Assembly: GCA_002450035.1 (NCBI GenBank)
Contig: DJYF01000056.1
Coordinates: 1 to 56,944 of the forward strand
DNA length: 56,944 bases
From: Caryophanales bacterium UBA6985
GTDB taxonomy: Bacteria; Bacillota_I; Bacilli_A; RF39; UBA660
Direction: 5' to 3'
Shown: positions 1 to 56,944 of the stretch, piece after piece
Layout: each line of letters begins with the position of its first letter
Numbering within the stretch: the first letter of the stretch is position 1
Notes under the pieces: model-generated
What the model was told of the DNA's origin: nothing
Database searches by the model: none
What the model saw: the letters and a program-made list of their open reading frames with translations, nothing else
Position numbers and translations under genes: made by a program

Positions 1-441
1 TTTGAAAAACAAGAAATGGTTGTAATCTGTGAACCAGAAGAATCTATGGATTGGTATAATAAGATGTGGAAATTAACAGTTGATTTATTTAGATCTTGGG
101 ATATTCCTGTTAGACAACTTGAATGCTGTTCAGGAGATTTAGCTGATTTAAAAGTTAAATCATGTGATATTGAAGCATGGAGTCCTAGACAACAAAAATA
201 CTTTGAGGTTGGTTCATGCTCTACATTAGGAGATGCTCAAGCAAGAAGACTTGGTATTCGTGTTAAGGGAGAAAAGGGTAATTATTATCCTCATACACTT
301 AATAATACAGTTGTTGCAACTCCAAGAGGATTAATTGCTTTGTTAGAAAATAATTATCAAGAAGATGGAAGAGTATTAATTCCTAAAGTATTACAACCTT
401 ATATGGGTGGTAAAACTGAACTTGTTCCTGTTAAGAAATAG
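1..441 (+). CDS. serS: Seryl-tRNA synthetase, C-terminal part (5' end outside window)
   Basis: The reading frame is open from base 1 and encodes the last 146 residues of a class II aminoacyl-tRNA synthetase that charges tRNA-Ser. Family motifs are visible: the CSGDL/KSCDIEAW segment and the SCSTLGDAQARR segment (motif 2 and its surroundings), then HTLNNTVVATPR and ALLENNYQEDG, which form motif 3 near the C-terminus, ending in VLQPYMGG. These match the SerRS consensus end to end, so the C-terminus is complete and only the N-terminal coiled-coil arm and first catalytic half lie outside the window. A terminator follows immediately. Confidence 0.95.
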   Translation, partial: FEKQEMVVICEPEESMDWYNKMWKLTVDLFRSWDIPVRQLECCSGDLADLKVKSCDIEAWSPRQQKYFEVGSCSTLGDAQARRLGIRVKGEKGNYYPHTLNNTVVATPRGLIALLENNYQEDGRVLIPKVLQPYMGGKTELVPVKK

Positions 442-467
442 TTTAAAAAACTATTTCTTTTTTTGTT
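435..467 (+). terminator. Intrinsic terminator of serS
   Basis: An A/T-rich hairpin (GAAATAGTTT paired with AAACTATTTC) overlaps the serS stop and is followed by seven T. Confidence 0.75.
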
Positions 468-497
468 GACTCTCCAGTTATGTGTAATGTTATAGTC
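466..497 (+). promoter_or_regulatory. Possible MerR-type promoter/operator
   Basis: TTGACT (466-471) and TATAGT (491-496) are 19 bp apart, the over-long spacer typical of promoters activated by MerR-family proteins. The segment 468-497 is an imperfect dyad: GACT at the left end pairs with AGTC at the right, and TTA with TAA near the centre (8 of 15 pairs). The left half, GACTCTCCAGTTA, resembles known MerR half-sites. A MerR gene starts 78 bp downstream. Confidence 0.45.
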
Positions 498-517
498 TTT
501 ATAGAAAGGACGTAAAT

Positions 518-546
518 TTGCATGTTTACAAGAAATAATGTATAAT
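518..546 (+). promoter_or_regulatory. Sigma-A-type promoter of the merR gene
   Basis: TTGCAT (518-523), 17 bp spacer, TATAAT (541-546). It lies just upstream of the AAGGGG ribosome binding site and would give a leader of roughly 20 bases. Confidence 0.6.
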
Positions 547-574
547 TTGTTTTATTACAAGGGGATGTTTTTAT

Positions 575-958
575 ATGTATAGAATAGGTGAATTTTCAGA
601 GTTAACTGGATTATCTGTAAAAACTTTAAGGTTTTATGATGAATTAGGTATTTTAAAACCAGGTTATATAGATGAGTTTACAAACTATAGATATTATACG
701 GAAGATAATTATAATCAAGCACTTGTTATTAATGATCTAAAAAGATGTCATTTTAAACTAGAAGAAATAAAGTATATTCTTGATAATGGTTTAAATAAAG
801 ATATTATTGAAAATAAACAAAGTGAAATAAAAACTGAAATAGATGAATTATATGATTCATATAATCGTTTAGATGTTTTAAACGAAACTTTATCTTTTGC
901 TGAGTATAAATCTAGAAGTGATGTAAAAGTTAGACGTAAAATGAAGAAAGCTGCATAG
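575..958 (+). CDS. MerR-family transcriptional regulator
   Basis: 127 residues. Residues 1-70 form a MerR winged helix-turn-helix: YRIGEFSELTGLSVKTLRFYDELGIL, then NYRYYTEDN in the wing and NDLKRCHFKLEEIKYIL. Residues 75-115 are a Glu/Lys-rich helix suited to the antiparallel coiled-coil dimer. There is no C-terminal effector-binding domain and no cluster of metal-binding Cys, so the signal cannot be read from the sequence. The ATG has AAGGGG 10 bases upstream. The gene is monocistronic, with a terminator at its stop codon, and the 19-bp-spaced promoter in front suggests autoregulation. Confidence 0.85.
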   Translation: MYRIGEFSELTGLSVKTLRFYDELGILKPGYIDEFTNYRYYTEDNYNQALVINDLKRCHFKLEEIKYILDNGLNKDIIENKQSEIKTEIDELYDSYNRLDVLNETLSFAEYKSRSDVKVRRKMKKAA

Positions 959-970
959 CTTTCTTTTTTA
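946..970 (+). terminator. Intrinsic terminator of the merR gene
   Basis: GAAAGCT (946-952), loop GCAT, AGCTTTC (957-963), then T-rich. The hairpin contains the stop codon. Confidence 0.8.
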
Positions 971-1042
971 TTGACGTTAAATGGTCTTTTTAATCTATAA
1001 AGTTTAAAGTATTTGGTTTATAATTATATTAGGGTGATAATT

Positions 1043-3322
1043 ATGGCCAAGAGAGGAAGAAAAAGAAAAAAGAAATCTAGTTTTAGCTATAATATTCTAG
1101 GTTTAATTCTTATACTTGTTGGTATTATTGGAATTGGTGTATTTGGACCAATTGGCTTTTTTATAAAAAAGATTGCCGTATTTTTCTTTGGTGCATATTA
1201 CAATATATTATTATTAGAAATTATTGCACTTGGAATATATATGGTTATAAACGGAAGATTACCTAATTTCTTGAGTACAAGATTAGTTGGCTTATATTTT
1301 GCTGTTATTGCATTTTTAACAGCAACAAATATATCTTTAATTAATCTTGGTTCATTTAATACACAAATAGATACTTTTGTTAATCAATATAATTTAGTTA
1401 GTCAAAATGCTTTTGAAGAAATAAGTTTACTTGGAAGTGGAGTTGTAGGAACAACTATTAGTTATGGATTAATTAGAATGCTTTCTATAACTGGTACTTA
1501 TGTAATTATTATTGTTCTAGTACTTCTTTCAATTATGTTCTTATTTGATATTTCATTCGCTGATGTTGTTAATAAGATTAAAGATAGTTTATCTGAGTCT
1601 GAAGATGAAAGAGACGCGAGACTTGAAAAGAGAAGACTAAAACAAGAAGAAAGAGCTCAAGCTAAGGAAGCTAAGAGACTTGAAAAAGAAGAAAGATTAA
1701 GAGCACAAGCCGAAGAAGCAGAAGAAGAGATGGATGAAGATGAGGAAGACAATGGCATTATTGTTACTTCTGCTGAAGATTTAAAGAAATTCCATACTGG
1801 AGAATCACAAGAAAAGAATGAAACTCCTGTTGAAGCAGTTCCTTTAATAAATATAAATTCAAATTATAGGTTACCTGATTTAGATCAAGTATTATCTAAA
1901 GTTAAACAAAATAAAGCGACAGAAAATGATGCTTCATTAAATCAAACATCTAAGATACTTGAAAATGCATTAAGAGATTTTCAAATTGAAGCTAAAGTGG
2001 TAGGTAGAACTGTTGGGCCAACTGTTACTCAATTTGAGTTAGCAGTAAGAAATGGTACTAAGATTAGTAAAATAACAGGTTTATCAAAAGAAATTGCTCT
2101 TGCTTTAGCAGCAATAGATGTTCGTATTGAAGCACCTATACCTGGTAAGACTACAGTAGGTATTGAAATACCTAATAAGAAACCAGTTGGTGTTGCCATT
2201 AGAGAAGTATTGGAAAGTTGCAGATCAAGAATGATAAGTCCTGATATGAAGTTACCGGTTTGTTTAGGTAAGGACATAAATGGTACTCCTCAAATATTTG
2301 ACCTTGCAAAAACACCACACTTACTTGTTGCTGGTTCTACTGGTTCAGGTAAATCAGTATGTGTTAACTCATTTATAGCAAGTATTCTTATAAATAAAAG
2401 ACCTGATGAAGTTAAATTAATATTAGTTGACCCTAAAAAAGTAGAGTTATCAAATTATAATGGTATTCCACATCTTGAATGTCCAGTTGTAACAGATCCT
2501 AAAAAAGCATCTGTTGTATTACAAAATGTAGTTAAAGAAATGGAAAAAAGATATGGACAATTCGAAAATGAAAAAGTTAAAAATATAACAGGTTATAATG
2601 AAAAGATTGATGCTTTAAAAAAGAAAAATCCTGAAGATACAAGTCTTAGAAAAATGCCTTATTGGTTGGTAATTATTGATGAGCTTGCTGATTTAATGCT
2701 TGTTGCATCTAAAGAAGTAGAAGACTCAATCATGAGAATTACTCAAATGGCAAGAGCTGCTGGTATTCATTTACTAGTTGCTACACAAAGACCATCTACT
2801 GATGTAATCACAGGTGTTGTTAAAGCAAATATTCCATCACGTATTTCCTTTGCCGTTGCATCACAAATAGACTCAAGAACTATTCTTGATGCCAGTGGAG
2901 CAGAGAAGTTACTTGGAAAAGGTGATATGTTATTTAAACCTATGGGTCAAAATAATGCTACTCGTATTCAAGGTAACTTTATAAGCGATGAAGAAATTGA
3001 AAGAGTTATTGCCTATGTTTCTAAACAACAAGCACCTCAATATAATGATACAATGACTGTTGCTCAAGCAAGTTCTTCTAATGGAGGAACAAGTGCTGGA
3101 GGTGGAGATGAGGATGATGATCCACTATATAATGATATAGTTGATTATTGCATTCAATCTGGTAAAGTAAGTGCTTCACTATTACAAAGGAAGTTTAGAC
3201 TTGGATATAATAGAGCTGCAAGAATTGTAGACTTACTAGAAGAAAGAGGTATAATTGGACCACCTAATGGTTCTAAACCTCGTGAAGTATTGGTTAAGAT
3301 GGAAAAAAGTGAAGAAGAGTAA
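1043..3322 (+). CDS. ftsK: DNA translocase FtsK/SpoIIIE
   Basis: 759 residues from ATG 1043, which has AGGGTGAT just upstream; a TTG 30 bases earlier has no site. The order is: four or five membrane segments (about residues 15-180), a highly charged Glu/Lys/Arg linker (about 185-250), the alpha and beta motor domains (about 260-660) and a winged-helix gamma domain (about 690-750) that reads KOPS-like sequences. Walker A is GSTGSGKS near residue 430 and Walker B is VIIDELADL near 543; the MARAAGIHLLVATQRPS segment is typical of the family. It is a hexameric ATP-driven pump clearing chromosome DNA from the division septum. The linker is short compared with E. coli FtsK but normal for Gram-positive homologues. 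Confidence 0.96.
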   Translation: MAKRGRKRKKKSSFSYNILGLILILVGIIGIGVFGPIGFFIKKIAVFFFGAYYNILLLEIIALGIYMVINGRLPNFLSTRLVGLYFAVIAFLTATNISLINLGSFNTQIDTFVNQYNLVSQNAFEEISLLGSGVVGTTISYGLIRMLSITGTYVIIIVLVLLSIMFLFDISFADVVNKIKDSLSESEDERDARLEKRRLKQEERAQAKEAKRLEKEERLRAQAEEAEEEMDEDEEDNGIIVTSAEDLKKFHTGESQEKNETPVEAVPLININSNYRLPDLDQVLSKVKQNKATENDASLNQTSKILENALRDFQIEAKVVGRTVGPTVTQFELAVRNGTKISKITGLSKEIALALAAIDVRIEAPIPGKTTVGIEIPNKKPVGVAIREVLESCRSRMISPDMKLPVCLGKDINGTPQIFDLAKTPHLLVAGSTGSGKSVCVNSFIASILINKRPDEVKLILVDPKKVELSNYNGIPHLECPVVTDPKKASVVLQNVVKEMEKRYGQFENEKVKNITGYNEKIDALKKKNPEDTSLRKMPYWLVIIDELADLMLVASKEVEDSIMRITQMARAAGIHLLVATQRPSTDVITGVVKANIPSRISFAVASQIDSRTILDASGAEKLLGKGDMLFKPMGQNNATRIQGNFISDEEIERVIAYVSKQQAPQYNDTMTVAQASSSNGGTSAGGGDEDDDPLYNDIVDYCIQSGKVSASLLQRKFRLGYNRAARIVDLLEERGIIGPPNGSKPREVLVKMEKSEEE

Positions 3323-3337
3323 TCTTCTTCTTTTTTT
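3311..3337 (+). terminator. Intrinsic terminator of ftsK
   Basis: Perfect 8-bp stem GAAGAAGA / TCTTCTTC around GTAA, followed by T7. Confidence 0.85.
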
Positions 3338-3443
3338 CTTTAAATGTATTTTTTTGTAAAATTTTTTAGTATTTTTTTATATTGATTGATAGGAGTGAAT
3401 AATAATAGTAAAATATAACTATAAGATAGTAGACCCACGCGAT

Positions 3444-3472
3444 TTGACAAAATAAATAGTTAAATGTATAAT
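3444..3472 (+). promoter_or_regulatory. Consensus promoter of the 3507 gene
   Basis: TTGACA (3444-3449), 17 bp, TATAAT (3467-3472): a perfect consensus match. ACGCG occurs on both sides (3437-3441 and 3476-3480). Confidence 0.85.
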
Positions 3473-3506
3473 AAAACGCGTATTAAAGGAATAAGGGGGA
3501 ATTTTT

Positions 3507-3932
3507 ATGAAAGGATTCATTCTTGACTACATTAATGAAAATGAGTTTCGTAAGCTTGAAAGAGCATTAAAGAAATATAATATGCTTGCTTATAAGAAAC
3601 TTAATTTTGATTATTATCCATCATTACGTGGCGGTAAGTTTTTAGGTGAACTAGTTAATTCTGATAAAAAGAATAATATAGATACATATGAATTAAAATT
3701 ACCAAGTGACTTATTATTTACTCAAGTACATGGTGAAGTTAAGTTAAAATATAATGTTTATAAAGATCAAAACGTTGTAATGTTAGAAACAATTATGCCA
3801 ACAGATATATTACTTGAAGGACATATTGCTGAGTTATCTACTTACAAAGGAGTTATGATTTCTAAACAAAATGCTGAAAAAGATAAATTTATGATTAATC
3901 TATTCAGCGCATTAGATAATAATAAAAAATAG
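3507..3932 (+). CDS. Uncharacterised 141-residue protein
   Basis: I do not recognise a family. The protein is soluble, without signal peptide or membrane segment, rich in Lys, Leu and Tyr. It reads as a small alpha/beta domain: an N-terminal helix (FRKLERALKKYNMLAYKKL) followed by strands such as TYELKLPSDLLFTQVHGEVKLKYNVY and NVVMLETIMPTDILLEGHIAEL. The start is ATG 3507 with a strong AAGGGGGA site. It is monocistronic, with its own perfect consensus promoter, so high expression is likely. It converges on the nucleotidyltransferase gene through a shared terminator. Confidence 0.8.
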   Translation: MKGFILDYINENEFRKLERALKKYNMLAYKKLNFDYYPSLRGGKFLGELVNSDKKNNIDTYELKLPSDLLFTQVHGEVKLKYNVYKDQNVVMLETIMPTDILLEGHIAELSTYKGVMISKQNAEKDKFMINLFSALDNNKK

Positions 3933-3953
3933 GCAAATGCCTATTTTTTTATT
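3924..3953. terminator. Bidirectional terminator between convergent genes
   Basis: AATAGGCA, AA loop, TGCCTATT, with A-rich left and T-rich right flanks, so it can act on both strands. Confidence 0.8.
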
Positions 3954-4467
3954 TGTCTCTATAATTCTTTTCAAATTGTTTTAACTTTTTTAGTCTACCA
4001 TTTTCAATATTGTTATTGGGATTAATTTCTTTTAGCCCATTTTTAATAAAATCTTCAAATGTAAGTGATACTAATGATTGACTTGATAAGTCATAGAATA
4101 AACCATCTACATTATATTGAATTGATGAAAATAAGTCTTCTGCTACCCATAGATCTATTTCTAGACCATTATATTGTAATTTAAATCCACCGAATCTGTT
4201 TAAAGTATAAGTTATATTTAATTTTTCAATTAGTAATTTTATAAATTCCATGTTTTCATTTCCTAAAACAACTATATCTAAATCTTTAGGATAATTGGCA
4301 TTTATTAAATCTCTTATACATCCACCTAAAAGATAAGCTGGACATAATTGTCCTATGATAAATGCAGGTGGAAAGTTCTTTTTTATATATCTTTCCAAAC
4401 GCATTTGTAGAGATAAGTCGAAATTAAATTCTTCATTTAAATCATTATATTTAATTGGTATTATCAT
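3949..4467 (-). CDS. Stand-alone nucleotidyltransferase of the poly(A) polymerase/CCA-adding head type
   Basis: 172 residues from the ATG at 4467, which has GTGAGG upstream; the longer frame to 4521 has no site. The centre reads YLLGGCIRDLINANYPKDLDIVVLG, the glycine-rich GGxxRD and DxD signature of the class II head domain, and a third acidic strand follows (GLEIDLW). The neck, body and tail domains of a CCA enzyme or poly(A) polymerase are missing, so this is a minimal head-only protein. The substrate is unknown: tRNA 3' ends, an aminoglycoside-like compound or a protein are all possible. It is downstream of a minus-strand tRNA pair but separated from it by a terminator. Confidence 0.75.
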   Translation of the reverse strand: MIIPIKYNDLNEEFNFDLSLQMRLERYIKKNFPPAFIIGQLCPAYLLGGCIRDLINANYPKDLDIVVLGNENMEFIKLLIEKLNITYTLNRFGGFKLQYNGLEIDLWVAEDLFSSIQYNVDGLFYDLSSQSLVSLTFEDFIKNGLKEINPNNNIENGRLKKLKQFEKNYRDK

Positions 4468-4504
4468 ATTTTCCTCACTTAAGTGTCTATTATATAACGA
4501 TAAA

Positions 4505-4536
4505 TAAAAAAACAATATCATAATTGATATTGTTTT
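4505..4536 (-). terminator. Terminator of the tRNA-Ile2/tRNA-Leu transcript
   Basis: Reading the minus strand, ACAATATCA pairs with TGATATTGT around a four-base loop and is followed by a T-run. A possible -10 (TATAAT, plus coordinates 4489-4494) for the nucleotidyltransferase gene lies just beyond. Confidence 0.75.
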
Positions 4537-4546
4537 ATTTACATAA

Positions 4547-4631
4547 TGGTGCGGGTAACAGGAGTTGAACCTGCACGGAGTAATCCACTAGATCCTAAGT
4601 CTAGCGCGTCTGCCAATTTCGCCATACCCGC
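4547..4631 (-). tRNA. tRNA-Leu (anticodon TAG), CCA encoded
   Basis: Read on the minus strand, the acceptor stem is GCGGGTA paired with TACCCGC, followed by A and an encoded CCA. The D arm is GGCGAAATTGGC, the anticodon arm CTAGA-CTTAGGA-TCTAG gives TAG, a long class II variable arm follows, and the T arm is GTTCAACTC. The long variable region and the anticodon both fit tRNA-Leu reading CUA. Confidence 0.93.
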
Positions 4632-4638
4632 AACGTCA

Positions 4639-4715
4639 TGGTGGATCTTCGGGGACTCGAACCCAGGACCGCCCGGTTATGAGCCGGATGCTCTAACCAA
4701 CTGAGCTAAAGATCC
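4639..4715 (-). tRNA. tRNA with CAT anticodon, probably tRNA-Ile2 (lysidine-modified)
   Basis: Minus strand: acceptor GGATCTT paired with AAGATCC, A73, encoded CCA; D arm GCTCAGTTGGTTAGAGC; anticodon arm CCGG-CTCATAA-CCGG; T loop TTCGAGT. The CTCATAA loop and the GGA..TTTAGC acceptor/D junction match Gram-positive tRNA-Ile(CAT) better than elongator tRNA-Met, which usually has TTCATAC or TTCATAA loops. If so, C34 is converted to lysidine by TilS and reads AUA, a frequent codon here. Elongator Met is the alternative. Confidence 0.85.
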
Positions 4716-4726
4716 ATGACTACTTA

Positions 4727-4755
4727 AATATAACATAGTTTTATTTTAGGTGCAA
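4727..4755 (-). promoter_or_regulatory. Promoter of the tRNA pair
   Basis: On the minus strand TTGCAC (4750-4755), 17 bp, TATATT (4727-4732), 12 bases upstream of the first tRNA. Confidence 0.75.
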
Positions 4756-4822
4756 TAAAAAGTTTTAGAAATTAACTAAAAATAAGGCGTAATACCTTAT
4801 ATGTAAAGCATTATTGGAAAAT

Positions 4823-4850
4823 TTGCTTTTTTTTAAAAAAGTGCTATAAT
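4823..4850 (+). promoter_or_regulatory. Promoter of the thioester adhesin gene
   Basis: TTGCTT (4823-4828), 16 bp, extended -10 TGC-TATAAT (4842-4850). The sequence TATAATATATCGCAA at 4845-4859 recurs exactly at 18044-18058 in another promoter. Confidence 0.7.
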
Positions 4851-4878
4851 ATATCGCAACTCAGAGGGGGAAAGGTAT

Positions 4879-6489
4879 ATGAAAAGAGTTAAATCATTAT
4901 TATTTGCAATGTTAGTTGCAATCGTTGTAATGTTTTCAGGTATAGGATCAACATTTGCTGCTTCAACATTACCAGATAATTTTACAACAAAAAATTTAAT
5001 TAATAGTGGTAAGTATACTACTGTTAATTATATTAAAGCTACTGATTCTACTGGAAAGAAATTTGATTATCCAATAGTTGTTAAACAAACAGCTGATGGA
5101 AAATTTGTATATTGTTTAGCTTTAGATAAAACTTATGCAAATGGAATTAAATATTCTAAAAAGGGAAAAGTAGATGACGGATTTGTTTATATACTAGAAG
5201 CAAATCTTAATACAGGAGATAAATATAAAGATTTTTATATTAAACAACTTGCTGTATGGTATTACATGGATTATGTAAATGGAAACAATGATAACTTAGA
5301 AGTATCTTTAAAGAAATATCTAATTTATCATGCTCAACATAGTGGAACAGAAAATCACGCTGTATGTAAATCAGTTATTGATTTATTAGAAGGTGCTAGA
5401 GCTTATAAAGCTCAAGCAAGTAAATTAAATCTTTCTAAGAATGGTATTGGATTTACGGTTGTAGATGGATATTATGTATCATCTGAAATTGTAACTGAAG
5501 CAGTTAATGTTTCAAATATCAAATACGGACTTGAAAATACTCCAAAAGGAACTCAAGTAGTTAAGAGTGCAAATGGAGTTATCGTTAAAGTTCCAGTTGA
5601 TTCAATTCCTGTTGGAAAGAAATTAACATTTAAATTAAAAGTAAGTGCTGATGGTACTTCAAAAGCTGCATATTATTATTACAGCTCTGATAAATATCAA
5701 AAATTATTATATGGAGAAGTTGATAAAACTCCTAATAAATTAAATGATGAGTTAGAAATGACAATTGCTAACGTTAACTATACTGTTAATATTAGTAAAA
5801 CTGATATAACTCAAGCTAAAGAAGTTCCTGGAGCTTCATTAGTAGTTAAAGATGAAAATGGTAAAGTTATTGAATCTTGGGTTTCAACTGATAAAACTCA
5901 TAAGATGACTTTAAAACCTGGTAAATATACTTTAACTGAAACAATCGCACCTAAAGGATATAAGTTAAGTAAAACTACTATATCATTTATGTTAGATGTA
6001 ACTGGTAAAGTATATGTTAAAGATGCTAAAGGTGCTTATGTAAGTGTTGATAAAGTAGTTATGATTAACGAACTTGAAAACAGTATTACTGTTGCTAAAT
6101 TAGACAGTGAAACTGGTGCTTATGTAGCAGGAGCTAAATTAGTTATTAAAGATGCTAAAGGTAACGTAGTAAAAGAATTTACTTCTACTAATACTGCTTA
6201 TTCAATTACATTATCTGAAGGCGTTTATACTTTATCTGAAGTAGAAGCTCCAAAAGGATATGAATTAAGTGATAAAGTTGTTACTTTTAAATTATTAGAT
6301 AATGGAACAGTACAAGTACTTGAAGGAAATAGTTATGTAGACGTTGCATTTGTAACATTCTACAATACTAAGATTCCTGAAGTTGTTGTTCCTCCAACTG
6401 GTAAAAACGCAACATTAATTATTATAAGTGGTCTTGCATTATTAATTGGTGGAGCTTATTTTGCTAAGAAATCTATCAAAGAATGCTAG
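4879..6489 (+). CDS. Cell-wall anchored adhesin with thioester domain and two SpaA-type domains
   Basis: 536 residues. A signal peptide (residues 1-28, ending FAAS) precedes a thioester domain: FVYCL places Cys79 and IKQLAVWYYM places Gln123, the pair expected to form the internal Cys-Gln thioester that traps host amines. Two prealbumin-like SpaA/Cna-B domains follow (about 300-405 and 406-498), each starting with a KTD or KLD strand and ending with TETIAPKGY or LSEVEAPKGY, where Lys and Glu would form isopeptide bonds. The C-terminus has a sorting signal (VPPTG at 504-508), a hydrophobic stretch and KK. The thioester and isopeptide bonds are inferred from motif, not shown. A sortase gene overlaps its 3' end. 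Confidence 0.9.
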   Translation: MKRVKSLLFAMLVAIVVMFSGIGSTFAASTLPDNFTTKNLINSGKYTTVNYIKATDSTGKKFDYPIVVKQTADGKFVYCLALDKTYANGIKYSKKGKVDDGFVYILEANLNTGDKYKDFYIKQLAVWYYMDYVNGNNDNLEVSLKKYLIYHAQHSGTENHAVCKSVIDLLEGARAYKAQASKLNLSKNGIGFTVVDGYYVSSEIVTEAVNVSNIKYGLENTPKGTQVVKSANGVIVKVPVDSIPVGKKLTFKLKVSADGTSKAAYYYYSSDKYQKLLYGEVDKTPNKLNDELEMTIANVNYTVNISKTDITQAKEVPGASLVVKDENGKVIESWVSTDKTHKMTLKPGKYTLTETIAPKGYKLSKTTISFMLDVTGKVYVKDAKGAYVSVDKVVMINELENSITVAKLDSETGAYVAGAKLVIKDAKGNVVKEFTSTNTAYSITLSEGVYTLSEVEAPKGYELSDKVVTFKLLDNGTVQVLEGNSYVDVAFVTFYNTKIPEVVVPPTGKNATLIIISGLALLIGGAYFAKKSIKEC

Positions 6490-7090
6490 TATAACACTTA
6501 GCATTCTTTTTGCTTTTATGGGGTTGTGCTTATTATGTTATACATACTTTGATACTATAAAAGAAAATCTTTTCTATGAAAAGAATACAAGTATAGTTGA
6601 AGAGGTTATTGAATTTGATGAAGATGCTGGTCAAAAACTTTCTTTAGAAAGAGATTCTGAAGAAGAAGTTGGTAATGGTAGATATGATTATATTGGATAT
6701 TTAAAGATTCCTGAAGTCGGGGTTGATAGAGGATTTACTGCTTTAGATAATCCATATAATTATGTTGACTATAATGTTCAATTGATCAATGGTTCATCAA
6801 TGCCAAATGTTAAAAATGGTAATTTAATTCTTGCTGGTCACAGTGGAATTTCATCAGCTGTTTTTGATAAGTTACATAACCTTAATCTTGGATTTGATGC
6901 AAGTATCACTTATAGAGGTAAAGTATATAACTATAAATGTGTTGATATTTATTACGTTGAAAAAGACGGAACAGTTGAAATAAAAAGAAATAAAGATAAA
7001 AATGTTTTAACACTTATTACATGTACTTATAGAAATAATACTAAACAAACAGTTTATATCTTAGAGTTACAAAGTGTTATAGAAGAATAA
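6458..7090 (+). CDS. Sortase overlapping the adhesin gene; catalytic Arg position unusual
   Basis: About 210 residues. An N-terminal membrane anchor (ITLSILFAFMGLCLLCYTYF) and an acidic stalk precede the sortase barrel. Catalytic His is in LAGHSG (near 128) and Cys in LTLITC (near 189). After Cys, where R-x-V-V is expected, the sequence is NNTKQTVYIL, so the conserved Arg appears replaced by Gln or Lys. I place the start at TTG 6458, six bases after GGTGGAG. The ATG at 6515 has no binding site and would cut the membrane anchor. The start lies inside the adhesin gene, a 32-bp overlap, suggesting a dedicated enzyme-substrate pair. The exact start is uncertain (GTG 6446 is possible). Confidence 0.85.
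   Translation: MLLRNLSKNASITLSILFAFMGLCLLCYTYFDTIKENLFYEKNTSIVEEVIEFDEDAGQKLSLERDSEEEVGNGRYDYIGYLKIPEVGVDRGFTALDNPYNYVDYNVQLINGSSMPNVKNGNLILAGHSGISSAVFDKLHNLNLGFDASITYRGKVYNYKCVDIYYVEKDGTVEIKRNKDKNVLTLITCTYRNNTKQTVYILELQSVIEE
6481..6511 (+). terminator. Intrinsic terminator/attenuator inside the sortase coding region
   Basis: GAATGCTA (6481-6488) pairs with TAGCATTC (6499-6506) and is followed by T5. It sits at the adhesin stop codon and within the first codons of the sortase. Confidence 0.7.
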
Positions 7091-7121
7091 AAAGGTAAAA
7101 AGAAATAAAGGGGGATTTATT

Positions 7122-7808
7122 ATGAAAGAGTTATCAATCATAAAAATATTTAGTTCTGCATTAAGTGCAGTACTTGGATCTAAAGTATTAATATTAATTG
7201 TATTAATTCTTATGATGTTATTTGTTAATATTATATTTAGTAATTTAATGAATAAAAAATTAGTTAATATTATAACTATTTTAGCAAGTATTATACTAGT
7301 AGGATTCTATTCAGTAAGTTATATTGAAACTATAAAAATATTTATTGATAATGTTTCTACTAAATTATTAGAAATGATTTATTTTCCAACTACTTTAGAA
7401 TTTATGATAGTAATGATTCTTTCATTTGCTATTATGATTTCTTCATTAGTTAGCAAAAAATCTTCTAAAAATATTAAAATAATAAATGTTACTATTACAT
7501 TAATTATTTCATTCTTATTCTTATGTATAATTGAAAAAGTTAATGGTAGTGGTATTGATTTTAATGAATTTAGTGTATTTTCTAATACAGTATTAATGAG
7601 TTTACATGAACTAGCAATGGGATTATTTGTTGCTTGGATAATTGGACTTGGACTTTATAAATTTGATTCATATATTATTAATAAAGCAATGAATGAAATT
7701 AAAGATTCAGAGTATAAATATAATACTATTAATACACTTTCAATTGATGAAATTAATAGTCAATATGAAAGTGAAGAATTAGAAATGCCTAAGTTAAAGA
7801 AATTATAG
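7122..7808 (+). CDS. Polytopic membrane protein of unknown function
   Basis: 228 residues with about five hydrophobic segments (roughly 20-45, 47-70, 90-112, 120-142, 158-180) and a hydrophilic acidic C-terminal tail after residue 185. AAGGGGG lies just upstream of ATG 7122. I see no catalytic motif. It follows the adhesin and sortase genes by 31 bases, so it may be co-transcribed with them and help surface-protein export or anchoring, but this rests on position only. Confidence 0.8.
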   Translation: MKELSIIKIFSSALSAVLGSKVLILIVLILMMLFVNIIFSNLMNKKLVNIITILASIILVGFYSVSYIETIKIFIDNVSTKLLEMIYFPTTLEFMIVMILSFAIMISSLVSKKSSKNIKIINVTITLIISFLFLCIIEKVNGSGIDFNEFSVFSNTVLMSLHELAMGLFVAWIIGLGLYKFDSYIINKAMNEIKDSEYKYNTINTLSIDEINSQYESEELEMPKLKKL

Positions 7809-7810
7809 TA

Positions 7811-7842
7811 AAAGAAGCGAAAAAAAATCGCTTTTTTTTATT
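7811..7842 (+). terminator. Intrinsic terminator of the adhesin-sortase unit
   Basis: AAGCGA paired with TCGCTT around an A-rich loop, with a long T-run. Confidence 0.75.
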
Positions 7843-7893
7843 TTCTTATTGATTAATAAATGATATTATATTAATAAGATAGGAGAGTAGAAT

Positions 7894-8664
7894 ATGAATA
7901 ATGAAGTTTTAGAAAACAATAATTTAGTTCCTGAAACACCAAATACACCTGTTACACCTGAAGCTGCTACTACACCTGTAGATACTGAAGTAACTCCAGA
8001 AGTAGCACCAACACCAGTTGATACTGGAATTCAATCACCTGTATCATTTGATGCACCAGTTGAAACACCAGTAGATTCACCGGTAGATGCTCCAAGTGAT
8101 GTAGTTGTACCTGCAGAAACTGCTCCGGTTTTTGGTAATCAAACTGAAGTACCTTCAACTAATGAAGTTCCTGTTGAACCTGTTGCAGAAATGCCAGCAG
8201 AAACTACAACAGCTCCAGTTGTTGAAGAAGTATCTCCTGTAGAAGAAGTAACACCTCCAGTAGAGGAAGGTCCTATGGTTGAAGAAGGTCCAGTTAATGA
8301 ACCAATCGTTACAGAAACTGAACAACCTTTAATTGAACCTGCACCTGCTTTTGAGGCTCCTGCAGCACCAAGTGAACCATTGACTAATAATGTTGTTGAA
8401 ACTCCTGCACCAGTTGATGCAAATGCAGCACCAGTAGAAACAGCTGCTCCTGATGTAGCACAAGCTAGTGTTGCTCCTGCAGAAGCAAATGTAGCACCAG
8501 TTGATGCAAATGCAGCACCAGTAGATGCAAATGTTGTTGCATCAGCAACTGATGTAGCACCAGTTTCAGTTAATAAGAAAAAGAATGTTCTTTCTATAAT
8601 TGTTATTATTATTGGTATTTTGGTTTGTGCTGGAGTACTAATATCAACAATTTTGTCAAAATAA
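7894..8664 (+). CDS. Pro/Val/Glu-rich low-complexity protein with C-terminal membrane anchor
   Basis: 256 residues. There is no signal peptide. Residues 10-225 are an extended, acidic, low-complexity region built from units such as PVDANAAPV, PVEEG and TPV, with no Cys, Trp or Tyr. At about 233-254 a single hydrophobic helix follows KKKN, giving a tail-anchored layout. Depending on insertion, the repeat region is a cytoplasmic or an extracellular spacer; KKK before the helix favours the cytoplasm. A 32-bp sequence is repeated exactly at 8407-8438 and 8494-8525, marking recent internal duplication. AGGAG precedes ATG 7894. Confidence 0.8.
   Translation: MNNEVLENNNLVPETPNTPVTPEAATTPVDTEVTPEVAPTPVDTGIQSPVSFDAPVETPVDSPVDAPSDVVVPAETAPVFGNQTEVPSTNEVPVEPVAEMPAETTTAPVVEEVSPVEEVTPPVEEGPMVEEGPVNEPIVTETEQPLIEPAPAFEAPAAPSEPLTNNVVETPAPVDANAAPVETAAPDVAQASVAPAEANVAPVDANAAPVDANVVASATDVAPVSVNKKKNVLSIIVIIIGILVCAGVLISTILSK
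8407..8525 (+). repeat. 32-bp direct repeat pair inside the Pro/Val-rich gene
   Basis: Copies at 8407-8438 and 8494-8525, identical, 87 bp (29 codons) apart, coding for APVDANAAPV-type units. Confidence 0.8.
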
Positions 8665-8732
8665 TATAATTGATATTGAATATAAAAAATAAATATAATA
8701 AAATTAATATAGTAAAGGAGAATGATAATTAG

Positions 8733-9008
8733 ATGAAAGATGCGACTGGCGAATTAAGTATGACTGCTGTAGCAGTTGTTGCTATTGCAGCTATTGCATT
8801 AGTATTCCGTACATTAATATGGCCTGCAATTCAAACAAGTATTGAAAAGAGCACATATTGTTCTTCAGCTTATGGCTGTCATGATTGTTCTGAATCTACT
8901 TGTGAATGCTACTATACTGCAACAGGCGGAACAGAAACAGCAATTACATGCCCTAATAATGGTACGGGTACTTATTTAGAGGATGGAGAAGGAACTCCAG
9001 AAGGATAA
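8733..9008 (+). CDS. Small membrane-anchored Cys-rich exported protein
   Basis: 91 residues. A short polar N-terminus (MKDATGELS) leads into one hydrophobic helix (MTAVAVVAIAAIALVFRTLIW), then a tail with six Cys in the pattern C-x5-C-x2-C-x4-C-x-C-x13-C ending ITCPN. The helix resembles the N-terminal helix of small pilin-like proteins, but there is no prepilin cleavage signature. The Cys spacing suggests disulfides or metal binding outside the cell. The same six-Cys pattern ends the protein encoded at 38384-39841. AAAGGAG lies 12 bases before the ATG. The function is unknown. Confidence 0.8.
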   Translation: MKDATGELSMTAVAVVAIAAIALVFRTLIWPAIQTSIEKSTYCSSAYGCHDCSESTCECYYTATGGTETAITCPNNGTGTYLEDGEGTPEG

Positions 9009-9015
9009 GATAAAT

Positions 9016-9045
9016 AAAAAAGTTAAGAGAAATCTTAACTTTTTA
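9016..9045. terminator. Bidirectional terminator
   Basis: AAAAGTTAAGA (9018-9028), GAAA tetraloop, TCTTAACTTTT (9033-9043), serving the converging 8733 gene and minus-strand sortase. Confidence 0.85.
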
Positions 9046-10683
9046 TTTTGTAATTAATACTGCGTGAACAACTATTCTTGTATTTGTTGTTGCACATGTG
9101 GATAATGTTAATATCTTATCATCTGTTGTAACAGGTGTTTTAAAGTCATATATACTTCTTGATTTAATCATATCTATAAATGCTTGATATTCTTCATTAG
9201 AATTGAAGTTTGTTACTAAGTAATCTTCCGTTACATTTATTTTATATGAGGAGAAGATCTTCCATTGTTTATCTCCCGATTTAGTATTAAATGTTATTAT
9301 TTGATTTGCTTCATTCTTATACCAACTTGGGGATTGAGAGTTCTTTAGAGAACCAAACATGATTCCACCTACAGGTATATTATGTCCATATATGATAGTA
9401 TTTTTATTTAAGTCAACTGGATCATTTCTATAGTCCATGAATATCCATCCCATGGTATTTTTATACTTTTTAAAGTCTCTATTTAAGTAGTATGTATTAT
9501 TCTCTTTATTTTGTACAACAGGGTAGTTAATTTTAGAATTATTAACTGTTAACCAACCAACTGTATCTGGATTAATCTTTACTAATTCATCTATAACATG
9601 TGAATAGTTTGTATAGTATGCTGATGAATAATTAGATTTTCTTTGTATAGTATTAAACTCTTCTCTAGATAGATAGTTTAAATCTGGAATATTATCTTCT
9701 ATAGTATATTCATTTGATGAATATACTATGGTATTAATATCATCTAATTGATTATTTATTTTAACTCCATCTTCATACATTTTATAACTATTAAGTGCCA
9801 TTAATAAGAATACTAGTACTAATATAATTGTAATAACCATTAGTATTATTTTTAAGTTTAATTCCTTAAAGAAGTATTTAAACTTATAGTCTTTAGAATA
9901 ATTCATTTTAAACATTATATTATTCTTTTCAATATAAGTTTTATATTCTTTCTTAATGTAAGAAATTATTGTATATATTTCATTTACGTCATTGTCTTTT
10001 TCATTAATTAGAATTAAGAGATTCTTTTTGTTATTCTTAACAATTAAATTCATGACTGTTGTAATTGCTTCATTAGAGTATTTAGTTATTCTTATTACTT
10101 TTAATTTAGTATTAATTGTAAAGAAATTATCTAAGTCTTTTATAATTTCTTCATTCATATCTACGGTTAATAATAGTTGTTTTTTATAATAAATATCTGT
10201 ATATGAATCTATATGGTTATCAAGTAAGAATCTATTATTATTAGTAATTTTATGTCTTGTTAATACTTTAATACCTTTGTTAGAATCAAATCTTTCGATT
10301 AAGTAAGAAGGCATTTCATAACACTCGAATTTTTTAACATTATTAAAATCATATAATTTAAGTGCAATTTCTGAGTTTATTTGAACTTCATCATTGAATA
10401 TTACTTTATCTATATTTTTAAATGTTTTAATAATATCTAAATAAATTGGATCAATATCTGAATTATTAATAACAACTATTTTAATGTTAAATTTTAATAC
10501 GAGTAGGTTAAGAAAATTAACTACAATATCAAAATTTTTTCTGATGTATCCAAGAGAGAAGATTATATTATCAGCAGTGATGATATTAGTATTATTTAAA
10601 CTTTTATCATCTACGGTTGTTTTCTTAACCTTAGATACGTATAAATATTTATTTATTATTTTAAATGAAATATTATAGTTCAT
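9043..10683 (-). CDS. Class B-type sortase with long N-terminal cytoplasmic extension
   Basis: 546 residues from the ATG at 10683, preceded by AGGAG; the frame extends to 10722 without a site. Residues 1-275 are soluble, Ile/Asn/Lys-rich, with repeating strand-helix units (NIKIVVINNS, KKNLLILINEK) that I cannot assign to a family. One membrane helix follows (about 278-300), then a class B sortase: VGWLTVNNSKINYPVVQ, TYYLNRDF, IIYGHNI (His near 434), LTLSTC (Cys near 530) and TRIVVHA (Arg near 536). The triad is complete. Normal class B enzymes are about 230-250 residues with a short N-terminal anchor, so the extension is notable. A possible substrate is the protein encoded at 46878, which ends with NPKTYDN. 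Confidence 0.9.
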   Translation of the reverse strand: MNYNISFKIINKYLYVSKVKKTTVDDKSLNNTNIITADNIIFSLGYIRKNFDIVVNFLNLLVLKFNIKIVVINNSDIDPIYLDIIKTFKNIDKVIFNDEVQINSEIALKLYDFNNVKKFECYEMPSYLIERFDSNKGIKVLTRHKITNNNRFLLDNHIDSYTDIYYKKQLLLTVDMNEEIIKDLDNFFTINTKLKVIRITKYSNEAITTVMNLIVKNNKKNLLILINEKDNDVNEIYTIISYIKKEYKTYIEKNNIMFKMNYSKDYKFKYFFKELNLKIILMVITIILVLVFLLMALNSYKMYEDGVKINNQLDDINTIVYSSNEYTIEDNIPDLNYLSREEFNTIQRKSNYSSAYYTNYSHVIDELVKINPDTVGWLTVNNSKINYPVVQNKENNTYYLNRDFKKYKNTMGWIFMDYRNDPVDLNKNTIIYGHNIPVGGIMFGSLKNSQSPSWYKNEANQIITFNTKSGDKQWKIFSSYKINVTEDYLVTNFNSNEEYQAFIDMIKSRSIYDFKTPVTTDDKILTLSTCATTNTRIVVHAVLITK

Positions 10684-10800
10684 ACCTTTACTCCTATTAT
10701 TATCTATTATAGATTTTATCATAGTAGTAAAATATTTTAAATAATTATGGGTTATTTTTGTTATTTATATGTTATAATATCTTCAAGTTTGGTGGGGTGG

Positions 10801-12621
10801 ATGATGGAATATTTGAAAAAAGATTTAATTAATTTATTTAAACTAAAAAATGTAGATGTAAATACATTTGCTAGTTCTTTAAAGTGTCTTAGTTTTAATG
10901 ATGCTCTTAAAAGTATTGAAGAGTTATTTAAGACTTCATTTGAAGAAATAATTAATGATCCTGAGTTTATTAGCTCTTATTTTTCACTTATTTCTAATTT
11001 AGCCGTACAAAATAAAGGAGACATAGAAGTTTCCATTATTAACCATATTAACTATATTAAAAAATTAGCAACTAATTATTGCAAACCATATAATAAAAAA
11101 GAAAAGAAAAAAGATCATAATTTTAATGCATCTAAACTATTAAAAATGAGATGTGATGACTTAGCTATTTTTATAGCAAATAGAACTGAAACTATGTCTT
11201 CTAAATATGAAAAGTATAATATTATAAGCTTTATTATCAATAAACTAAAAACACCTGATTATTTATTTAGAATTATGCAAATTAATCCTGATTATTTAAA
11301 TGCTCGTGATTCATATGGACATCATGTGTTTGTTAATACATGTGAGTATTTTATAAATAATGTAGGTAAGATGGATGAAGAGACTGTTAAGTATTATAAA
11401 AGAGTAATTGTAATGATGCTTGAAAATGAAAATTTAACTCTTAAGAATGAAGAGATAAGTAACCTTATTAAACTCTGTGATATAGTTGAAAATAGTGAAA
11501 ACATAGAATTAGTTTTTCTAAAGAATGCTATTAGAAATCATTATCCAATTATTAATACTTATTCTAAACGTAATTGTGTTGATTATTGCTTCTATCCTGA
11601 ACCAACAATATTAATTAACAGTAGTTTTGATGAAAACTTACCAAAAGGAACAATTGATTTAACTGATCTTTTTACTGTATCTATTGATGGTAATAGACAT
11701 AGTAATTTAACTAATGTATTATTTGACGATGCATTTAGTATTTATAGAGATGGTCAAAATAATCATTTACTAATACATATTCCTGATGTTGATAGAGTTA
11801 TAAAAAGAGATACTGAGTTAGATAAGTTTATGAGACATTTAGGTAAAAGTGTATATGCTACGGGTTATAAAAAACCATTACTTGATTTTCAAATAGCAGA
11901 TGAATTATCTTTAAAACAAAATGCTTATAGATATGCTATTACATTTGATATTACAATGGATGATGATGCTAATATTAAAAATGTAGATTTTTATAGATCA
12001 CTTATAAGAGTAAATTATAATATACATAAAAATAAAGCTGATGCATTTATTAAATATGGATATACAGATGAAAAACTTGGAATGCTTAGAAAAGTTAAAG
12101 ATTTAATGATAAAATCAGCCAGAAAGAGAAAAGAAAAAACAGCTGGTAAATCAAGTGCTAAGATTATTTTAGATGAAATAAATGTTTTACCTGATTTAGT
12201 ATCTGCTAAGTTTGCTTTAGAAAATGACATACCATTTGCTTTTAAAAATTATTTAGGAAAACATAAAGTTGCATTTGATAAACATGTTTTAACAGTAAAT
12301 GATTTTATCAATAGTGAATCTTTAAGTCCTGAAGGTATTGAAGTGTTAAATTCTATCTTCGATATTTATTATCGTGTATATTATGATACAATGAATATAG
12401 GAAATAAGTCATTTCATGATGAAGCATGTGGTAATGTAGGTAATCCTTTAAGAGATTATTTATCACTTGAATCTGATAGATTATTAGGTGATATTGTAAT
12501 TGATGGTTGTAGAGTTTATGATAAGGATTATTGGAAAGAACGTATTTTAAATGATTCCATTGAATTTACTGAGACTTCTTCAAAATTAAATGAGTTATAT
12601 GGATTAAAGAGAGGTAGATAA
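10801..12621 (+). CDS. Divergent RNB-fold (RNase II/R-like) protein with altered active site
   Basis: 606 residues from ATG 10801 after GGTGGGGTGG. Residues 1-260 are helical and unassigned. Residues about 270-580 match the RNB catalytic domain: DLTDLFTVSIDG, FDDAFSIY, LLIHIPDVDRVI, ELDKFMRHLGKSVYATG, YRYAITFDITMDDD, and late GNPLRDYLSLESDRLL, equivalent to the TSPIRRYADL-HRLL segment. The acidic cluster is changed: the usual D-x5-D-x-DD has a 5-residue insertion and Leu where the second Asp should be, and PIRR has become PLRD. Cold-shock and S1 RNA-binding domains are absent. It may be a weak nuclease or a binding protein derived from one. Confidence 0.75.
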   Translation: MMEYLKKDLINLFKLKNVDVNTFASSLKCLSFNDALKSIEELFKTSFEEIINDPEFISSYFSLISNLAVQNKGDIEVSIINHINYIKKLATNYCKPYNKKEKKKDHNFNASKLLKMRCDDLAIFIANRTETMSSKYEKYNIISFIINKLKTPDYLFRIMQINPDYLNARDSYGHHVFVNTCEYFINNVGKMDEETVKYYKRVIVMMLENENLTLKNEEISNLIKLCDIVENSENIELVFLKNAIRNHYPIINTYSKRNCVDYCFYPEPTILINSSFDENLPKGTIDLTDLFTVSIDGNRHSNLTNVLFDDAFSIYRDGQNNHLLIHIPDVDRVIKRDTELDKFMRHLGKSVYATGYKKPLLDFQIADELSLKQNAYRYAITFDITMDDDANIKNVDFYRSLIRVNYNIHKNKADAFIKYGYTDEKLGMLRKVKDLMIKSARKRKEKTAGKSSAKIILDEINVLPDLVSAKFALENDIPFAFKNYLGKHKVAFDKHVLTVNDFINSESLSPEGIEVLNSIFDIYYRVYYDTMNIGNKSFHDEACGNVGNPLRDYLSLESDRLLGDIVIDGCRVYDKDYWKERILNDSIEFTETSSKLNELYGLKRGR

Positions 12622-12624
12622 AAA

Positions 12625-13152
12625 GTGACAGGTGCTGTAGTATTTCGTGTAATAATGTTTCTTTTTGTAGCTGTTATCTTACTAGTAGTTATGTGGAATG
12701 TAATTATGAAAAAAGGTAATGAAGCACATGAAGCAATAGAAGAGGAAAAGAAAATTTTTGAAAATAGAATAAGACTTCCTATACAAGCACAAGTTTATCC
12801 TGGTGATTTAGTTAAGATAGTTGATAATGATATGATTCATAATGAACCTAAGACTTATACATTTTATTATAAGTTAGAACCTCATAAGATTGGTGTAGGA
12901 ATGTATAATAATAAATATGTTATTACGCTTGATGATCAAATGTATCAAACTTATGCTGAGGTAATGGGACATGGAGTTGCTCATAATAGTAGATTTGCAA
13001 GTATAAGTGAAAAGTTTACCGTTACTGAAGTAATAGATCAATTAACTAATAAAAAAATTCCTGTTGAAAGTGTAAGTGCTTTTGAAAAGTATTTAGTAGA
13101 AGATACTAGTACAAATTATAATAACCAAGTTGAAATAAAAGAAGATAACTAA
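12625..13152 (+). CDS. Membrane-anchored protein of unknown function
   Basis: 175 residues starting at GTG 12625, three bases after the stop of the RNB gene, with AGAGAGGT inside the end of that gene. One N-terminal helix (VVFRVIMFLFVAVILLVVMWNVI, residues 5-27), a short charged helix, then a beta-rich domain (about 45-150) with AQVYPGDLVKIVDND and YTFYYKLEPHKIGVGMYNNKYVITL. No known motif. Tight spacing implies co-expression with the RNB-like protein. Confidence 0.8.
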   Translation: MTGAVVFRVIMFLFVAVILLVVMWNVIMKKGNEAHEAIEEEKKIFENRIRLPIQAQVYPGDLVKIVDNDMIHNEPKTYTFYYKLEPHKIGVGMYNNKYVITLDDQMYQTYAEVMGHGVAHNSRFASISEKFTVTEVIDQLTNKKIPVESVSAFEKYLVEDTSTNYNNQVEIKEDN

Positions 13153-13155
13153 AAA

Positions 13156-13184
13156 TTGACAGATTTATTTATTAGTGTTAATAT
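13156..13184 (+). promoter_or_regulatory. Promoter of the T-box/thrS operon
   Basis: TTGACA (13156-13161), 17 bp, TAATAT (13179-13184), 12 bases after the preceding stop codon region. Transcription should begin near 13191. Confidence 0.75.
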
Positions 13185-13190
13185 ATTTCA

Positions 13191-13390
13191 AGAAATCGAA
13201 GAGGAAAGACGAGATTTAATAAGATAATTTATAGAGAGTTCATGGTTGGTGTAAATGAATAAGGACTTATTAAGTTACTACTTTCTAAGAGAGTTAATAA
13301 ACTCCGGGGGAACTCGTTAAAATTTAATCAAGTTAAATAAAGGGATGGTACCGTGCGTTATGCACTCCTTAGGTATCATTCCTTTTTTTA
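13191..13390 (+). promoter_or_regulatory. T-box leader, threonine specific
   Basis: A canonical tRNA-sensing leader. AGAGAG (13233-13238) and GGTTGGTG (13244-13251) are the distal Stem I motifs. TTAATAAG pairs with CTTATTAA, and the internal loop below it carries ACT (13277-13279) followed by A, a threonine specifier codon. The T-box sequence AGGGATGGTACCGTGCG (13341-13357) contains the UGGUACC bulge, whose fourth base pairs with A73 of tRNA-Thr. Antiterminator: AAGGGA with TCCTT and GTGC with GCAC. The competing terminator pairs 13340-13352 with 13372-13384, followed by T-rich sequence. Uncharged tRNA-Thr should switch on the two genes downstream. Confidence 0.92.
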
Positions 13391-13409
13391 TTTAAGAAGG
13401 AGGATATGT

Positions 13410-13841
13410 ATGAACTTAAGAGATGTTAATAGAAGAAGTGTTGTTTCAGTAGAAGTTTTTCTAAATGACTATGTATTACCTTATTATGGTAGTAGAATAA
13501 CCTCGGATGAAATGATAACCAAGTTAAAGAATTGTAGCCATCTAGATTTAGATGAACTAGAAATTCCAGGTGTTAAAAGATGCAGTGATGAATATGCACT
13601 AACCAATCCTTCAATTATTCTAGTTGGGGCAAAGGGAAGAGGACATAAAGGATATGAAATACATGGATACTATAGACCTTTTGATTTAATGAAAGAAGAA
13701 TACATAGAAGAAGGTTTAAGTGAAATTGAAGCGACTAATTTCTTATTAAGTGGTATGCGTGCACCTGAAGAAGATGATGTTTCATATAAAATATATTTTA
13801 GAGAAAAGAAAAGAAGAAAGAAAAAAGGAAAGAGGAATTAA
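13410..13841 (+). CDS. Uncharacterised protein in the T-box operon with thrS
   Basis: 143 residues from ATG 13410, which has AAGGAGG just upstream. No known domain. It has a central Gly-rich turn (ILVGAKGRGHKGYEIHGYYRP), an acidic stretch (KEEYIEEGLSEIEATNF) and a strongly basic C-terminal tail (REKKRRKKKGKRN) that could bind RNA. It lies between the threonine T-box and thrS and ends one base before the thrS ATG, so it is expected to be induced with ThrRS when charged tRNA-Thr is low. The basic tail may partly reflect purine-rich sequence carrying the thrS binding site. Confidence 0.75.
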   Translation: MNLRDVNRRSVVSVEVFLNDYVLPYYGSRITSDEMITKLKNCSHLDLDELEIPGVKRCSDEYALTNPSIILVGAKGRGHKGYEIHGYYRPFDLMKEEYIEEGLSEIEATNFLLSGMRAPEEDDVSYKIYFREKKRRKKKGKRN

Positions 13842-13842
13842 A

Positions 13843-15603
13843 ATGGTTAATTTTAAAGAAAATGAAGATTTATATAAATTAAATCATAGTTGTGCTCACT
13901 TAATGGCACAAGCAGTAAAACATTTATATCCAGATGCTAAGTTCTGGGTAGGACCTGTTATTGAAACTGGTTTTTACTATGATATGGATTTAGGAGATAA
14001 AGTTATTACTGAAGAAGACTTACCTTTAATAGAAAAGGAAATGAAAAAAATTGCTAAAGATGGTAAGAGAATAGTTAGAAGAGAACTTTCTAAAGAAGAA
14101 GCTTTAGAAATGTTTAAAGATGATCCATATAAATTAGATTTAATTAATAGAATGGATGAAGATAATACTGTTATTTCATGTTATTCTCAAGGAGACTTTA
14201 CTGATCTTTGTAGAGGTGGACATGTTGATTCAGTTAAAGAATGTAAAAATTTCAAGTTATTAAAGTTCTCAGGTGCTTATTGGAAAGGGGATTCTAATAA
14301 CAAGATGCTTCAAAGAGTATATGGGGTATGTTTTAGAACTCCTGAAGAATTAGAAGCACATTTAGCGGAACTTAAAGATGCAGAAGAAAGAGACCATAGA
14401 AAAATTGGTAAAGATTTAGGAATTTATATGATGTCTGAATTAGTTGGAAGAGGACTTCCAATGTATTTACCAAATGGATTTACTTTATGGAATTTACTTG
14501 AAGATTATATTAGAAAAGAAGAGTTAAAAAGAGGATACTTACACGTACAAACTCCTCCTTTAGGAAATGTTAACTTATATAGAACAAGTGGACATTTAGA
14601 TCATTATAGAGATTCAATGTTCCCAATTATGCAAGTAGAAGATGAAGAATATGTACTTCGTCCTATGAACTGTCCTCATCATATGGTTATGTATGGTAAT
14701 GACATTCATTCATATAAAGAATTACCAATTAGAATTGCTGAAGTTGCAAGAGATTGTAGATATGAATCAAGTGGTTCTCTAAAAGGTATTGAAAGAGTTA
14801 GAACATTCTGTCAAAATGACTCACATATCTTCTGTACTCCTGAACAAATTGAAGAAGAATTCAAGGGTGTAGTTGATCTAATTCTTGACACTTATAAAGT
14901 ATTTGGAATTAAAAATTATAGATTTGAATTATCTTTAAGAGATCCTGAAGATAAAGTTAAATATTTCCAAGATGATGAAATGTGGAATAATGCTGAAAAT
15001 AAACTTAGAGATGTATTAAATGATTTAGGAATTGATTATGTTGAAAAGAAAGGCGAAGCAGCATTCTATGGTCCTAAACTTGATGTTCAAGTTAAACCAG
15101 CTGTTGGTAATGAAATTACACTTTCAACTTGTCAATTAGACTTCTGTCTACCAGCAAAATTTGATTTAAAATATGTTGATAGTGATGGAAGTAAGAAAAC
15201 TCCAGTTGTAATTCATAGAGCCATCATGGGTTCAATTGATAGATTCATGGCATTCTACTTAGAAGAAACTAAAGGAAATCTTCCTTTCTGGTTAGCTCCA
15301 ATTCAAGTAGCTGTCCTACCAGTTAAGAATGAATATCATTTAGAATATGCTAATGAAGTATTAAATAAGTTAAAAGAACAAGGTATAAGAGTATCTCTTA
15401 ATGCAAGTGATGAAAAATTATCTTACAGAATGAGAGAAGAGCAAATAAGAAAAGTTCCTGTTATGTTAGTTCTTGGTAACAATGAAAGAGATGAAAGAAC
15501 TGTTACTTTAAGACTCCATGGTGAAGAACAAAAGAATATGAGTTTAGATGAATTCTTAAGCTATGCTAAAGATAAGAATGATTCTAAAGCTTTAGATTTA
15601 TAA
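13843..15603 (+). CDS. thrS: Threonyl-tRNA synthetase lacking the TGS domain
   Basis: 586 residues from ATG 13843 with AGAGGA upstream. The editing domain is present (HSCAHLMAQA near residue 15 and DLCRGGHV near 120, supplying the HxxxH and CxxxH metal/water site), followed by the class II catalytic core (MNCPHH, RIAEVARDCRYESSGSLKGIERVRTF, and HRAIMGSIDRF) and the anticodon-binding domain (APIQVAVLPV... VSLNASDEKLSYRMRE...VPVMLVLGNNE). The 60-residue N-terminal TGS domain of typical ThrRS is absent and there is no upstream sequence for it. It is controlled by the T-box leader. Confidence 0.95.
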   Translation: MVNFKENEDLYKLNHSCAHLMAQAVKHLYPDAKFWVGPVIETGFYYDMDLGDKVITEEDLPLIEKEMKKIAKDGKRIVRRELSKEEALEMFKDDPYKLDLINRMDEDNTVISCYSQGDFTDLCRGGHVDSVKECKNFKLLKFSGAYWKGDSNNKMLQRVYGVCFRTPEELEAHLAELKDAEERDHRKIGKDLGIYMMSELVGRGLPMYLPNGFTLWNLLEDYIRKEELKRGYLHVQTPPLGNVNLYRTSGHLDHYRDSMFPIMQVEDEEYVLRPMNCPHHMVMYGNDIHSYKELPIRIAEVARDCRYESSGSLKGIERVRTFCQNDSHIFCTPEQIEEEFKGVVDLILDTYKVFGIKNYRFELSLRDPEDKVKYFQDDEMWNNAENKLRDVLNDLGIDYVEKKGEAAFYGPKLDVQVKPAVGNEITLSTCQLDFCLPAKFDLKYVDSDGSKKTPVVIHRAIMGSIDRFMAFYLEETKGNLPFWLAPIQVAVLPVKNEYHLEYANEVLNKLKEQGIRVSLNASDEKLSYRMREEQIRKVPVMLVLGNNERDERTVTLRLHGEEQKNMSLDEFLSYAKDKNDSKALDL

Positions 15604-15606
15604 TTT

Positions 15607-15634
15607 AAAACCTAGGTTTTCCTAGGTTTTTTTA
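15607..15634 (+). terminator. Intrinsic terminator of thrS
   Basis: AAAACCTAGG, TTTT, CCTAGGTTTT followed by further T: a perfect 10-bp stem. Confidence 0.9.
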
Positions 15635-15641
15635 TTTCGTG

Positions 15642-15650
15642 TGTTATAAT
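15642..15650 (+). promoter_or_regulatory. Extended -10 promoter TGT-TATAAT
   Basis: TGTTATAAT precedes the kinase-like gene; the -35 region falls in the thrS terminator T-run and is not recognisable. Confidence 0.55.
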
Positions 15651-15671
15651 ACTTTCCAACGGGTGATAATA

Positions 15672-16358
15672 GTGGAAATATATGATAGTGGGAAAGTTAT
15701 TGAATTTGAGAATGCGCTTCTTTATGATGAAGGTTATTATGGGGAAGTTTATAAAGATGGAGACCTTATGATTAAGAAATATATGTCTGAAAGATCAGAC
15801 TATTATGATAGGCTTAGTCCTGCTATATTTGATATTTTAAGTGATATTTCTTCACCGGCTTTTATCAATTTAATTGATTCATTTAAAACAAAAGTTAGAC
15901 TATTTCCAGATGACTATGATATAGATATGCTAACTGGTTATACTTCAGAGTTTATAGAAACAAGAAAGGGTCTCATGGTAGATTTACCAATGGAGTACAC
16001 TTTACACACTTTATATGAGTTTAGAAAACTTTTAAAAATACTAAATGATAATAATATATTAATTGCAGATACTAATAGAAATAATTCGATAGTTGGTTTT
16101 GATAACTTAGTAATAATTGATCCGGATTGTTATGAATTTAATGAAATTTCATGTGATATAGAAAAAGAAAATATGGAAAGTATTAATAGATACTTATTAA
16201 GTAAATGGGTTGCTGAAATGCGTATTACAGATAAAGCAGTTGCCGAAAAAATTAGAGAAAAGTTATTTGACTATGAAAAAGGGGATTACTTAGATGTTAT
16301 GAGTAAACGACTAAGAGCTAAGACACCTAGAGACGTTATTAATAGGATAAGATATTAA
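15672..16358 (+). CDS. Small protein-kinase-like fold protein
   Basis: 228 residues from GTG 15672, which has GGGTGAT 7 bases upstream. The N-terminal part resembles a nucleotide-binding lobe: LLYDEGYYGEVYKDGDLMIKKY has a glycine-loop-like turn followed by a strand with KK at the position of the ATP-binding Lys. Near residue 140, ILIADTNRNNSIVGFDNLVIIDPDCYEF matches the catalytic-loop D-x4-N and the metal-binding IDxD of eukaryotic-like and phosphotransferase kinases. The C-terminal helical lobe is short. Substrate unknown. Orthodox HRD and DFG triplets are missing, so the assignment is to the fold, not to a family. Confidence 0.65.
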   Translation: MEIYDSGKVIEFENALLYDEGYYGEVYKDGDLMIKKYMSERSDYYDRLSPAIFDILSDISSPAFINLIDSFKTKVRLFPDDYDIDMLTGYTSEFIETRKGLMVDLPMEYTLHTLYEFRKLLKILNDNNILIADTNRNNSIVGFDNLVIIDPDCYEFNEISCDIEKENMESINRYLLSKWVAEMRITDKAVAEKIREKLFDYEKGDYLDVMSKRLRAKTPRDVINRIRY

Positions 16359-16362
16359 AAAA

Positions 16363-16396
16363 GAGATATAAGAATTATAATTCTTATATCTTTTTT
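16363..16396 (+). terminator. Intrinsic terminator of the kinase-like gene
   Basis: GATATAAGAATT (16365-16376) and AATTCTTATATC (16379-16390), then T6. Confidence 0.85.
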
Positions 16397-16490
16397 GTTT
16401 ACAAATTTTTATTAGTCAAATAATTGTAAATGAATGTCTTGTTTACATATTATAAATTGTAAATTTACAATTATAGAATATAATTATAAT
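16394..16490 (+). promoter_or_regulatory. Promoter with four TTGTNNACA-like sites and an 18-bp perfect palindrome
   Basis: TTTGTTTACAAA (16394-16405), TTGTAAAT (16424-16431), TTGTTTACAT (16439-16448) and the palindrome AATTGTAAATTTACAATT (16455-16472). TATAAT occurs at 16479-16484 and 16485-16490, so the palindrome covers the -35 position, as a repressor operator would. Confidence 0.6.
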
Positions 16491-16500
16491 AGGTGAGGAT

Positions 16501-17184
16501 ATGAAACGAGATGCATTAAGAGGAATTATACAATTTATCCTTTCATTAGGTATTGTAATTATATTTGAATTGTTTTTCTTTTCTTTATTAGGTAGATTTG
16601 GATTACATTTCAAAGATAATGCTTATACAATTATGAATTTAGTAAAATACTTAATTGAATTTATAATTGTAGGAGTTGTTATATACCATGGGGATATATT
16701 TGCTGGTAAAGAGAATTTTAAAAGATCACTTTTTTCTAGCATAATAATTTCTTTAGTTACATTCATAGTAATGGTTGTATTTACTATAATACTTCAAAAA
16801 GTATTAGGACTATTTGATATAACTATTTCTAATGGATTTGTTAACTACTTTAATGAAAACTTGACTATGAATCGTGCACTTGAAATAGTCATATCTTGTT
16901 TTATTAAACCTTGCTTGATATGTTCAATCTTTGTACTTGGTATATCAAATATTATTAGGAAGGAAGTAGTAGCTATATTGGCAAGTGGTATTGGTTATGC
17001 AATATTTCTTATATTGTTAAATCATTTACCAATTGATAAATCAATTGCATTTTTATTAGTAGATGTTATAAATATGTTTGCATTAACATATTTATATAAA
17101 TCAACTGGTAATATATATACATGCTTTATAACATATATTGTATATATTATGTGTGGTAGTCTACTTATTAGCTATGTATTGTAA
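16501..17184 (+). CDS. Membrane protein, probably a degenerate CPBP relative
   Basis: 227 residues, about seven or eight hydrophobic segments from residue 8 onward. AGGTGAGG precedes ATG 16501. The last third, ALTYLYKSTGNIYTCFITYIVYIM, resembles the last CPBP motif (YxxTGNI...H), but the EExxxR and FxxxH catalytic motifs are absent. It overlaps the next gene, a true CPBP protein, by one base (TAATG), so it is likely its partner or a decayed paralogue. Its expression should be under the operator-rich promoter upstream. Confidence 0.7.
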   Translation: MKRDALRGIIQFILSLGIVIIFELFFFSLLGRFGLHFKDNAYTIMNLVKYLIEFIIVGVVIYHGDIFAGKENFKRSLFSSIIISLVTFIVMVVFTIILQKVLGLFDITISNGFVNYFNENLTMNRALEIVISCFIKPCLICSIFVLGISNIIRKEVVAILASGIGYAIFLILLNHLPIDKSIAFLLVDVINMFALTYLYKSTGNIYTCFITYIVYIMCGSLLISYVL

Positions 17185-18035
17185 TGAGTAAAGATATAAT
17201 TAAATTTATTAAGTTTTATTTATTATTCCTAATTTGGGTAATATCTGGAGATGTATTAAAAAGAGTTCTAGTATGGATTAATCTTGATACTAGTAATATT
17301 CATAATCTAGCTATTGCCGAGTTCTTTCTTTCTTTATTAACTTTTGTAGTAGGATATTTAATTTACAAAAAAGAAATAAAGAAAGACTATAAAACTATAG
17401 AAAAGAAAAAGATATTTATAGAAGTATTAAGATTGTTAGTATGTGCTTATTTGGTTGAAATTATTAGTGGAATAGTAGTTATGTTTATATTCTCTATAAT
17501 AGGTGTAGAATCTACAGGTTCTATTAATAATAATGTAGCAATCGAATTACTAAAAAGTGCACCTGTTCTAATTGGGGTTGGAACTGTGTTGTTAGCACCA
17601 GCTTATGAAGAAATAATCATGAGATTAGGTCTAAATACATTATTTAAGAATAAAAAGGTATTTATTGCTGTAAGTGGAATTATCTTTGGAGTTATGCATG
17701 TTATAAGTTTCAAAGTAGTAATTCTTACTTTACCTATCTTAGGTATTTTAATTGATAGAATATCTATGAGTAAGAAAAATAATAAATTACTTTTAAATAT
17801 AACATGCGTAACTACGTATTTGTTTATTATGTTTATAATAATTGCTTTAATATCAGGAGGAATAAATAAGGCTCTTATTGCTCTTAATTTAAAGAATTTT
17901 ATATATGTTATTGAATATGGTGCTGTTGGAATATATTTTGCATATGTATATGATAAGTATAAAAACATTTTTTATACTATATTACCTCATGCATTAATTA
18001 ATTTCGTGGCAACTATAATTTTGAGTTTTAGATAA
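17184..18035 (+). CDS. CPBP-family intramembrane metalloprotease (Abi/Rce1-like)
   Basis: 283 residues with about eight membrane helices. Motif 1 is YEEIIMR (EExxxR, near residue 147), motif 2 is SGIIFGVMH (FxxxH, near 173), and motif 3 is TILPHALINF (HxxxN, near 272). All proposed catalytic residues are present. Relatives process or modify membrane proteins, or give bacteriocin self-immunity; no bacteriocin-like gene is evident here. The start overlaps the previous stop by one base. Confidence 0.85.
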   Translation: MSKDIIKFIKFYLLFLIWVISGDVLKRVLVWINLDTSNIHNLAIAEFFLSLLTFVVGYLIYKKEIKKDYKTIEKKKIFIEVLRLLVCAYLVEIISGIVVMFIFSIIGVESTGSINNNVAIELLKSAPVLIGVGTVLLAPAYEEIIMRLGLNTLFKNKKVFIAVSGIIFGVMHVISFKVVILTLPILGILIDRISMSKKNNKLLLNITCVTTYLFIMFIIIALISGGINKALIALNLKNFIYVIEYGAVGIYFAYVYDKYKNIFYTILPHALINFVATIILSFR

Positions 18036-18043
18036 TTGTGTAT

Positions 18044-18058
18044 TATAATATATCGCAA
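18044..18058 (+). promoter_or_regulatory. Promoter core of the 18073 gene
   Basis: TATAATATATCGCAA, identical to 4845-4859 at the adhesin promoter. Confidence 0.5.
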
Positions 18059-18072
18059 AGAAGTGTGATGAT

Positions 18073-18540
18073 ATGAATTATAGTGACTTAATCTATATAA
18101 TTTCTATTATTTTACTTATTATTGTTGCGATATATTTGTTAACACGTGTGAGCGTTAAGGAGAAGTATATGGATACAATAAATAAAGCTAATAAAGACAT
18201 GTCTGATTTAGAAAAAATAACTAGTAGAATTGAAGAAGAATATAAACCTATTAATGTAGAACTTACTAGTTATGAACAAGAACAAGAAGACAATGCAATT
18301 ATCTCTTATGATGAGTTATTATCTAATAGAGATAAAAATAACAACAGTGGTTTTAGTTATGATTCAGAATATAAACCTGATAATGATTTATCAGTTAAAA
18401 AAATTGATTTAGATAATAATACTTCTTCAAAAGAAAAAGAAGAAATACCTGAAGAAAGAGTAAAGGTAAAATTATTTAATTACGAAAAGGAAGAGGCATT
18501 CTTAAAGACTTTAAAACAACTTCAAAGTGAATTATCATGA
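18073..18540 (+). CDS. Single-pass membrane protein with charged cytoplasmic domain
   Basis: 155 residues. One N-terminal helix (LIYIISIILLIIVAIYLLT, residues 6-24) is followed by a hydrophilic Glu/Lys/Asn-rich region with coiled-coil character (KYMDTINKANKDMSDLEKITSRIEEEY) and a C-terminal amphipathic segment (LFNYEKEEAFLKTLKQLQSEL). The layout recalls cytoplasmic scaffolding proteins of the division or envelope machinery, but no family is recognised. AAGTGTGATG precedes the ATG. It overlaps the next gene by four bases (ATGA). Confidence 0.8.
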   Translation: MNYSDLIYIISIILLIIVAIYLLTRVSVKEKYMDTINKANKDMSDLEKITSRIEEEYKPINVELTSYEQEQEDNAIISYDELLSNRDKNNNSGFSYDSEYKPDNDLSVKKIDLDNNTSSKEKEEIPEERVKVKLFNYEKEEAFLKTLKQLQSELS

Positions 18541-18911
18541 AGAAGAATAAACTTGTAATAAACATTCTTTTATATTTTATTGTTGAATTCTTGTTTATTA
18601 CATTATTTTATACTTTATTTTTTGAATCCAAGATTGTAAGCATTATTTTATTTATAATTAATATAATATATACTTGGGTTTTAATTAAAAGTATAGAAAA
18701 AAAGTATTACTCTAAGTATGATAAATTTTCATCTATGTTATATAATATATGTCCTTTAATAGGAGTTGTAATATTATATTTATTAGATAAGTATATATTT
18801 AGAAGTGATCTTAGTTTAATGTTTTTATTCTTTGTATATATATTTTTGGGTGAGTATATTTTAAATGTAATATATATTTTATCTAAAAGATTATTTAAAA
18901 AGTATAAGTAA
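18537..18911 (+). CDS. Four-helix small membrane protein
   Basis: 124 residues with four hydrophobic helices (about 7-28, 30-49, 63-82, 88-113) and basic ends. No motif recognised. It is translationally coupled to the preceding gene through ATGA and followed by a terminator. Confidence 0.75.
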   Translation: MKKNKLVINILLYFIVEFLFITLFYTLFFESKIVSIILFIINIIYTWVLIKSIEKKYYSKYDKFSSMLYNICPLIGVVILYLLDKYIFRSDLSLMFLFFVYIFLGEYILNVIYILSKRLFKKYK

Positions 18912-18924
18912 TTATACTTTTTTT
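18897..18924 (+). terminator. Intrinsic terminator
   Basis: AAAAGTATA and TATACTTTT around AGTAAT, with T-run. Confidence 0.8.
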
Positions 18925-18938
18925 GTGTTTTTAAATAG

Positions 18939-18947
18939 TGTTATAAT
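18939..18947 (+). promoter_or_regulatory. Extended -10 promoter of the gtrA-like gene
   Basis: TGTTATAAT with no clear -35. About 50 bases of leader follow, containing GGG and CCC segments that could pair weakly. Confidence 0.5.
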
Positions 18948-19003
18948 TGTGTCAGTGGGATATATGAGTTTAAGTACCCTAAAAAAAGATAAGAGGTAAA
19001 AAT

Positions 19004-19414
19004 ATGAAAGTTGATGAAATAATTAGAACGGCAAAATTTACTATTTTTTCTATATCGGCAGGTGTAATTGAAATAGTTTTATTTGAACTATTTGATAAGT
19101 ATACTTCCTTGAGTTATTGGCCATGTTATTTAATTGCTTTAATTGCATCTGTTATATGGAATTTTACTTTAAATAGAAATTATACTTTTAAATCTGCATC
19201 TAATGTGCCTGTTGCAATGTTTAAAGTATTTTGTTTTTATGCAGTATTTACTCCTGTTTCAACTATACTTGGTAATTATTTAGCTGAAGATCTTGGTTGG
19301 GATGGAACAATTGTTACACTTATTAATATGTTATGTAATTTTGTTTTAGAGTATTTATATGATAGATTCTATGTATTTAAAGATTCTATTGATTCAAAAG
19401 AACATAAGAAGTAA
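19004..19414 (+). CDS. GtrA-family membrane protein
   Basis: 136 residues, four membrane helices. The family signature is clear: FSISAGVIEIVLFELF in helix 1, SVIWNFTLNRNYTFK after helix 2, and the closing NFVLEYLYDRFYVFK. GtrA proteins are thought to move lipid-linked sugars across the membrane or assist glycosylation of wall polymers. AAGAGGT precedes ATG 19004. No glycosyltransferase gene adjoins it here. Confidence 0.88.
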   Translation: MKVDEIIRTAKFTIFSISAGVIEIVLFELFDKYTSLSYWPCYLIALIASVIWNFTLNRNYTFKSASNVPVAMFKVFCFYAVFTPVSTILGNYLAEDLGWDGTIVTLINMLCNFVLEYLYDRFYVFKDSIDSKEHKK

Positions 19415-19441
19415 AAGATAACTTGGTGTTATCTTTTTTTT
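19412..19441 (+). terminator. Intrinsic terminator of the gtrA-like gene
   Basis: AAAGATAAC, TTGGT, GTTATCTTT then T-run; it contains the stop codon. Confidence 0.85.
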
Positions 19442-19476
19442 GTGTTAAAATACACTTGTTTGAAAGGAGTACAATC

Positions 19477-20736
19477 ATGAAATTTTGTATTAAAACACTA
19501 GGATGCAAGGTTAATGCTTATGAGTCTGAGTGTATAGAAGAAGAATTTAAGAATAATGGTTATACTGTAACTGATGAGACACAAGATGCTGATGTAATAG
19601 TAGTTAATACTTGTACTGTTACTAATCAAGCTGATGCTAAAAGTAGAAAGATTATTCGCGGGGCAAGAAAAAATGAAAATGCTTGTTTAGTTGTATGTGG
19701 TTGTTCTTCTCAACAACATAAAGATTCTTTATTTGAACTTGGTGTTGATATATTACTTGGAACAACTGGTAAAACTAAAATATATAATCTAGTAAATGAA
19801 TGGCTAGAAAATAAAGAGAAAATATCTTTATTTGATGATGTAAGACATGTTGATTTTGAAAAGACTAATATAAATGATATGGATGGTAAAACAAGAGCTT
19901 TTGTTAAGATACAAGATGGATGTAATAATTTCTGCTCATATTGTATTATTCCTTTAGTAAGAGGAAGAGTTAGAAGTAAAGACTTAAAAGATGCTGTTGC
20001 AGAAATAAATAATCTTGCTAATAATGGTTATAAAGAAGTTGTTTTAACTGGAATTCATACAGGTGCTTATGGTGAAGGTGAAGACTATGATTTAGTTGAT
20101 TTAATAAGAGAAATATCTAAGAATGATAACTTACTTAGAATTAGAATTTCTTCTATTGAAATAACTCAATTAAATGATAAGTTCATGGAAGAGTTTAAGA
20201 AAAATAAAAAGATATGTTCTCATATACATGTTCCTGTTCAATGTCCAAATGATGAGATATTAAAAGCAATGAATAGAAAATATACTTTAAATGAGTATAA
20301 GAATAAGATAAATGAACTAAGAGAAGCAAGAGAAGATGTAAATATAACTACTGACTTAATAGTAGGTTTTCCTGGAGAAACTGATGATATATTTGAATCT
20401 ATGTTAGATGAATGTGTTAATATTGGTTTTTCTAAGATTCATACTTTCCCTTATTCTTTAAGAAAGGGAACTAAAGCATCTTTAATGAAACAAGTAAAAG
20501 ACTCAGATAAGACTGATAGAACTGATAAGATGTTAAGATTATCTGATCAATTAGAAAGTAATTATTATAAAAAATACTTAGGCAAAACTGTTAATGTTTT
20601 AGTAGAAAAAAATAATAGTGGTTTTACTAGTAATTATATAAAAGTTCATTTTGATAAAGATATAGAAGAAGGAAAATTAGTGGATGTAAAAATAACTAAA
20701 GTAGACGGTATAAATGTCTATGGAGAAGTTATTTAA
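19477..20736 (+). CDS. mtaB: tRNA t6A37 methylthiotransferase MtaB
   Basis: 419 residues from ATG 19477, preceded by AAAGGAG. Radical-SAM methylthiotransferase: the N-terminal domain has Cys in TLGCKVNAYES, VVNTCTVT and VVCGCSS (second 4Fe-4S cluster), the radical SAM motif is DGCNNFCSYC near residue 152, and a TRAM-like C-terminal domain follows. GCKVNAYES and overall length favour MtaB over MiaB, so the product is ms2t6A at position 37. One oddity is VPVQCPNDEILKAMNR where the family normally has LQSGSD: an extra Cys-Pro replaces Ser-Gly. Confidence 0.92.
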   Translation: MKFCIKTLGCKVNAYESECIEEEFKNNGYTVTDETQDADVIVVNTCTVTNQADAKSRKIIRGARKNENACLVVCGCSSQQHKDSLFELGVDILLGTTGKTKIYNLVNEWLENKEKISLFDDVRHVDFEKTNINDMDGKTRAFVKIQDGCNNFCSYCIIPLVRGRVRSKDLKDAVAEINNLANNGYKEVVLTGIHTGAYGEGEDYDLVDLIREISKNDNLLRIRISSIEITQLNDKFMEEFKKNKKICSHIHVPVQCPNDEILKAMNRKYTLNEYKNKINELREAREDVNITTDLIVGFPGETDDIFESMLDECVNIGFSKIHTFPYSLRKGTKASLMKQVKDSDKTDRTDKMLRLSDQLESNYYKKYLGKTVNVLVEKNNSGFTSNYIKVHFDKDIEEGKLVDVKITKVDGINVYGEVI

Positions 20737-20778
20737 TGTAAAAAAGAATAAAACTAAATATTATTTATTCTTTTTTAA
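20737..20778 (+). terminator. Intrinsic terminator of mtaB
   Basis: AAAAAAGAATAAA and TTTATTCTTTTTT flank an 11-base loop. Confidence 0.8.
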
Positions 20779-20803
20779 TGTATAATTATAGTAGGTGAAT
20801 ATA

Positions 20804-21553
20804 ATGAGTAATAATGATAAAATACAATTTACTCCAATTGGTGAGATGAAACCATTAAGAAGAAATAGAGATTTAGATACTAGAGAATATAGAAGAACTG
20901 AAGTATATAACCATGGTAAAAAACGTGGTACTACAAGATGGAATCCTAAAGTAGTTGTTCCTCTTTTACTTGCTGGTGGTATTGCATTATCGGTTGCTGG
21001 TGTTAAACTTGCAAATACTGATACAGTAGAACAAACTGCATATGTACAAGTAGAACCAATGAATGTAGATAGTTCATTTGAAAATGTACAAGCAGAAGCA
21101 AGATATAATGTAGATTATCTAGTTAAATCCGGAGATACTTTAGATGGTATTATCTATAGATATGCTAAAGATTCTAATGAGATGAATGACATTAAAAGAG
21201 ATGTTTGTTTCTATAATAATATTGAATCTACAGGTATGTTACATGTTGGAGACAAGATTGTTTTATTTAGAGTTCCTGAATCAATGGTAGATGAACTTAA
21301 TACTGCTTATAATGAAGACTTTTTAGAAGATGAATTAAGTGTTGATTTAAATCAAGCAGTAGAAGCTTTAAATAATCAAGTTGGTACTATTGTAGGTGGA
21401 AGTTTACTTGATACAGTTAATAAAGAACTTGCTGTTTATAATTCAACAACTATACCATCTGTAAGAAACCGTTTGACATCTAAAATGAGAATGCAAATAT
21501 CTGATATACAACAATATGAGTTAAATCAAGAAAGTGAAGTAAAGACAAGATAA
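20804..21553 (+). CDS. Membrane-anchored LysM-domain protein
   Basis: 249 residues from ATG 20804 after GGTGAAT. A basic cytoplasmic N-terminus (about 1-48) precedes one helix (VVVPLLLAGGIALSVAGVKLA) and a LysM domain at about 105-155: YLVKSGDTLDGIIYRYAKD ... LHVGDKIVLFRVP. LysM binds N-acetylglucosamine in peptidoglycan, so this protein tethers membrane and wall. The last 90 residues are helical without catalytic motif. An exported TasA-like protein is encoded one base after its stop, suggesting joint function at the surface. Confidence 0.85.
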   Translation: MSNNDKIQFTPIGEMKPLRRNRDLDTREYRRTEVYNHGKKRGTTRWNPKVVVPLLLAGGIALSVAGVKLANTDTVEQTAYVQVEPMNVDSSFENVQAEARYNVDYLVKSGDTLDGIIYRYAKDSNEMNDIKRDVCFYNNIESTGMLHVGDKIVLFRVPESMVDELNTAYNEDFLEDELSVDLNQAVEALNNQVGTIVGGSLLDTVNKELAVYNSTTIPSVRNRLTSKMRMQISDIQQYELNQESEVKTR

Positions 21554-21554
21554 C

Positions 21555-22016
21555 ATGGAAATTAATAAATATATAAAAGGAAAAATTATATATTTTGCTT
21601 TTACTTTTTTACTAATAGTTATAGTAGGTATAACTTCATCATATGCTTTTTCTAGTAATGTAGATTATAAAAAATATACTAATTATTTAGAAACAACATT
21701 TGTTGAAAAAAAAGTATCTCCAATCAGTAGAGAAAGTGTTATAACTATTAAAAATATTGGAGATGAAAGAAGAGAATTTAGTCTTTATGCTAAAGCTCTT
21801 GATAAAGAGAATGCAATAGAAGCAAATAAAATTTATTATTCTATTAATTCAGGTTATGATTCTTTATTATCAAATAGTACTAATAATATTATTTATAAAG
21901 GGTATTTAGAAGCTGACGAAGAAATAGATTTAAATGTTAATCTATGGCTTGATATAAAGAAACTTGATAATAATGATGAAGGAAAGAATATAGCTATAGA
22001 TTTTGATGTACAATAA
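21555..22016 (+). CDS. Small exported protein, TasA/camelysin-like
   Basis: 153 residues. Residues 10-33 form a signal peptide or anchor (IIYFAFTFLLIVIVGITSSYAFS). The rest is beta-rich: VITIKNIGDERREFSLYAKAL and GYLEADEEIDLNVNLWLDI match the strand pattern and acidic turn of TasA/CalY-type matrix or camelysin proteins, which are usually processed by a SipW signal peptidase. Resemblance is weak and no SipW gene is seen here. It starts one base after the LysM gene stop. Confidence 0.7.
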   Translation: MEINKYIKGKIIYFAFTFLLIVIVGITSSYAFSSNVDYKKYTNYLETTFVEKKVSPISRESVITIKNIGDERREFSLYAKALDKENAIEANKIYYSINSGYDSLLSNSTNNIIYKGYLEADEEIDLNVNLWLDIKKLDNNDEGKNIAIDFDVQ

Positions 22017-22042
22017 AAAAAGCAGAGTAATCTGCTTTTTTA
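22010..22042. terminator. Bidirectional terminator
   Basis: AAAAAGCAGA and TCTGCTTTTT around GTAA, between the exported-protein gene and minus-strand def. Confidence 0.85.
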
Positions 22043-22591
22043 TATTTCTCTCATTTTTTCTTTATCTTTATAAGGATTCTTAGGATCTATTCTATCAGTA
22101 AATAGAATTCCATTTAAGTGATCCATTTCATGTTGGAAAGCAATTGAGATATCTTCTCTTACACGTATTGTATATTCGTCTCCATTTTCATCATAAGCTC
22201 TGAATGTTGCTCTTGCGTATCTAGGAACGATTCCTTCAACAGGTCTATTAATTGAAAGACATCCTTCTCCTTCACCAACATATATTCTTTCTTCTGAATG
22301 ACTAATCATTTCAGGATTTATTACTACATATCTACCAAATGTACCATCACCATAATCTTCAGAAACAACGAATATTCTTTTCATTATTCCTATTTGGCAG
22401 AATGATAATCCCATTCCTGGTCTTAAGTTATATTCTTCAGCTATCTTTTCATCTTGAGATAGTTCTAGGTAAACAAGAGCATCCTCAATTTGTTTTTTTA
22501 GTTCATCTGATAACGGAAAAGTAACTTTTTCACTTGGCATATGAAGTCTTTTATCTGATTCATCTAGAATATTAATTTTAGGTATTTTCAT
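22040..22591 (-). CDS. def: Peptide deformylase
   Basis: 183 residues. It removes the formyl group from nascent proteins using a metal held by Cys of EGCLS and the two His of HEMDHLNG, both visible in the C-terminal half. Motif 1 is PGMGLSFCQIG, where most enzymes have GxGLAAxQIG. The insertions and length fit the type 2 Gram-positive form. AGGGGTGA precedes the ATG at 22591. Confidence 0.95.
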   Translation of the reverse strand: MKIPKINILDESDKRLHMPSEKVTFPLSDELKKQIEDALVYLELSQDEKIAEEYNLRPGMGLSFCQIGIMKRIFVVSEDYGDGTFGRYVVINPEMISHSEERIYVGEGEGCLSINRPVEGIVPRYARATFRAYDENGDEYTIRVREDISIAFQHEMDHLNGILFTDRIDPKNPYKDKEKMREI

Positions 22592-22680
22592 ATGTTCACC
22601 CCTTTGACTTGTGATATTATAGCAAAAAGTAAGGAAAAAATAAAGTTTTTGAGGTATAATACCAAAAAGAAGTGATTTGT

Positions 22681-23541
22681 ATGATTATTTGTGTTGTTGG
22701 TCCAACTGGTGTTGGAAAAACTAAAATGAGTGTAGAACTTGCTAAAAAGTATGATGCAGTTATATTAAACTGTGATTCTATGCAAGTATATAAAGAGTTA
22801 AATATTGGTACAGCTAAAGTTACTGAAGAAGAAAAATGTGGTGTTCCTCATTACTTATTTGATATTGTAGAACCTACTGAAATGTATACTGTATTTGATT
22901 ATCAAAGAGACTTAAGAGAAAAGTTAGAAGAGTTTAAAGATAAAAATGTAGTTATTGTAGGTGGAACAGGACTTTATTTAAAAGCTGGTTTATTTAATTA
23001 CGAATTTGATCAAGAAAGTGAAGAAGATAATAATTCATATGATGATTTAACTAATGAAGAAATATATGAGTTATTAAAGAAGAAAGATCCAGGAACTGAT
23101 ATACATGTTAATAATAGAAAAAGAATGATTAGAGCATTAAATAGAGGAGTAGAAAAAACTCATAAAGATGAAATGCTATATGATGCATATATAATTGGAC
23201 TTACTACTACAAGAGAAAAACTATATGATAGAATTAATAAGCGTGTTGATATTATGGTTCAAGATGGATTAATTGAAGAAGTGAAAGCTTTATATGATAA
23301 AGGTATTAGAAGTAAAGCAATCATGACAGGAATTGGTTATAAAGAACTATATGATTATTTCGATGGTAATATTTCTTTAGAAGAAGCATTAGAACTAATA
23401 AAACAAAGAAGTAGAAGATATGCTAAGAGACAATATACTTGGTTTAATAATCAAATGAATGTTAATTGGTTCCAAGTAGATTTTGACAACTTTAATAATA
23501 CTATTGAAGAAGTAGAGGAATTTATTGAAAAGAGAAGATAA
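22681..23541 (+). CDS. miaA: tRNA dimethylallyltransferase MiaA
   Basis: 286 residues from ATG 22681; the in-frame GTG nine bases earlier is part of the ribosome binding site. The P-loop is GPTGVGKT, followed by the DSMQVYKELNIGTAK substrate segment, DYQRD, VGGTGLYL, RKRMIRALNR, and the closing IKQRSRRYAKRQYTWF. It adds an isoprenyl group to A37 of tRNAs reading UNN codons. The protein is slightly shorter than most MiaA (300-315) with a reduced insertion domain, but all key residues are present. Confidence 0.95.
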   Translation: MIICVVGPTGVGKTKMSVELAKKYDAVILNCDSMQVYKELNIGTAKVTEEEKCGVPHYLFDIVEPTEMYTVFDYQRDLREKLEEFKDKNVVIVGGTGLYLKAGLFNYEFDQESEEDNNSYDDLTNEEIYELLKKKDPGTDIHVNNRKRMIRALNRGVEKTHKDEMLYDAYIIGLTTTREKLYDRINKRVDIMVQDGLIEEVKALYDKGIRSKAIMTGIGYKELYDYFDGNISLEEALELIKQRSRRYAKRQYTWFNNQMNVNWFQVDFDNFNNTIEEVEEFIEKRR

Positions 23542-23560
23542 TTAATCTTCTCTTTTTGTT
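23528..23560 (+). terminator. Intrinsic terminator of miaA
   Basis: AGAGAAGAT and ATCTTCTCT around AATTA, then T5. Confidence 0.85.
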
Positions 23561-23616
23561 TACTAAATATTGATTTTTTATTATAATTACATTAGTAGAA
23601 GATATAGGTGATTTTA

Positions 23617-24183
23617 ATGAAAAATATTAAAGTTTTAAGTATGATTTCTTGTGTTGCAATTATGTTATTAACTGTTGCAATAATAACTTTAAATTCTACT
23701 TTTTCATTACCTGAAAATGATAATTTTAAAGTAGTATTAAATACTGATGAAGAAAGAGTATTTATTGATGGAACAAGAATAGACTTTTTTCATACTTTAA
23801 AAATAGATGAAAAGTATAGCTTTACTATTGATGTTACTAATAAAGGTAATATTGATACTGAAATATTTAAAGCTATTAAATCAAACCTTTCTGATTATGT
23901 AATAGGTACGTCTGAAAAAACTAATAATACATATAGATTAAGTGATTATATTACTTTTAATGTATATTATGAAAGTGATAATGAAGAAAATGGTATTCAC
24001 AAAAATGATAGATTAAATACATATGATTATTTAAAAAAGGGTACTACTAATAAAATAAAAGTTGATCTAGAAATGAAAAGAGAAGATGTTACTCAAGATG
24101 AAGTTAGAGTATTAAGAGATACATTTGAAAAAGAGAGTATAGATTTTAGTTTATATTTACAATTAGTATTTACTGAATTATAG
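23617..24183 (+). CDS. Exported TasA/camelysin-like protein
   Basis: 188 residues from ATG 23617 after GGTGAT. The N-terminal hydrophobic helix (VLSMISCVAIMLLTVAIITLNSTFS) is followed by a beta-rich domain with FTIDVTNKGNIDTEIFKAI, the strand-turn pattern of TasA/CalY proteins, and a long YITFNVYYESDNEENGI segment. It resembles the 21555 product in layout. The next gene encodes a two-helix membrane protein of a kind often found beside such proteins. Confidence 0.7.
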   Translation: MKNIKVLSMISCVAIMLLTVAIITLNSTFSLPENDNFKVVLNTDEERVFIDGTRIDFFHTLKIDEKYSFTIDVTNKGNIDTEIFKAIKSNLSDYVIGTSEKTNNTYRLSDYITFNVYYESDNEENGIHKNDRLNTYDYLKKGTTNKIKVDLEMKREDVTQDEVRVLRDTFEKESIDFSLYLQLVFTEL

Positions 24184-24204
24184 AATCAAAGGGTTGAGTG
24201 TGAT

Positions 24205-25233
24205 ATGAAAAGAGAAAGAAAGATTATCTATGGAGTTATCCTAGGTGTAATAAGTGTACTTCTTTTATTAACAGTATATTTATTAATTTATTTTTGGAAT
24301 ATGAGAGATATATCCATTAATAAAGAGTTTATTAGTGTTAAAGAAGATAGTTATATTGATTACACAATTAAATTAAAAGATAATGATTATATAACTGATT
24401 CATCTAAAGTAACTAGTTATGTTACTGATATGATTGATTATATTAATATATATTATGACTATAAGACAAACTTCAGTGATAAAGTAAGTGGTAAAACACT
24501 TGTAAGTGTAAGTGGTGTATTAGTAGGTAATTCTAAGGATGATAATTCTACTGTACTATATAATGAATTTTTAAAACCTGAAGATGTAAGTTATAAAGTA
24601 GAAGGTGGTTTAATATCACTTGGTGACTCTTATAAATTGGATTTTAATAATGTTAATAAAACATTTGAAAGTTTTAAAGAAATAAATAAAAAAGATTTAG
24701 ACGGTTATATTAAATATGATGTAACTATTACTTATGATGTTTATAGTGAACTTGTTAAACAAATGGTTACTAAGAAAACTAAATTAACTTTAACTATGCC
24801 TTTAGGTGGAACTACTAAGATTGTTGCAACTGATGATACTAAGGGTTCTGAAGAAGTAATATTTGCTAAGATGACTGATAAACAAAGACCTTTATATTTA
24901 GCTATTTGTTTAGAGTTATTTGGAGCAGCAGTTCTATTTGTTATTTTACTAATAATGATTATTAATCAAATGAAGAAAACTGTAAGTCGTTATGAAAAAG
25001 AATTAGATAAATTATTAAATAAATATAGTAGAAGAATAGTTACTTTAAAAAGAGTACCTGATTTATCTAATAAGACTGTAGTTTTAGTTAAAAACTTTGA
25101 AGATTTAAACAATGTTTCGAAGATAAAGAATATTAACTTTGTGGAAGTGATTGAAAATAAACTTTCTATATTCTTCATTAATGATAATGATATAACATAC
25201 GTATATAATTTTGACTCGAGGAAGGTGAGATAA
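24205..25233 (+). CDS. Two-helix membrane protein, DUF5305-like
   Basis: 342 residues: helix 1 at about 7-31, an extracellular beta-rich domain (about 35-225), helix 2 at about 229-253, then a basic cytoplasmic domain (about 255-342). The domain with SYIDYTIKLKDNDY and VSGKTLVSVSGVLVG resembles DUF5305, found beside TasA and SipW genes; I give this moderate weight only. The stop overlaps the start of the Nudix gene by one base. Confidence 0.65.
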   Translation: MKRERKIIYGVILGVISVLLLLTVYLLIYFWNMRDISINKEFISVKEDSYIDYTIKLKDNDYITDSSKVTSYVTDMIDYINIYYDYKTNFSDKVSGKTLVSVSGVLVGNSKDDNSTVLYNEFLKPEDVSYKVEGGLISLGDSYKLDFNNVNKTFESFKEINKKDLDGYIKYDVTITYDVYSELVKQMVTKKTKLTLTMPLGGTTKIVATDDTKGSEEVIFAKMTDKQRPLYLAICLELFGAAVLFVILLIMIINQMKKTVSRYEKELDKLLNKYSRRIVTLKRVPDLSNKTVVLVKNFEDLNNVSKIKNINFVEVIENKLSIFFINDNDITYVYNFDSRKVR

Positions 25234-25751
25234 TGAAAGATATAATTTTTCGTGATGAGGTAAAAGATTTTGATGAACTAATTAATAAACTATCAACTAT
25301 GGAAAATCTTCCAAGTTTAAACGAAGTTAAAGTTGGAGTTATATGTTTCATATTTGATAAAGAAGGAAATGTTGTTATGAATAGAAGAGGACCTGGTGCT
25401 AGAGATGATGTTGGAAAACTTCAAGCATTAGGTGGTTCTGTTAATGATAAGGATCTTAACTTTAGAGATTCAATGAAAAGAGAATTAAAAGAAGAAGCTG
25501 GAGTAGATGATGTTAATATTACTAACTTTGTTGGTGCTATTATAGATTCTAAATATGATAGAAATTCTAATAAGATGATTGATTGGATAATACTTTGCTA
25601 TAAAGGTATTGTTGGTAATCAAGAACTAGTTAATATGGAACCAGAAAGATGTATTGGTTTTGAACGTATTAATCCAGATAAAGTAGATTACTCTGATATG
25701 GGAGACACTGCTGCTAGTTTCTTAGATGATATTCTTAAAAATGGTATTTAA
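25233..25751 (+). CDS. Nudix hydrolase
   Basis: 172 residues. A Nudix fold with the box GGSVNDKDLNFRDSMKRELKEEAGV near residues 69-92. The REx2EExG metal-binding core is intact; the Glu usually found at the fifth position after Gly is replaced by Asp or Asn. Upstream VGVICFIFDKEGNVVMNRRGPG is the usual first strand pair. Substrate unknown, likely a nucleoside diphosphate derivative. Translation is coupled to the previous membrane protein gene through TAATG. Confidence 0.88.
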   Translation: MKDIIFRDEVKDFDELINKLSTMENLPSLNEVKVGVICFIFDKEGNVVMNRRGPGARDDVGKLQALGGSVNDKDLNFRDSMKRELKEEAGVDDVNITNFVGAIIDSKYDRNSNKMIDWIILCYKGIVGNQELVNMEPERCIGFERINPDKVDYSDMGDTAASFLDDILKNGI

Positions 25752-25753
25752 AA

Positions 25754-26785
25754 ATGAAAAAGAAGTTATTTAAAAATGATGATGGAACTTTTAAAGTATT
25801 AAATGTAACATTATTTTCATTTATATTAACTGCTTTTATTCTAGGGCTTATGTGTACTCCTTTGTTATTTCAAGAAAAAGCAAAGACTTATGTACCTGAG
25901 CATAAAACTACTAATGTACAAGGACAAGATATTAAAATATGTAACAACTGTGATATAGAGTTTTATAATAAAAAAACTTCCTTGGCAGTTGGTGAAGGTA
26001 TTAAAGTTAAAGATTTAATAGATTTAAAAGATGTTGATTTTGCTAATGTTAAATTTACTTTCAGTGATGATAAGTATTTATCTAAACGTCAAATAGATGG
26101 AGAGTATTATTTTTATGCAAATGATATAGTTGGCGATGTTAAAATAACTGCTACTTATAGAGATTATAAAACTGAAATGACTATTAGTATTGAAAGTAAT
26201 ACTATTGTAAGTGCTTCTTTTGATAAAGATATTTATTATGTTTATAAAGGAGGCTCTTCATTACTTGATATTACTACTAAACCAGTTGGAGCTAGTATTT
26301 CACTTCTTGATTTAAGTTCAAGTGATGAATCTATTTTAAAATTTGATAGTAGTAATAAAGCAGTTGGTGTTTCAACTGGAGAAGCCGAGGTTACTTTAAA
26401 AGTTGGAGAAAAAGAGACGACTGCAAAAGTATATGTTTTAGTTAATATGATAAGTGTTAAAGCACAGATAGATGGTTTATATAAAGAAATGGATGAATAT
26501 ACTCATTCATCAAGTGCTAAAACATATAATTTATATTTAGCTGTTAAACCTGAGGATAATGAGAAAAAAGGATATACTAATGAAGATATAAGTGTATCTG
26601 TTAAAAACGAAGGATCTATAAGTGGTATAGTATCGTTTGATTCAGTTTATAATGCTGAGAATAACACATATATTTACAAGGTGGTTTTAGATTTTGATTC
26701 AAGTAAAACAAGCCAATACAATAGGTGTGTTATAAAATTTAGTCTTCCTGATGGTTCTGTTAAATACTTTACTATTAAAAAATAA
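25754..26785 (+). CDS. Membrane-anchored protein with Ig-like (Big-type) domains
   Basis: 343 residues. Signal anchor at about 17-39 (VTLFSFILTAFILGLMCTPLLF), then extracellular beta domains. One (about 140-225) reads IVSASFDKDIYYVYKGGSSLLDITTKPVGASISLLDLSSSDESILKF ... GVSTGEAEVTLKV, the bacterial Ig-like group 2 pattern. Two Cys near residue 58 (CNNC) follow the anchor. Starts two bases after the Nudix stop. Likely a surface structural or binding protein. Confidence 0.75.
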   Translation: MKKKLFKNDDGTFKVLNVTLFSFILTAFILGLMCTPLLFQEKAKTYVPEHKTTNVQGQDIKICNNCDIEFYNKKTSLAVGEGIKVKDLIDLKDVDFANVKFTFSDDKYLSKRQIDGEYYFYANDIVGDVKITATYRDYKTEMTISIESNTIVSASFDKDIYYVYKGGSSLLDITTKPVGASISLLDLSSSDESILKFDSSNKAVGVSTGEAEVTLKVGEKETTAKVYVLVNMISVKAQIDGLYKEMDEYTHSSSAKTYNLYLAVKPEDNEKKGYTNEDISVSVKNEGSISGIVSFDSVYNAENNTYIYKVVLDFDSSKTSQYNRCVIKFSLPDGSVKYFTIKK

Positions 26786-26796
26786 TATTGTTTAAT

Positions 26797-26827
26797 GATA
26801 AAAGACGTTTAAAAACGTCTTTTTTTA
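26797..26827 (+). terminator. Intrinsic terminator
   Basis: AAAAGACGTTT paired with AAACGTCTTTT, then T-run. Confidence 0.85.
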
Positions 26828-26858
26828 TGAAAAATGTACGGAATTCCGTTGATTTTTG

Positions 26859-26911
26859 TTGAAAATCCAAATAAAACTTGTTATATTTTATATGTAAGGT
26901 AACTGCCTTAC
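26859..26911 (+). promoter_or_regulatory. HU gene promoter and 5' leader hairpin
   Basis: TTGAAA (26859-26864), 17 bp, TATATT (26882-26887). The expected transcript start is at the foot of a hairpin, GTAAGG (26894-26899) with CCTTAC (26906-26911), which may stabilise the mRNA. Confidence 0.65.
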
Positions 26912-26939
26912 TTAGAAATACTATAGGGAGGTATTTAAT

Positions 26940-27212
26940 ATGTCAAAAACTGAATTAGTAGAATACGTAGCAGAAACTGCTAATGTATCAAAAGCTGAAG
27001 CTGGAAGAGTTGTAGATGCTGTTTTAGCTGGAATCGCTAAAGGACTTAAAGAAGAAGGAAAGGTTGCTTTCGTAGGATTCGGAACTTTCTCAAGCAAGAA
27101 GAGAGCTGCTAGAGAAGGAATCAATCCATTAACTAAAGAACCAATGAAAATTCCTGCTAAGAATGTTGTTTCATTCAAAGCTGGTGCTAAATTAAAATCT
27201 TCTGTAAATTAA
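26940..27212 (+). CDS. hup: DNA-binding protein HU
   Basis: 90 residues, the family length. The sequence shows SKTELVEYVAETANVSKAEAGRVVDAVL, VGFGTFSSKKRAAREGINPLTKEPMKIPAKNVVSFKAG, with the conserved Pro at the tip of the beta arm that inserts in the minor groove. AGGGAGGT gives a strong ribosome binding site, and codon use is less AT-biased than its neighbours (TTC, AAG), as in highly expressed genes. Confidence 0.97.
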   Translation: MSKTELVEYVAETANVSKAEAGRVVDAVLAGIAKGLKEEGKVAFVGFGTFSSKKRAAREGINPLTKEPMKIPAKNVVSFKAGAKLKSSVN

Positions 27213-27223
27213 TTTAGAGATTA

Positions 27224-27251
27224 GGACTCAATAATTTGAGTTCTTTTTTTT
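27224..27251 (+). terminator. Intrinsic terminator of hup
   Basis: GGACTCA and TGAGTTC around ATAATT, then T8. Confidence 0.85.
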
Positions 27252-27282
27252 GGTGTGGTATATTGATTATGAGGTAAATGGT

Positions 27283-28287
27283 ATGAAGAAAAAGACAAAA
27301 TTAAGACTTAAACCACAGGCAAAAAGATTTCTTATTATACTTGTTTTAATTATTATTGGTTCTATATTTCTTTATAATAAATACCAAGACTATTTGTATA
27401 CTAAAACAAGTGATTATGCGATTCTTAATTTAGGTTATACGGAAGAAGAATTAAAAGTATTTAATAGTAAACTAAGTGAAGATGAAAAGTGGAGTATTAT
27501 TAATGATATTGGTAAAAATGAATTCTTAGTTAACTTTATTAAATGTAAGTATTATTTATTTAAGAATACTAAGAATTATTTATCTTTAACAGTTAAAAAA
27601 GAAGATGATTTTTGGCATTATAAAGATCCTAGTTATTATGATTATGATAAGTTAGTTGCTAGTGTTAATTCTAGAACATATACTGATTATTATACTAATT
27701 CAATTAAAACTGATATGTCTAAAGGGTATTTAATTCTTGCTAATAAATACCATTATTTAGATGAAAACTATACTCCTGATGATTTAGTAGAAGTACCATG
27801 GAAATATCGTTTTGGTGGTGCTAACGATAAGATAACTATTAGAAGTGAAGTAATGGATAGTTTCTTAGAAATGTGGAATGCTGCAAATGAAAAAGGATAT
27901 TATTTATTAGTAGATTCAGGTTTTAGAAGTTATGATGAACAGAAGAGTGTTTATGATGATTATTCAAAGAGATTTGGACTAAGTTACGCGGATTCTATTG
28001 CTGCTCGTCCTGGATACTCTGAACATCAAACAGGACTTGCTTTAGATATTTATTCAAAACAAAATGCTTCTGCAAAGACTTTCTCTACAACTGATGTTTA
28101 TAAGTGGTTAATTGATAACTCTTATAAATATGGTTTTATTCTTAGATATCCTGAAGGTAAGAGTAATTTAACTGGATATAACTTTGAAAGTTGGCATTAT
28201 AGATATGTTGGAAAGAGTGAAGCTAAAAAAATAGTAGATTCAGGATTAACTTTTGATGAATATTATGAATTCTATTTAGATAAATAA
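27283..28287 (+). CDS. D-alanyl-D-alanine carboxypeptidase, VanY/LD-peptidase type
   Basis: 334 residues from ATG 27283 after GAGGT. An N-terminal anchor (about 13-29) precedes a stalk domain and a zinc peptidase M15B domain at about 180-330: SGFRSYDEQ, RPGYSEHQTGLALDI (first His and Asp ligands) and ESWHYRY (catalytic Glu and third ligand His). It trims the terminal D-Ala of peptidoglycan stem peptides outside the membrane. Resistance genes of the van cluster are not present, so a housekeeping role is more likely. Confidence 0.9.
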   Translation: MKKKTKLRLKPQAKRFLIILVLIIIGSIFLYNKYQDYLYTKTSDYAILNLGYTEEELKVFNSKLSEDEKWSIINDIGKNEFLVNFIKCKYYLFKNTKNYLSLTVKKEDDFWHYKDPSYYDYDKLVASVNSRTYTDYYTNSIKTDMSKGYLILANKYHYLDENYTPDDLVEVPWKYRFGGANDKITIRSEVMDSFLEMWNAANEKGYYLLVDSGFRSYDEQKSVYDDYSKRFGLSYADSIAARPGYSEHQTGLALDIYSKQNASAKTFSTTDVYKWLIDNSYKYGFILRYPEGKSNLTGYNFESWHYRYVGKSEAKKIVDSGLTFDEYYEFYLDK

Positions 28288-28311
28288 AAGAGCTTATGCT
28301 CTTTTTTTGTT
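28287..28311 (+). terminator. Intrinsic terminator of the VanY gene
   Basis: AAAAGAGC, TTAT, GCTCTTTT then T. Confidence 0.85.
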
Positions 28312-28352
28312 TATTCTTTTGTTCTATAATAATAATAGGATAGTGAGTTTAT

Positions 28353-28385
28353 ATGAGGAAAGATAAGGTGTTTTTAAAAAAATGA
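28353..28385 (+). CDS. Ten-codon leader ORF overlapping the prepilin start
   Basis: ATG at 28353 opens a frame MRKDKVFLKK whose TGA (28383-28385) overlaps the ATG of the prepilin gene as ATGA. AGTGAG lies 8-10 bases upstream, while the prepilin start itself has only a distant AGGTG (12-base spacing). Translational coupling from this mini-ORF would explain how the large gene is started. It is very short and could be chance. Confidence 0.35.
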   Translation: MRKDKVFLKK

Positions 28386-30319
28386 AAGAGAAGATTAAAG
28401 GTTTTACTTTGGTTGAACTTTTGGCAGTTATCGTAATACTCGCAATAATTATGATTATTGCTATACCTTCAGTGTTAAGTGTCTTAACAACTGCAAGAAA
28501 GAAATCATTTGTTGAGTATGTTGATAAAGCTGTTGGTGTTTCTAAACAAAAATATATGGAAGGTGTTACTTTAGGTGAAAGTGCTAATGCTTGTTATATA
28601 TATGTTGTAGAAAAAGATTTAGGAATTGATAATACAGGTGACTATAAAGGATTTGTGCTTGTTGCACCAGCTGGTAATAGTAATTATCAATATTGGGTTT
28701 TATTACATGATAATGAGTTTTTCTTAGATACCATTAATTATGAAGAGTTTTCAAAAGATGCAACTTCTAAACTAAATGATTTACCCGAAAAAGTAAGTGA
28801 TTTAGATATACAATATTTTGCTAATGCTTTAAGTGAAAAGGGAGTAAGTTGTAGTACTTTTAAATATGGAGAAGGATCAATTGAACCAAGTGATAGTGGT
28901 CCTGGAAGTAATGAAGGAACAACATGTGAAGGACTAACTGTTAAAAATACTATTCCTAAGAGTGCAACTGGACTTTATAGAAAAATAGCTGAAAAATCTT
29001 ACTTAGATAATGCATCTTCTAAATATGTAGATGAGTGTTCAGGTATTAATTTCAAATTAAACTCTGGTACTTATTCAATATATTCTGGTGGTGATTATAT
29101 AGATAAAAACAATGGTATTGGTGTTTATGAAATGGCTTCAACTAAGGATGATAATTATCCTATTTACTATTTTAGAGGTGATATGAACGATTACGCTTCT
29201 AAAGAAGGTACTGCTAATAATGCTGTATTTGGTGGAAGTTGTTGGAAGATTATTAGAACTACATCAACTGGTGGAGTAAAAATGATTTATAATGGACCTT
29301 ATTCTTCTGGTAAATGTGGACAAAGCAATTTAGGAAGACTTGAATATAATCCTAATTCTAGCAGTGCATTAGGTGATGCTAGTTATATGTATGGTAAGAG
29401 ATATGTTTATGATTCTAAGTCTTTAAAAAATAGTAAAGCGTTATTTGGAGATACTGTTACTTATTCAAATGGTACATATAAATTAGCTGGTGATACAGTT
29501 ATGTATGATGATGCTAATGGTTCAGCACTTAAAGATGAAGTTGGAAAACAATATACATGTTTTAATGAATCTGGAGAATGTAGCAATGTATATTATGTAT
29601 TTAAAGTTGAGTCTTATTACTTCACTTATTTAACTTTTACTGGAGGAGAAAAGTTAATTGATGCAATGCATAATTCATTTGATGTTAATACAGTTGATTC
29701 AACTGCTAAAAAAACTGTTGATAATTGGTTTGCAAGTAATATGGTGTCTTATCAATCATATTTAGAAGACACTCCTTATTGTAATGATAGACGTTATTAT
29801 TCATATGGACCTTTTAATGAAAAATATAAAATTTTTGCTAAAAACCCTCCTATTGAACTGCTAACTTTTGCTGGAAATGAAAGAGGTAGTAAAACTGGTA
29901 AAGTTTCATTAACATGTGAAAAGAATGATGCGTTTACAGTATCTAGTTCAATTGGAAATGGTGCATTAAAATATCCAGTTGGTTTAATTACTTATGATGA
30001 AGTTGTTCTTGCTGGTGGTTCTACTGGTTGGAGTAGTTATAATGATTATCAAACAGGTGGTCACGCGGAAGATGGTTATAATTCAAAATATTATTTATAT
30101 GATGATAGAGAGGTTTGGACAATGACTCCATCTTATTATGGAAATGCATGTAGTGTATTTAGTGGATGTTATGGTGACCTTCATTCTCAACCATATGCTG
30201 TTAGTGAATACTTATTTGAAGAATATTATTTAGGTTATGTAAAACCAGTTATTTCATTAAAAGCAGGAGTAGATGCTACTGGAACTGGTACAACAAGCGA
30301 CCCATATATTATTAATTAA
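28382..30319 (+). CDS. Large prepilin-like surface protein
   Basis: 645 residues. The N-terminus is a type IV prepilin signal: basic leader MKEKIKG, then FTLVELLAVIVILAIIMIIAIPSVL with Glu5. Cleavage after Gly7 and methylation of Phe would be done by a prepilin peptidase, not encoded here. The remaining 600 residues are a secreted globular region rich in Tyr, Ser, Gly and Cys, including FGGSCWKIIRTTSTGGVKMIYNGPYSSGKC, a repeated surface-domain pattern of low-GC gut bacteria, and a Cys pair YGNACSVFSGCYG. Typical pilins are 120-200 residues, so this is more likely a display protein or minor tip subunit. Confidence 0.8.
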   Translation: MKEKIKGFTLVELLAVIVILAIIMIIAIPSVLSVLTTARKKSFVEYVDKAVGVSKQKYMEGVTLGESANACYIYVVEKDLGIDNTGDYKGFVLVAPAGNSNYQYWVLLHDNEFFLDTINYEEFSKDATSKLNDLPEKVSDLDIQYFANALSEKGVSCSTFKYGEGSIEPSDSGPGSNEGTTCEGLTVKNTIPKSATGLYRKIAEKSYLDNASSKYVDECSGINFKLNSGTYSIYSGGDYIDKNNGIGVYEMASTKDDNYPIYYFRGDMNDYASKEGTANNAVFGGSCWKIIRTTSTGGVKMIYNGPYSSGKCGQSNLGRLEYNPNSSSALGDASYMYGKRYVYDSKSLKNSKALFGDTVTYSNGTYKLAGDTVMYDDANGSALKDEVGKQYTCFNESGECSNVYYVFKVESYYFTYLTFTGGEKLIDAMHNSFDVNTVDSTAKKTVDNWFASNMVSYQSYLEDTPYCNDRRYYSYGPFNEKYKIFAKNPPIELLTFAGNERGSKTGKVSLTCEKNDAFTVSSSIGNGALKYPVGLITYDEVVLAGGSTGWSSYNDYQTGGHAEDGYNSKYYLYDDREVWTMTPSYYGNACSVFSGCYGDLHSQPYAVSEYLFEEYYLGYVKPVISLKAGVDATGTGTTSDPYIIN

Positions 30320-30342
30320 AGATAGCTTATGCTATCTTTTTT
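30318..30342 (+). terminator. Intrinsic terminator of the prepilin gene
   Basis: AAAGATAGC, TTAT, GCTATCTTT then T. Confidence 0.85.
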
Positions 30343-30408
30343 GTTTACATATATATGTGGAAAGTAGATTATAGTTATATTATAATTATGTTATAGAGGG
30401 TGAAATAT

Positions 30409-31491
30409 ATGAAAGTAATTATTACAGCTGGAGGTACAGGGGGACATATATATCCTGCTTTAGCAATACTTGAAAAAATAAAAGAAAAAGAACCTGATAG
30501 TGAGTTCTTATATATAGGTACACATAATAGGATGGAAAAAGATATAGTTCCATCTCATGGTATTAGATATGAAGCTATTAAAATATATGGTTTTAATAAA
30601 TCATTATCTAGATTAAAAGAAGATTTAGAAGATATTTATTTAATACCTGCTGCTATTCACAAATGTAAAAAGTTAATTAAGGAATTTAAACCTGATGTAG
30701 TAATTGGTGTGGGTGGATATGTTACTTATCCAGTTATTACTGCAGCACATAGTTTAGGTATACCTACATTTGTTCATGAACAAAATAGTATACCTGGTAA
30801 GAGTAATTTAGCACTTCAAAAGAAGACTAGCTTAGTTGGTGTTTCTTTTGATGATTCTAAAAAGTATTTTACTAAGACTAAAGTGGTTGTAACCGGAAAT
30901 CCATGTGCAACAAATGCTTTAAAAGTTGAAAAGAAAAAACGTGAAGAATATGGTGTAGATAGTAAATCTAAGGCTGTATTAATAGTAAGTGGTTCACTTG
31001 GAAGTAAAGTAGTAAATGAAAAAATGTTACCATTCCTTGAATCAATTGGTAAAGAAAAATATGAAGTTATATATGTAACTGGTAAAGGTTATTATGAAGA
31101 ATATAAAAAGAATAAATTCCCTGATAACGTACATGTAGTTCCATTTATAGATAATCTATCTGGACTTATGAAAGATATTGATTTAATTGTTACTAGAAGT
31201 GGAGCATCCACTGTTTCTGAAATAGAAGCATTAGAATTACCTGCAATATTTATACCAAGTCCATATGTAGCTAATAATCATCAATACTATAATGCTAAAT
31301 CAATACTTGATGCTAAGGCTGGATTAATGCTTGAAGAAAAGGATTTAACTCCAGATACTCTTAATGATTTAATTAAAGCAGTTATTGATGATAAAAAGAC
31401 AGTTGAATTATTTAAGAAGAATTTAAGAAAGTTAGCTCACTTAGATTCAGCTGATATTATATATAATGAATTAAAAAAATTAATAAAGTAA
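30409..31491 (+). CDS. murG: UDP-GlcNAc:undecaprenyl-PP-MurNAc-pentapeptide GlcNAc transferase
   Basis: 360 residues from ATG 30409 after GAGGGTGA. GT28 fold: TAGGTGGHIYPALAI at the N-terminus, VIGVGGYVTYPVITAAHSLGIPTFVHEQNSIPGKSN (lipid I-binding region), VVVTGNP, and the donor-site segment LIVTRSGASTVSEIEALELPAIFIPSPY. It makes lipid II at the inner face of the membrane. The next gene encodes FtsQ, as in many Gram-positive dcw clusters, although the rest of the cluster is absent. Confidence 0.96.
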   Translation: MKVIITAGGTGGHIYPALAILEKIKEKEPDSEFLYIGTHNRMEKDIVPSHGIRYEAIKIYGFNKSLSRLKEDLEDIYLIPAAIHKCKKLIKEFKPDVVIGVGGYVTYPVITAAHSLGIPTFVHEQNSIPGKSNLALQKKTSLVGVSFDDSKKYFTKTKVVVTGNPCATNALKVEKKKREEYGVDSKSKAVLIVSGSLGSKVVNEKMLPFLESIGKEKYEVIYVTGKGYYEEYKKNKFPDNVHVVPFIDNLSGLMKDIDLIVTRSGASTVSEIEALELPAIFIPSPYVANNHQYYNAKSILDAKAGLMLEEKDLTPDTLNDLIKAVIDDKKTVELFKKNLRKLAHLDSADIIYNELKKLIK

Positions 31492-31504
31492 GGAAGTGAA
31501 TAAG

Positions 31505-32236
31505 ATGAAAACTAATAAAAAGAAAAGCAAACTAAGATTAAATCTACCTAGAACTTTAGTTTTCATTTTATTTATTTATATAATTGTATATATTTGTTAT
31601 AGTCTTTATAATCAACATATTACTCATTATGAGATAACTGGTAATACACTTTATAGTGATGTAGAAATCTTAAGAGACTTGGATCTTGTTGATTATCCTC
31701 CAATTCTTTCTATAAATAGAAGTAAACTAGAAAGAAGACTTAAGAATAACAAGTATATAAAGGATGCAAAAGTATCATTTGGATGGAATTTTTATTTAAA
31801 AATAGATATTACAGAGAATAAACCTATGTTTGCTTTAAAATCTACTGGACAAGCTGTACTAGAAGATGGTACATTAATTGATAATCCAGGTTTATATGGG
31901 TTACCAATTCTTTTAAATGATACTCCAAGAGATGTAAGAAATTTACTTGCTAAGAATTTAGCTAAAGTAGATAGTGGAATATTTTATTTAATAAGTGAAA
32001 TCCAATATGATCCTAGTTATGATAGTCAAAATAAAGTAATTGATGAGAATAGATTCTTACTTTTTATGAATGATAAAAATACTGTTTATGTAACAGCAAG
32101 AAAGATTAAAACTCTAAATTACTATTTAACTATTATAGCGAATAATGAGATAACTGAACCTGGTACTTTATATTTAGATGGTGATGAGACTAATTATACA
32201 TTTAAGTTATATTCATCAGTTAAATCAGAGGGATAG
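31505..32236 (+). CDS. divIB: Cell division protein FtsQ/DivIB
   Basis: 243 residues from ATG 31505 after AGGAAGTGA. Short basic cytoplasmic tail, one membrane helix (about 18-37), a POTRA domain (YEITGNTLYSDVEILRDLDLVDYPPILSINRSKLERRLKNNKYIKDAKVSFGW across 47-100, split here by my quotation only), then a beta domain with AVLEDGTLIDN and the long strands VYVTARKIKTLNYYL. It links early and late divisome proteins (FtsB, FtsL) outside the membrane. It is adjacent to murG and ends just before queH. Confidence 0.88.
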   Translation: MKTNKKKSKLRLNLPRTLVFILFIYIIVYICYSLYNQHITHYEITGNTLYSDVEILRDLDLVDYPPILSINRSKLERRLKNNKYIKDAKVSFGWNFYLKIDITENKPMFALKSTGQAVLEDGTLIDNPGLYGLPILLNDTPRDVRNLLAKNLAKVDSGIFYLISEIQYDPSYDSQNKVIDENRFLLFMNDKNTVYVTARKIKTLNYYLTIIANNEITEPGTLYLDGDETNYTFKLYSSVKSEG

Positions 32237-32244
32237 TGGTTTTA

Positions 32245-32856
32245 ATGGATAATATAAAAATTAATTATGATAAATTAATGCAAGATGAAATAGCATCTTT
32301 AAATGGTGAAAGAAAGAGTGTACTTTTACATACTTGTTGTGGTCCTTGTAGCAGTGCTTGTATAGAAAGATTACATAATGATTTAGATGTAACAGTATAT
32401 TACTATAATCCTAATATTGAGCCTAAAGAAGAATATTTAAAAAGAAAAGAAACTCAAATAGGTTTATTAAAGAAATTAAATATACCATATATAGACGCTG
32501 ATTATGATAATGAAGAGTTTAGAGAAAAAGTAAAAGGATTGGAATCAGAACCAGAAGGTGGTGCTAGATGTCCTGTTTGCTTTAAAATGAGATTAGATAA
32601 GACAGCGAGAGTTGCTAAAGAAAATAATTTTGATTATTTTTGTACTTCTCTAACAGTGTCTCCACATAAAAATAGTGCTATAATAAATTTAGTAGGAGAA
32701 AGTATTTCCAAAGAAGTTGGAATAAAATACTTATATGCTGATTTTAAAAAGAGAGAAGGATATAAAAGAAGTATAGAGCTTTCTCGTGAATATAATTTAT
32801 ATAGACAAGATTATTGTGGTTGTCTTTTTTCAAAGGGTGATAGAATTGAAGAATAA
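32245..32856 (+). CDS. queH: Epoxyqueuosine reductase QueH
   Basis: 203 residues from ATG 32245; the in-frame GTG at 32236 is not preferred. The family's Cys signature is complete: LLHTCCGPCSS near residue 30, GGARCPVCFKMRL near 112, and the final DYCGCLFS. It reduces epoxyqueuosine to queuosine at tRNA position 34 without cobalamin. No other queuosine genes (tgt, queA) are in the window. Its last eleven bases overlap the next start. Confidence 0.93.
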   Translation: MDNIKINYDKLMQDEIASLNGERKSVLLHTCCGPCSSACIERLHNDLDVTVYYYNPNIEPKEEYLKRKETQIGLLKKLNIPYIDADYDNEEFREKVKGLESEPEGGARCPVCFKMRLDKTARVAKENNFDYFCTSLTVSPHKNSAIINLVGESISKEVGIKYLYADFKKREGYKRSIELSREYNLYRQDYCGCLFSKGDRIEE

Positions 32857-33367
32857 TAAAGGTTTTACGTTAGTTGAGTTATTAGCTGTTATCATGGTAA
32901 TAGGAATGTTACTAGTTTTAACATCTAGTTCTGTTATAAGAATTACTAGAGAAAGTAGAAATAATATTAAAGAGTCAGAATTTAAATCATTTTTAGATGC
33001 TGGTAAAGAATTCTTAACTGATGTTATTGAGTCTGATGGGAAAGTTACTATTAAACCAGTAACAAGTGATGGTAATGATGGAGAATACTATGGATATAAT
33101 TTCCTTGAGTATGTAGGTGGATGCGAGAAAAATGAGTATTGCAAAAGAACTGAAGGTTCTCCAATAGTTACTAGAACAGTATATTTTGATAGTTCACTTA
33201 TGGGAAAATATATAGATCTTGAAAAGTATAATGCTGAAGCAAGTAATAATAAATGTGGTTTAAAAGCTAATATTACGGTTGAATTAAATAAAAATGGATA
33301 TTATGTTTTAAAAGACATTGATGTTCTTGCTAGAGATGGAGTAAATTATAAGACTTGTGTTAAATAG
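32846..33367 (+). CDS. Type IV prepilin-like protein
   Basis: 173 residues if started at TTG 32846, which has AAGGGTGAT four bases upstream inside queH. That gives a short leader MKNNKG before FTLVELLAVIMVIGMLLVL, ideal for prepilin peptidase. The rest is a soluble domain with four or more Cys (CEKNEYC, NKCGLKANI, YKTCVK) that may form disulfides. No pilus ATPase or platform gene is nearby. Pseudopilins of competence or secretion systems are possible relatives. Confidence 0.82.
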   Translation: MKNNKGFTLVELLAVIMVIGMLLVLTSSSVIRITRESRNNIKESEFKSFLDAGKEFLTDVIESDGKVTIKPVTSDGNDGEYYGYNFLEYVGGCEKNEYCKRTEGSPIVTRTVYFDSSLMGKYIDLEKYNAEASNNKCGLKANITVELNKNGYYVLKDIDVLARDGVNYKTCVK

Positions 33368-33390
33368 ATGACTTTTTTAGGGGGGACAAT

Positions 33391-35325
33391 ATGAAAATAA
33401 ATTTTACCAAGTTATTCCTAATTAATTATTTTTATATACTAATACTTGAATTTTTATTCAAGTTTTTTGTGATTAAAACAGGTGGTGTAGGTTTTTTCTA
33501 TATTGCTATTTTTACTTTATTTATAAGTGTTATAATTACTTTTATTATGAGTCTTTTTAAAAATAAAAAGGTAAATAAAATTATTAGTTTTCTTATATGG
33601 ATTATAATATTTTTTATATTTTCAGCTGAGACAATATACTATAGTTTTTATAAAACTATATGTGGTATTGAAGGATTACGTTATATGGACCAAGCAGAAG
33701 ACTTTACTTATGCAATTGTTGATCATGTTATAGCTAATCGTTTTGTACTTATTGGTTATATAATTCCTTTGATTGCATTACTTGTTTTCTTCTTAAGAAA
33801 AAAAACTGTTATAGAAAAGGGAAAACTATATATTTTTGGAGGATTATTACTTGCAAGTGCAAGTATGTGTATTACAAGTGCAAGAATTACTTTTGATGTT
33901 CCTAAGAGTACTTATGATATTTTATATAAGTCCAATGACTTATATGAATCAACTAATAGATTAGGTTTATCTAGTGCATTTTTAACTAATACATTTAAGG
34001 TAATAACAAATTTTAAAGAATCTTTTAATTATAATTATTTTAATGAGTTTTCTTTAAATGAAGATACTTTATATAATGTTACTGATATTGATTTTGATAG
34101 TTTAATAGAAAACGAAAGTGATGAAGTTATAAAGTCAATGTATAAGTATTTTAGTGTTCAAAAACCTACTAATCAAAATGAATATACAGGTATATTTGCT
34201 GGTAAGAATTTAATATTTATTACTGCAGAGGGATTCTATCCATTTGCTGTAAATGAAAAATATACACCAACTTTATATAAACTTGCTAACTCTTCATTTA
34301 TATTTAATAACTATTATCAACCAATTTATAATTGTTCTACAAGTGATGGAGAGTTTACTAATCTTTTATCTCTTTTACCAGGAGTATCTACTTGTTCTAT
34401 GACATCTACAATTGGTGTTGATTTGCCTTTTGCACCAGGAAACATTTTAAAAGACTATAAGTATGATACATATGGTTTCCATGGATGGACATTTAATTAT
34501 TACAAGAGAGATTTAACATATCCTAATTTAGGTTTTAATTACTATGGATATGATAGAAATCATAAAGGATATGATAAACCATTAACAGGTATTACTGATC
34601 AATGGCCTACAAGTGATATTGATGTTATTAATTCAAGTTTTCCAATTTATAGTGATAGTGATAGATTTTTGGCTTATTATATGTCTATAAGTGGTCACTT
34701 AGCATATAATTTTGGTGGAAATGCTATGGCTAATAAGAATAAAAGTTTAGTCAGTGATATGAATGCGGGGGATGCTATAAAAGCATACATGGCAACTCAA
34801 ATAGAGTTTGATAGATCATTAGAACTATTAATAAACAAGTTAGAAGAAAAAGGAATTTTAGATGATACTGTTTTAGTTATTGCACCAGATCATTATCCTT
34901 ATGGATTAACTTTTGATCAAATAAGAGAGTATGATCCAAGTATTTCAAATGAAAACTTTGACTTGTATAAGAACACACTTATAATATATAATCCAAGTAT
35001 AGAAGGCGTAAAAGTAGACAAGTATGTATCTAGTATAGATATATTACCAACCCTTCTAAATATGTTTGGTATTACTTATGACTCTAGACTACTTATGGGT
35101 AATGATGTATTCTCAGATGAAGAAGGTTTAGTTATATTTAATAATAAGAGTTGGATAACTGATAAGGGAAGATATAATTATTCAGGTAATACTGCTGAGT
35201 CATTTAGTGATGAAGAACTTACAGCAGATTATATTGATAGAATAAATAATTTAGTTGATTTAAAATTTAAAATGAGTAAATTAATTATTTCTAATGATTT
35301 TTATAGAAAGGTTTTTGGTGATTAA
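33391..35325 (+). CDS. LtaS-type sulfatase-fold enzyme (teichoic acid polymerase-like)
   Basis: 644 residues. Five membrane helices (about 8-175) precede an extracellular alkaline phosphatase/sulfatase domain. Key residues match LtaS: Glu in TAEGFYPF, nucleophile Thr in CSTSDGEFTNLL, His in SISGHLAY, and Asp-His in VIAPDHYPYG. The reaction would transfer glycerol phosphate from phosphatidylglycerol to a growing lipoteichoic acid chain. A GGGGGGAC site precedes ATG 33391. A second homologue is encoded at 54148-56022; which one is the main polymerase cannot be told. Confidence 0.88.
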   Translation: MKINFTKLFLINYFYILILEFLFKFFVIKTGGVGFFYIAIFTLFISVIITFIMSLFKNKKVNKIISFLIWIIIFFIFSAETIYYSFYKTICGIEGLRYMDQAEDFTYAIVDHVIANRFVLIGYIIPLIALLVFFLRKKTVIEKGKLYIFGGLLLASASMCITSARITFDVPKSTYDILYKSNDLYESTNRLGLSSAFLTNTFKVITNFKESFNYNYFNEFSLNEDTLYNVTDIDFDSLIENESDEVIKSMYKYFSVQKPTNQNEYTGIFAGKNLIFITAEGFYPFAVNEKYTPTLYKLANSSFIFNNYYQPIYNCSTSDGEFTNLLSLLPGVSTCSMTSTIGVDLPFAPGNILKDYKYDTYGFHGWTFNYYKRDLTYPNLGFNYYGYDRNHKGYDKPLTGITDQWPTSDIDVINSSFPIYSDSDRFLAYYMSISGHLAYNFGGNAMANKNKSLVSDMNAGDAIKAYMATQIEFDRSLELLINKLEEKGILDDTVLVIAPDHYPYGLTFDQIREYDPSISNENFDLYKNTLIIYNPSIEGVKVDKYVSSIDILPTLLNMFGITYDSRLLMGNDVFSDEEGLVIFNNKSWITDKGRYNYSGNTAESFSDEELTADYIDRINNLVDLKFKMSKLIISNDFYRKVFGD

Positions 35326-35327
35326 TA

Positions 35328-36755
35328 ATGGGATTATTTCAAAAATTTAAAGAAATGTTTGCTTCTAAAAAAGAAAGAGAAGAAGAAATAGAAAAAGAAC
35401 TTGAACTTGAAGAAGAAGCAGAAGAAATAAAAGAAGAAGAGACTCCAAAAAAAGTAAAAGAAGAAACAAATAAAAAAGAAATTACTATTGATGTAGAAGA
35501 TGATGAAGACCTTGAAAAATCTCGTAAGGAGTTCAAGGAAGAAAAAGAATTAATGACTGCTTTAGAAGTTGTTAGTGAAGATGAAGAAGATGATAAAGAA
35601 GTAGTAGAAGAAGAGGAAGTTCAAGAAGAAGAGGAAGAAGAACAAAGTGATGAAGAAGTTGAAAAAGAACTTGATGAATTCATAGAAGAAGACACTACTG
35701 CTGAGGAAGAAGTAGAAGAAGAAGTTCCTGAAGAAACAGAAGAAGAAACTGAAGAGGAAAAAGTAGAAGTAAAAGAAACTCCTAAAAAGAAAAAAGGACT
35801 ACTTGGATTCTTTGGTTTAACTGAGAAAGATAAAGACTTAGTTGTATATGACAAAGGTCTTGAAAAATCTCGTAAGGAATTTGTTTCTCAATTAAGTATA
35901 TTAGGTAAGAAATTTACTAAGGTAAATGAAGAATATTATGAAGAACTTGAACAAATACTTATTAGTGCGGATATTGGTGTTAATACAGTATTTAAGTTCA
36001 TGGATAGATTAAGAGATAGAGTTAAACATGAAAATATTACCGATACATCTTATTTAACAGAAGTAATTGTTGATGAATTATTAATGATTTATGTTGAGGG
36101 TGAAAACTTAACTGATAAGATTAATATGGCTGAAGAAGGACCTACTGTTATTTTAATGGTCGGAGTAAATGGAGTAGGTAAAACTACTACTATTGGTAAA
36201 CTTGCTCATAAATATATTTCTCAAGGGAAAAAGGTTATGCTTATTGCAGGAGATACTTTTAGAGCAGGCGCTGTTCCTCAATTAGAAGAATGGGCGAATC
36301 GTACAGGCGCATTATTCTATGGAAGAGATAATGCAGATCCTGCTGGAGTTATTTATGATGGTTTAGTAAAGGCTAAAGAAGAAAATGTAGATATTGTTTT
36401 AGTTGATACTGCTGGTAGACTTCAAAATAAAGTTAACTTAATGAATGAACTTGAAAAGATTAATAAAGTAATTGGAAAACATATTCCAAATGCTCCTCAT
36501 GAAACACTTTTAATAATTGATGCTACAACTGGACAAAATGGAATCAGCCAAGCTGAAAGTTTTAAAAGTATTACTAATATAACTGGTATAGTTTTAACTA
36601 AGCTTGATGGTACTGCTAAAGGTGGTATAGTTCTTGCTATTAAAGAAAATGTTGGTATTCCTGTTAAGTTCATTGGTCTTGGAGAACAAATGGAAGATTT
36701 AAGAACATTTGATATTGAAGATTATATTTATGGTTTATTTAAGGATATGATGTAA
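35328..36755 (+). CDS. ftsY: Signal recognition particle receptor FtsY
   Basis: 475 residues. Residues 1-165 are an extremely acidic Glu/Lys-rich region, the membrane-interacting A domain; residues 170-475 are the SRP GTPase NG domain: GVNGVGKTTTIGKLAHKY (P-loop), DTFRAGAVPQLEEWA, DTAGRLQNK, TKLDGTAKGG and FIGLGEQMEDLRTFD. It docks ribosome-SRP complexes at the membrane. LEKSRKEF occurs twice, at the middle of the A domain (35511-35534) and at its end (35862-35885), indicating internal duplication. It starts two bases after the LtaS-like stop. Confidence 0.96.
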   Translation: MGLFQKFKEMFASKKEREEEIEKELELEEEAEEIKEEETPKKVKEETNKKEITIDVEDDEDLEKSRKEFKEEKELMTALEVVSEDEEDDKEVVEEEEVQEEEEEEQSDEEVEKELDEFIEEDTTAEEEVEEEVPEETEEETEEEKVEVKETPKKKKGLLGFFGLTEKDKDLVVYDKGLEKSRKEFVSQLSILGKKFTKVNEEYYEELEQILISADIGVNTVFKFMDRLRDRVKHENITDTSYLTEVIVDELLMIYVEGENLTDKINMAEEGPTVILMVGVNGVGKTTTIGKLAHKYISQGKKVMLIAGDTFRAGAVPQLEEWANRTGALFYGRDNADPAGVIYDGLVKAKEENVDIVLVDTAGRLQNKVNLMNELEKINKVIGKHIPNAPHETLLIIDATTGQNGISQAESFKSITNITGIVLTKLDGTAKGGIVLAIKENVGIPVKFIGLGEQMEDLRTFDIEDYIYGLFKDMM

Positions 36756-36756
36756 G

Positions 36757-37038
36757 ATGGAAGAAACTTTATATTTAACTAGTTTATATGACTACTATAA
36801 GAAACTATTAACAGAGAAGGAATGTAGTTATTTTGAAGATTATTATTTTGATAATTTAACTATGGAAGAAATTGCTGATAATAATAGTATTTCTAAAAAT
36901 GCTGTTTCTAAGTCTTTAATTGAAGTTAAAAATAAACTTAATGACTATGAAACTAAACTTAATTTATATAGTAATTATTTAAAGATAAAAGATAGTGTTG
37001 ATGATGCAACACTAGATAAAATTAAAGATTATATTTAG
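36757..37038 (+). CDS. ylxM: YlxM-type helix-turn-helix protein
   Basis: 93 residues: LYDYYKKLLTEKECSYFEDYYFDNLTMEEIADNNSISKNAVSKSLIEVKNKLNDYETKL, the sigma-4-like helix-turn-helix of the UPF0122/YlxM family that accompanies SRP genes in Gram-positive bacteria. Starts one base after the ftsY stop, so it is co-expressed. It may tune the SRP pathway; ffh itself is outside the window. Confidence 0.9.
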   Translation: MEETLYLTSLYDYYKKLLTEKECSYFEDYYFDNLTMEEIADNNSISKNAVSKSLIEVKNKLNDYETKLNLYSNYLKIKDSVDDATLDKIKDYI

Positions 37039-37060
37039 TTGTAAAGAATTATTAATTAAA

Positions 37061-37089
37061 TTGTAATAATTCTAAATTGTAAGTATAAT
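37061..37089 (+). promoter_or_regulatory. Promoter of the VirB2-like gene with adjacent inverted repeat
   Basis: TTGTAA (37061-37066), 17 bp, TATAAT (37084-37089). The inverted repeat AGAATTATTA (37045-37054) / TAATAATTCT (37064-37073) overlaps the -35 and could be an operator; there is no T-run to make it a terminator. Confidence 0.55.
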
Positions 37090-37111
37090 TATTTTAGAAT
37101 GAGGTGATTAT

Positions 37112-37831
37112 ATGAAATATATAAAATTACTTTTGATAGCTTTAACATTTACTTTTGTTGGTGTAACAGCTATTAGTCCTGTTTATGCAGGAGAGATAAC
37201 AACTACCAATCCATATTTTAATGATACTGATGAAGTTGGAAAAAACTTTTGTGATGAACCTTCAGTAAGAAATGTTTTAAGATTTTTAGGTTTTTTCTTA
37301 CAAATTGCTCGTCTTGTTGTTCCTATTATATTAATTGTTCAAGGAACATTTACATTCTTTAAAGCTGTAACGGCTGATGCGGATACGGAACTTAAAAAGT
37401 CTGCGTATGCGTTTGGAAGAAAAATAGCAGTTGGTATATTAGTATTCTTTGTACCAACACTTCTTGATGCTATATTTGGCTTTTTTAGCTTATTCTCATC
37501 TGTTGAAACAGACTATGCAACTTGTAAAGATTGTCTATTAAGTCCTGGTAAATGTAAGACTACAGGATCAATTACACCAGAATTGAGATATTCTGAAAAT
37601 TGTTCAGCTCTTTCTGTTACTGAATGCCCTTCATATTCAAACTGTATAGTTCAACAACATGGTGGAACTGCACCAGTATGTGAACAAAGAGCGGATGCTC
37701 CAAGACATGCCGATAATTGTTCAGTAATAAGTTATTCAGATTGTTCTAAATATTATAACTGTGAAGTCGTTCCACCAGCAGCAGGTAGCAGCAGTGGACC
37801 TACATGTGGACCAAAGAAGAATTTACAATAA
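37112..37831 (+). CDS. Exported VirB2/TrbC-like membrane protein with duplicated Cys module
   Basis: 239 residues. Signal peptide (1-26, ending VYAG), then two long hydrophobic helices (NVLRFLGFFLQIARLVVPIILIVQG and GRKIAVGILVFFVPTLLDAIFGFF) around a short charged loop, the layout of VirB2/TrbC pilin-type proteins of type IV secretion. After a CKDC motif the C-terminal 100 residues hold two Cys modules: NCSALSVTECPSYSNC-x11-C and NCSVISYSDCSKYYNC-x14-C, sharing C-x7-C-x5-C. No other type IV secretion gene is near, so a conjugation role is doubtful. GAGGTGAT precedes the ATG. Confidence 0.75.
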   Translation: MKYIKLLLIALTFTFVGVTAISPVYAGEITTTNPYFNDTDEVGKNFCDEPSVRNVLRFLGFFLQIARLVVPIILIVQGTFTFFKAVTADADTELKKSAYAFGRKIAVGILVFFVPTLLDAIFGFFSLFSSVETDYATCKDCLLSPGKCKTTGSITPELRYSENCSALSVTECPSYSNCIVQQHGGTAPVCEQRADAPRHADNCSVISYSDCSKYYNCEVVPPAAGSSSGPTCGPKKNLQ

Positions 37832-37866
37832 AAAAAATCAATCTTTAAATAGATTGATTTTTTATT
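37829..37866. terminator. Bidirectional terminator
   Basis: AAAATCAATCT and AGATTGATTTT around TTAAAT, between convergent genes. Confidence 0.85.
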
Positions 37867-38060
37867 TTCTTAGTAATTGAAAAATATGTATAAATTGCAT
37901 TAGCGCTTGCGGTTAATAGACCAAAGATTATAAGTGTATTTATATGAATTATAGTTACATTATCAAGTCTTTTAATAATAGATATTAAAATGATATATGG
38001 AACTAAGGCAATAATAAATGCTATAAGCGAATATTTTAATTTAATCAATCTTATATTCAT
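37845..38060 (-). CDS. Small two-helix membrane protein
   Basis: 71 residues on the minus strand: a basic start (MNIRLIKLKY), helix 1 (SLIAFIIALVPYIILISII), helix 2 (IHINTLIIFGLLTASANAIYTYF) and a Lys-rich end. AGGATAG lies 6-8 bases before the ATG, and TTGGAC-18 bp-TATTAT (minus strand, plus coordinates 38086-38115) is a reasonable promoter. Function unknown. Confidence 0.6.
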   Translation of the reverse strand: MNIRLIKLKYSLIAFIIALVPYIILISIIKRLDNVTIIHINTLIIFGLLTASANAIYTYFSITKKIKNQSI

Positions 38061-38129
38061 TATTCATCTATCCTATCTTATATTAATAATAACAAAATAG
38101 AATAGAGTTGTCCAATAAAAAAAGACATG

Positions 38130-38154
38130 AAAAAAGCAACCGAACGGTTGCTTG
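38130..38154 (-). terminator. Terminator of tRNA-Ala
   Basis: On the minus strand AGCAACCG, TT, CGGTTGCT, T-run. Confidence 0.85.
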
Positions 38155-38164
38155 AATGTCAAAA

Positions 38165-38241
38165 TGGTGGAGGATATGGGACTCGAACCCGTGACCCCCT
38201 GCGTGCAGGGCAGGTGCTCTAGCCAACTGAGCTAATCCCCC
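38165..38241 (-). tRNA. tRNA-Ala (anticodon TGC) with atypical C33
   Basis: Minus strand: acceptor GGGGGAT/ATCCTCC includes the G3-U70 pair that identifies tRNA-Ala, A73 and encoded CCA. Anticodon arm CCTGC-CCTGCAC-GCAGG gives anticodon TGC, but position 33 is C, not the near-universal U. The T stem ACGGG/CCCAT has a C-A mismatch at 50-64. Promoter and terminator are intact, so it should be transcribed. Confidence 0.92.
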
Positions 38242-38254
38242 ATTGACAAGACTA

Positions 38255-38283
38255 ATAATACCATATATTTTAAGCCTGTGCAA
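38255..38283 (-). promoter_or_regulatory. Promoter of tRNA-Ala
   Basis: Minus strand TTGCAC (38278-38283), 17 bp, TATTAT (38255-38260). Confidence 0.8.
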
Positions 38284-38383
38284 GTTTTTTTTACTGTTTT
38301 TTATAATTTTTTTGGAAACATGAAATATTGTTATTTTTAACGTTTTATCTTATACTATTTATAGTAGGAAAGTAGTGATAAAT

Positions 38384-39841
38384 ATGCAATGTAATCATTG
38401 TGGTAAGATTGTACCTAATACATCAAAAATATGCATGTTTTGTAATCAAGAAATAGATCCTAATGCTCATTATGTAGAATCTGTGGATTTAGGAGATTCA
38501 ACTGAAATATATAATGATAAGAAGTTTGATTTAAAGGTTGTTAATAAATATTTAAAAGAACCAGCTAATAAAAAATATATTATTGCTGGCCTAGCTTTAG
38601 TTGTAGTTATAATTATAGTTTTTATATTCTTAATTGTTTCTGCATTTAAAGGTGGAAGAAAAGTAAATGGTAGAGAATACTTTCTTGGTGTAAGTGATGC
38701 TATATATAATTATCTTGATGATAATATATTAGATGAAGATCACACTGGTAAAGCAGATGTAGAATTTATTTTAAATAATTCATATAAAGCATATACGAAT
38801 GGTAAATATGCTTTCGATATTAAAAAGAATTACTTAGCTTATAATGCTGAATTAAATGGAAACTATAGTACAGATGATGTTCAATTTGTTTCTGAGTTAC
38901 TTCCATTTAGTTTGGTTTTAGATGGATCAACTGTATATTTAAAAGCGGATAAATTATATGAAAAGACTTTATCATCTGATTTATCTAATTTAAGTAATTT
39001 ATATAGTTTTCAAAATTATAATGTTAAAAAGATAATTTCTAGTCTTCATGATGCTTTGAATGCATCAATTAAAGATTTAAGTGTTAGAACTGATGACCAA
39101 ACTATAAATTATCGTGGAGAAAAGCAGACGTTTGATAGAGCATACATTGAATTTGATGGAAAACTAATGAGCTCATTTATGAATACATTTATTTCAACAT
39201 TGCTTGAAGATTCACAGTTTATAAATGAATTTGCTGATGCCTTAAAATATGATAAAAATAAGACTAGATCTTTCCTTGAAGACTATAGTAAGACATTTGA
39301 GTATAATCATTCTAATAATTTTAATGATGTATTAACTGTTTCTATTTATTATAGTGGAGACAAGGTATATAGAATTGAAGGAGTATATAAAGGAAATGGT
39401 ACTCATCAATATGTACTTGATATTGCAACTAATAAATATTATTTTGATTATAATTTAAATGAAAAGAATATTTATTCTGGTTCATTATCACATATTCAAA
39501 ATGAAATGGTTAATGTTAAACATGGTGAGATTAATATCACATTTGATAGTGATGAATTCTTAACAGATTTTAAGATTAAATATGATGATGATTTAAAACC
39601 AAGTTACTCTAAAGAAAAATTAGGAGAAAGCGAAGCTATTAATTTAATAAGTGATGAAGAGTTTAATAGTATTAATACTAAATTTAGTACATTCCTAAGA
39701 TTTACTGATTGGTTTAGTGATTATAGAAATATATTCTTATCAAACTGTACATCAGACTTAGAATGTAATTGTAGTGATTCTATTTGTTTATGTGACTTTG
39801 AAGATGAAACAATTACTTGTCCAATTAATAGAATAAAATAG
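38384..39841 (+). CDS. Zinc-ribbon membrane protein with extracellular domain and six-Cys tail
   Basis: 485 residues from ATG 38384 after GTAGTGAT. An N-terminal cytoplasmic zinc ribbon (MQCNHCGKIVPNTSKICMFC, two CxxC), a helix at about 64-88, then a long extracellular domain of alternating strands and helices (about 95-460). The last 35 residues carry six Cys, C-x5-C-x-C-x4-C-x-C-x8-C ending ITCPI, the same pattern as the small protein encoded at 8733. The zinc ribbon inside and the Cys tail outside suggest a sensor or scaffold, but function is unknown. The next gene encodes a related protein. Confidence 0.8.
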   Translation: MQCNHCGKIVPNTSKICMFCNQEIDPNAHYVESVDLGDSTEIYNDKKFDLKVVNKYLKEPANKKYIIAGLALVVVIIIVFIFLIVSAFKGGRKVNGREYFLGVSDAIYNYLDDNILDEDHTGKADVEFILNNSYKAYTNGKYAFDIKKNYLAYNAELNGNYSTDDVQFVSELLPFSLVLDGSTVYLKADKLYEKTLSSDLSNLSNLYSFQNYNVKKIISSLHDALNASIKDLSVRTDDQTINYRGEKQTFDRAYIEFDGKLMSSFMNTFISTLLEDSQFINEFADALKYDKNKTRSFLEDYSKTFEYNHSNNFNDVLTVSIYYSGDKVYRIEGVYKGNGTHQYVLDIATNKYYFDYNLNEKNIYSGSLSHIQNEMVNVKHGEINITFDSDEFLTDFKIKYDDDLKPSYSKEKLGESEAINLISDEEFNSINTKFSTFLRFTDWFSDYRNIFLSNCTSDLECNCSDSICLCDFEDETITCPINRIK

Positions 39842-39871
39842 ATAGATTAAAAGAAAAGAAGGGTGATAAAT

Positions 39872-41644
39872 ATGGATAATCAAAATAATCCAAATATAAA
39901 TGGCGTTAATCAAGTTCCAAGTGGAATTACACCATCTGTTAATGGAGTTAATGTTAGTATTGCACCACCGGTTATGCCTTCCAATAATACAGGTGCACAA
40001 ACTCCAAGTACACCAGTGCAAAATACAATTGCACCACCTAATATGAGTCAAGTTGGTTTAGCACAAACTCATCAAGTAGATGGCGTTCCAACAGTTAATA
40101 ATAATGGAACTTTATTAAGTCCTGTAGATGATCCTAATAAACCACTTGTAAATCCTGGCATGGTTCAACCTAATGGTGCAGTAAGTGTTACTACTGGTAA
40201 TGAAACTCCTGAAAATATTGCTGCTGGTATTCAAAATGGTTCATTTGTTAATGCTATACAAGATCCAAATGCAATGATTAATGGTGGTAAAGTAGGTTCA
40301 ACTATAAGTGATGAAGATAAAATACTTGCTAAAAAGGCTAAGAAGAATGTTAGAGTATTACTTATTGTTTTAGTAATATTAGTAATTTTAGGTGGAGGAG
40401 GATATTTCTTCTATTCTGTAGAATTTACCACTTCTAATAAACGAATTGATGCTGTTTTAAGTGGAGTAAATAATTATATTGCTCCATACTTCAGAGATGC
40501 ATCTAAAAGAATTGGTACTTATGAAATAGATGCAACAGTAAAAGAAAATACTGATATATATGGAACTAAGATAAATGGTTCATATGGTTACTCAATGGGT
40601 GACTATGTTCAAGTAAATGGAAATGTTAGTTCTATTGTTGAAAATGATGAGCTACTTGGAAAGAATCCAATTAAATATTATTTTTATATTAATGATTCTA
40701 AAATATATATTAAGTTTGAAGATTTATATGAAAACTTTATTCATACTGATTTTCCATTATTAGATGAATTTAATAGTAACTTTAGACAAAATAGTATTGA
40801 TTTTGCTGTATTACAAAGTTCTATTTATAGTGCAATAGTAAATGGTCTACATTCAGTTGGGGCTTCTCAAAGTATTGAATCAGTTAATATAAATGGAAGT
40901 AGTAAAACTGCTAATGTTGTTACATTTAATATTAATAAGAATACTTTAAGAGGATTTAAAAATGGTTTTTATAATACTCTTAGAAATTCTAATTTGTTCC
41001 TAAGTAATTATGCTAATTTAACTGGAACTGATCCATCAACACTTAAGATTGATTTAACTAAAGAAATGGAAGTTCAATCTACTTTTGAAGGAAATGTTAA
41101 TGTAAGAATTTATACTGCTTTATTTGGAAGTTCTTTCTATGGAATAGACGTTTCTTATAAGAATGATAAAACAACATATAAAACAACAATTGTTCCAATT
41201 GGAAATGGTTATAAATTTGTTGTAAATGAAGATAATACAAAGATAGTAGATTTAGATTTTACTCAAATATATAAAAGAGGTTCAGAAATTACTTTTGACT
41301 ATACTTTAAAAGGAGATGTATATGCATCTGATTTAGAAGATAATAAAAAGAATTTATATCAAGTAGATGTTAAATCTAAAGTAGTTATTAATCTTCCATA
41401 TCAAGATGACAAACCAGTTGTTAAGAATAGTGTTAATCTTAAATTTATTACATTAGAAGACTTTAATGCAATGTTTGAAAATGCAAAAGAAAAATATAAT
41501 GTAGCAGGTTCATATATATATCAATTAAAGGAATCTCTACTTAGTTCTTTATTTGAAAGTGTTCCAACAGATGACACTGGTGAAGAAACAGAAGAAAAAC
41601 CAGTAGAGAATGCTACTAATATAACTACAGAAACAAATGAATAA
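39872..41644 (+). CDS. Membrane protein paralogous to its upstream neighbour
   Basis: 590 residues from ATG 39872 after GGTGAT. Instead of a zinc ribbon it begins with an Asn/Pro/Val-rich disordered region (1-150, including PPVMPSNNTGAQTPSTPVQ), then KKAKKNVRVLLIVLVILVILGGGGYFFY and an extracellular domain resembling that of the 38384 product in layout (helical segment, then strands with GYKFVVNEDNTKIVDLDF and an FNxMF motif near the end). The tail is acidic and Thr-rich and lacks the six Cys. The pair probably arose by duplication followed by N-terminal replacement. Confidence 0.75.
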   Translation: MDNQNNPNINGVNQVPSGITPSVNGVNVSIAPPVMPSNNTGAQTPSTPVQNTIAPPNMSQVGLAQTHQVDGVPTVNNNGTLLSPVDDPNKPLVNPGMVQPNGAVSVTTGNETPENIAAGIQNGSFVNAIQDPNAMINGGKVGSTISDEDKILAKKAKKNVRVLLIVLVILVILGGGGYFFYSVEFTTSNKRIDAVLSGVNNYIAPYFRDASKRIGTYEIDATVKENTDIYGTKINGSYGYSMGDYVQVNGNVSSIVENDELLGKNPIKYYFYINDSKIYIKFEDLYENFIHTDFPLLDEFNSNFRQNSIDFAVLQSSIYSAIVNGLHSVGASQSIESVNINGSSKTANVVTFNINKNTLRGFKNGFYNTLRNSNLFLSNYANLTGTDPSTLKIDLTKEMEVQSTFEGNVNVRIYTALFGSSFYGIDVSYKNDKTTYKTTIVPIGNGYKFVVNEDNTKIVDLDFTQIYKRGSEITFDYTLKGDVYASDLEDNKKNLYQVDVKSKVVINLPYQDDKPVVKNSVNLKFITLEDFNAMFENAKEKYNVAGSYIYQLKESLLSSLFESVPTDDTGEETEEKPVENATNITTETNE

Positions 41645-41671
41645 GTGGATATTAATCCACTTATTTTTTTG
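41640..41671 (+). terminator. Intrinsic terminator
   Basis: AATAAGTGGAT and ATCCACTTATT around ATTA, then T7. Confidence 0.85.
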
Positions 41672-41678
41672 TTTTATA

Positions 41679-41687
41679 TGTTATAAT
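41679..41687 (+). promoter_or_regulatory. Extended -10 promoter of priA
   Basis: TGTTATAAT; the -35 falls in the preceding T-run. Confidence 0.5.
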
Positions 41688-41709
41688 ACTATAATAAGGT
41701 GATGGTAAT

Positions 41710-43890
41710 ATGTATGCAGAAGTATTAGTTCAATATGGTTCTAAAAGCTTAGATAAAACATTTACTTATTTAGTACCAGATGAGTTAAAAGATAAACTTA
41801 AAAAAGGAATGAAAGTAGCTATTCCATTTGGTAGGCAAGAAATAAATGGATTTGTTTTATCTATTAAAGAAACATGTGATTTAGAAGATTTAAAATCTAT
41901 AAAATATATTATTAATGAAGACTTTGTTTTAAATGAAGAATTAATGAGTCTTGGATTATTTATTAAAGACAAAACTTTATGTTCTCTTATTACAGCATAC
42001 CAAACTATGTTACCTACATCCCTAAAAGTAAATAATAATAAAGAATCATATGCTAAATATGATACATATATAAGTCTAAATAAAGATATAAAAGAGATTA
42101 ATGAATATATAACTAATAATAAAAGAAGTCATGTACAAAATGAAATATTAGAAACGCTTAAAAGAAATGATATTTTAAAATCAAGTGTATCATCTTCTTC
42201 TGTTAATAAACTTCTTAGTCTTGGATTAATTAAAGAAGTAAAAGTTATGAAATATAGAATTAATCCAAATAAAGAAAAAAGTAACAATATAAAATTAAGT
42301 GAAGAACAAGCTATTGCAGCAAATGAAATAAAATCACATATAAATGAATATAATACTTATTTAATTCATGGAATAACTGGATCTGGTAAAACAGAAGTTT
42401 ATATGGATGTGAGTGATGAAGTTATAAAAATGGGTAAAAGTGTAATAATGCTTGTACCTGAGATAACTTTAACTACTCAAATGATTGAAAGATTCTATAA
42501 AAGATTTGGTAATGATGTAGCTATTTTTCATTCATCTTTAAGCGATGGGGAAAAATATGATGAATATAAGAAAATATTTAATAATGAAGTACATGTTGTT
42601 GTAGGAACAAGAAGTGCTATATTTACTCCAGTTAAAAACTTAGGATTAGTAATTGTAGATGAAGAACATTCGACTACATATAAACAAGAGAATAATCCTA
42701 GATATAATGCTTTAGATATTGCTAAATGGAGAGGTGAATATAATAACTGTCCCGTTATTTTTGGTAGTGCAACTCCATCTTTAGAATCCATGGCAAGAGC
42801 TAGTAAAGGTGTTTATAAATTACTTACTTTAAGTAACAGAATAGGCAATTCTATTCTTCCTCATATTAGTCTTGTTAATATGAGAGATGAGTTAAGAAAA
42901 GGAAATAATATTATAAGTGAGGATTTAGCTTTAAGAATAGATGAGAGAATGAAAAAACATGAACAAGTAATGTTATTTATAAATAGAAGAGGTTACTCAA
43001 CTGTTGTTACTTGTTCTAGTTGTGGTTATACATATAAGTGTCCTCATTGTGAAGTAACTCTTACTTATCATAAAACAAATAATCATTTAGTATGCCATTA
43101 CTGTGGTTATACTTTAGAAAAAACTGATATATGTCCAGAGTGCAAGGAAAGAGCACTTACTTCATATGGACTTGGTACTGAGCAAGTGGAAGCCTTTATT
43201 AAAACTCAATTCCCATCTGCCAGAGTTGTTAGAATGGATGTTGATACTACATCTAAAAAGGGAAGTACAGATGCAATAATAAAAGGTATTGAAGATGGTA
43301 GTTATGATATTATCATTGGTACTCAAATGATTAGTAAAGGACTTGATTTTCCTAATGTAACTTTAGTTGGTATTATTAATGCTGATGAAAGTTTAAATAT
43401 TCCTGATTTTAGAAGTGGAGAAAATACTTTTAGTTTAATATCTCAAGTAAGTGGTAGAGCAGGAAGAAGTGAAAAACATGGAGAAGTTATTATTCAAACA
43501 TATAATCCAACTAGTCAAACACTTATTAATTGCCTTAACAATGACTATATGAAGAATTACTTGTATGAGATGGATATAAGAAAACAACTTAAGTATCCAC
43601 CTTACTACTTTATTACTTTAGTACGTATTACAAGTAGAGACTATGATTTACTTAAAGGCGAAGTTAATAAAATAGCATCATTTATTAGGAAAAATGTAGG
43701 AGAAAATACAATTATTTTAGGTCCTACTACATGTCCTTTATTTAAACTTAATAATGTATTTAGATTTCAAATGATTATTAAATATAAAAAGGATAATAAG
43801 TTATCTAATACTTTGAGAGAATTAGATCAACAATATGCTCTAAACAATAAGATTAATATAGAAATAGATGCTGATCCAATTAGAATATAA
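41710..43890 (+). CDS. priA: Primosomal replication restart helicase PriA
   Basis: 726 residues. An N-terminal 3' DNA-binding domain (YAEVLVQYGSKSLDKTFTYLVPDEL) is followed by a superfamily 2 helicase: GITGSGKTEVYM (Walker A), VIVDEEH (DEEH box), FGSATPS (motif III) and SQVSGRAGRSEKHGEV (motif VI). Between them lie the eight zinc-binding Cys in CSSCGYTYKCPHC and CHYCGYTLEKTDICPEC. It reloads the replisome at stalled forks. AAGGTGATGG precedes the ATG. Confidence 0.96.
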   Translation: MYAEVLVQYGSKSLDKTFTYLVPDELKDKLKKGMKVAIPFGRQEINGFVLSIKETCDLEDLKSIKYIINEDFVLNEELMSLGLFIKDKTLCSLITAYQTMLPTSLKVNNNKESYAKYDTYISLNKDIKEINEYITNNKRSHVQNEILETLKRNDILKSSVSSSSVNKLLSLGLIKEVKVMKYRINPNKEKSNNIKLSEEQAIAANEIKSHINEYNTYLIHGITGSGKTEVYMDVSDEVIKMGKSVIMLVPEITLTTQMIERFYKRFGNDVAIFHSSLSDGEKYDEYKKIFNNEVHVVVGTRSAIFTPVKNLGLVIVDEEHSTTYKQENNPRYNALDIAKWRGEYNNCPVIFGSATPSLESMARASKGVYKLLTLSNRIGNSILPHISLVNMRDELRKGNNIISEDLALRIDERMKKHEQVMLFINRRGYSTVVTCSSCGYTYKCPHCEVTLTYHKTNNHLVCHYCGYTLEKTDICPECKERALTSYGLGTEQVEAFIKTQFPSARVVRMDVDTTSKKGSTDAIIKGIEDGSYDIIIGTQMISKGLDFPNVTLVGIINADESLNIPDFRSGENTFSLISQVSGRAGRSEKHGEVIIQTYNPTSQTLINCLNNDYMKNYLYEMDIRKQLKYPPYYFITLVRITSRDYDLLKGEVNKIASFIRKNVGENTIILGPTTCPLFKLNNVFRFQMIIKYKKDNKLSNTLRELDQQYALNNKINIEIDADPIRI

Positions 43891-43917
43891 AAAGTACTCA
43901 AGCAGTACTTTTTTATT
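43889..43917 (+). terminator. Intrinsic terminator of priA
   Basis: AAAAAGTACT, CAAGC, AGTACTTTTT. Confidence 0.85.
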
Positions 43918-43979
43918 ATGCATACCATTGAGTTTAATTTTTTTTAATGCTAAAATCTTTATAGAATAGAGGTTATGGT

Positions 43980-44669
43980 ATGACTTTAGTTGAAGCATTA
44001 TTAAGTAGCGATGTTTTTAGAATTACAGTTAAATTATTACTTAGTTTAATTTTAACTGGGTCAATTGGTTTAGAAAGATCAGTAATGAATAAACCAGCTG
44101 GATTTGGTACTCATGCAATTCTTGGTGTTGCTTCATGTTTAATAGTTATTGCTAGTGAATATTTTGCTAATTTTTATGATATTGATGCAGCAAGAATACC
44201 TGCTCAAATACTTGCTGGTATTGGTTTTATTGGTGCTGGTACTATCATGAAAAATGGTTATAATGTTAAAGGCATTACAACTGCTGCAGGATTATTTGCT
44301 GTTACTTGTATTGGTATTGCAGTAGGAATTGGTTTCTATGCTGGTGCTTGTATTGCAACGTTTATAATATTCTTACTTCTTTCTTACTCACATTCAATTT
44401 CTGATAAAATTGGAAGATATGAAATGATTGATCTTGATGTAACTCTTGATACCCAAAAAGATGGTAAAGCAGCTATTAAGAAAATTAATGAATATTTAAA
44501 ATCAAAACATATAGATATTGTATCTGTTTCAAATAATGCAAATGTTAAAGATGGTAAAGTAATACAATATATATTAAATTATAATGTTCAATTAACAGAT
44601 AAAAGTGAAATACTTGCTACTTTAATGAGTTATGATGAACTTGCTAAAGTAGAAATTAATGACGACTAA
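43980..44669 (+). CDS. MgtC/SapB-family membrane protein
   Basis: 229 residues. Four or five N-terminal helices carry the family signature: GSIGLERSVMNKPAGFGTHAILGVASCLIV and ARIPAQILAGIGFIGAGTIMKNGYNVKGITTAAGLF. A cytoplasmic ACT-like domain (about 150-229) follows. Relatives take part in Mg2+ homeostasis and acid tolerance. GAGGTTATGG precedes the ATG. Confidence 0.92.
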   Translation: MTLVEALLSSDVFRITVKLLLSLILTGSIGLERSVMNKPAGFGTHAILGVASCLIVIASEYFANFYDIDAARIPAQILAGIGFIGAGTIMKNGYNVKGITTAAGLFAVTCIGIAVGIGFYAGACIATFIIFLLLSYSHSISDKIGRYEMIDLDVTLDTQKDGKAAIKKINEYLKSKHIDIVSVSNNANVKDGKVIQYILNYNVQLTDKSEILATLMSYDELAKVEINDD

Positions 44670-44676
44670 TTATTAC

Positions 44677-44704
44677 TTGAATTTTAATATATTTGTGTTA
44701 TAAT
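44677..44704 (+). promoter_or_regulatory. Promoter of the LOG-glyS unit
   Basis: TTGAAT (44677-44682), 16 bp, extended -10 TGT-TATAAT (44696-44704). It fixes the transcript start near 44711, so the leader before the terminator is only about 105 bases. Confidence 0.75.
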
Positions 44705-44710
44705 TCAGTT

Positions 44711-44820
44711 TATGAAGTGATGACGGGCTTGGAAACCTAACAGCTATATATAAACACTAGAGAACAAAGCATGGTGGAACAGCGGAATTTTTTCGCCCAT
44801 GCGTATTTGTTCTCTTTTTT
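44711..44820 (+). promoter_or_regulatory. Ultra-short T-box-like leader, probably glycine specific
   Basis: ATGGTGGAACAGCG (44771-44784) matches 12 of 14 bases of the T-box consensus AGGGTGGNACCGCG. GCATGG (44769-44774) pairs with CCATGC (44797-44802) and GCG with CGC, leaving the 7-base bulge UGGAACA (44775-44781); its fourth base A would pair with U73 of tRNA-Gly. AGAGAACAAA (44759-44768) pairs with TTTGTTCTCT (44806-44815) and T-run follows, giving a terminator. The downstream genes are a LOG-family gene and glyS. Canonical Stem I motifs (AGAGAG, GNTGGNG) are missing: only 48 bases precede the terminator, within which GGC (44726-44728) or GGA (44731-44733) could be the specifier. Confidence 0.6.
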
Positions 44821-44837
44821 ATTTTTAGGAGGAAAAA

Positions 44838-45380
44838 ATGAGAGTTTTTATTGGATGTTCTGCTAAAGATAGTATTCCTTTAGAGTTTAAAGAAGTAGCA
44901 TGTAAGATATCTACTATGCTTGCTCAAAGAGGAGATAAACTTGTTTTTGGTGGTAAAGAAACAGGAATGATGGGGAAATGTTATTTCACATTTAGATATG
45001 AAGGTTCTAAAGTTAAAGCTATAGCTGATATTACCAACGCTGAAAATGTTGATGGTATGGACCTTGATGCAAGCGAAATCACTTTAAATACATTTAAGAG
45101 AACTGAGTCAATATTTGAATCAAGTGAAGTTATTCTTATATTACCAGGTGGATTAGGAACTTTAAGAGAATTCTTCTCAATGTTAGATGAGAAGAGAACT
45201 AAAGGTTATGATAAACCAATTATACTTTTTAATTTTGAAAAGTATTATGATCCACTTTTAGAGTATCTAACTAAATGTTATAAAGTAAATTTTATTAGTA
45301 AAAAAGATTTAAAACTATTTGATGTAGTAACTGATGTTAAAACATTAGAAATGTACTTGAATAGGTTAGAGAGGAAGTAG
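44838..45380 (+). CDS. LOG-family (lysine decarboxylase-like) phosphoribohydrolase
   Basis: 180 residues. Rossmann-type fold with the family signature LPGGLGTLREFFSML near residue 102 (PGGxGTxxE) and GGKETGMMGK early. LOG proteins hydrolyse nucleoside 5'-monophosphates; the physiological substrate in bacteria is unclear. AGGAGG precedes the ATG. It lies between the T-box-like leader and glyS and ends five bases before glyS, so both would be induced when tRNA-Gly is uncharged. Confidence 0.85.
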   Translation: MRVFIGCSAKDSIPLEFKEVACKISTMLAQRGDKLVFGGKETGMMGKCYFTFRYEGSKVKAIADITNAENVDGMDLDASEITLNTFKRTESIFESSEVILILPGGLGTLREFFSMLDEKRTKGYDKPIILFNFEKYYDPLLEYLTKCYKVNFISKKDLKLFDVVTDVKTLEMYLNRLERK

Positions 45381-45385
45381 AAAAT

Positions 45386-46762
45386 ATGGCAAAAACAATG
45401 GATGAATTAGTTAATTTTTGTAAACAATATGGATTTGTATTCCAAGGAAGTGAAATATATGGAGGTCTTGCTAATTCTTGGGATTATGGTTCTCTTGGTG
45501 TAGAACTAAAAAATAATGTAAGAAAAGCTTGGTGGAAAAAGTTTATTCAAGAAAATCCTTATAATTATGGACTTGATGCTGCTATTATCATGAATCCTGA
45601 AGTATGGGTTGCATCTGGACATGTTGCATCATTTGCAGATCCACTTATAGATTGTAAGGCTTGTAAGGCAAGACATAGAGCAGATAAGTTAATTGAAGAG
45701 TTTACTCATGGAGAAGAAACAGGAGATGGATGGGATAATGAAAAATTAGAAGCATATATTAAAGAACATAATATTGCTTGTCCTAAATGTGGTAATCATG
45801 ATTTTACTCCAATTAGAAAGTTTAATTTATTATTCGAAACTCATACTGGTGTAACTGAAGATACTAAATCTACAGTTTATTTAAGAGGAGAAACTGCTCA
45901 AGGTATATTTGTTAATTTCTTAAATGTTCAAAGAACTATGCGTGCTAAAGTACCATTTGGTATTGGACAAACTGGTAAAGCATTTAGAAATGAAATTACT
46001 CCAGGTAACTTCACTTTTAGAACAAGAGAATTTGAACAAATGGAACTTGAATTCTTCTGTAAACCAGGCTCTGACCTTGAATGGCATAAGTATTGGAAAG
46101 ATTATTGTTTACAATTCCTAGAAGACTTAGGATTAACAGGAGAAAACTTAAGATATAGAGATCATAAACCTGAAGAGTTAGCTTTCTATTCAAAAGCAAC
46201 TACTGATATTGAATATATGTTCCCAATGGGATGGGGAGAACTTTGGGGTATTGCTGATAGAACTGATTATGACTTATCAGTACATCAAGAACACTCAAAG
46301 ACTGATATGAAATATTTTGATCCTGATACAAATGAAAAATATGTTCCTTATGTAATTGAACCATCAGTTGGTCTTGATAGATTAACTCTTGCATTATTAA
46401 ATGAAGCATATAAGGTAGAAGAATTAGAAGATGGAACTACTAGAGAAGTATTTAAAATACACCCATTCTTAGCTCCTTATAAAGTATGTGTATTACCTTT
46501 AATTAAGAAACTTCATAGTGAAAAAGCTAGAGAAGTATATGCTGAACTTGCAAAAGACTTTATGGTGTCATTTGATGAAGCTGGTAATATTGGTAAACGT
46601 TATAGAAGAGCTGATGCTGTTGGTACACCATTCTGTTTAACAGTTGATGATGAAACTATTAATAATGGTACTGTTACTTTAAGAGATAGAGATACAATGG
46701 AACAAGTAACATTAAAACTTGAAGAAGTTAAAGATTATATTGAAAATAAAATTAAATTCTAA
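45386..46762 (+). CDS. glyS: Glycyl-tRNA synthetase, dimeric eukaryote-like type
   Basis: 458 residues. Class II enzyme of the single-chain alpha2 type: MDELVNFCKQYGFVFQGSEIYGGLANSWDYGSLGVELKNN, RHRADKLIEE, the Cys zinc site CPKCGNHDF, FNLLFETHTG, RGETAQGIFVNF, FRNEITPGNFTFRTREFEQMELEFF (motif 2), VIEPSVGLDRLTLALL (motif 3), and the anticodon-binding domain APYKVCVLPL. In general annotation this type is also named glyQS. AGAGGAAG precedes the ATG. Confidence 0.96.
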   Translation: MAKTMDELVNFCKQYGFVFQGSEIYGGLANSWDYGSLGVELKNNVRKAWWKKFIQENPYNYGLDAAIIMNPEVWVASGHVASFADPLIDCKACKARHRADKLIEEFTHGEETGDGWDNEKLEAYIKEHNIACPKCGNHDFTPIRKFNLLFETHTGVTEDTKSTVYLRGETAQGIFVNFLNVQRTMRAKVPFGIGQTGKAFRNEITPGNFTFRTREFEQMELEFFCKPGSDLEWHKYWKDYCLQFLEDLGLTGENLRYRDHKPEELAFYSKATTDIEYMFPMGWGELWGIADRTDYDLSVHQEHSKTDMKYFDPDTNEKYVPYVIEPSVGLDRLTLALLNEAYKVEELEDGTTREVFKIHPFLAPYKVCVLPLIKKLHSEKAREVYAELAKDFMVSFDEAGNIGKRYRRADAVGTPFCLTVDDETINNGTVTLRDRDTMEQVTLKLEEVKDYIENKIKF

Positions 46763-46792
46763 AAAGAGATTATTAAATCTCTTTTTTTATTA
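46761..46792 (+). terminator. Intrinsic terminator of glyS
   Basis: AAAAAGAGATT and AATCTCTTTTT around ATT/A, then T. Confidence 0.85.
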
Positions 46793-46803
46793 TCTTAAAT
46801 TAC

Positions 46804-46832
46804 TTGCATTATAAATATTTAAATAATAAAAT
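46804..46832 (+). promoter_or_regulatory. Promoter of the 46878 surface protein gene
   Basis: TTGCAT (46804-46809), 17 bp, TAAAAT (46827-46832). Confidence 0.65.
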
Positions 46833-46877
46833 GATTATAGGATAGGAAAGTTTATAAAATGCGTGAGAGGAGTTTAT

Positions 46878-49241
46878 ATGAAAAAATTATTAAATAAGAT
46901 TGTTTTATTAATGGTTGCACTTTTAATGCCTGTGCAATCAGTTTTAGCGGTGACAATTAATTCGCTAAAGTATTATGAAAGTTCCGCAATTACAACTTTT
47001 GATATTTATGGTACTATTAATGGAGATAAATTATTGAATACATCGTATGACCTTTATGGCTATACCGTATTCTTTAAGGTTAAAAATCAAGGAGAAGCAG
47101 ATGATGAAAACTCTACTTTTGCTGATTATAGTCTTAGTACTTATAAAGAAGATTATGAAGGCAGAGATGATTATCCACAAGAACCTATCATGGATGATTA
47201 TCCTGATTTCCCAGATGATACTTTTGTATATGAATGCCCTGATGCTGATAGTTATAGAACGGATTCACTTGAACATACATTTGAAGATGCTGTTGCATGC
47301 TTTAATAAAATTGGAGATAGTGAATCTGCTGCTAAGGCTCAATCTATTTATGAATTTTACGTAGAATTTGAAAATAGAATGTATACTGATTCTTTGAAAG
47401 AAATAGTATATCAAAAAGAGCAGTTAGATTATTTTAAAGAAAAAAGAGCAGAAGAAGGTAAAGGAATAGAAGTATCTGATGTTAACAGTCAAGAAGTTAT
47501 GGTAAGATTTTTACCTAATGGTGGAGAAATTACTAAAGATGGAGTTAAATTAAAGATTAAAGGTATTGAAACTGCAGAAGGTAATTCTGTAAGAGTAGAA
47601 TATACTTTAACTAATACAAATGATACTGCGAAAGAATATTCAACAGCTACTATTAGTGATACTGAGTTAGCTCTTAATGACTTTGCAGCAGTAGTTAAAA
47701 ATGGTAAAAAAAGTATAACTGTTACTCAAGATAGAAAAGATTATGATGTATTTAAAGAATTCTATGGTGCTCAATTATTTATTGATTTTGAAACTGAAGT
47801 AACTACAAGTTGGATTGGTAATTTACGTGATTATATGGAAAACCGTTATACAGAAGGAGATGTTACATCTATTACTGCAGATGATCATATTGATACAGCA
47901 TTAACTTATTCATGGAGTGGAACTTTAGCACCAAATGAATCGGTTACCAAAGTTGCTATCTTTAATGTAAAAAATGCTAATGTTGTTAAAGTAAATTTAT
48001 TTAAAAAAGGTAATACTACAGGTAAACCTGATGAAGTAATTGAAACAGTAAAAGATGGTATTTTTGAAGTACCTGCTAATGATTCAGGTAAATGGATAAC
48101 TCAAGTAAATGGTGAAACTGTAACATTAGATTCAGGAACTACATATTTAGTTACAAGTGATGTTTTAAATTTATATGAACCTGTTGATGAAATAACTGCA
48201 ATTGGTTTTGATGGTGAATATGATGGAGAAGAACACTTTGTAACTATTCTTGGTACACTTCCTGGAGATACAGTTACTTATTCAACTGATGGAGTAAATT
48301 ACTCTAGTACAGTTCCTAAATATAGTGAACTAGGAGAATATACAAATTATTATAAAGTTGAAAGAGCAGGAGAAGATGCAATAACTGGTACTTCTACGAT
48401 TAAGATTTCTCCTAAAGTATTAAAAAGTGAAGATATAACTATAAGTGTAGGTAACCCTGAAAAAGAATATACAGGAAGCGCAATTGAACCAGAAGTAACA
48501 GTTAAACATGATTCAACTGTTATACCATCAAGTGAATATGATGTTACTTATGATAATAATACTGAAATTGGTGTAGCAAGCGTTACTGTAAGTGATAAAG
48601 ATGGAGGTAATTATATTATTGAAGATACTACTTCATATTTTGAAATAGTAGCTCCTGGTAAAGTAAATGTAATTGAACCAGCAACACCAAATTCTTATAG
48701 TGGTTCATTTGCAGAAACTCCAATATTAGTTAAATCTAAGATTGAGTTAACTGATGCAGAAAAACAAAAGTTACTTGATGGTAAGAATATGGATATATAT
48801 CTTGAGGTAAAAGATATAAGTGATTCAATTTCTAAAGAAGAAAAGAATAAGATTGATAAGAAACTAAGTAAAGGTGATACTGTTGGTTTATATTTAGATG
48901 TTAGTCTATTTAAAAAGTTTGATGGAGAAAATCCTGAGAAGATAAACTCAACTAAGAAACCAATTAAAATAACATTTGAAATTCCTGAAAAATTAAGAAA
49001 AGAAGGAAGAAAATTTGTTATTTATAGATATCATAATGGTACTGTTACTGAATTAAATGTTACAGTAGAAGGTAACTATGCTACATTTGAAACTGATGAA
49101 TTTTCATCATTTGCACTAGCATATAATGATTTAAGTGAAACAAGTAATCCTAAGACTTATGATAATGTATTCTACTATGTTGGACTATTAGTATTATCTA
49201 TAGTTGGTTTAATTTATTTAAAAAATAAAAGAGTTAATTAA
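46878..49241 (+). CDS. Secreted surface protein with YDG/MBG-type repeats and sortase-like signal
   Basis: 787 residues from ATG 46878 after GAGAGGAG. Signal peptide 1-26 (ending VLAVT), an acidic unique region (about 30-200), a beta domain (about 205-420), then two MBG/YDG-like repeats: FDGEYDGEEHFVTILGTLPGD... and VGNPEKEYTGSAIEPEVTVKHDS...YDVTYDNN. Near the C-terminus FVIYRYHNGTVTELNVTVEGNYATFETDEFSSFALAY is a common stalk module. It ends SNPKTYDN, a hydrophobic helix and KNKRVN: an NPxTx-like sorting signal of the kind class B or D sortases use. The minus-strand sortase at 9043 is a candidate enzyme. Confidence 0.85.
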   Translation: MKKLLNKIVLLMVALLMPVQSVLAVTINSLKYYESSAITTFDIYGTINGDKLLNTSYDLYGYTVFFKVKNQGEADDENSTFADYSLSTYKEDYEGRDDYPQEPIMDDYPDFPDDTFVYECPDADSYRTDSLEHTFEDAVACFNKIGDSESAAKAQSIYEFYVEFENRMYTDSLKEIVYQKEQLDYFKEKRAEEGKGIEVSDVNSQEVMVRFLPNGGEITKDGVKLKIKGIETAEGNSVRVEYTLTNTNDTAKEYSTATISDTELALNDFAAVVKNGKKSITVTQDRKDYDVFKEFYGAQLFIDFETEVTTSWIGNLRDYMENRYTEGDVTSITADDHIDTALTYSWSGTLAPNESVTKVAIFNVKNANVVKVNLFKKGNTTGKPDEVIETVKDGIFEVPANDSGKWITQVNGETVTLDSGTTYLVTSDVLNLYEPVDEITAIGFDGEYDGEEHFVTILGTLPGDTVTYSTDGVNYSSTVPKYSELGEYTNYYKVERAGEDAITGTSTIKISPKVLKSEDITISVGNPEKEYTGSAIEPEVTVKHDSTVIPSSEYDVTYDNNTEIGVASVTVSDKDGGNYIIEDTTSYFEIVAPGKVNVIEPATPNSYSGSFAETPILVKSKIELTDAEKQKLLDGKNMDIYLEVKDISDSISKEEKNKIDKKLSKGDTVGLYLDVSLFKKFDGENPEKINSTKKPIKITFEIPEKLRKEGRKFVIYRYHNGTVTELNVTVEGNYATFETDEFSSFALAYNDLSETSNPKTYDNVFYYVGLLVLSIVGLIYLKNKRVN

Positions 49242-49262
49242 TATTATTAAGTAATAAAAGTA

Positions 49263-49291
49263 TTGAAAATAGTATTATTTATTTATAAAAT
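49263..49291 (+). promoter_or_regulatory. Possible promoter of a small RNA
   Basis: TTGAAA (49263-49268), 17 bp, TAAAAT (49286-49291); the expected start coincides with the foot of a stable hairpin at 49299. Confidence 0.5.
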
Positions 49292-49297
49292 GAATGT

Positions 49298-49368
49298 AGA
49301 GAAGTATTACCTACGTAATGCTATCTCGTTTGGTTGTAGCATCAGTATTTTACTGATGCTTTTTTTTA
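49298..49368 (+). ncRNA. Candidate small RNA of about 70 bases with two hairpins
   Basis: Hairpin 1 pairs GAGA (49299-49302) with TCTC (49324-49327) and AGTATTAC (49303-49310) with GTAATGCT (49315-49322), loop CTAC. A 12-base linker rich in G and T follows. Hairpin 2 is an intrinsic terminator: GCATCAGTA, TTT, TACTGATGC, then T8. It is preceded by a plausible promoter and carries no ORF with a ribosome binding site. It converges on the small hydrophobic peptide gene on the other strand and would be antisense to the 3' region of that message. Confidence 0.5.
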
Positions 49369-49399
49369 TTAACCAAAAACCCCTGAAAGATATGTTTAT

Positions 49400-49465
49400 C
49401 TATTCAAAGATTATTAATAAAATAATAATTACAATAAGTAGAAAGATTATTAAATCTTTACTCAT
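49400..49465 (-). CDS. Hydrophobic 21-residue peptide, possible type I toxin
   Basis: Minus strand: ATG at 49465, stop TAG at 49400-49402. The product is MSKDLIIFLLIVIIILLIIFE, one membrane-spanning helix with short charged ends. GAGGTGAT, a near-perfect ribosome binding site, ends six bases before the ATG. Size and composition match type I toxins of the Fst, TxpA and BsrG kind. No terminator is seen downstream before the convergent small RNA, so the transcript would run through its full complement. AT-rich DNA yields Ile/Leu-rich peptides by chance, so confidence is moderate. Confidence 0.5.
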   Translation of the reverse strand: MSKDLIIFLLIVIIILLIIFE

Positions 49466-49633
49466 GAATTATCACCTCGTATTCTTTTTTATGAATTACA
49501 AGATAACATCAGGATAATATTCTCTAATAATATACATACACAATTAATGCTTATTTTTCTTGTCAAAAAACTATAATATGTGTTGATTTTAATTTTTGCT
49601 TATATTTGGTATTATATTTTAGAGAGTGATTAT
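49466..49633. other. Intergenic stretch between the peptide gene and yggS
   Basis: AT-rich, no ORF of note. On the minus strand TTGACA (49561-49566) is a good -35 but the nearest -10-like hexamers (TATGTA, TATATT) are 22-26 bp away. On the plus strand TTGATT (49583-49588) and TATTAT (49610-49615) precede yggS with a loose 21-bp spacer. Confidence 0.4.
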
Positions 49634-50272
49634 ATGAAAGAAAGCATTGAGTTAATAAAAGGTGAAATAGGATCTGCTACTTTAGTAGCTGTATCTAAAA
49701 CTAAATCTAAGGAAGAAATATTAGAAGCTTATGACTTAGGTATAAGAGATTTTGGTGAAAACTATGTTCAAGAACTTATAGAAAAGATGGATAGTCTTCC
49801 AAGTGATATAAGATGGCATATGATAGGCCATTTACAAACTAATAAAGTAAAAGATATAGTTAAAAGAAATATATATTTAATTGAGTCCGTTGATTCTGTT
49901 AAACTTGCTAATACTATTAATAAAGAAGCAATTAAGAATAATAAGACTGTTAATATTTTAATTGAAGTAAATATAGTTGATGATCCTAATAAAACAGGAT
50001 GTAGATTAGAAGATTTAGATAATATAATTAGTGAAGTTAATAATTTATCTAATATTAATTTAAAAGGATTAATGGCTATTGGTCCAATTACTAGTGATTC
50101 TAAAGAAATAATTAAATATTTTAAACAAATGAAGAAATTAAAAGATAAATATAAGTTGGAACTATTATCTATGGGTATGAGTAGTGATTATAAAGAAGCA
50201 TTAAAGTGTGGTACTGATATAGTTAGAATAGGTACTAAAATATTTGGAGAAAGAAACTATTTTAAAAAATAG
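49634..50272 (+). CDS. PLP homeostasis protein YggS/YlmE family
   Basis: 212 residues from ATG 49634 after AGAGAGTGAT. Alanine-racemase-like barrel: LVAVSKTKS (PLP-binding Lys), DFGENYVQEL, WHMIGHLQTNK, LIEVNI...KTGCRLEDL, GLMAIGP, LSMGMSSDYKEALKCGTDIVRIGTKIFGER. It binds pyridoxal phosphate and helps control its level; no enzymatic activity is known. In Gram-positive bacteria it precedes sepF and divIVA, exactly as here. Confidence 0.94.
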   Translation: MKESIELIKGEIGSATLVAVSKTKSKEEILEAYDLGIRDFGENYVQELIEKMDSLPSDIRWHMIGHLQTNKVKDIVKRNIYLIESVDSVKLANTINKEAIKNNKTVNILIEVNIVDDPNKTGCRLEDLDNIISEVNNLSNINLKGLMAIGPITSDSKEIIKYFKQMKKLKDKYKLELLSMGMSSDYKEALKCGTDIVRIGTKIFGERNYFKK

Positions 50273-50281
50273 TTTTTTTAT
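50258..50281 (+). terminator. Terminator-like hairpin at the end of yggS
   Basis: AACTATTTT and AAAATAGTT then T7, overlapping the stop codon. Confidence 0.7.
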
Positions 50282-50343
50282 TACTTATTTACTAATAGAC
50301 ATATTTTTGTTATTATATAAATAGTAATCATAGGAGGTGCTGT

Positions 50344-50748
50344 ATGGCATTTGAACATATTAAAAAGATATTATATCCTGAAAGAGGAGAAGACACTGAA
50401 TCTATTGAAGATGAATCATATGAAGTAGATGCTAAAAGTGTTTCTAAAGCAGGAAGTAAGATGGTTTTAGTTGAACCTAGAGCATATTCTGAAAGTCAAA
50501 CTATTGCTGATCATTTAAAGGGTAGAAACTCTGTAGTTGTTAATCTAAAACGTGTTACTAATGATCAAGCTAAAAGAATCATTGATTTTTTAAGTGGTAC
50601 ATTATATGCTATTGGTGGAGACATGCAAAAATTAGGCAATGGTATTTATTTATGCACTCCTAAAAATGTTAATGTTGAAGGTCGCATGAGCGATTTAGAA
50701 GAGGATAAAAAGGCTAAAGCTAAAATTGAAGATGAATTAGATTTCTAA
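50344..50748 (+). CDS. sepF: Cell division protein SepF
   Basis: 134 residues. An N-terminal amphipathic membrane-binding helix ([12 protein letters not shown]), an acidic linker, then the SepF core: [46 protein letters not shown] and [26 protein letters not shown]. SepF anchors FtsZ polymers to the membrane. AGGAGGTG precedes the ATG. Confidence 0.95.
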
Positions 50749-50770
50749 TAATATAAGTTAGGTGATTATC

Positions 50771-51199
50771 ATGAAAAAATTTAGTAAGAGTTTTTCAGGA
50801 TACAATACCCGTGAAGTAAATGCTTTTGTTAATGATGTAGTAACTCATGTAGATGAAATGCTACATAAAATGAAAGAAAAAGACATGGAAATTGATAGAC
50901 TGAATAAAGAATTAGAACATTATAAAAGTATGGATGCTACTTTAAATAGAGCTATAGTAATGGCTGAAGAAAGTAGTAAAAAGTATCAACAAAGTAGCAT
51001 AAGTGAAAGTGACTTAATAGTTACAGAAGCTAAGAGAAATGCTAATAGAATTATTAATGATGCTCTTACTAAAGCAGAACATATTGAAGAAGAAACTCAA
51101 AGAATGAGAAGAAATATAATCACTTATAAAAGAAGAATTAAATCTCTTATAGATCAACAAGCTGATTTAGTAGATGATTTAGATAAAATTGATTTATAA
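50771..51199 (+). CDS. divIVA: DivIVA-family septum/pole protein
   Basis: 142 residues from ATG 50771 after AGGTGAT. The first 55 residues carry the lipid-binding head (FSKSFSGYNTREVNAFVNDVVTHVDEML), followed by coiled coil (KEKDMEIDRLNKELEHYK; about 60-140, rich in Glu/Lys/Arg). It senses negative membrane curvature and marks division sites. The normal gene order yggS-sepF-(yggT, ylmH)-divIVA is shortened, without yggT or ylmH between. Confidence 0.92.
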   Translation: MKKFSKSFSGYNTREVNAFVNDVVTHVDEMLHKMKEKDMEIDRLNKELEHYKSMDATLNRAIVMAEESSKKYQQSSISESDLIVTEAKRNANRIINDALTKAEHIEEETQRMRRNIITYKRRIKSLIDQQADLVDDLDKIDL

Positions 51200-51229
51200 A
51201 ATATACCTTTATGGTATATTTTTTTATTT
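51198..51229 (+). terminator. Intrinsic terminator of sepF-divIVA
   Basis: AAATATACC, TTTAT, GGTATATTT then T. Confidence 0.85.
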
Positions 51230-51270
51230 ATCTATATATAGTAAAATAGTATATAGAATAGAGGGACATT

Positions 51271-52044
51271 ATGTATCAGATTATTAAAAATGAACAACTT
51301 AAAGATAATACATATATTCTAGAGGTAAATGCTCCTTTAATAGCTAAATCTATTAAACCTGGAGAGTTTGTTATTATTATGGTTGATAACATGGCTGAAA
51401 GAATTCCTATGGCTGTTTATCAAGTTAATGGAGATAATTTAGTTATTCTTTATGATGTAAAAGGTTATTCAACTAACGAATTAAAAAATACTAAATCTAT
51501 ATTTTCTATATTAGGTCCATTAGGAAAAGAGTCTGTTCTTTCATCTAATATTGATGACTATAAAGATAAGAAAATTTGCTTTATTGTTCATGGTACTGGT
51601 GTTGCGTCTATTAAGAGAATATCCCTTGAATTAAGTAAGAATAATATTGTTAATGAGATTTTCTATGTAGATTATTCTTTAACTGATGAGGATGTTATTA
51701 CTAATGAAGAAATCACTTCTACAATTAGTAATTTTGATGTAGTATTTACTGTTGGTTCTTTTGAATTTATGGAGAGTATTGTTCAAAAGGCACGAGATTT
51801 AAACAAAGAAATATTCGTTTCCCTTGCACCTTTGATGCTTGATGGTGTAGGTTTATGTGGCGCTTGTAGAGTTTTAATAAATGGTAAGATTAAATTTGCT
51901 TGCATGGATGGTCCTGAGTTCAATGGTCTTGAAGTTGATTTTGATTCTGCTAAGAAGAGAATGATGTTATTTAAGACTGAAGAAGGTAGAAGGTATTTAC
52001 AAGAAACAGAAGGAAATACTTTTAAACCTGAGGAGGTGCAATAA
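51271..52044 (+). CDS. nfnA: NfnA: NAD-binding subunit of NADH-dependent ferredoxin:NADP oxidoreductase
   Basis: 257 residues. FAD/NAD-binding ferredoxin-reductase fold: ERIPMAVYQ (FAD), FIVHGTGVASIKRI (nucleotide loop) and, near the C-terminus, DGVGLCGACRV...KFACMDGPEFNG, which supplies the [2Fe-2S] ligands Asp/Cys. The very similar sulfide/dihydroorotate dehydrogenase electron-transfer proteins are excluded by the partner gene. It overlaps nfnB by one base (TAATG). The enzyme bifurcates electrons between NADPH, NAD+ and ferredoxin. Confidence 0.9.
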   Translation: MYQIIKNEQLKDNTYILEVNAPLIAKSIKPGEFVIIMVDNMAERIPMAVYQVNGDNLVILYDVKGYSTNELKNTKSIFSILGPLGKESVLSSNIDDYKDKKICFIVHGTGVASIKRISLELSKNNIVNEIFYVDYSLTDEDVITNEEITSTISNFDVVFTVGSFEFMESIVQKARDLNKEIFVSLAPLMLDGVGLCGACRVLINGKIKFACMDGPEFNGLEVDFDSAKKRMMLFKTEEGRRYLQETEGNTFKPEEVQ

Positions 52045-53405
52045 TGAATCCTGAAGATTTAAAAAGAACTCCTATGAAAAACTTGGATCCAATAATGCGA
52101 ATTCATAACTTTGAAGAAGTTGAATGTGGCTATACAAAAGAAGAAGCTATAAAAGAAGCAAGTAGATGCTTACATTGTAAGAATCCTCAATGTATGAAAG
52201 GTTGTCCTGTTGGGCATAGAATTCCTGAATGGATAGAGTTAATTAAAGAAGATAAAATAGATGAAGCTTATAAAATAATTGATGAAGTGTCTTTACTACC
52301 AGCTATATGTGGTAGAGTTTGTCCTCAAGAGCAACAATGTGAAAAGTTATGTGTAAGAGGAGTGAAAGGTGAAGCTATTGCCATTGGTGCATTAGAGCGT
52401 TATGTTGCTGATCATGCTACCAAAACTCCTGTTAAAGCAAATTCGTTTAATGGGAAAAAGATAGCAGTCGTAGGATCTGGACCAGCAGGTCTTACTTGTG
52501 CAGTTGATCTAGCACGTCTTGGCTATAAAGTAGTAATATATGAAGCACTTCATAGACCAGGTGGAGTTCTTGCTTGGGGTATTCCAGAGTTTAGACTTCC
52601 AAATAAAATAGTTGATGATGAAATAGAATTGGTTAAGTCTTTAGGTATAGAAATAGTATTTGATACCATTGTTGGTAAAACAATTATGCTTGAAGAATTA
52701 CAAAAGAATTATCATGCAATATTTATTGCAAGTGGTGCTAATGTACCTAAGTTCATGGGTATACCAGGAGAAGATGGTCTTGGAGTAATGAGCGCAAATG
52801 AATTACTTATAAGAGTTAATTTGATGGATGGTATGTTAGATAATTCTCGTACTCCTATAAAAGTACCAAGAATTGCTTATGTAATTGGTGGAGGTAATGT
52901 TGCCATGGATGCTGCACGTACTATTAGAAGATTTGGTGCAGAAGTACATGTAATGTATAGACGTAGTCATGATGAACTTCCAGCTCTTGGTAAAGAATCA
53001 AGAGAAACAGAAGAAGAAGGAATTATATTTGATTACTTAACTACACCAATTGAAATACTTAAGGATGAGTTAACTGGTAAAGTAGTCGGAATGAAGTGCA
53101 TTAAATATCAATTAGGTGAAAAAGGTGAAGATGGAAGAGCAACAATCACTGAAATACCTAACTCAGAATATACTGTTACATGTGATCAAGTAATATATGC
53201 AATTAGTTCAAATGCTAATAATATTGCTACCAAAGATACAGATATATTACATATGAAAAATGGCCTAATATTTACAAATGAGTACCAAACAACAGTAGAT
53301 AATATATATGCTGGAGGAGATAATATAACTGGTCCTATGACTGTTATTAAAGCAATGGAAGCAGGAAGAAAAAGTGCCAAATTGATTGACAGTCAGTTGA
53401 AATAA
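52044..53405 (+). CDS. nfnB: NfnB: NADPH-binding subunit (glutamate synthase small-chain homologue)
   Basis: 453 residues. The N-terminal 4Fe-4S region has Cys in CLHCKNPQCMKGCPV and ICGRVCPQEQQCEKLC. Two nucleotide-binding domains follow: VVGSGPAGLTCAVDLARLGYKVVIYEA (FAD) and YVIGGGNVAMDAARTIRRFGAEVHVMYRRS (NADPH), ending DNIYAGGDNITGPMTVIKAMEAGRKSA. Alone it could be annotated as gltD-like (often named gltA), but the tight coupling to NfnA identifies the transhydrogenase. Confidence 0.93.
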   Translation: MNPEDLKRTPMKNLDPIMRIHNFEEVECGYTKEEAIKEASRCLHCKNPQCMKGCPVGHRIPEWIELIKEDKIDEAYKIIDEVSLLPAICGRVCPQEQQCEKLCVRGVKGEAIAIGALERYVADHATKTPVKANSFNGKKIAVVGSGPAGLTCAVDLARLGYKVVIYEALHRPGGVLAWGIPEFRLPNKIVDDEIELVKSLGIEIVFDTIVGKTIMLEELQKNYHAIFIASGANVPKFMGIPGEDGLGVMSANELLIRVNLMDGMLDNSRTPIKVPRIAYVIGGGNVAMDAARTIRRFGAEVHVMYRRSHDELPALGKESRETEEEGIIFDYLTTPIEILKDELTGKVVGMKCIKYQLGEKGEDGRATITEIPNSEYTVTCDQVIYAISSNANNIATKDTDILHMKNGLIFTNEYQTTVDNIYAGGDNITGPMTVIKAMEAGRKSAKLIDSQLK

Positions 53406-53459
53406 AATTTGCTTTTTTTAAAACTCGTAGTATATAATAGAAAATGCGGGTGATAAAAA

Positions 53460-54098
53460 ATGGATAATGAAAGGTTTAAGATTAGTAAAATAGTTATATT
53501 TGTACTAGTCATTATGTTAGGATTTGTACTTATAAAAACAACATTTAGTAATAATGTTGTTAATACTAATAACGAAAAGAAGGAAGTGGAATTAATGAGT
53601 GGATTACATCATGTAGTTATCTCAGTTAAAGATCTTGGAGATATAAAATTAGAGTTAGATGCAAATATTGCACCTATTACAGTTACTAACTTTTTAAAAC
53701 TTGTTAATGATAAGTTCTATGATGGACTTACATTCCATAGAATTATAAAAGGATTTATGATTCAAGGTGGAGATCCAACAGGAACAGGTTTTGGTGGAAG
53801 TGAAGAAACAATAAAAGGTGAATTTGCTTCTAATGGAGTAAATAATACTATTAGCCATGTAAGAGGAGTTATTTCTATGGCTAGAAGTAATCATCCTGAT
53901 AGTGCTTCAAGTCAATTCTTTATTGTTCAAGATGATTCAACATATCTAGATGGTAACTATGCTGGATTTGGTCATGTTACTGAAGGTATGGAAGTAGTTG
54001 ATAAAGTAGTTGAAGCTGTTAAAGGTAAAGCAGGTAAGAATGGTGAAGTAGAAGCTAAGGATCAACCTGTTATTACAAGTATTACTCAACTTGATTAA
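53460..54098 (+). CDS. Membrane-anchored cyclophilin-type peptidyl-prolyl isomerase
   Basis: 212 residues. A signal anchor (about 11-30: IVIFVLVIMLGFVLIKTTF) precedes a cyclophilin domain: FYDGLTFHRIIKGFMIQGGDPTGTGFGG (catalytic Arg, FxxQGG), GVISMARSNHPDSASSQFFI and NYAGFGHVTEGMEVVDKV. It speeds folding of exported proteins on the outer face of the membrane. GGGTGAT precedes ATG 53460. Confidence 0.92.
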   Translation: MDNERFKISKIVIFVLVIMLGFVLIKTTFSNNVVNTNNEKKEVELMSGLHHVVISVKDLGDIKLELDANIAPITVTNFLKLVNDKFYDGLTFHRIIKGFMIQGGDPTGTGFGGSEETIKGEFASNGVNNTISHVRGVISMARSNHPDSASSQFFIVQDDSTYLDGNYAGFGHVTEGMEVVDKVVEAVKGKAGKNGEVEAKDQPVITSITQLD

Positions 54099-54147
54099 TA
54101 TCTTTTATTAAACCCTACGAAGTGATATAATTAATTATGTGATTATG

Positions 54148-56022
54148 ATGAAGAATTTTATTAAAAAAAATAATTACTTATTTAGTTATATGTTAATCTT
54201 CGTAGGATTTTTTTCTATGTCTGTTTATACGTATTTTTATTCAAGACAATTCATAGATACTAATGTTTTTAAATTTGCAGTTAATCTTAGATATAATCTA
54301 ATTTGGTTATTTTTTAGTTTGTCATGGATTATTATATTTGAAGGATTATTTTATCTAAGTAAGAATAAACATAAACTATTTGTTTATAATTTTTTATCTA
54401 TATTATGGACTGTAGTGTTTGTAGTACAGATATGTTATTGTGATGAACTTGGTAAGTTTATGATATTCTCAGATATCTTTGTTGCTGGTGAAGGACTTCA
54501 ATATGTAAAGCAAGTATTATTAAATTTAGACTTAGGAATGGTTATTGTTGCTATATTTAATATATGTTGCACTATTGCAGTTAATAAACTATTACATAAA
54601 GATTTAAAGGTTAAAGAAGATAGTAAAAGTAAACTTGCTATTTTCTTACTAATTGTATTTGCTCTATCATTTAGATTAGTTGCTTTTATTTCTCTAGGTA
54701 GAGCTAATAATAATCCTAATTTTGAAAACCTATGGGAAGAAAACTATAATGCTAAAGATATTTATAAAAAGTTTATTAATCCTAATACATCAATGTATGT
54801 ATCTGGATTATACGAATATGATTTAAGAGCTGTTTATAAATACTATTATAATTTAATAACAATTGATAAAGATGTATTAAAAGAAGAAATTGATCTTTAT
54901 AATTCTTTATATAATAAAGAGGTTAATCCAAATGAATATACTGGTATATTCAAGGATAAAAATGTTATATATGTTTTGATGGAATCAATTGATAGTTGGA
55001 TTATAGATGATACAACTATGCCAACATTAAGTAAGATAAGAAGAGAAGGTTTAAACTTTACTAATAGATATTCTCCTTTCTTTAATGGTGGTCAAACAAT
55101 TAATTCTGAATTTGCTGTTAATAGTGGATTATATTCAATAACTGATTATGATACTATTTATGATATTAAGACAGTTAATTATAAGTATAGTCTTGCTAAT
55201 ATGTTTAAGAAAGCAGGATATAAAGTAAATTCATTCCATGCTAATACTGGTACTTTCTATAATAGAAGTAGTTTCCATAAATTACTAGGATATGATAATC
55301 ATTATTCCGCACTTGATTTACAAGAAGAAGGAAAACTTAATAAAGAGACAAATTATTTCATGGATTCATCTTTAATAAGTGATGATAAATTATCTAAATT
55401 AATATTTGGTGATAAGAGTAAATTTTTATCATTTATTACTACTTATTCAGCTCACTTAGAGTATTCTAAAACAAATAAGATATTTAAAACTTTAGATGGA
55501 GCGCTTGAAAACACATATCCTTTTGAAGAAGAATATATTTATAGAACACTTGCTACTGATACTGATAAGTTCTTAGAAATATTACTTGAAAAGTTAGAAG
55601 ATTATAATAGACTTGATGATACAGTTATAGTACTTGTAAGTGATCATTATTCATATGGTTATAGTGATATCAATTATGTAGCAGAGAAGAAGAACGTTCC
55701 TTATGTAGATGGAAGATATTTACAAAATACACCATTTATAATTTGGTCTAAAGATATTGAACACAAAGATATTGATACAATACTTGATACCGCTGATATC
55801 TTACCAACAGTTCTTAATATGTTTGGTATAAAGTATGATGTTAATAAATACATGGGAGATGATGTATTTAGTAGTGACCATGATAACTTTGTATGGTTTA
55901 GTGATGCATCTATTATTAGTAGCGGTAAAGGAAAATATACGAAGGATCAAATGTATGCTAAAGCCAATTTAAATATTATTAAGAACAGAAATATTTTACT
56001 TACTAATTATTATGGTAAATAG
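54148..56022 (+). CDS. LtaS-type sulfatase-fold enzyme (second copy)
   Basis: 624 residues from ATG 54148 (54145 is also possible; GTGAT lies just upstream). Five membrane helices (about 10-185) and an extracellular catalytic domain with VLMESIDSW (metal Glu), GGQTINSEFAVNSGLY (nucleophile Thr), ITTYSAHLEYS (His), and VLVSDHYSYG (Asp-His). It differs from the 33391 copy across the helices but shares all catalytic positions. Two LtaS-like enzymes can divide into a primase that makes the first unit and a polymerase; which is which is unknown. Confidence 0.88.
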   Translation: MKNFIKKNNYLFSYMLIFVGFFSMSVYTYFYSRQFIDTNVFKFAVNLRYNLIWLFFSLSWIIIFEGLFYLSKNKHKLFVYNFLSILWTVVFVVQICYCDELGKFMIFSDIFVAGEGLQYVKQVLLNLDLGMVIVAIFNICCTIAVNKLLHKDLKVKEDSKSKLAIFLLIVFALSFRLVAFISLGRANNNPNFENLWEENYNAKDIYKKFINPNTSMYVSGLYEYDLRAVYKYYYNLITIDKDVLKEEIDLYNSLYNKEVNPNEYTGIFKDKNVIYVLMESIDSWIIDDTTMPTLSKIRREGLNFTNRYSPFFNGGQTINSEFAVNSGLYSITDYDTIYDIKTVNYKYSLANMFKKAGYKVNSFHANTGTFYNRSSFHKLLGYDNHYSALDLQEEGKLNKETNYFMDSSLISDDKLSKLIFGDKSKFLSFITTYSAHLEYSKTNKIFKTLDGALENTYPFEEEYIYRTLATDTDKFLEILLEKLEDYNRLDDTVIVLVSDHYSYGYSDINYVAEKKNVPYVDGRYLQNTPFIIWSKDIEHKDIDTILDTADILPTVLNMFGIKYDVNKYMGDDVFSSDHDNFVWFSDASIISSGKGKYTKDQMYAKANLNIIKNRNILLTNYYGK

Positions 56023-56032
56023 GAGGTAAATG

Positions 56033-56644
56033 ATGAATGATGTTAGAGAAATAGTTTTATATTTTGGAGATGGTTCAAGACTTGTTCCTGTTGATATTGC
56101 AAAGGGTTTAACTGATAGATATTCAGAACTTGGAAATCCTTTAGTACTTACTCCTGAAGGTAATAATCCTCATAGTCCAATTGTAGTATTTAAAGAGAAT
56201 AGTGATTTTATGATTACTGTTACTCTTATGACTGTAAATGTAGTAATTAATCATAACTATTTTGATAAGATGGATACTATTATATTTGACTTAGTAGATA
56301 TGTTTGATGAACAAAATGTATCTTTATCAAGAATGGGTATAGTTTATTCTTTATTCTATAACTCTGATAAAAAAGATATATTGCTTAATAAAGTATTTAA
56401 TAGTGATATCTTACCTGAAGGTATGGAAGACTTTAGATTATCTTTCTTTAAGAAACTTGAAAGTAAATATGGAGACATAAACTGTTGGGAAAGAATTATT
56501 ACTGATAGTGCTAGAATGAGTGATTTACTATATCAATTTGACTTTAATACTAATTATGATAAGAATGCTGATTTTAATATGAAATTTATTAAAGAAATTA
56601 TTAGTATGGCAGATAAATATATTGATTCAAGAGTGGTTATTTAA
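56033..56644 (+). CDS. Uncharacterised 203-residue protein
   Basis: AGGAGG overlaps the preceding stop codon, and ATG 56033 or the ATG three bases earlier starts the frame. The product is soluble and alpha/beta: EIVLYFGDGSRLVPVDIAKGLTDRYSELG at the N-terminus, then IVVFKENSDFMITVTLMTVNVVINHNYFDKMDTIIFDLVDMF, and a helical acidic C-terminus. I recognise no family. The next gene overlaps it by one base. Confidence 0.75.
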   Translation: MNDVREIVLYFGDGSRLVPVDIAKGLTDRYSELGNPLVLTPEGNNPHSPIVVFKENSDFMITVTLMTVNVVINHNYFDKMDTIIFDLVDMFDEQNVSLSRMGIVYSLFYNSDKKDILLNKVFNSDILPEGMEDFRLSFFKKLESKYGDINCWERIITDSARMSDLLYQFDFNTNYDKNADFNMKFIKEIISMADKYIDSRVVI

Positions 56645-56944
56645 TGAAGAGTATTTATAATTATTTAGATGGATTATTATTAAGTTTATCTATTGTTGGT
56701 ATAGTTGGAGTATTCTTCCTTGTTAATAATAGATTCATATTTAATATAGTAGATGATATTAATTATCATGAAGAAGTATATAAGCTAATAGTTGATGATT
56801 TAAAAAAATATGATAACTCTTTAGTTTATGAACTTAATATTAAAGATATTAAAAAAGATTTGAAGTATTATATGAATAATGGATATGATTATCCTAATCT
56901 TACTTCTAAAATTAAAGTTGATAATGAAAATAAAAAAATAGAAG
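56644..56944 (+). CDS. Membrane-anchored protein of unknown function (3' end outside window)
   Basis: The ATG overlaps the previous stop as TAATG. The visible 100 residues are MKSIYNYLDGLLLSLSIVGI onward: one N-terminal helix (about 9-30) and a charged, helical extracytoplasmic region rich in Asp, Lys and Tyr. No motif is visible. Coupled translation suggests a joint role with the preceding protein. Confidence 0.65.
   Translation, partial: MKSIYNYLDGLLLSLSIVGIVGVFFLVNNRFIFNIVDDINYHEEVYKLIVDDLKKYDNSLVYELNIKDIKKDLKYYMNNGYDYPNLTSKIKVDNENKKIE

Follow-up and report, generated by a model that had tools for sequence, protein, structure and literature searches.

A compact leader in front of glyS

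The locus studied here raises the question of whether a leader of about 110 nt, in which the long Stem I of a T-box is missing, can still act as a switch that senses tRNA-Gly. In the window (the whole stretch of DNA that was analysed, 56,944 nt; the features of this locus lie on its + strand), the leader occupies 44712-44820, just upstream of a LOG-family gene and glyS. The space between the end of the MgtC gene (44669) and the start of the LOG-family gene (44838) holds a promoter-like site and then the leader. The LOG-family gene (44838..45380; TIGR00730-like, PF03641; 92.9 bits, just below the TIGR00730 cut-off of 96.35) is the first in the operon and is followed by glyS (45386..46762), which encodes a dimeric glycine--tRNA ligase (NF003211, 667.5 bits against a cut-off of 312). 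We consider the leader very probably to be a T-box riboswitch that attenuates transcription and has a miniature Stem I; it would sense uncharged tRNA-Gly and control both the LOG gene and glyS. The place of a cytokinin-riboside phosphoribohydrolase-like (LOG) gene between a glycine T-box and glyS was an observation in its own right; LOG followed by glyS was seen in 18 of 96 matched loci, and the LOG gene would there fall under glycine control.

The leader belongs to a conserved family

A search for glyS gave at least 80 loci from named genomes. Among the 13 nearest Bacilli loci (L001-L012 and L016), 10 have a similar compact leader, standing either directly before glyS or with one or two genes in between; no such leader was seen in the other three (L003, L006 and L011). 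A model built from 11 leaders, that of the window included (R1), matched 37 of 395 genomes of a class sample and 13 of 392 genomes of a phylum sample at E≤1e-8. None of the genomes first met in these wider samples matched R1, all matches being already present in the order search. In these samples the element is confined to one order of uncultured Bacilli, which we take to be, probably, GTDB RF39. Within the family of the genome carrying L010, matches at E≤1e-6 were obtained in 90 of 117 genomes, and no fewer than three of them are long forms. The R1 tally at E≤0.01 (382/385) was inflated by the antiterminators of long T-boxes and was not used, and searches over 40 genomes were run with stricter filters, by which weak matches were lost.

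We read 101 matches, 96 of them distinct, which were mostly the best-scoring ones together with a chosen weak set rather than a random draw. By script and by eye, 92 of the distinct matches were ultrashort, three had a long Stem I, and one (L205:2753) was another T-box and was dropped. glyS lay within the downstream stretch available at 92 of the 96.

As the preliminary description had envisaged, related glyS leaders yielded a custom model, R2, that recovers the window leader. Its 37 members include neither the window leader nor the kin that share its lack of Stem III, and R1 was used to fit their alignment. R2 gave this held-out sequence 65.9 bits (E=1.8e-10), and a chance hairpin was rejected on this result. 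The next R2 matches in the window reached 17.9 bits (E 0.19) and 17.2 bits; the weaker of the two falls on the long T-box ahead of a thrS-like ORF. The held-out L010, L197, L206 and L199 scored 58-67 bits. Sixteen long glyS T-boxes, mostly clostridial, reached 29-54 bits, so the margin of the window leader over them is moderate; four ultrashort tyrosine leaders gave 37-54 bits and four long T-boxes of the order 34-42. These scores of long and tyrosine T-boxes are due to the shared antiterminator. The search with the curated T-box model was less favourable. RF00230 gave the window leader 19.0 bits against a cut-off of 93 (E 0.044 in a 501-base search), fitting it only by force, and no family reached its cut-off in an Rfam scan at the leader. 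Ten of ten ultrashort glyS leaders of relatives also stayed low with RF00230 (27.0-52.2 bits); the model assumes the long form.

Covariation was examined in three sets, in which the cells count sequences rather than events and the shuffle does not keep relatedness: double-sided cells numbered 26 against 7.6 shuffled in 11 sequences, 172 against 49.5 in 61 sequences, and 100 against 28.6 in 37 sequences without the window. Pairing in the set of 61 was 96.5% against 39-53% for slid structures, which were far lower in each of the three sets. The apical helix of Stem I had double-sided changes in all four of its pairs in each set, and 74-90% of its cells paired. Alignments A3 and A5, having been fitted to the model, are biased towards it; for A2 MAFFT was used, with a structure drawn by hand from the same rows. 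The preliminary description had staked its reading on conservation of the bulge and its flanking helices in related genomes, and both the held-out score and the covariation speak in favour.

Transcript start and an ultrashort Stem I

A strong promoter had been proposed to fix the transcript start near 44711. A promoter-like sequence, TTGAAT-16 nt-TATAAT with TG before the -10, is indeed present at 44677..44704, and the predicted start at about 44711-44712 would coincide with the foot of Stem I. As shuffles of the region contain such promoter-like matches at least as often (6.3 expected against 4 found), the weight for this start rests on spacing in relatives. A distance of 8-10 nt from the end of the best TATAAT-like hexamer to the element was seen in 29 of 61 members, and one of exactly 9 nt in 20 of those 29, the window being included in both counts; with this spacing the RNA would begin at the foot of Stem I; in the remaining 32 members the best -10-like hexamer lay elsewhere. 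An earlier start that would include a full Stem I was not indicated, and such a stem upstream of the element was rejected on the promoter position and the hexamer spacing in relatives.

The leader had also been described as having no canonical Stem I. The long form is missing, and the AGAGAG and GNTGGNG motifs were not seen by eye in the glyS leader, while they are present, as had been stated, in the thrS leader of the same window. A Stem I is nevertheless there, as a K-turn and a small hairpin of 30 nt in all (44716..44745). It consists of a closing stem AGU/GCU, a kink-turn-like GAUGA, a helix GGG/CCU (44725-44727/44736-44738, only 3 bp in the window) and an apical loop CUUGGAAA. The kink-turn of the window copy is imperfect, its 3' side being CA and not GA. 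The predicted specifier codon, GGA (Gly) at 44731..44733, stands in the apical loop with U before it and A after it.

The suggestion that GGA or GGC in the 5' hairpin serves as specifier was borne out in the relatives. The apical loop of all 92 ultrashort members carries a glycine codon, matching the downstream gene: GGA in 72, GGC in 18 (one, in L210, read by eye), GGU in 2 and GGG in none. The codon is followed by A in 90 members and by G in 2; the U before the codon was favoured by the search pattern and is not an independent count. The codon follows the gene, with glycine codons before glyS and UAC mostly before tyrS.

Three glycine T-boxes with a long Stem I (L201, L204 and L208) were met in the same family as the ultrashort ones. 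They begin with GAUGA and end in GGAAC..GAGC/GAGU as the short form does. Between these ends they carry a distal arm, which points to an origin of the short form by loss of the arm; the long forms are possibly the ancestral state.

The T-box bulge and its predicted tRNA partner

The antiterminator/discriminator domain spans 44769..44802. Helix A1 (GCAUGG/CCAUGC, 44769-44774/44797-44802) and helix A2 (GCG/CGC, 44782-44784/44794-44796) flank a 7-nt bulge (44775-44781) of the UGGN-A-C-C type, the UGGAACA of the window being one base off the ACC end. The sequence matches 12 of 14 positions of the T-box consensus, which we take to be AGGGUGGNACCGCG. This anatomy had been noted before and proved right in the points checked. 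The MFE fold had a z of -2.95, and 4 of 200 shuffles folded equally well. The base of A2 is G.U in 54 of 61 members and G-C in 7, as in the window; AA precedes A1 in 94 of 95.

The bulge base A had been said to suit a tRNA-Gly with U73. We searched 14 related genomes for tRNA-Gly by pattern and then with ARAGORN. tRNA-Gly(UCC) was found in eight genomes (G001, G007, G009, G013, G041, G375, G004 and G010) and tRNA-Gly(CCC) in two (G037 and G008); the patterns found no tRNA-Gly in G002, G005, G012 and G098, the one match in G002 not being a tRNA according to ARAGORN. All of the printed genes, six UCC and one CCC, end in an encoded U73-CCA, so that the relatives' tRNAs agree with the claim and UGGA is complementary to the end of the tRNA. 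One genome with a GGC specifier (G004) also has a tRNA-Gly(GCC) ending in UCCA. In three others with a GGC specifier (G008, G037 and G041) tRNA-Gly(GCC) was not found with a narrow pattern that missed the gene of G004 too; as this pattern gave nothing useful across the 14 genomes, absence elsewhere means nothing.

The linker and a sub-form without Stem III

No Stem II and no Stem III were found in the window leader; a Stem III, which in T-boxes is marked by RRRxG and AA flanks, is present in most relatives read. The linker of the window (44746..44759) has a conserved AUAUA at its 5' end, positions 1-4 being A in 81, T in 89, A in 87 and T in 83 of 95. This conserved start is perhaps a contact that stands in for Stem II. 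There are 23 nt between Stem I and A1 in the window. The script assigned a Stem III to 92 matches, and in 72 of these the unpaired path from Stem I to A1 measured 17-20 nt; in the four matches that it left without one the path was 20-26 nt. A path so nearly constant would fit a tRNA-length ruler.

The window leader, L197, L199 and L206 make up a sub-form without Stem III, with AAAG[CU][AG]UGG-UGGAACA-G[CU]G in common. Their GlyS proteins are 64.6% (L197), 74.0% (L199) and 63.5% (L206) identical to that of the window. The A1 pairs of the sub-form change in step (CAUGG/CCAUG, UAUGG/CCAUA and UGUGG/CCACA). The same holds for the terminator strands, which are GAGAACAAA/UUUGUUCUC in the window and AAGACCAAA/UUUGGUCUU in L206. 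Three leaders (L010, L198 and L202) lack Stem III in other ways. The script called weak A/T hairpins in L010, L206 and L198, all of which were judged by eye to be without Stem III.

A predicted terminator that encloses the antiterminator

The terminator expected within about 110 bases of the start was found as a hairpin with a U run. Its base pairs GAGAACAAA (44760..44768), the stretch that in most relatives read forms Stem III, with UUUGUUCUC (44806-44814), which is followed by the U tract (together 44806..44820). This lower helix is collinear with the antiterminator and has a predicted energy of -12.2 kcal/mol. A simple terminator scan, which takes only loops of 3-8, did not list it.

In relatives, the strand before the U run paired with the stretch between Stem I and A1 at -8 kcal/mol or better in 58 of 61 (median -12.2). 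When the stretch was shuffled, the mean was -4.4 kcal/mol and 5.6% reached -8. Terminator pairs mismatched between members had a mean of -7.7 against -12.1 for their own, and 43% were at or below -8; the mismatched pairs also score well because the member sequences resemble one another. The enclosing helix was stronger than an exclusive hairpin in 92 of 92 ultrashort members (medians -11.7 against -1.5) and reached -8 or better in 86 of them. The gap from A1 to the U run had a median of 14 nt (8-26) in these 92, which we judged too small for a classical T-box terminator.

The members with Stem III use one strand for Stem III and for the lower helix of the terminator. The switch in them would thus lie between Stem III and terminator, with the antiterminator helix compatible with both; in the window copy antiterminator and terminator coexist, and exclusivity is not built in. 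According to the accessible part of PMC7583486, the 3' strands of A1 and A2 become the 5' strand of the terminator; here, by contrast, the terminator encloses the antiterminator. The collinear arrangement had been called unusual. It is real, and it is not unique: an enclosing terminator made with the Stem III stretch was also seen in 10 of 16 long glyS T-boxes, mostly clostridial (L013, L014, L015, L017, L023, L026, L035, L050, L057 and L059), so the ultrashort form is not alone in this topology. This count is approximate (the 16 lie between L013 and L072), the script having misplaced the antiterminator end in L030, L032, L035 and L072. A comparison of exclusive and enclosing helices in the long T-boxes of the order included wrong-strand matches and was set aside.

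Proposed mechanism and alternatives

From these features we infer tRNA binding, readthrough and a tether logic as follows. The nascent RNA would begin at the foot of Stem I, and the apical loop would present GGA to the UCC anticodon of the tRNA, while UGGA of the bulge could pair with the UCCA end. Uncharged tRNA held at both sites would use up the linker, so that the strand just 5' of A1 could not pair with the strand before the U run, and readthrough would result; in most relatives that strand would meanwhile be held in Stem III. A charged tRNA would be barred from the bulge, the lower helix could then zip up under the still-formed antiterminator helix, and transcription would stop.

Several features of the window copy count against this account, namely the lack of Stem III, the G-C at the base of A2, the 3-bp GGG/CCU helix and the imperfect kink-turn. 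One alternative is a decayed T-box, which has kept its shape, has lost Stem III and is left as a constitutive partial terminator that lowers glyS expression. The absence of a Stem III held to be indispensable in the part of PMC7583486 available, the bulge UGGAACA, the A2 closed by G-C and the strong lower helix at -12.2 kcal/mol would all agree with such a history. The same Stem-III-less sub-form occurs, however, in L197, L199 and L206, whose GlyS proteins are only 63-74% identical to that of the window, and its A1 and terminator partners have changed in step around an intact codon loop. Since decay is unlikely to keep these, we regard decay as unlikely.

In another reading, the apical loop UGGAA would be a second T-box bulge, pairing with the 3' end of the tRNA (UCCA) and not with its anticodon. 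In 72 of 92 members the loop has a UGGA that is complementary to UCCA; GGC in 18 and GGU in 2, however, suit glycine codons and not U73, the tyrosine leaders carry UUAC in that loop, and in the three long-Stem-I relatives the same GGA stands a short way ahead of the closing GAGC/GAGU. On the codon tallies and the UAC of the tyrosine leaders, this second acceptor-end site was rejected as very improbable. It is scarcely credible that the element is a simple attenuator or the terminator of the upstream MgtC gene with a T-box likeness by chance. It does stand directly after that gene, where a terminator could serve both; against this are the promoter-like site that separates the two, the held-out E=1.8e-10, the covariation and the glyS genes downstream of 92 of the 96 matches.

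Relation to known T-box classes

Judged from its sequence features, the element would work like a T-box, and it very likely descends from T-boxes. The three long-Stem-I relatives, which share its ends, place its kinship with T-boxes proper.

Four T-box classes are distinguished in the accessible part of PMC10482949: I and II have a long Stem I with an IDTM, III has a short Stem I with an apical codon and requires Stem II, and IV is intermediate, III and IV being mostly translational. tRNA binding is boosted there by an elbow-binding motif, by Stem II or by both. The part of PMC7583486 consulted adds that transcriptional T-boxes generally need a long Stem I with an elbow-binding motif, and that the GGC-GCC pairing lets glycine forms dispense with Stem II.

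Compared with class II as these parts of PMC10482949 and PMC7583486 present it (the B. subtilis glyQS type), the ultrashort leader has in common a glycine specifier, the lack of Stem II, a single-stranded linker, the UGGA bulge, a Stem III in most members, predicted transcriptional control and a place before a glycyl-tRNA synthetase gene. It differs in a 30-nt Stem I of K-turn and hairpin, with no room for the distal double T-loop (IDTM), in a codon that lies in the apical loop and is mostly GGA rather than GGC, and in the enclosing terminator. With class III (Actinobacterial ileS), as given in the same sources, it shares the K-turn, the short Stem I and the codon in a small apical loop; in contrast to that class, it has neither Stem II nor a IIA/B module, is specific for glycine, occurs in Bacilli and carries a transcription terminator, a hairpin and U run being predicted in the window and its relatives where class III control is mostly translational. 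The long glyS T-boxes, mostly clostridial, differ in their long Stem I and share the enclosing terminator in 10 of 16. As the leader lacks one defining feature of each class tested (II and III), we place it as a new T-box variant.

In the literature searched, most subscription papers lying outside reach, no description was found that combines a short Stem I, the lack of Stem II and a terminator. The idea of a minimal or novel tRNA-responsive element gained support in substance from conservation, covariation and codon identity. We suggest tentatively, and leaning slightly against it ourselves, a fifth T-box architecture that is transcriptional, lacks IDTM and Stem II and has a sub-form without Stem III. 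Its switch would be a tether and not an exclusive antiterminator: a tRNA across codon loop and bulge would use up the near-fixed linker, and the helix below A1 could not close. Glycine T-boxes that naturally lack IDTM and Stem II, and in one sub-form Stem III as well, would make the published rules on these elements directly testable with an RNA of about 100 nt and could be a compact tool for sensing tRNA charge. They also give an idea of how T-boxes become smaller, and bring to light a group of switches missed by the curated Rfam cut-off.

Tyrosine leaders and other T-boxes

Leaders with an ultrashort Stem I were also met for tyrosine (L276-L287, L293, L143-L146 and L152), with UAC in the apical loop, a IIA/B-like GCGUUAA module and no Stem II. 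They belong to the same order and resemble the glycine leader in their miniature Stem I, but keep the GCGUUAA module and a Stem III, neither of which is present in the glycine leader of the window. The set was first found as RF00230 hits of about 120 nt. By eye, these leaders stand mostly before tyrS-like genes and in a few cases before HAD-like or other genes; L143, L146 and L152 were confirmed before tyrS. Of the 30 loci of the tyrosine model R3, 28 were printed, 13 of which were ultrashort with UAC, 10 of these standing before tyrS-like genes by eye (L276 and L278 being the same as L143 and L152, which had served for training). R3 has a poor RNAalifold structure and catches long T-boxes too, so its 62/117 does not give the number of ultrashort leaders.

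Long T-boxes with UAC-like specifiers were seen before DeoC-like genes, named by eye (L292, L294, L295, L296, L298, L300 and L302); deoxyribose-phosphate aldolase (DeoC) is an odd target for a tRNA-Tyr switch. The window itself has a long T-box at 13190-13372, with AGAGAG and GTTGGTG, upstream of a thrS-like ORF at 13750-15603 (named by eye). It scores 65.1 bits, below the RF00230 cut-off, and an ATG at 13410, preceded by GGAGG, lies between this T-box and the ORF.
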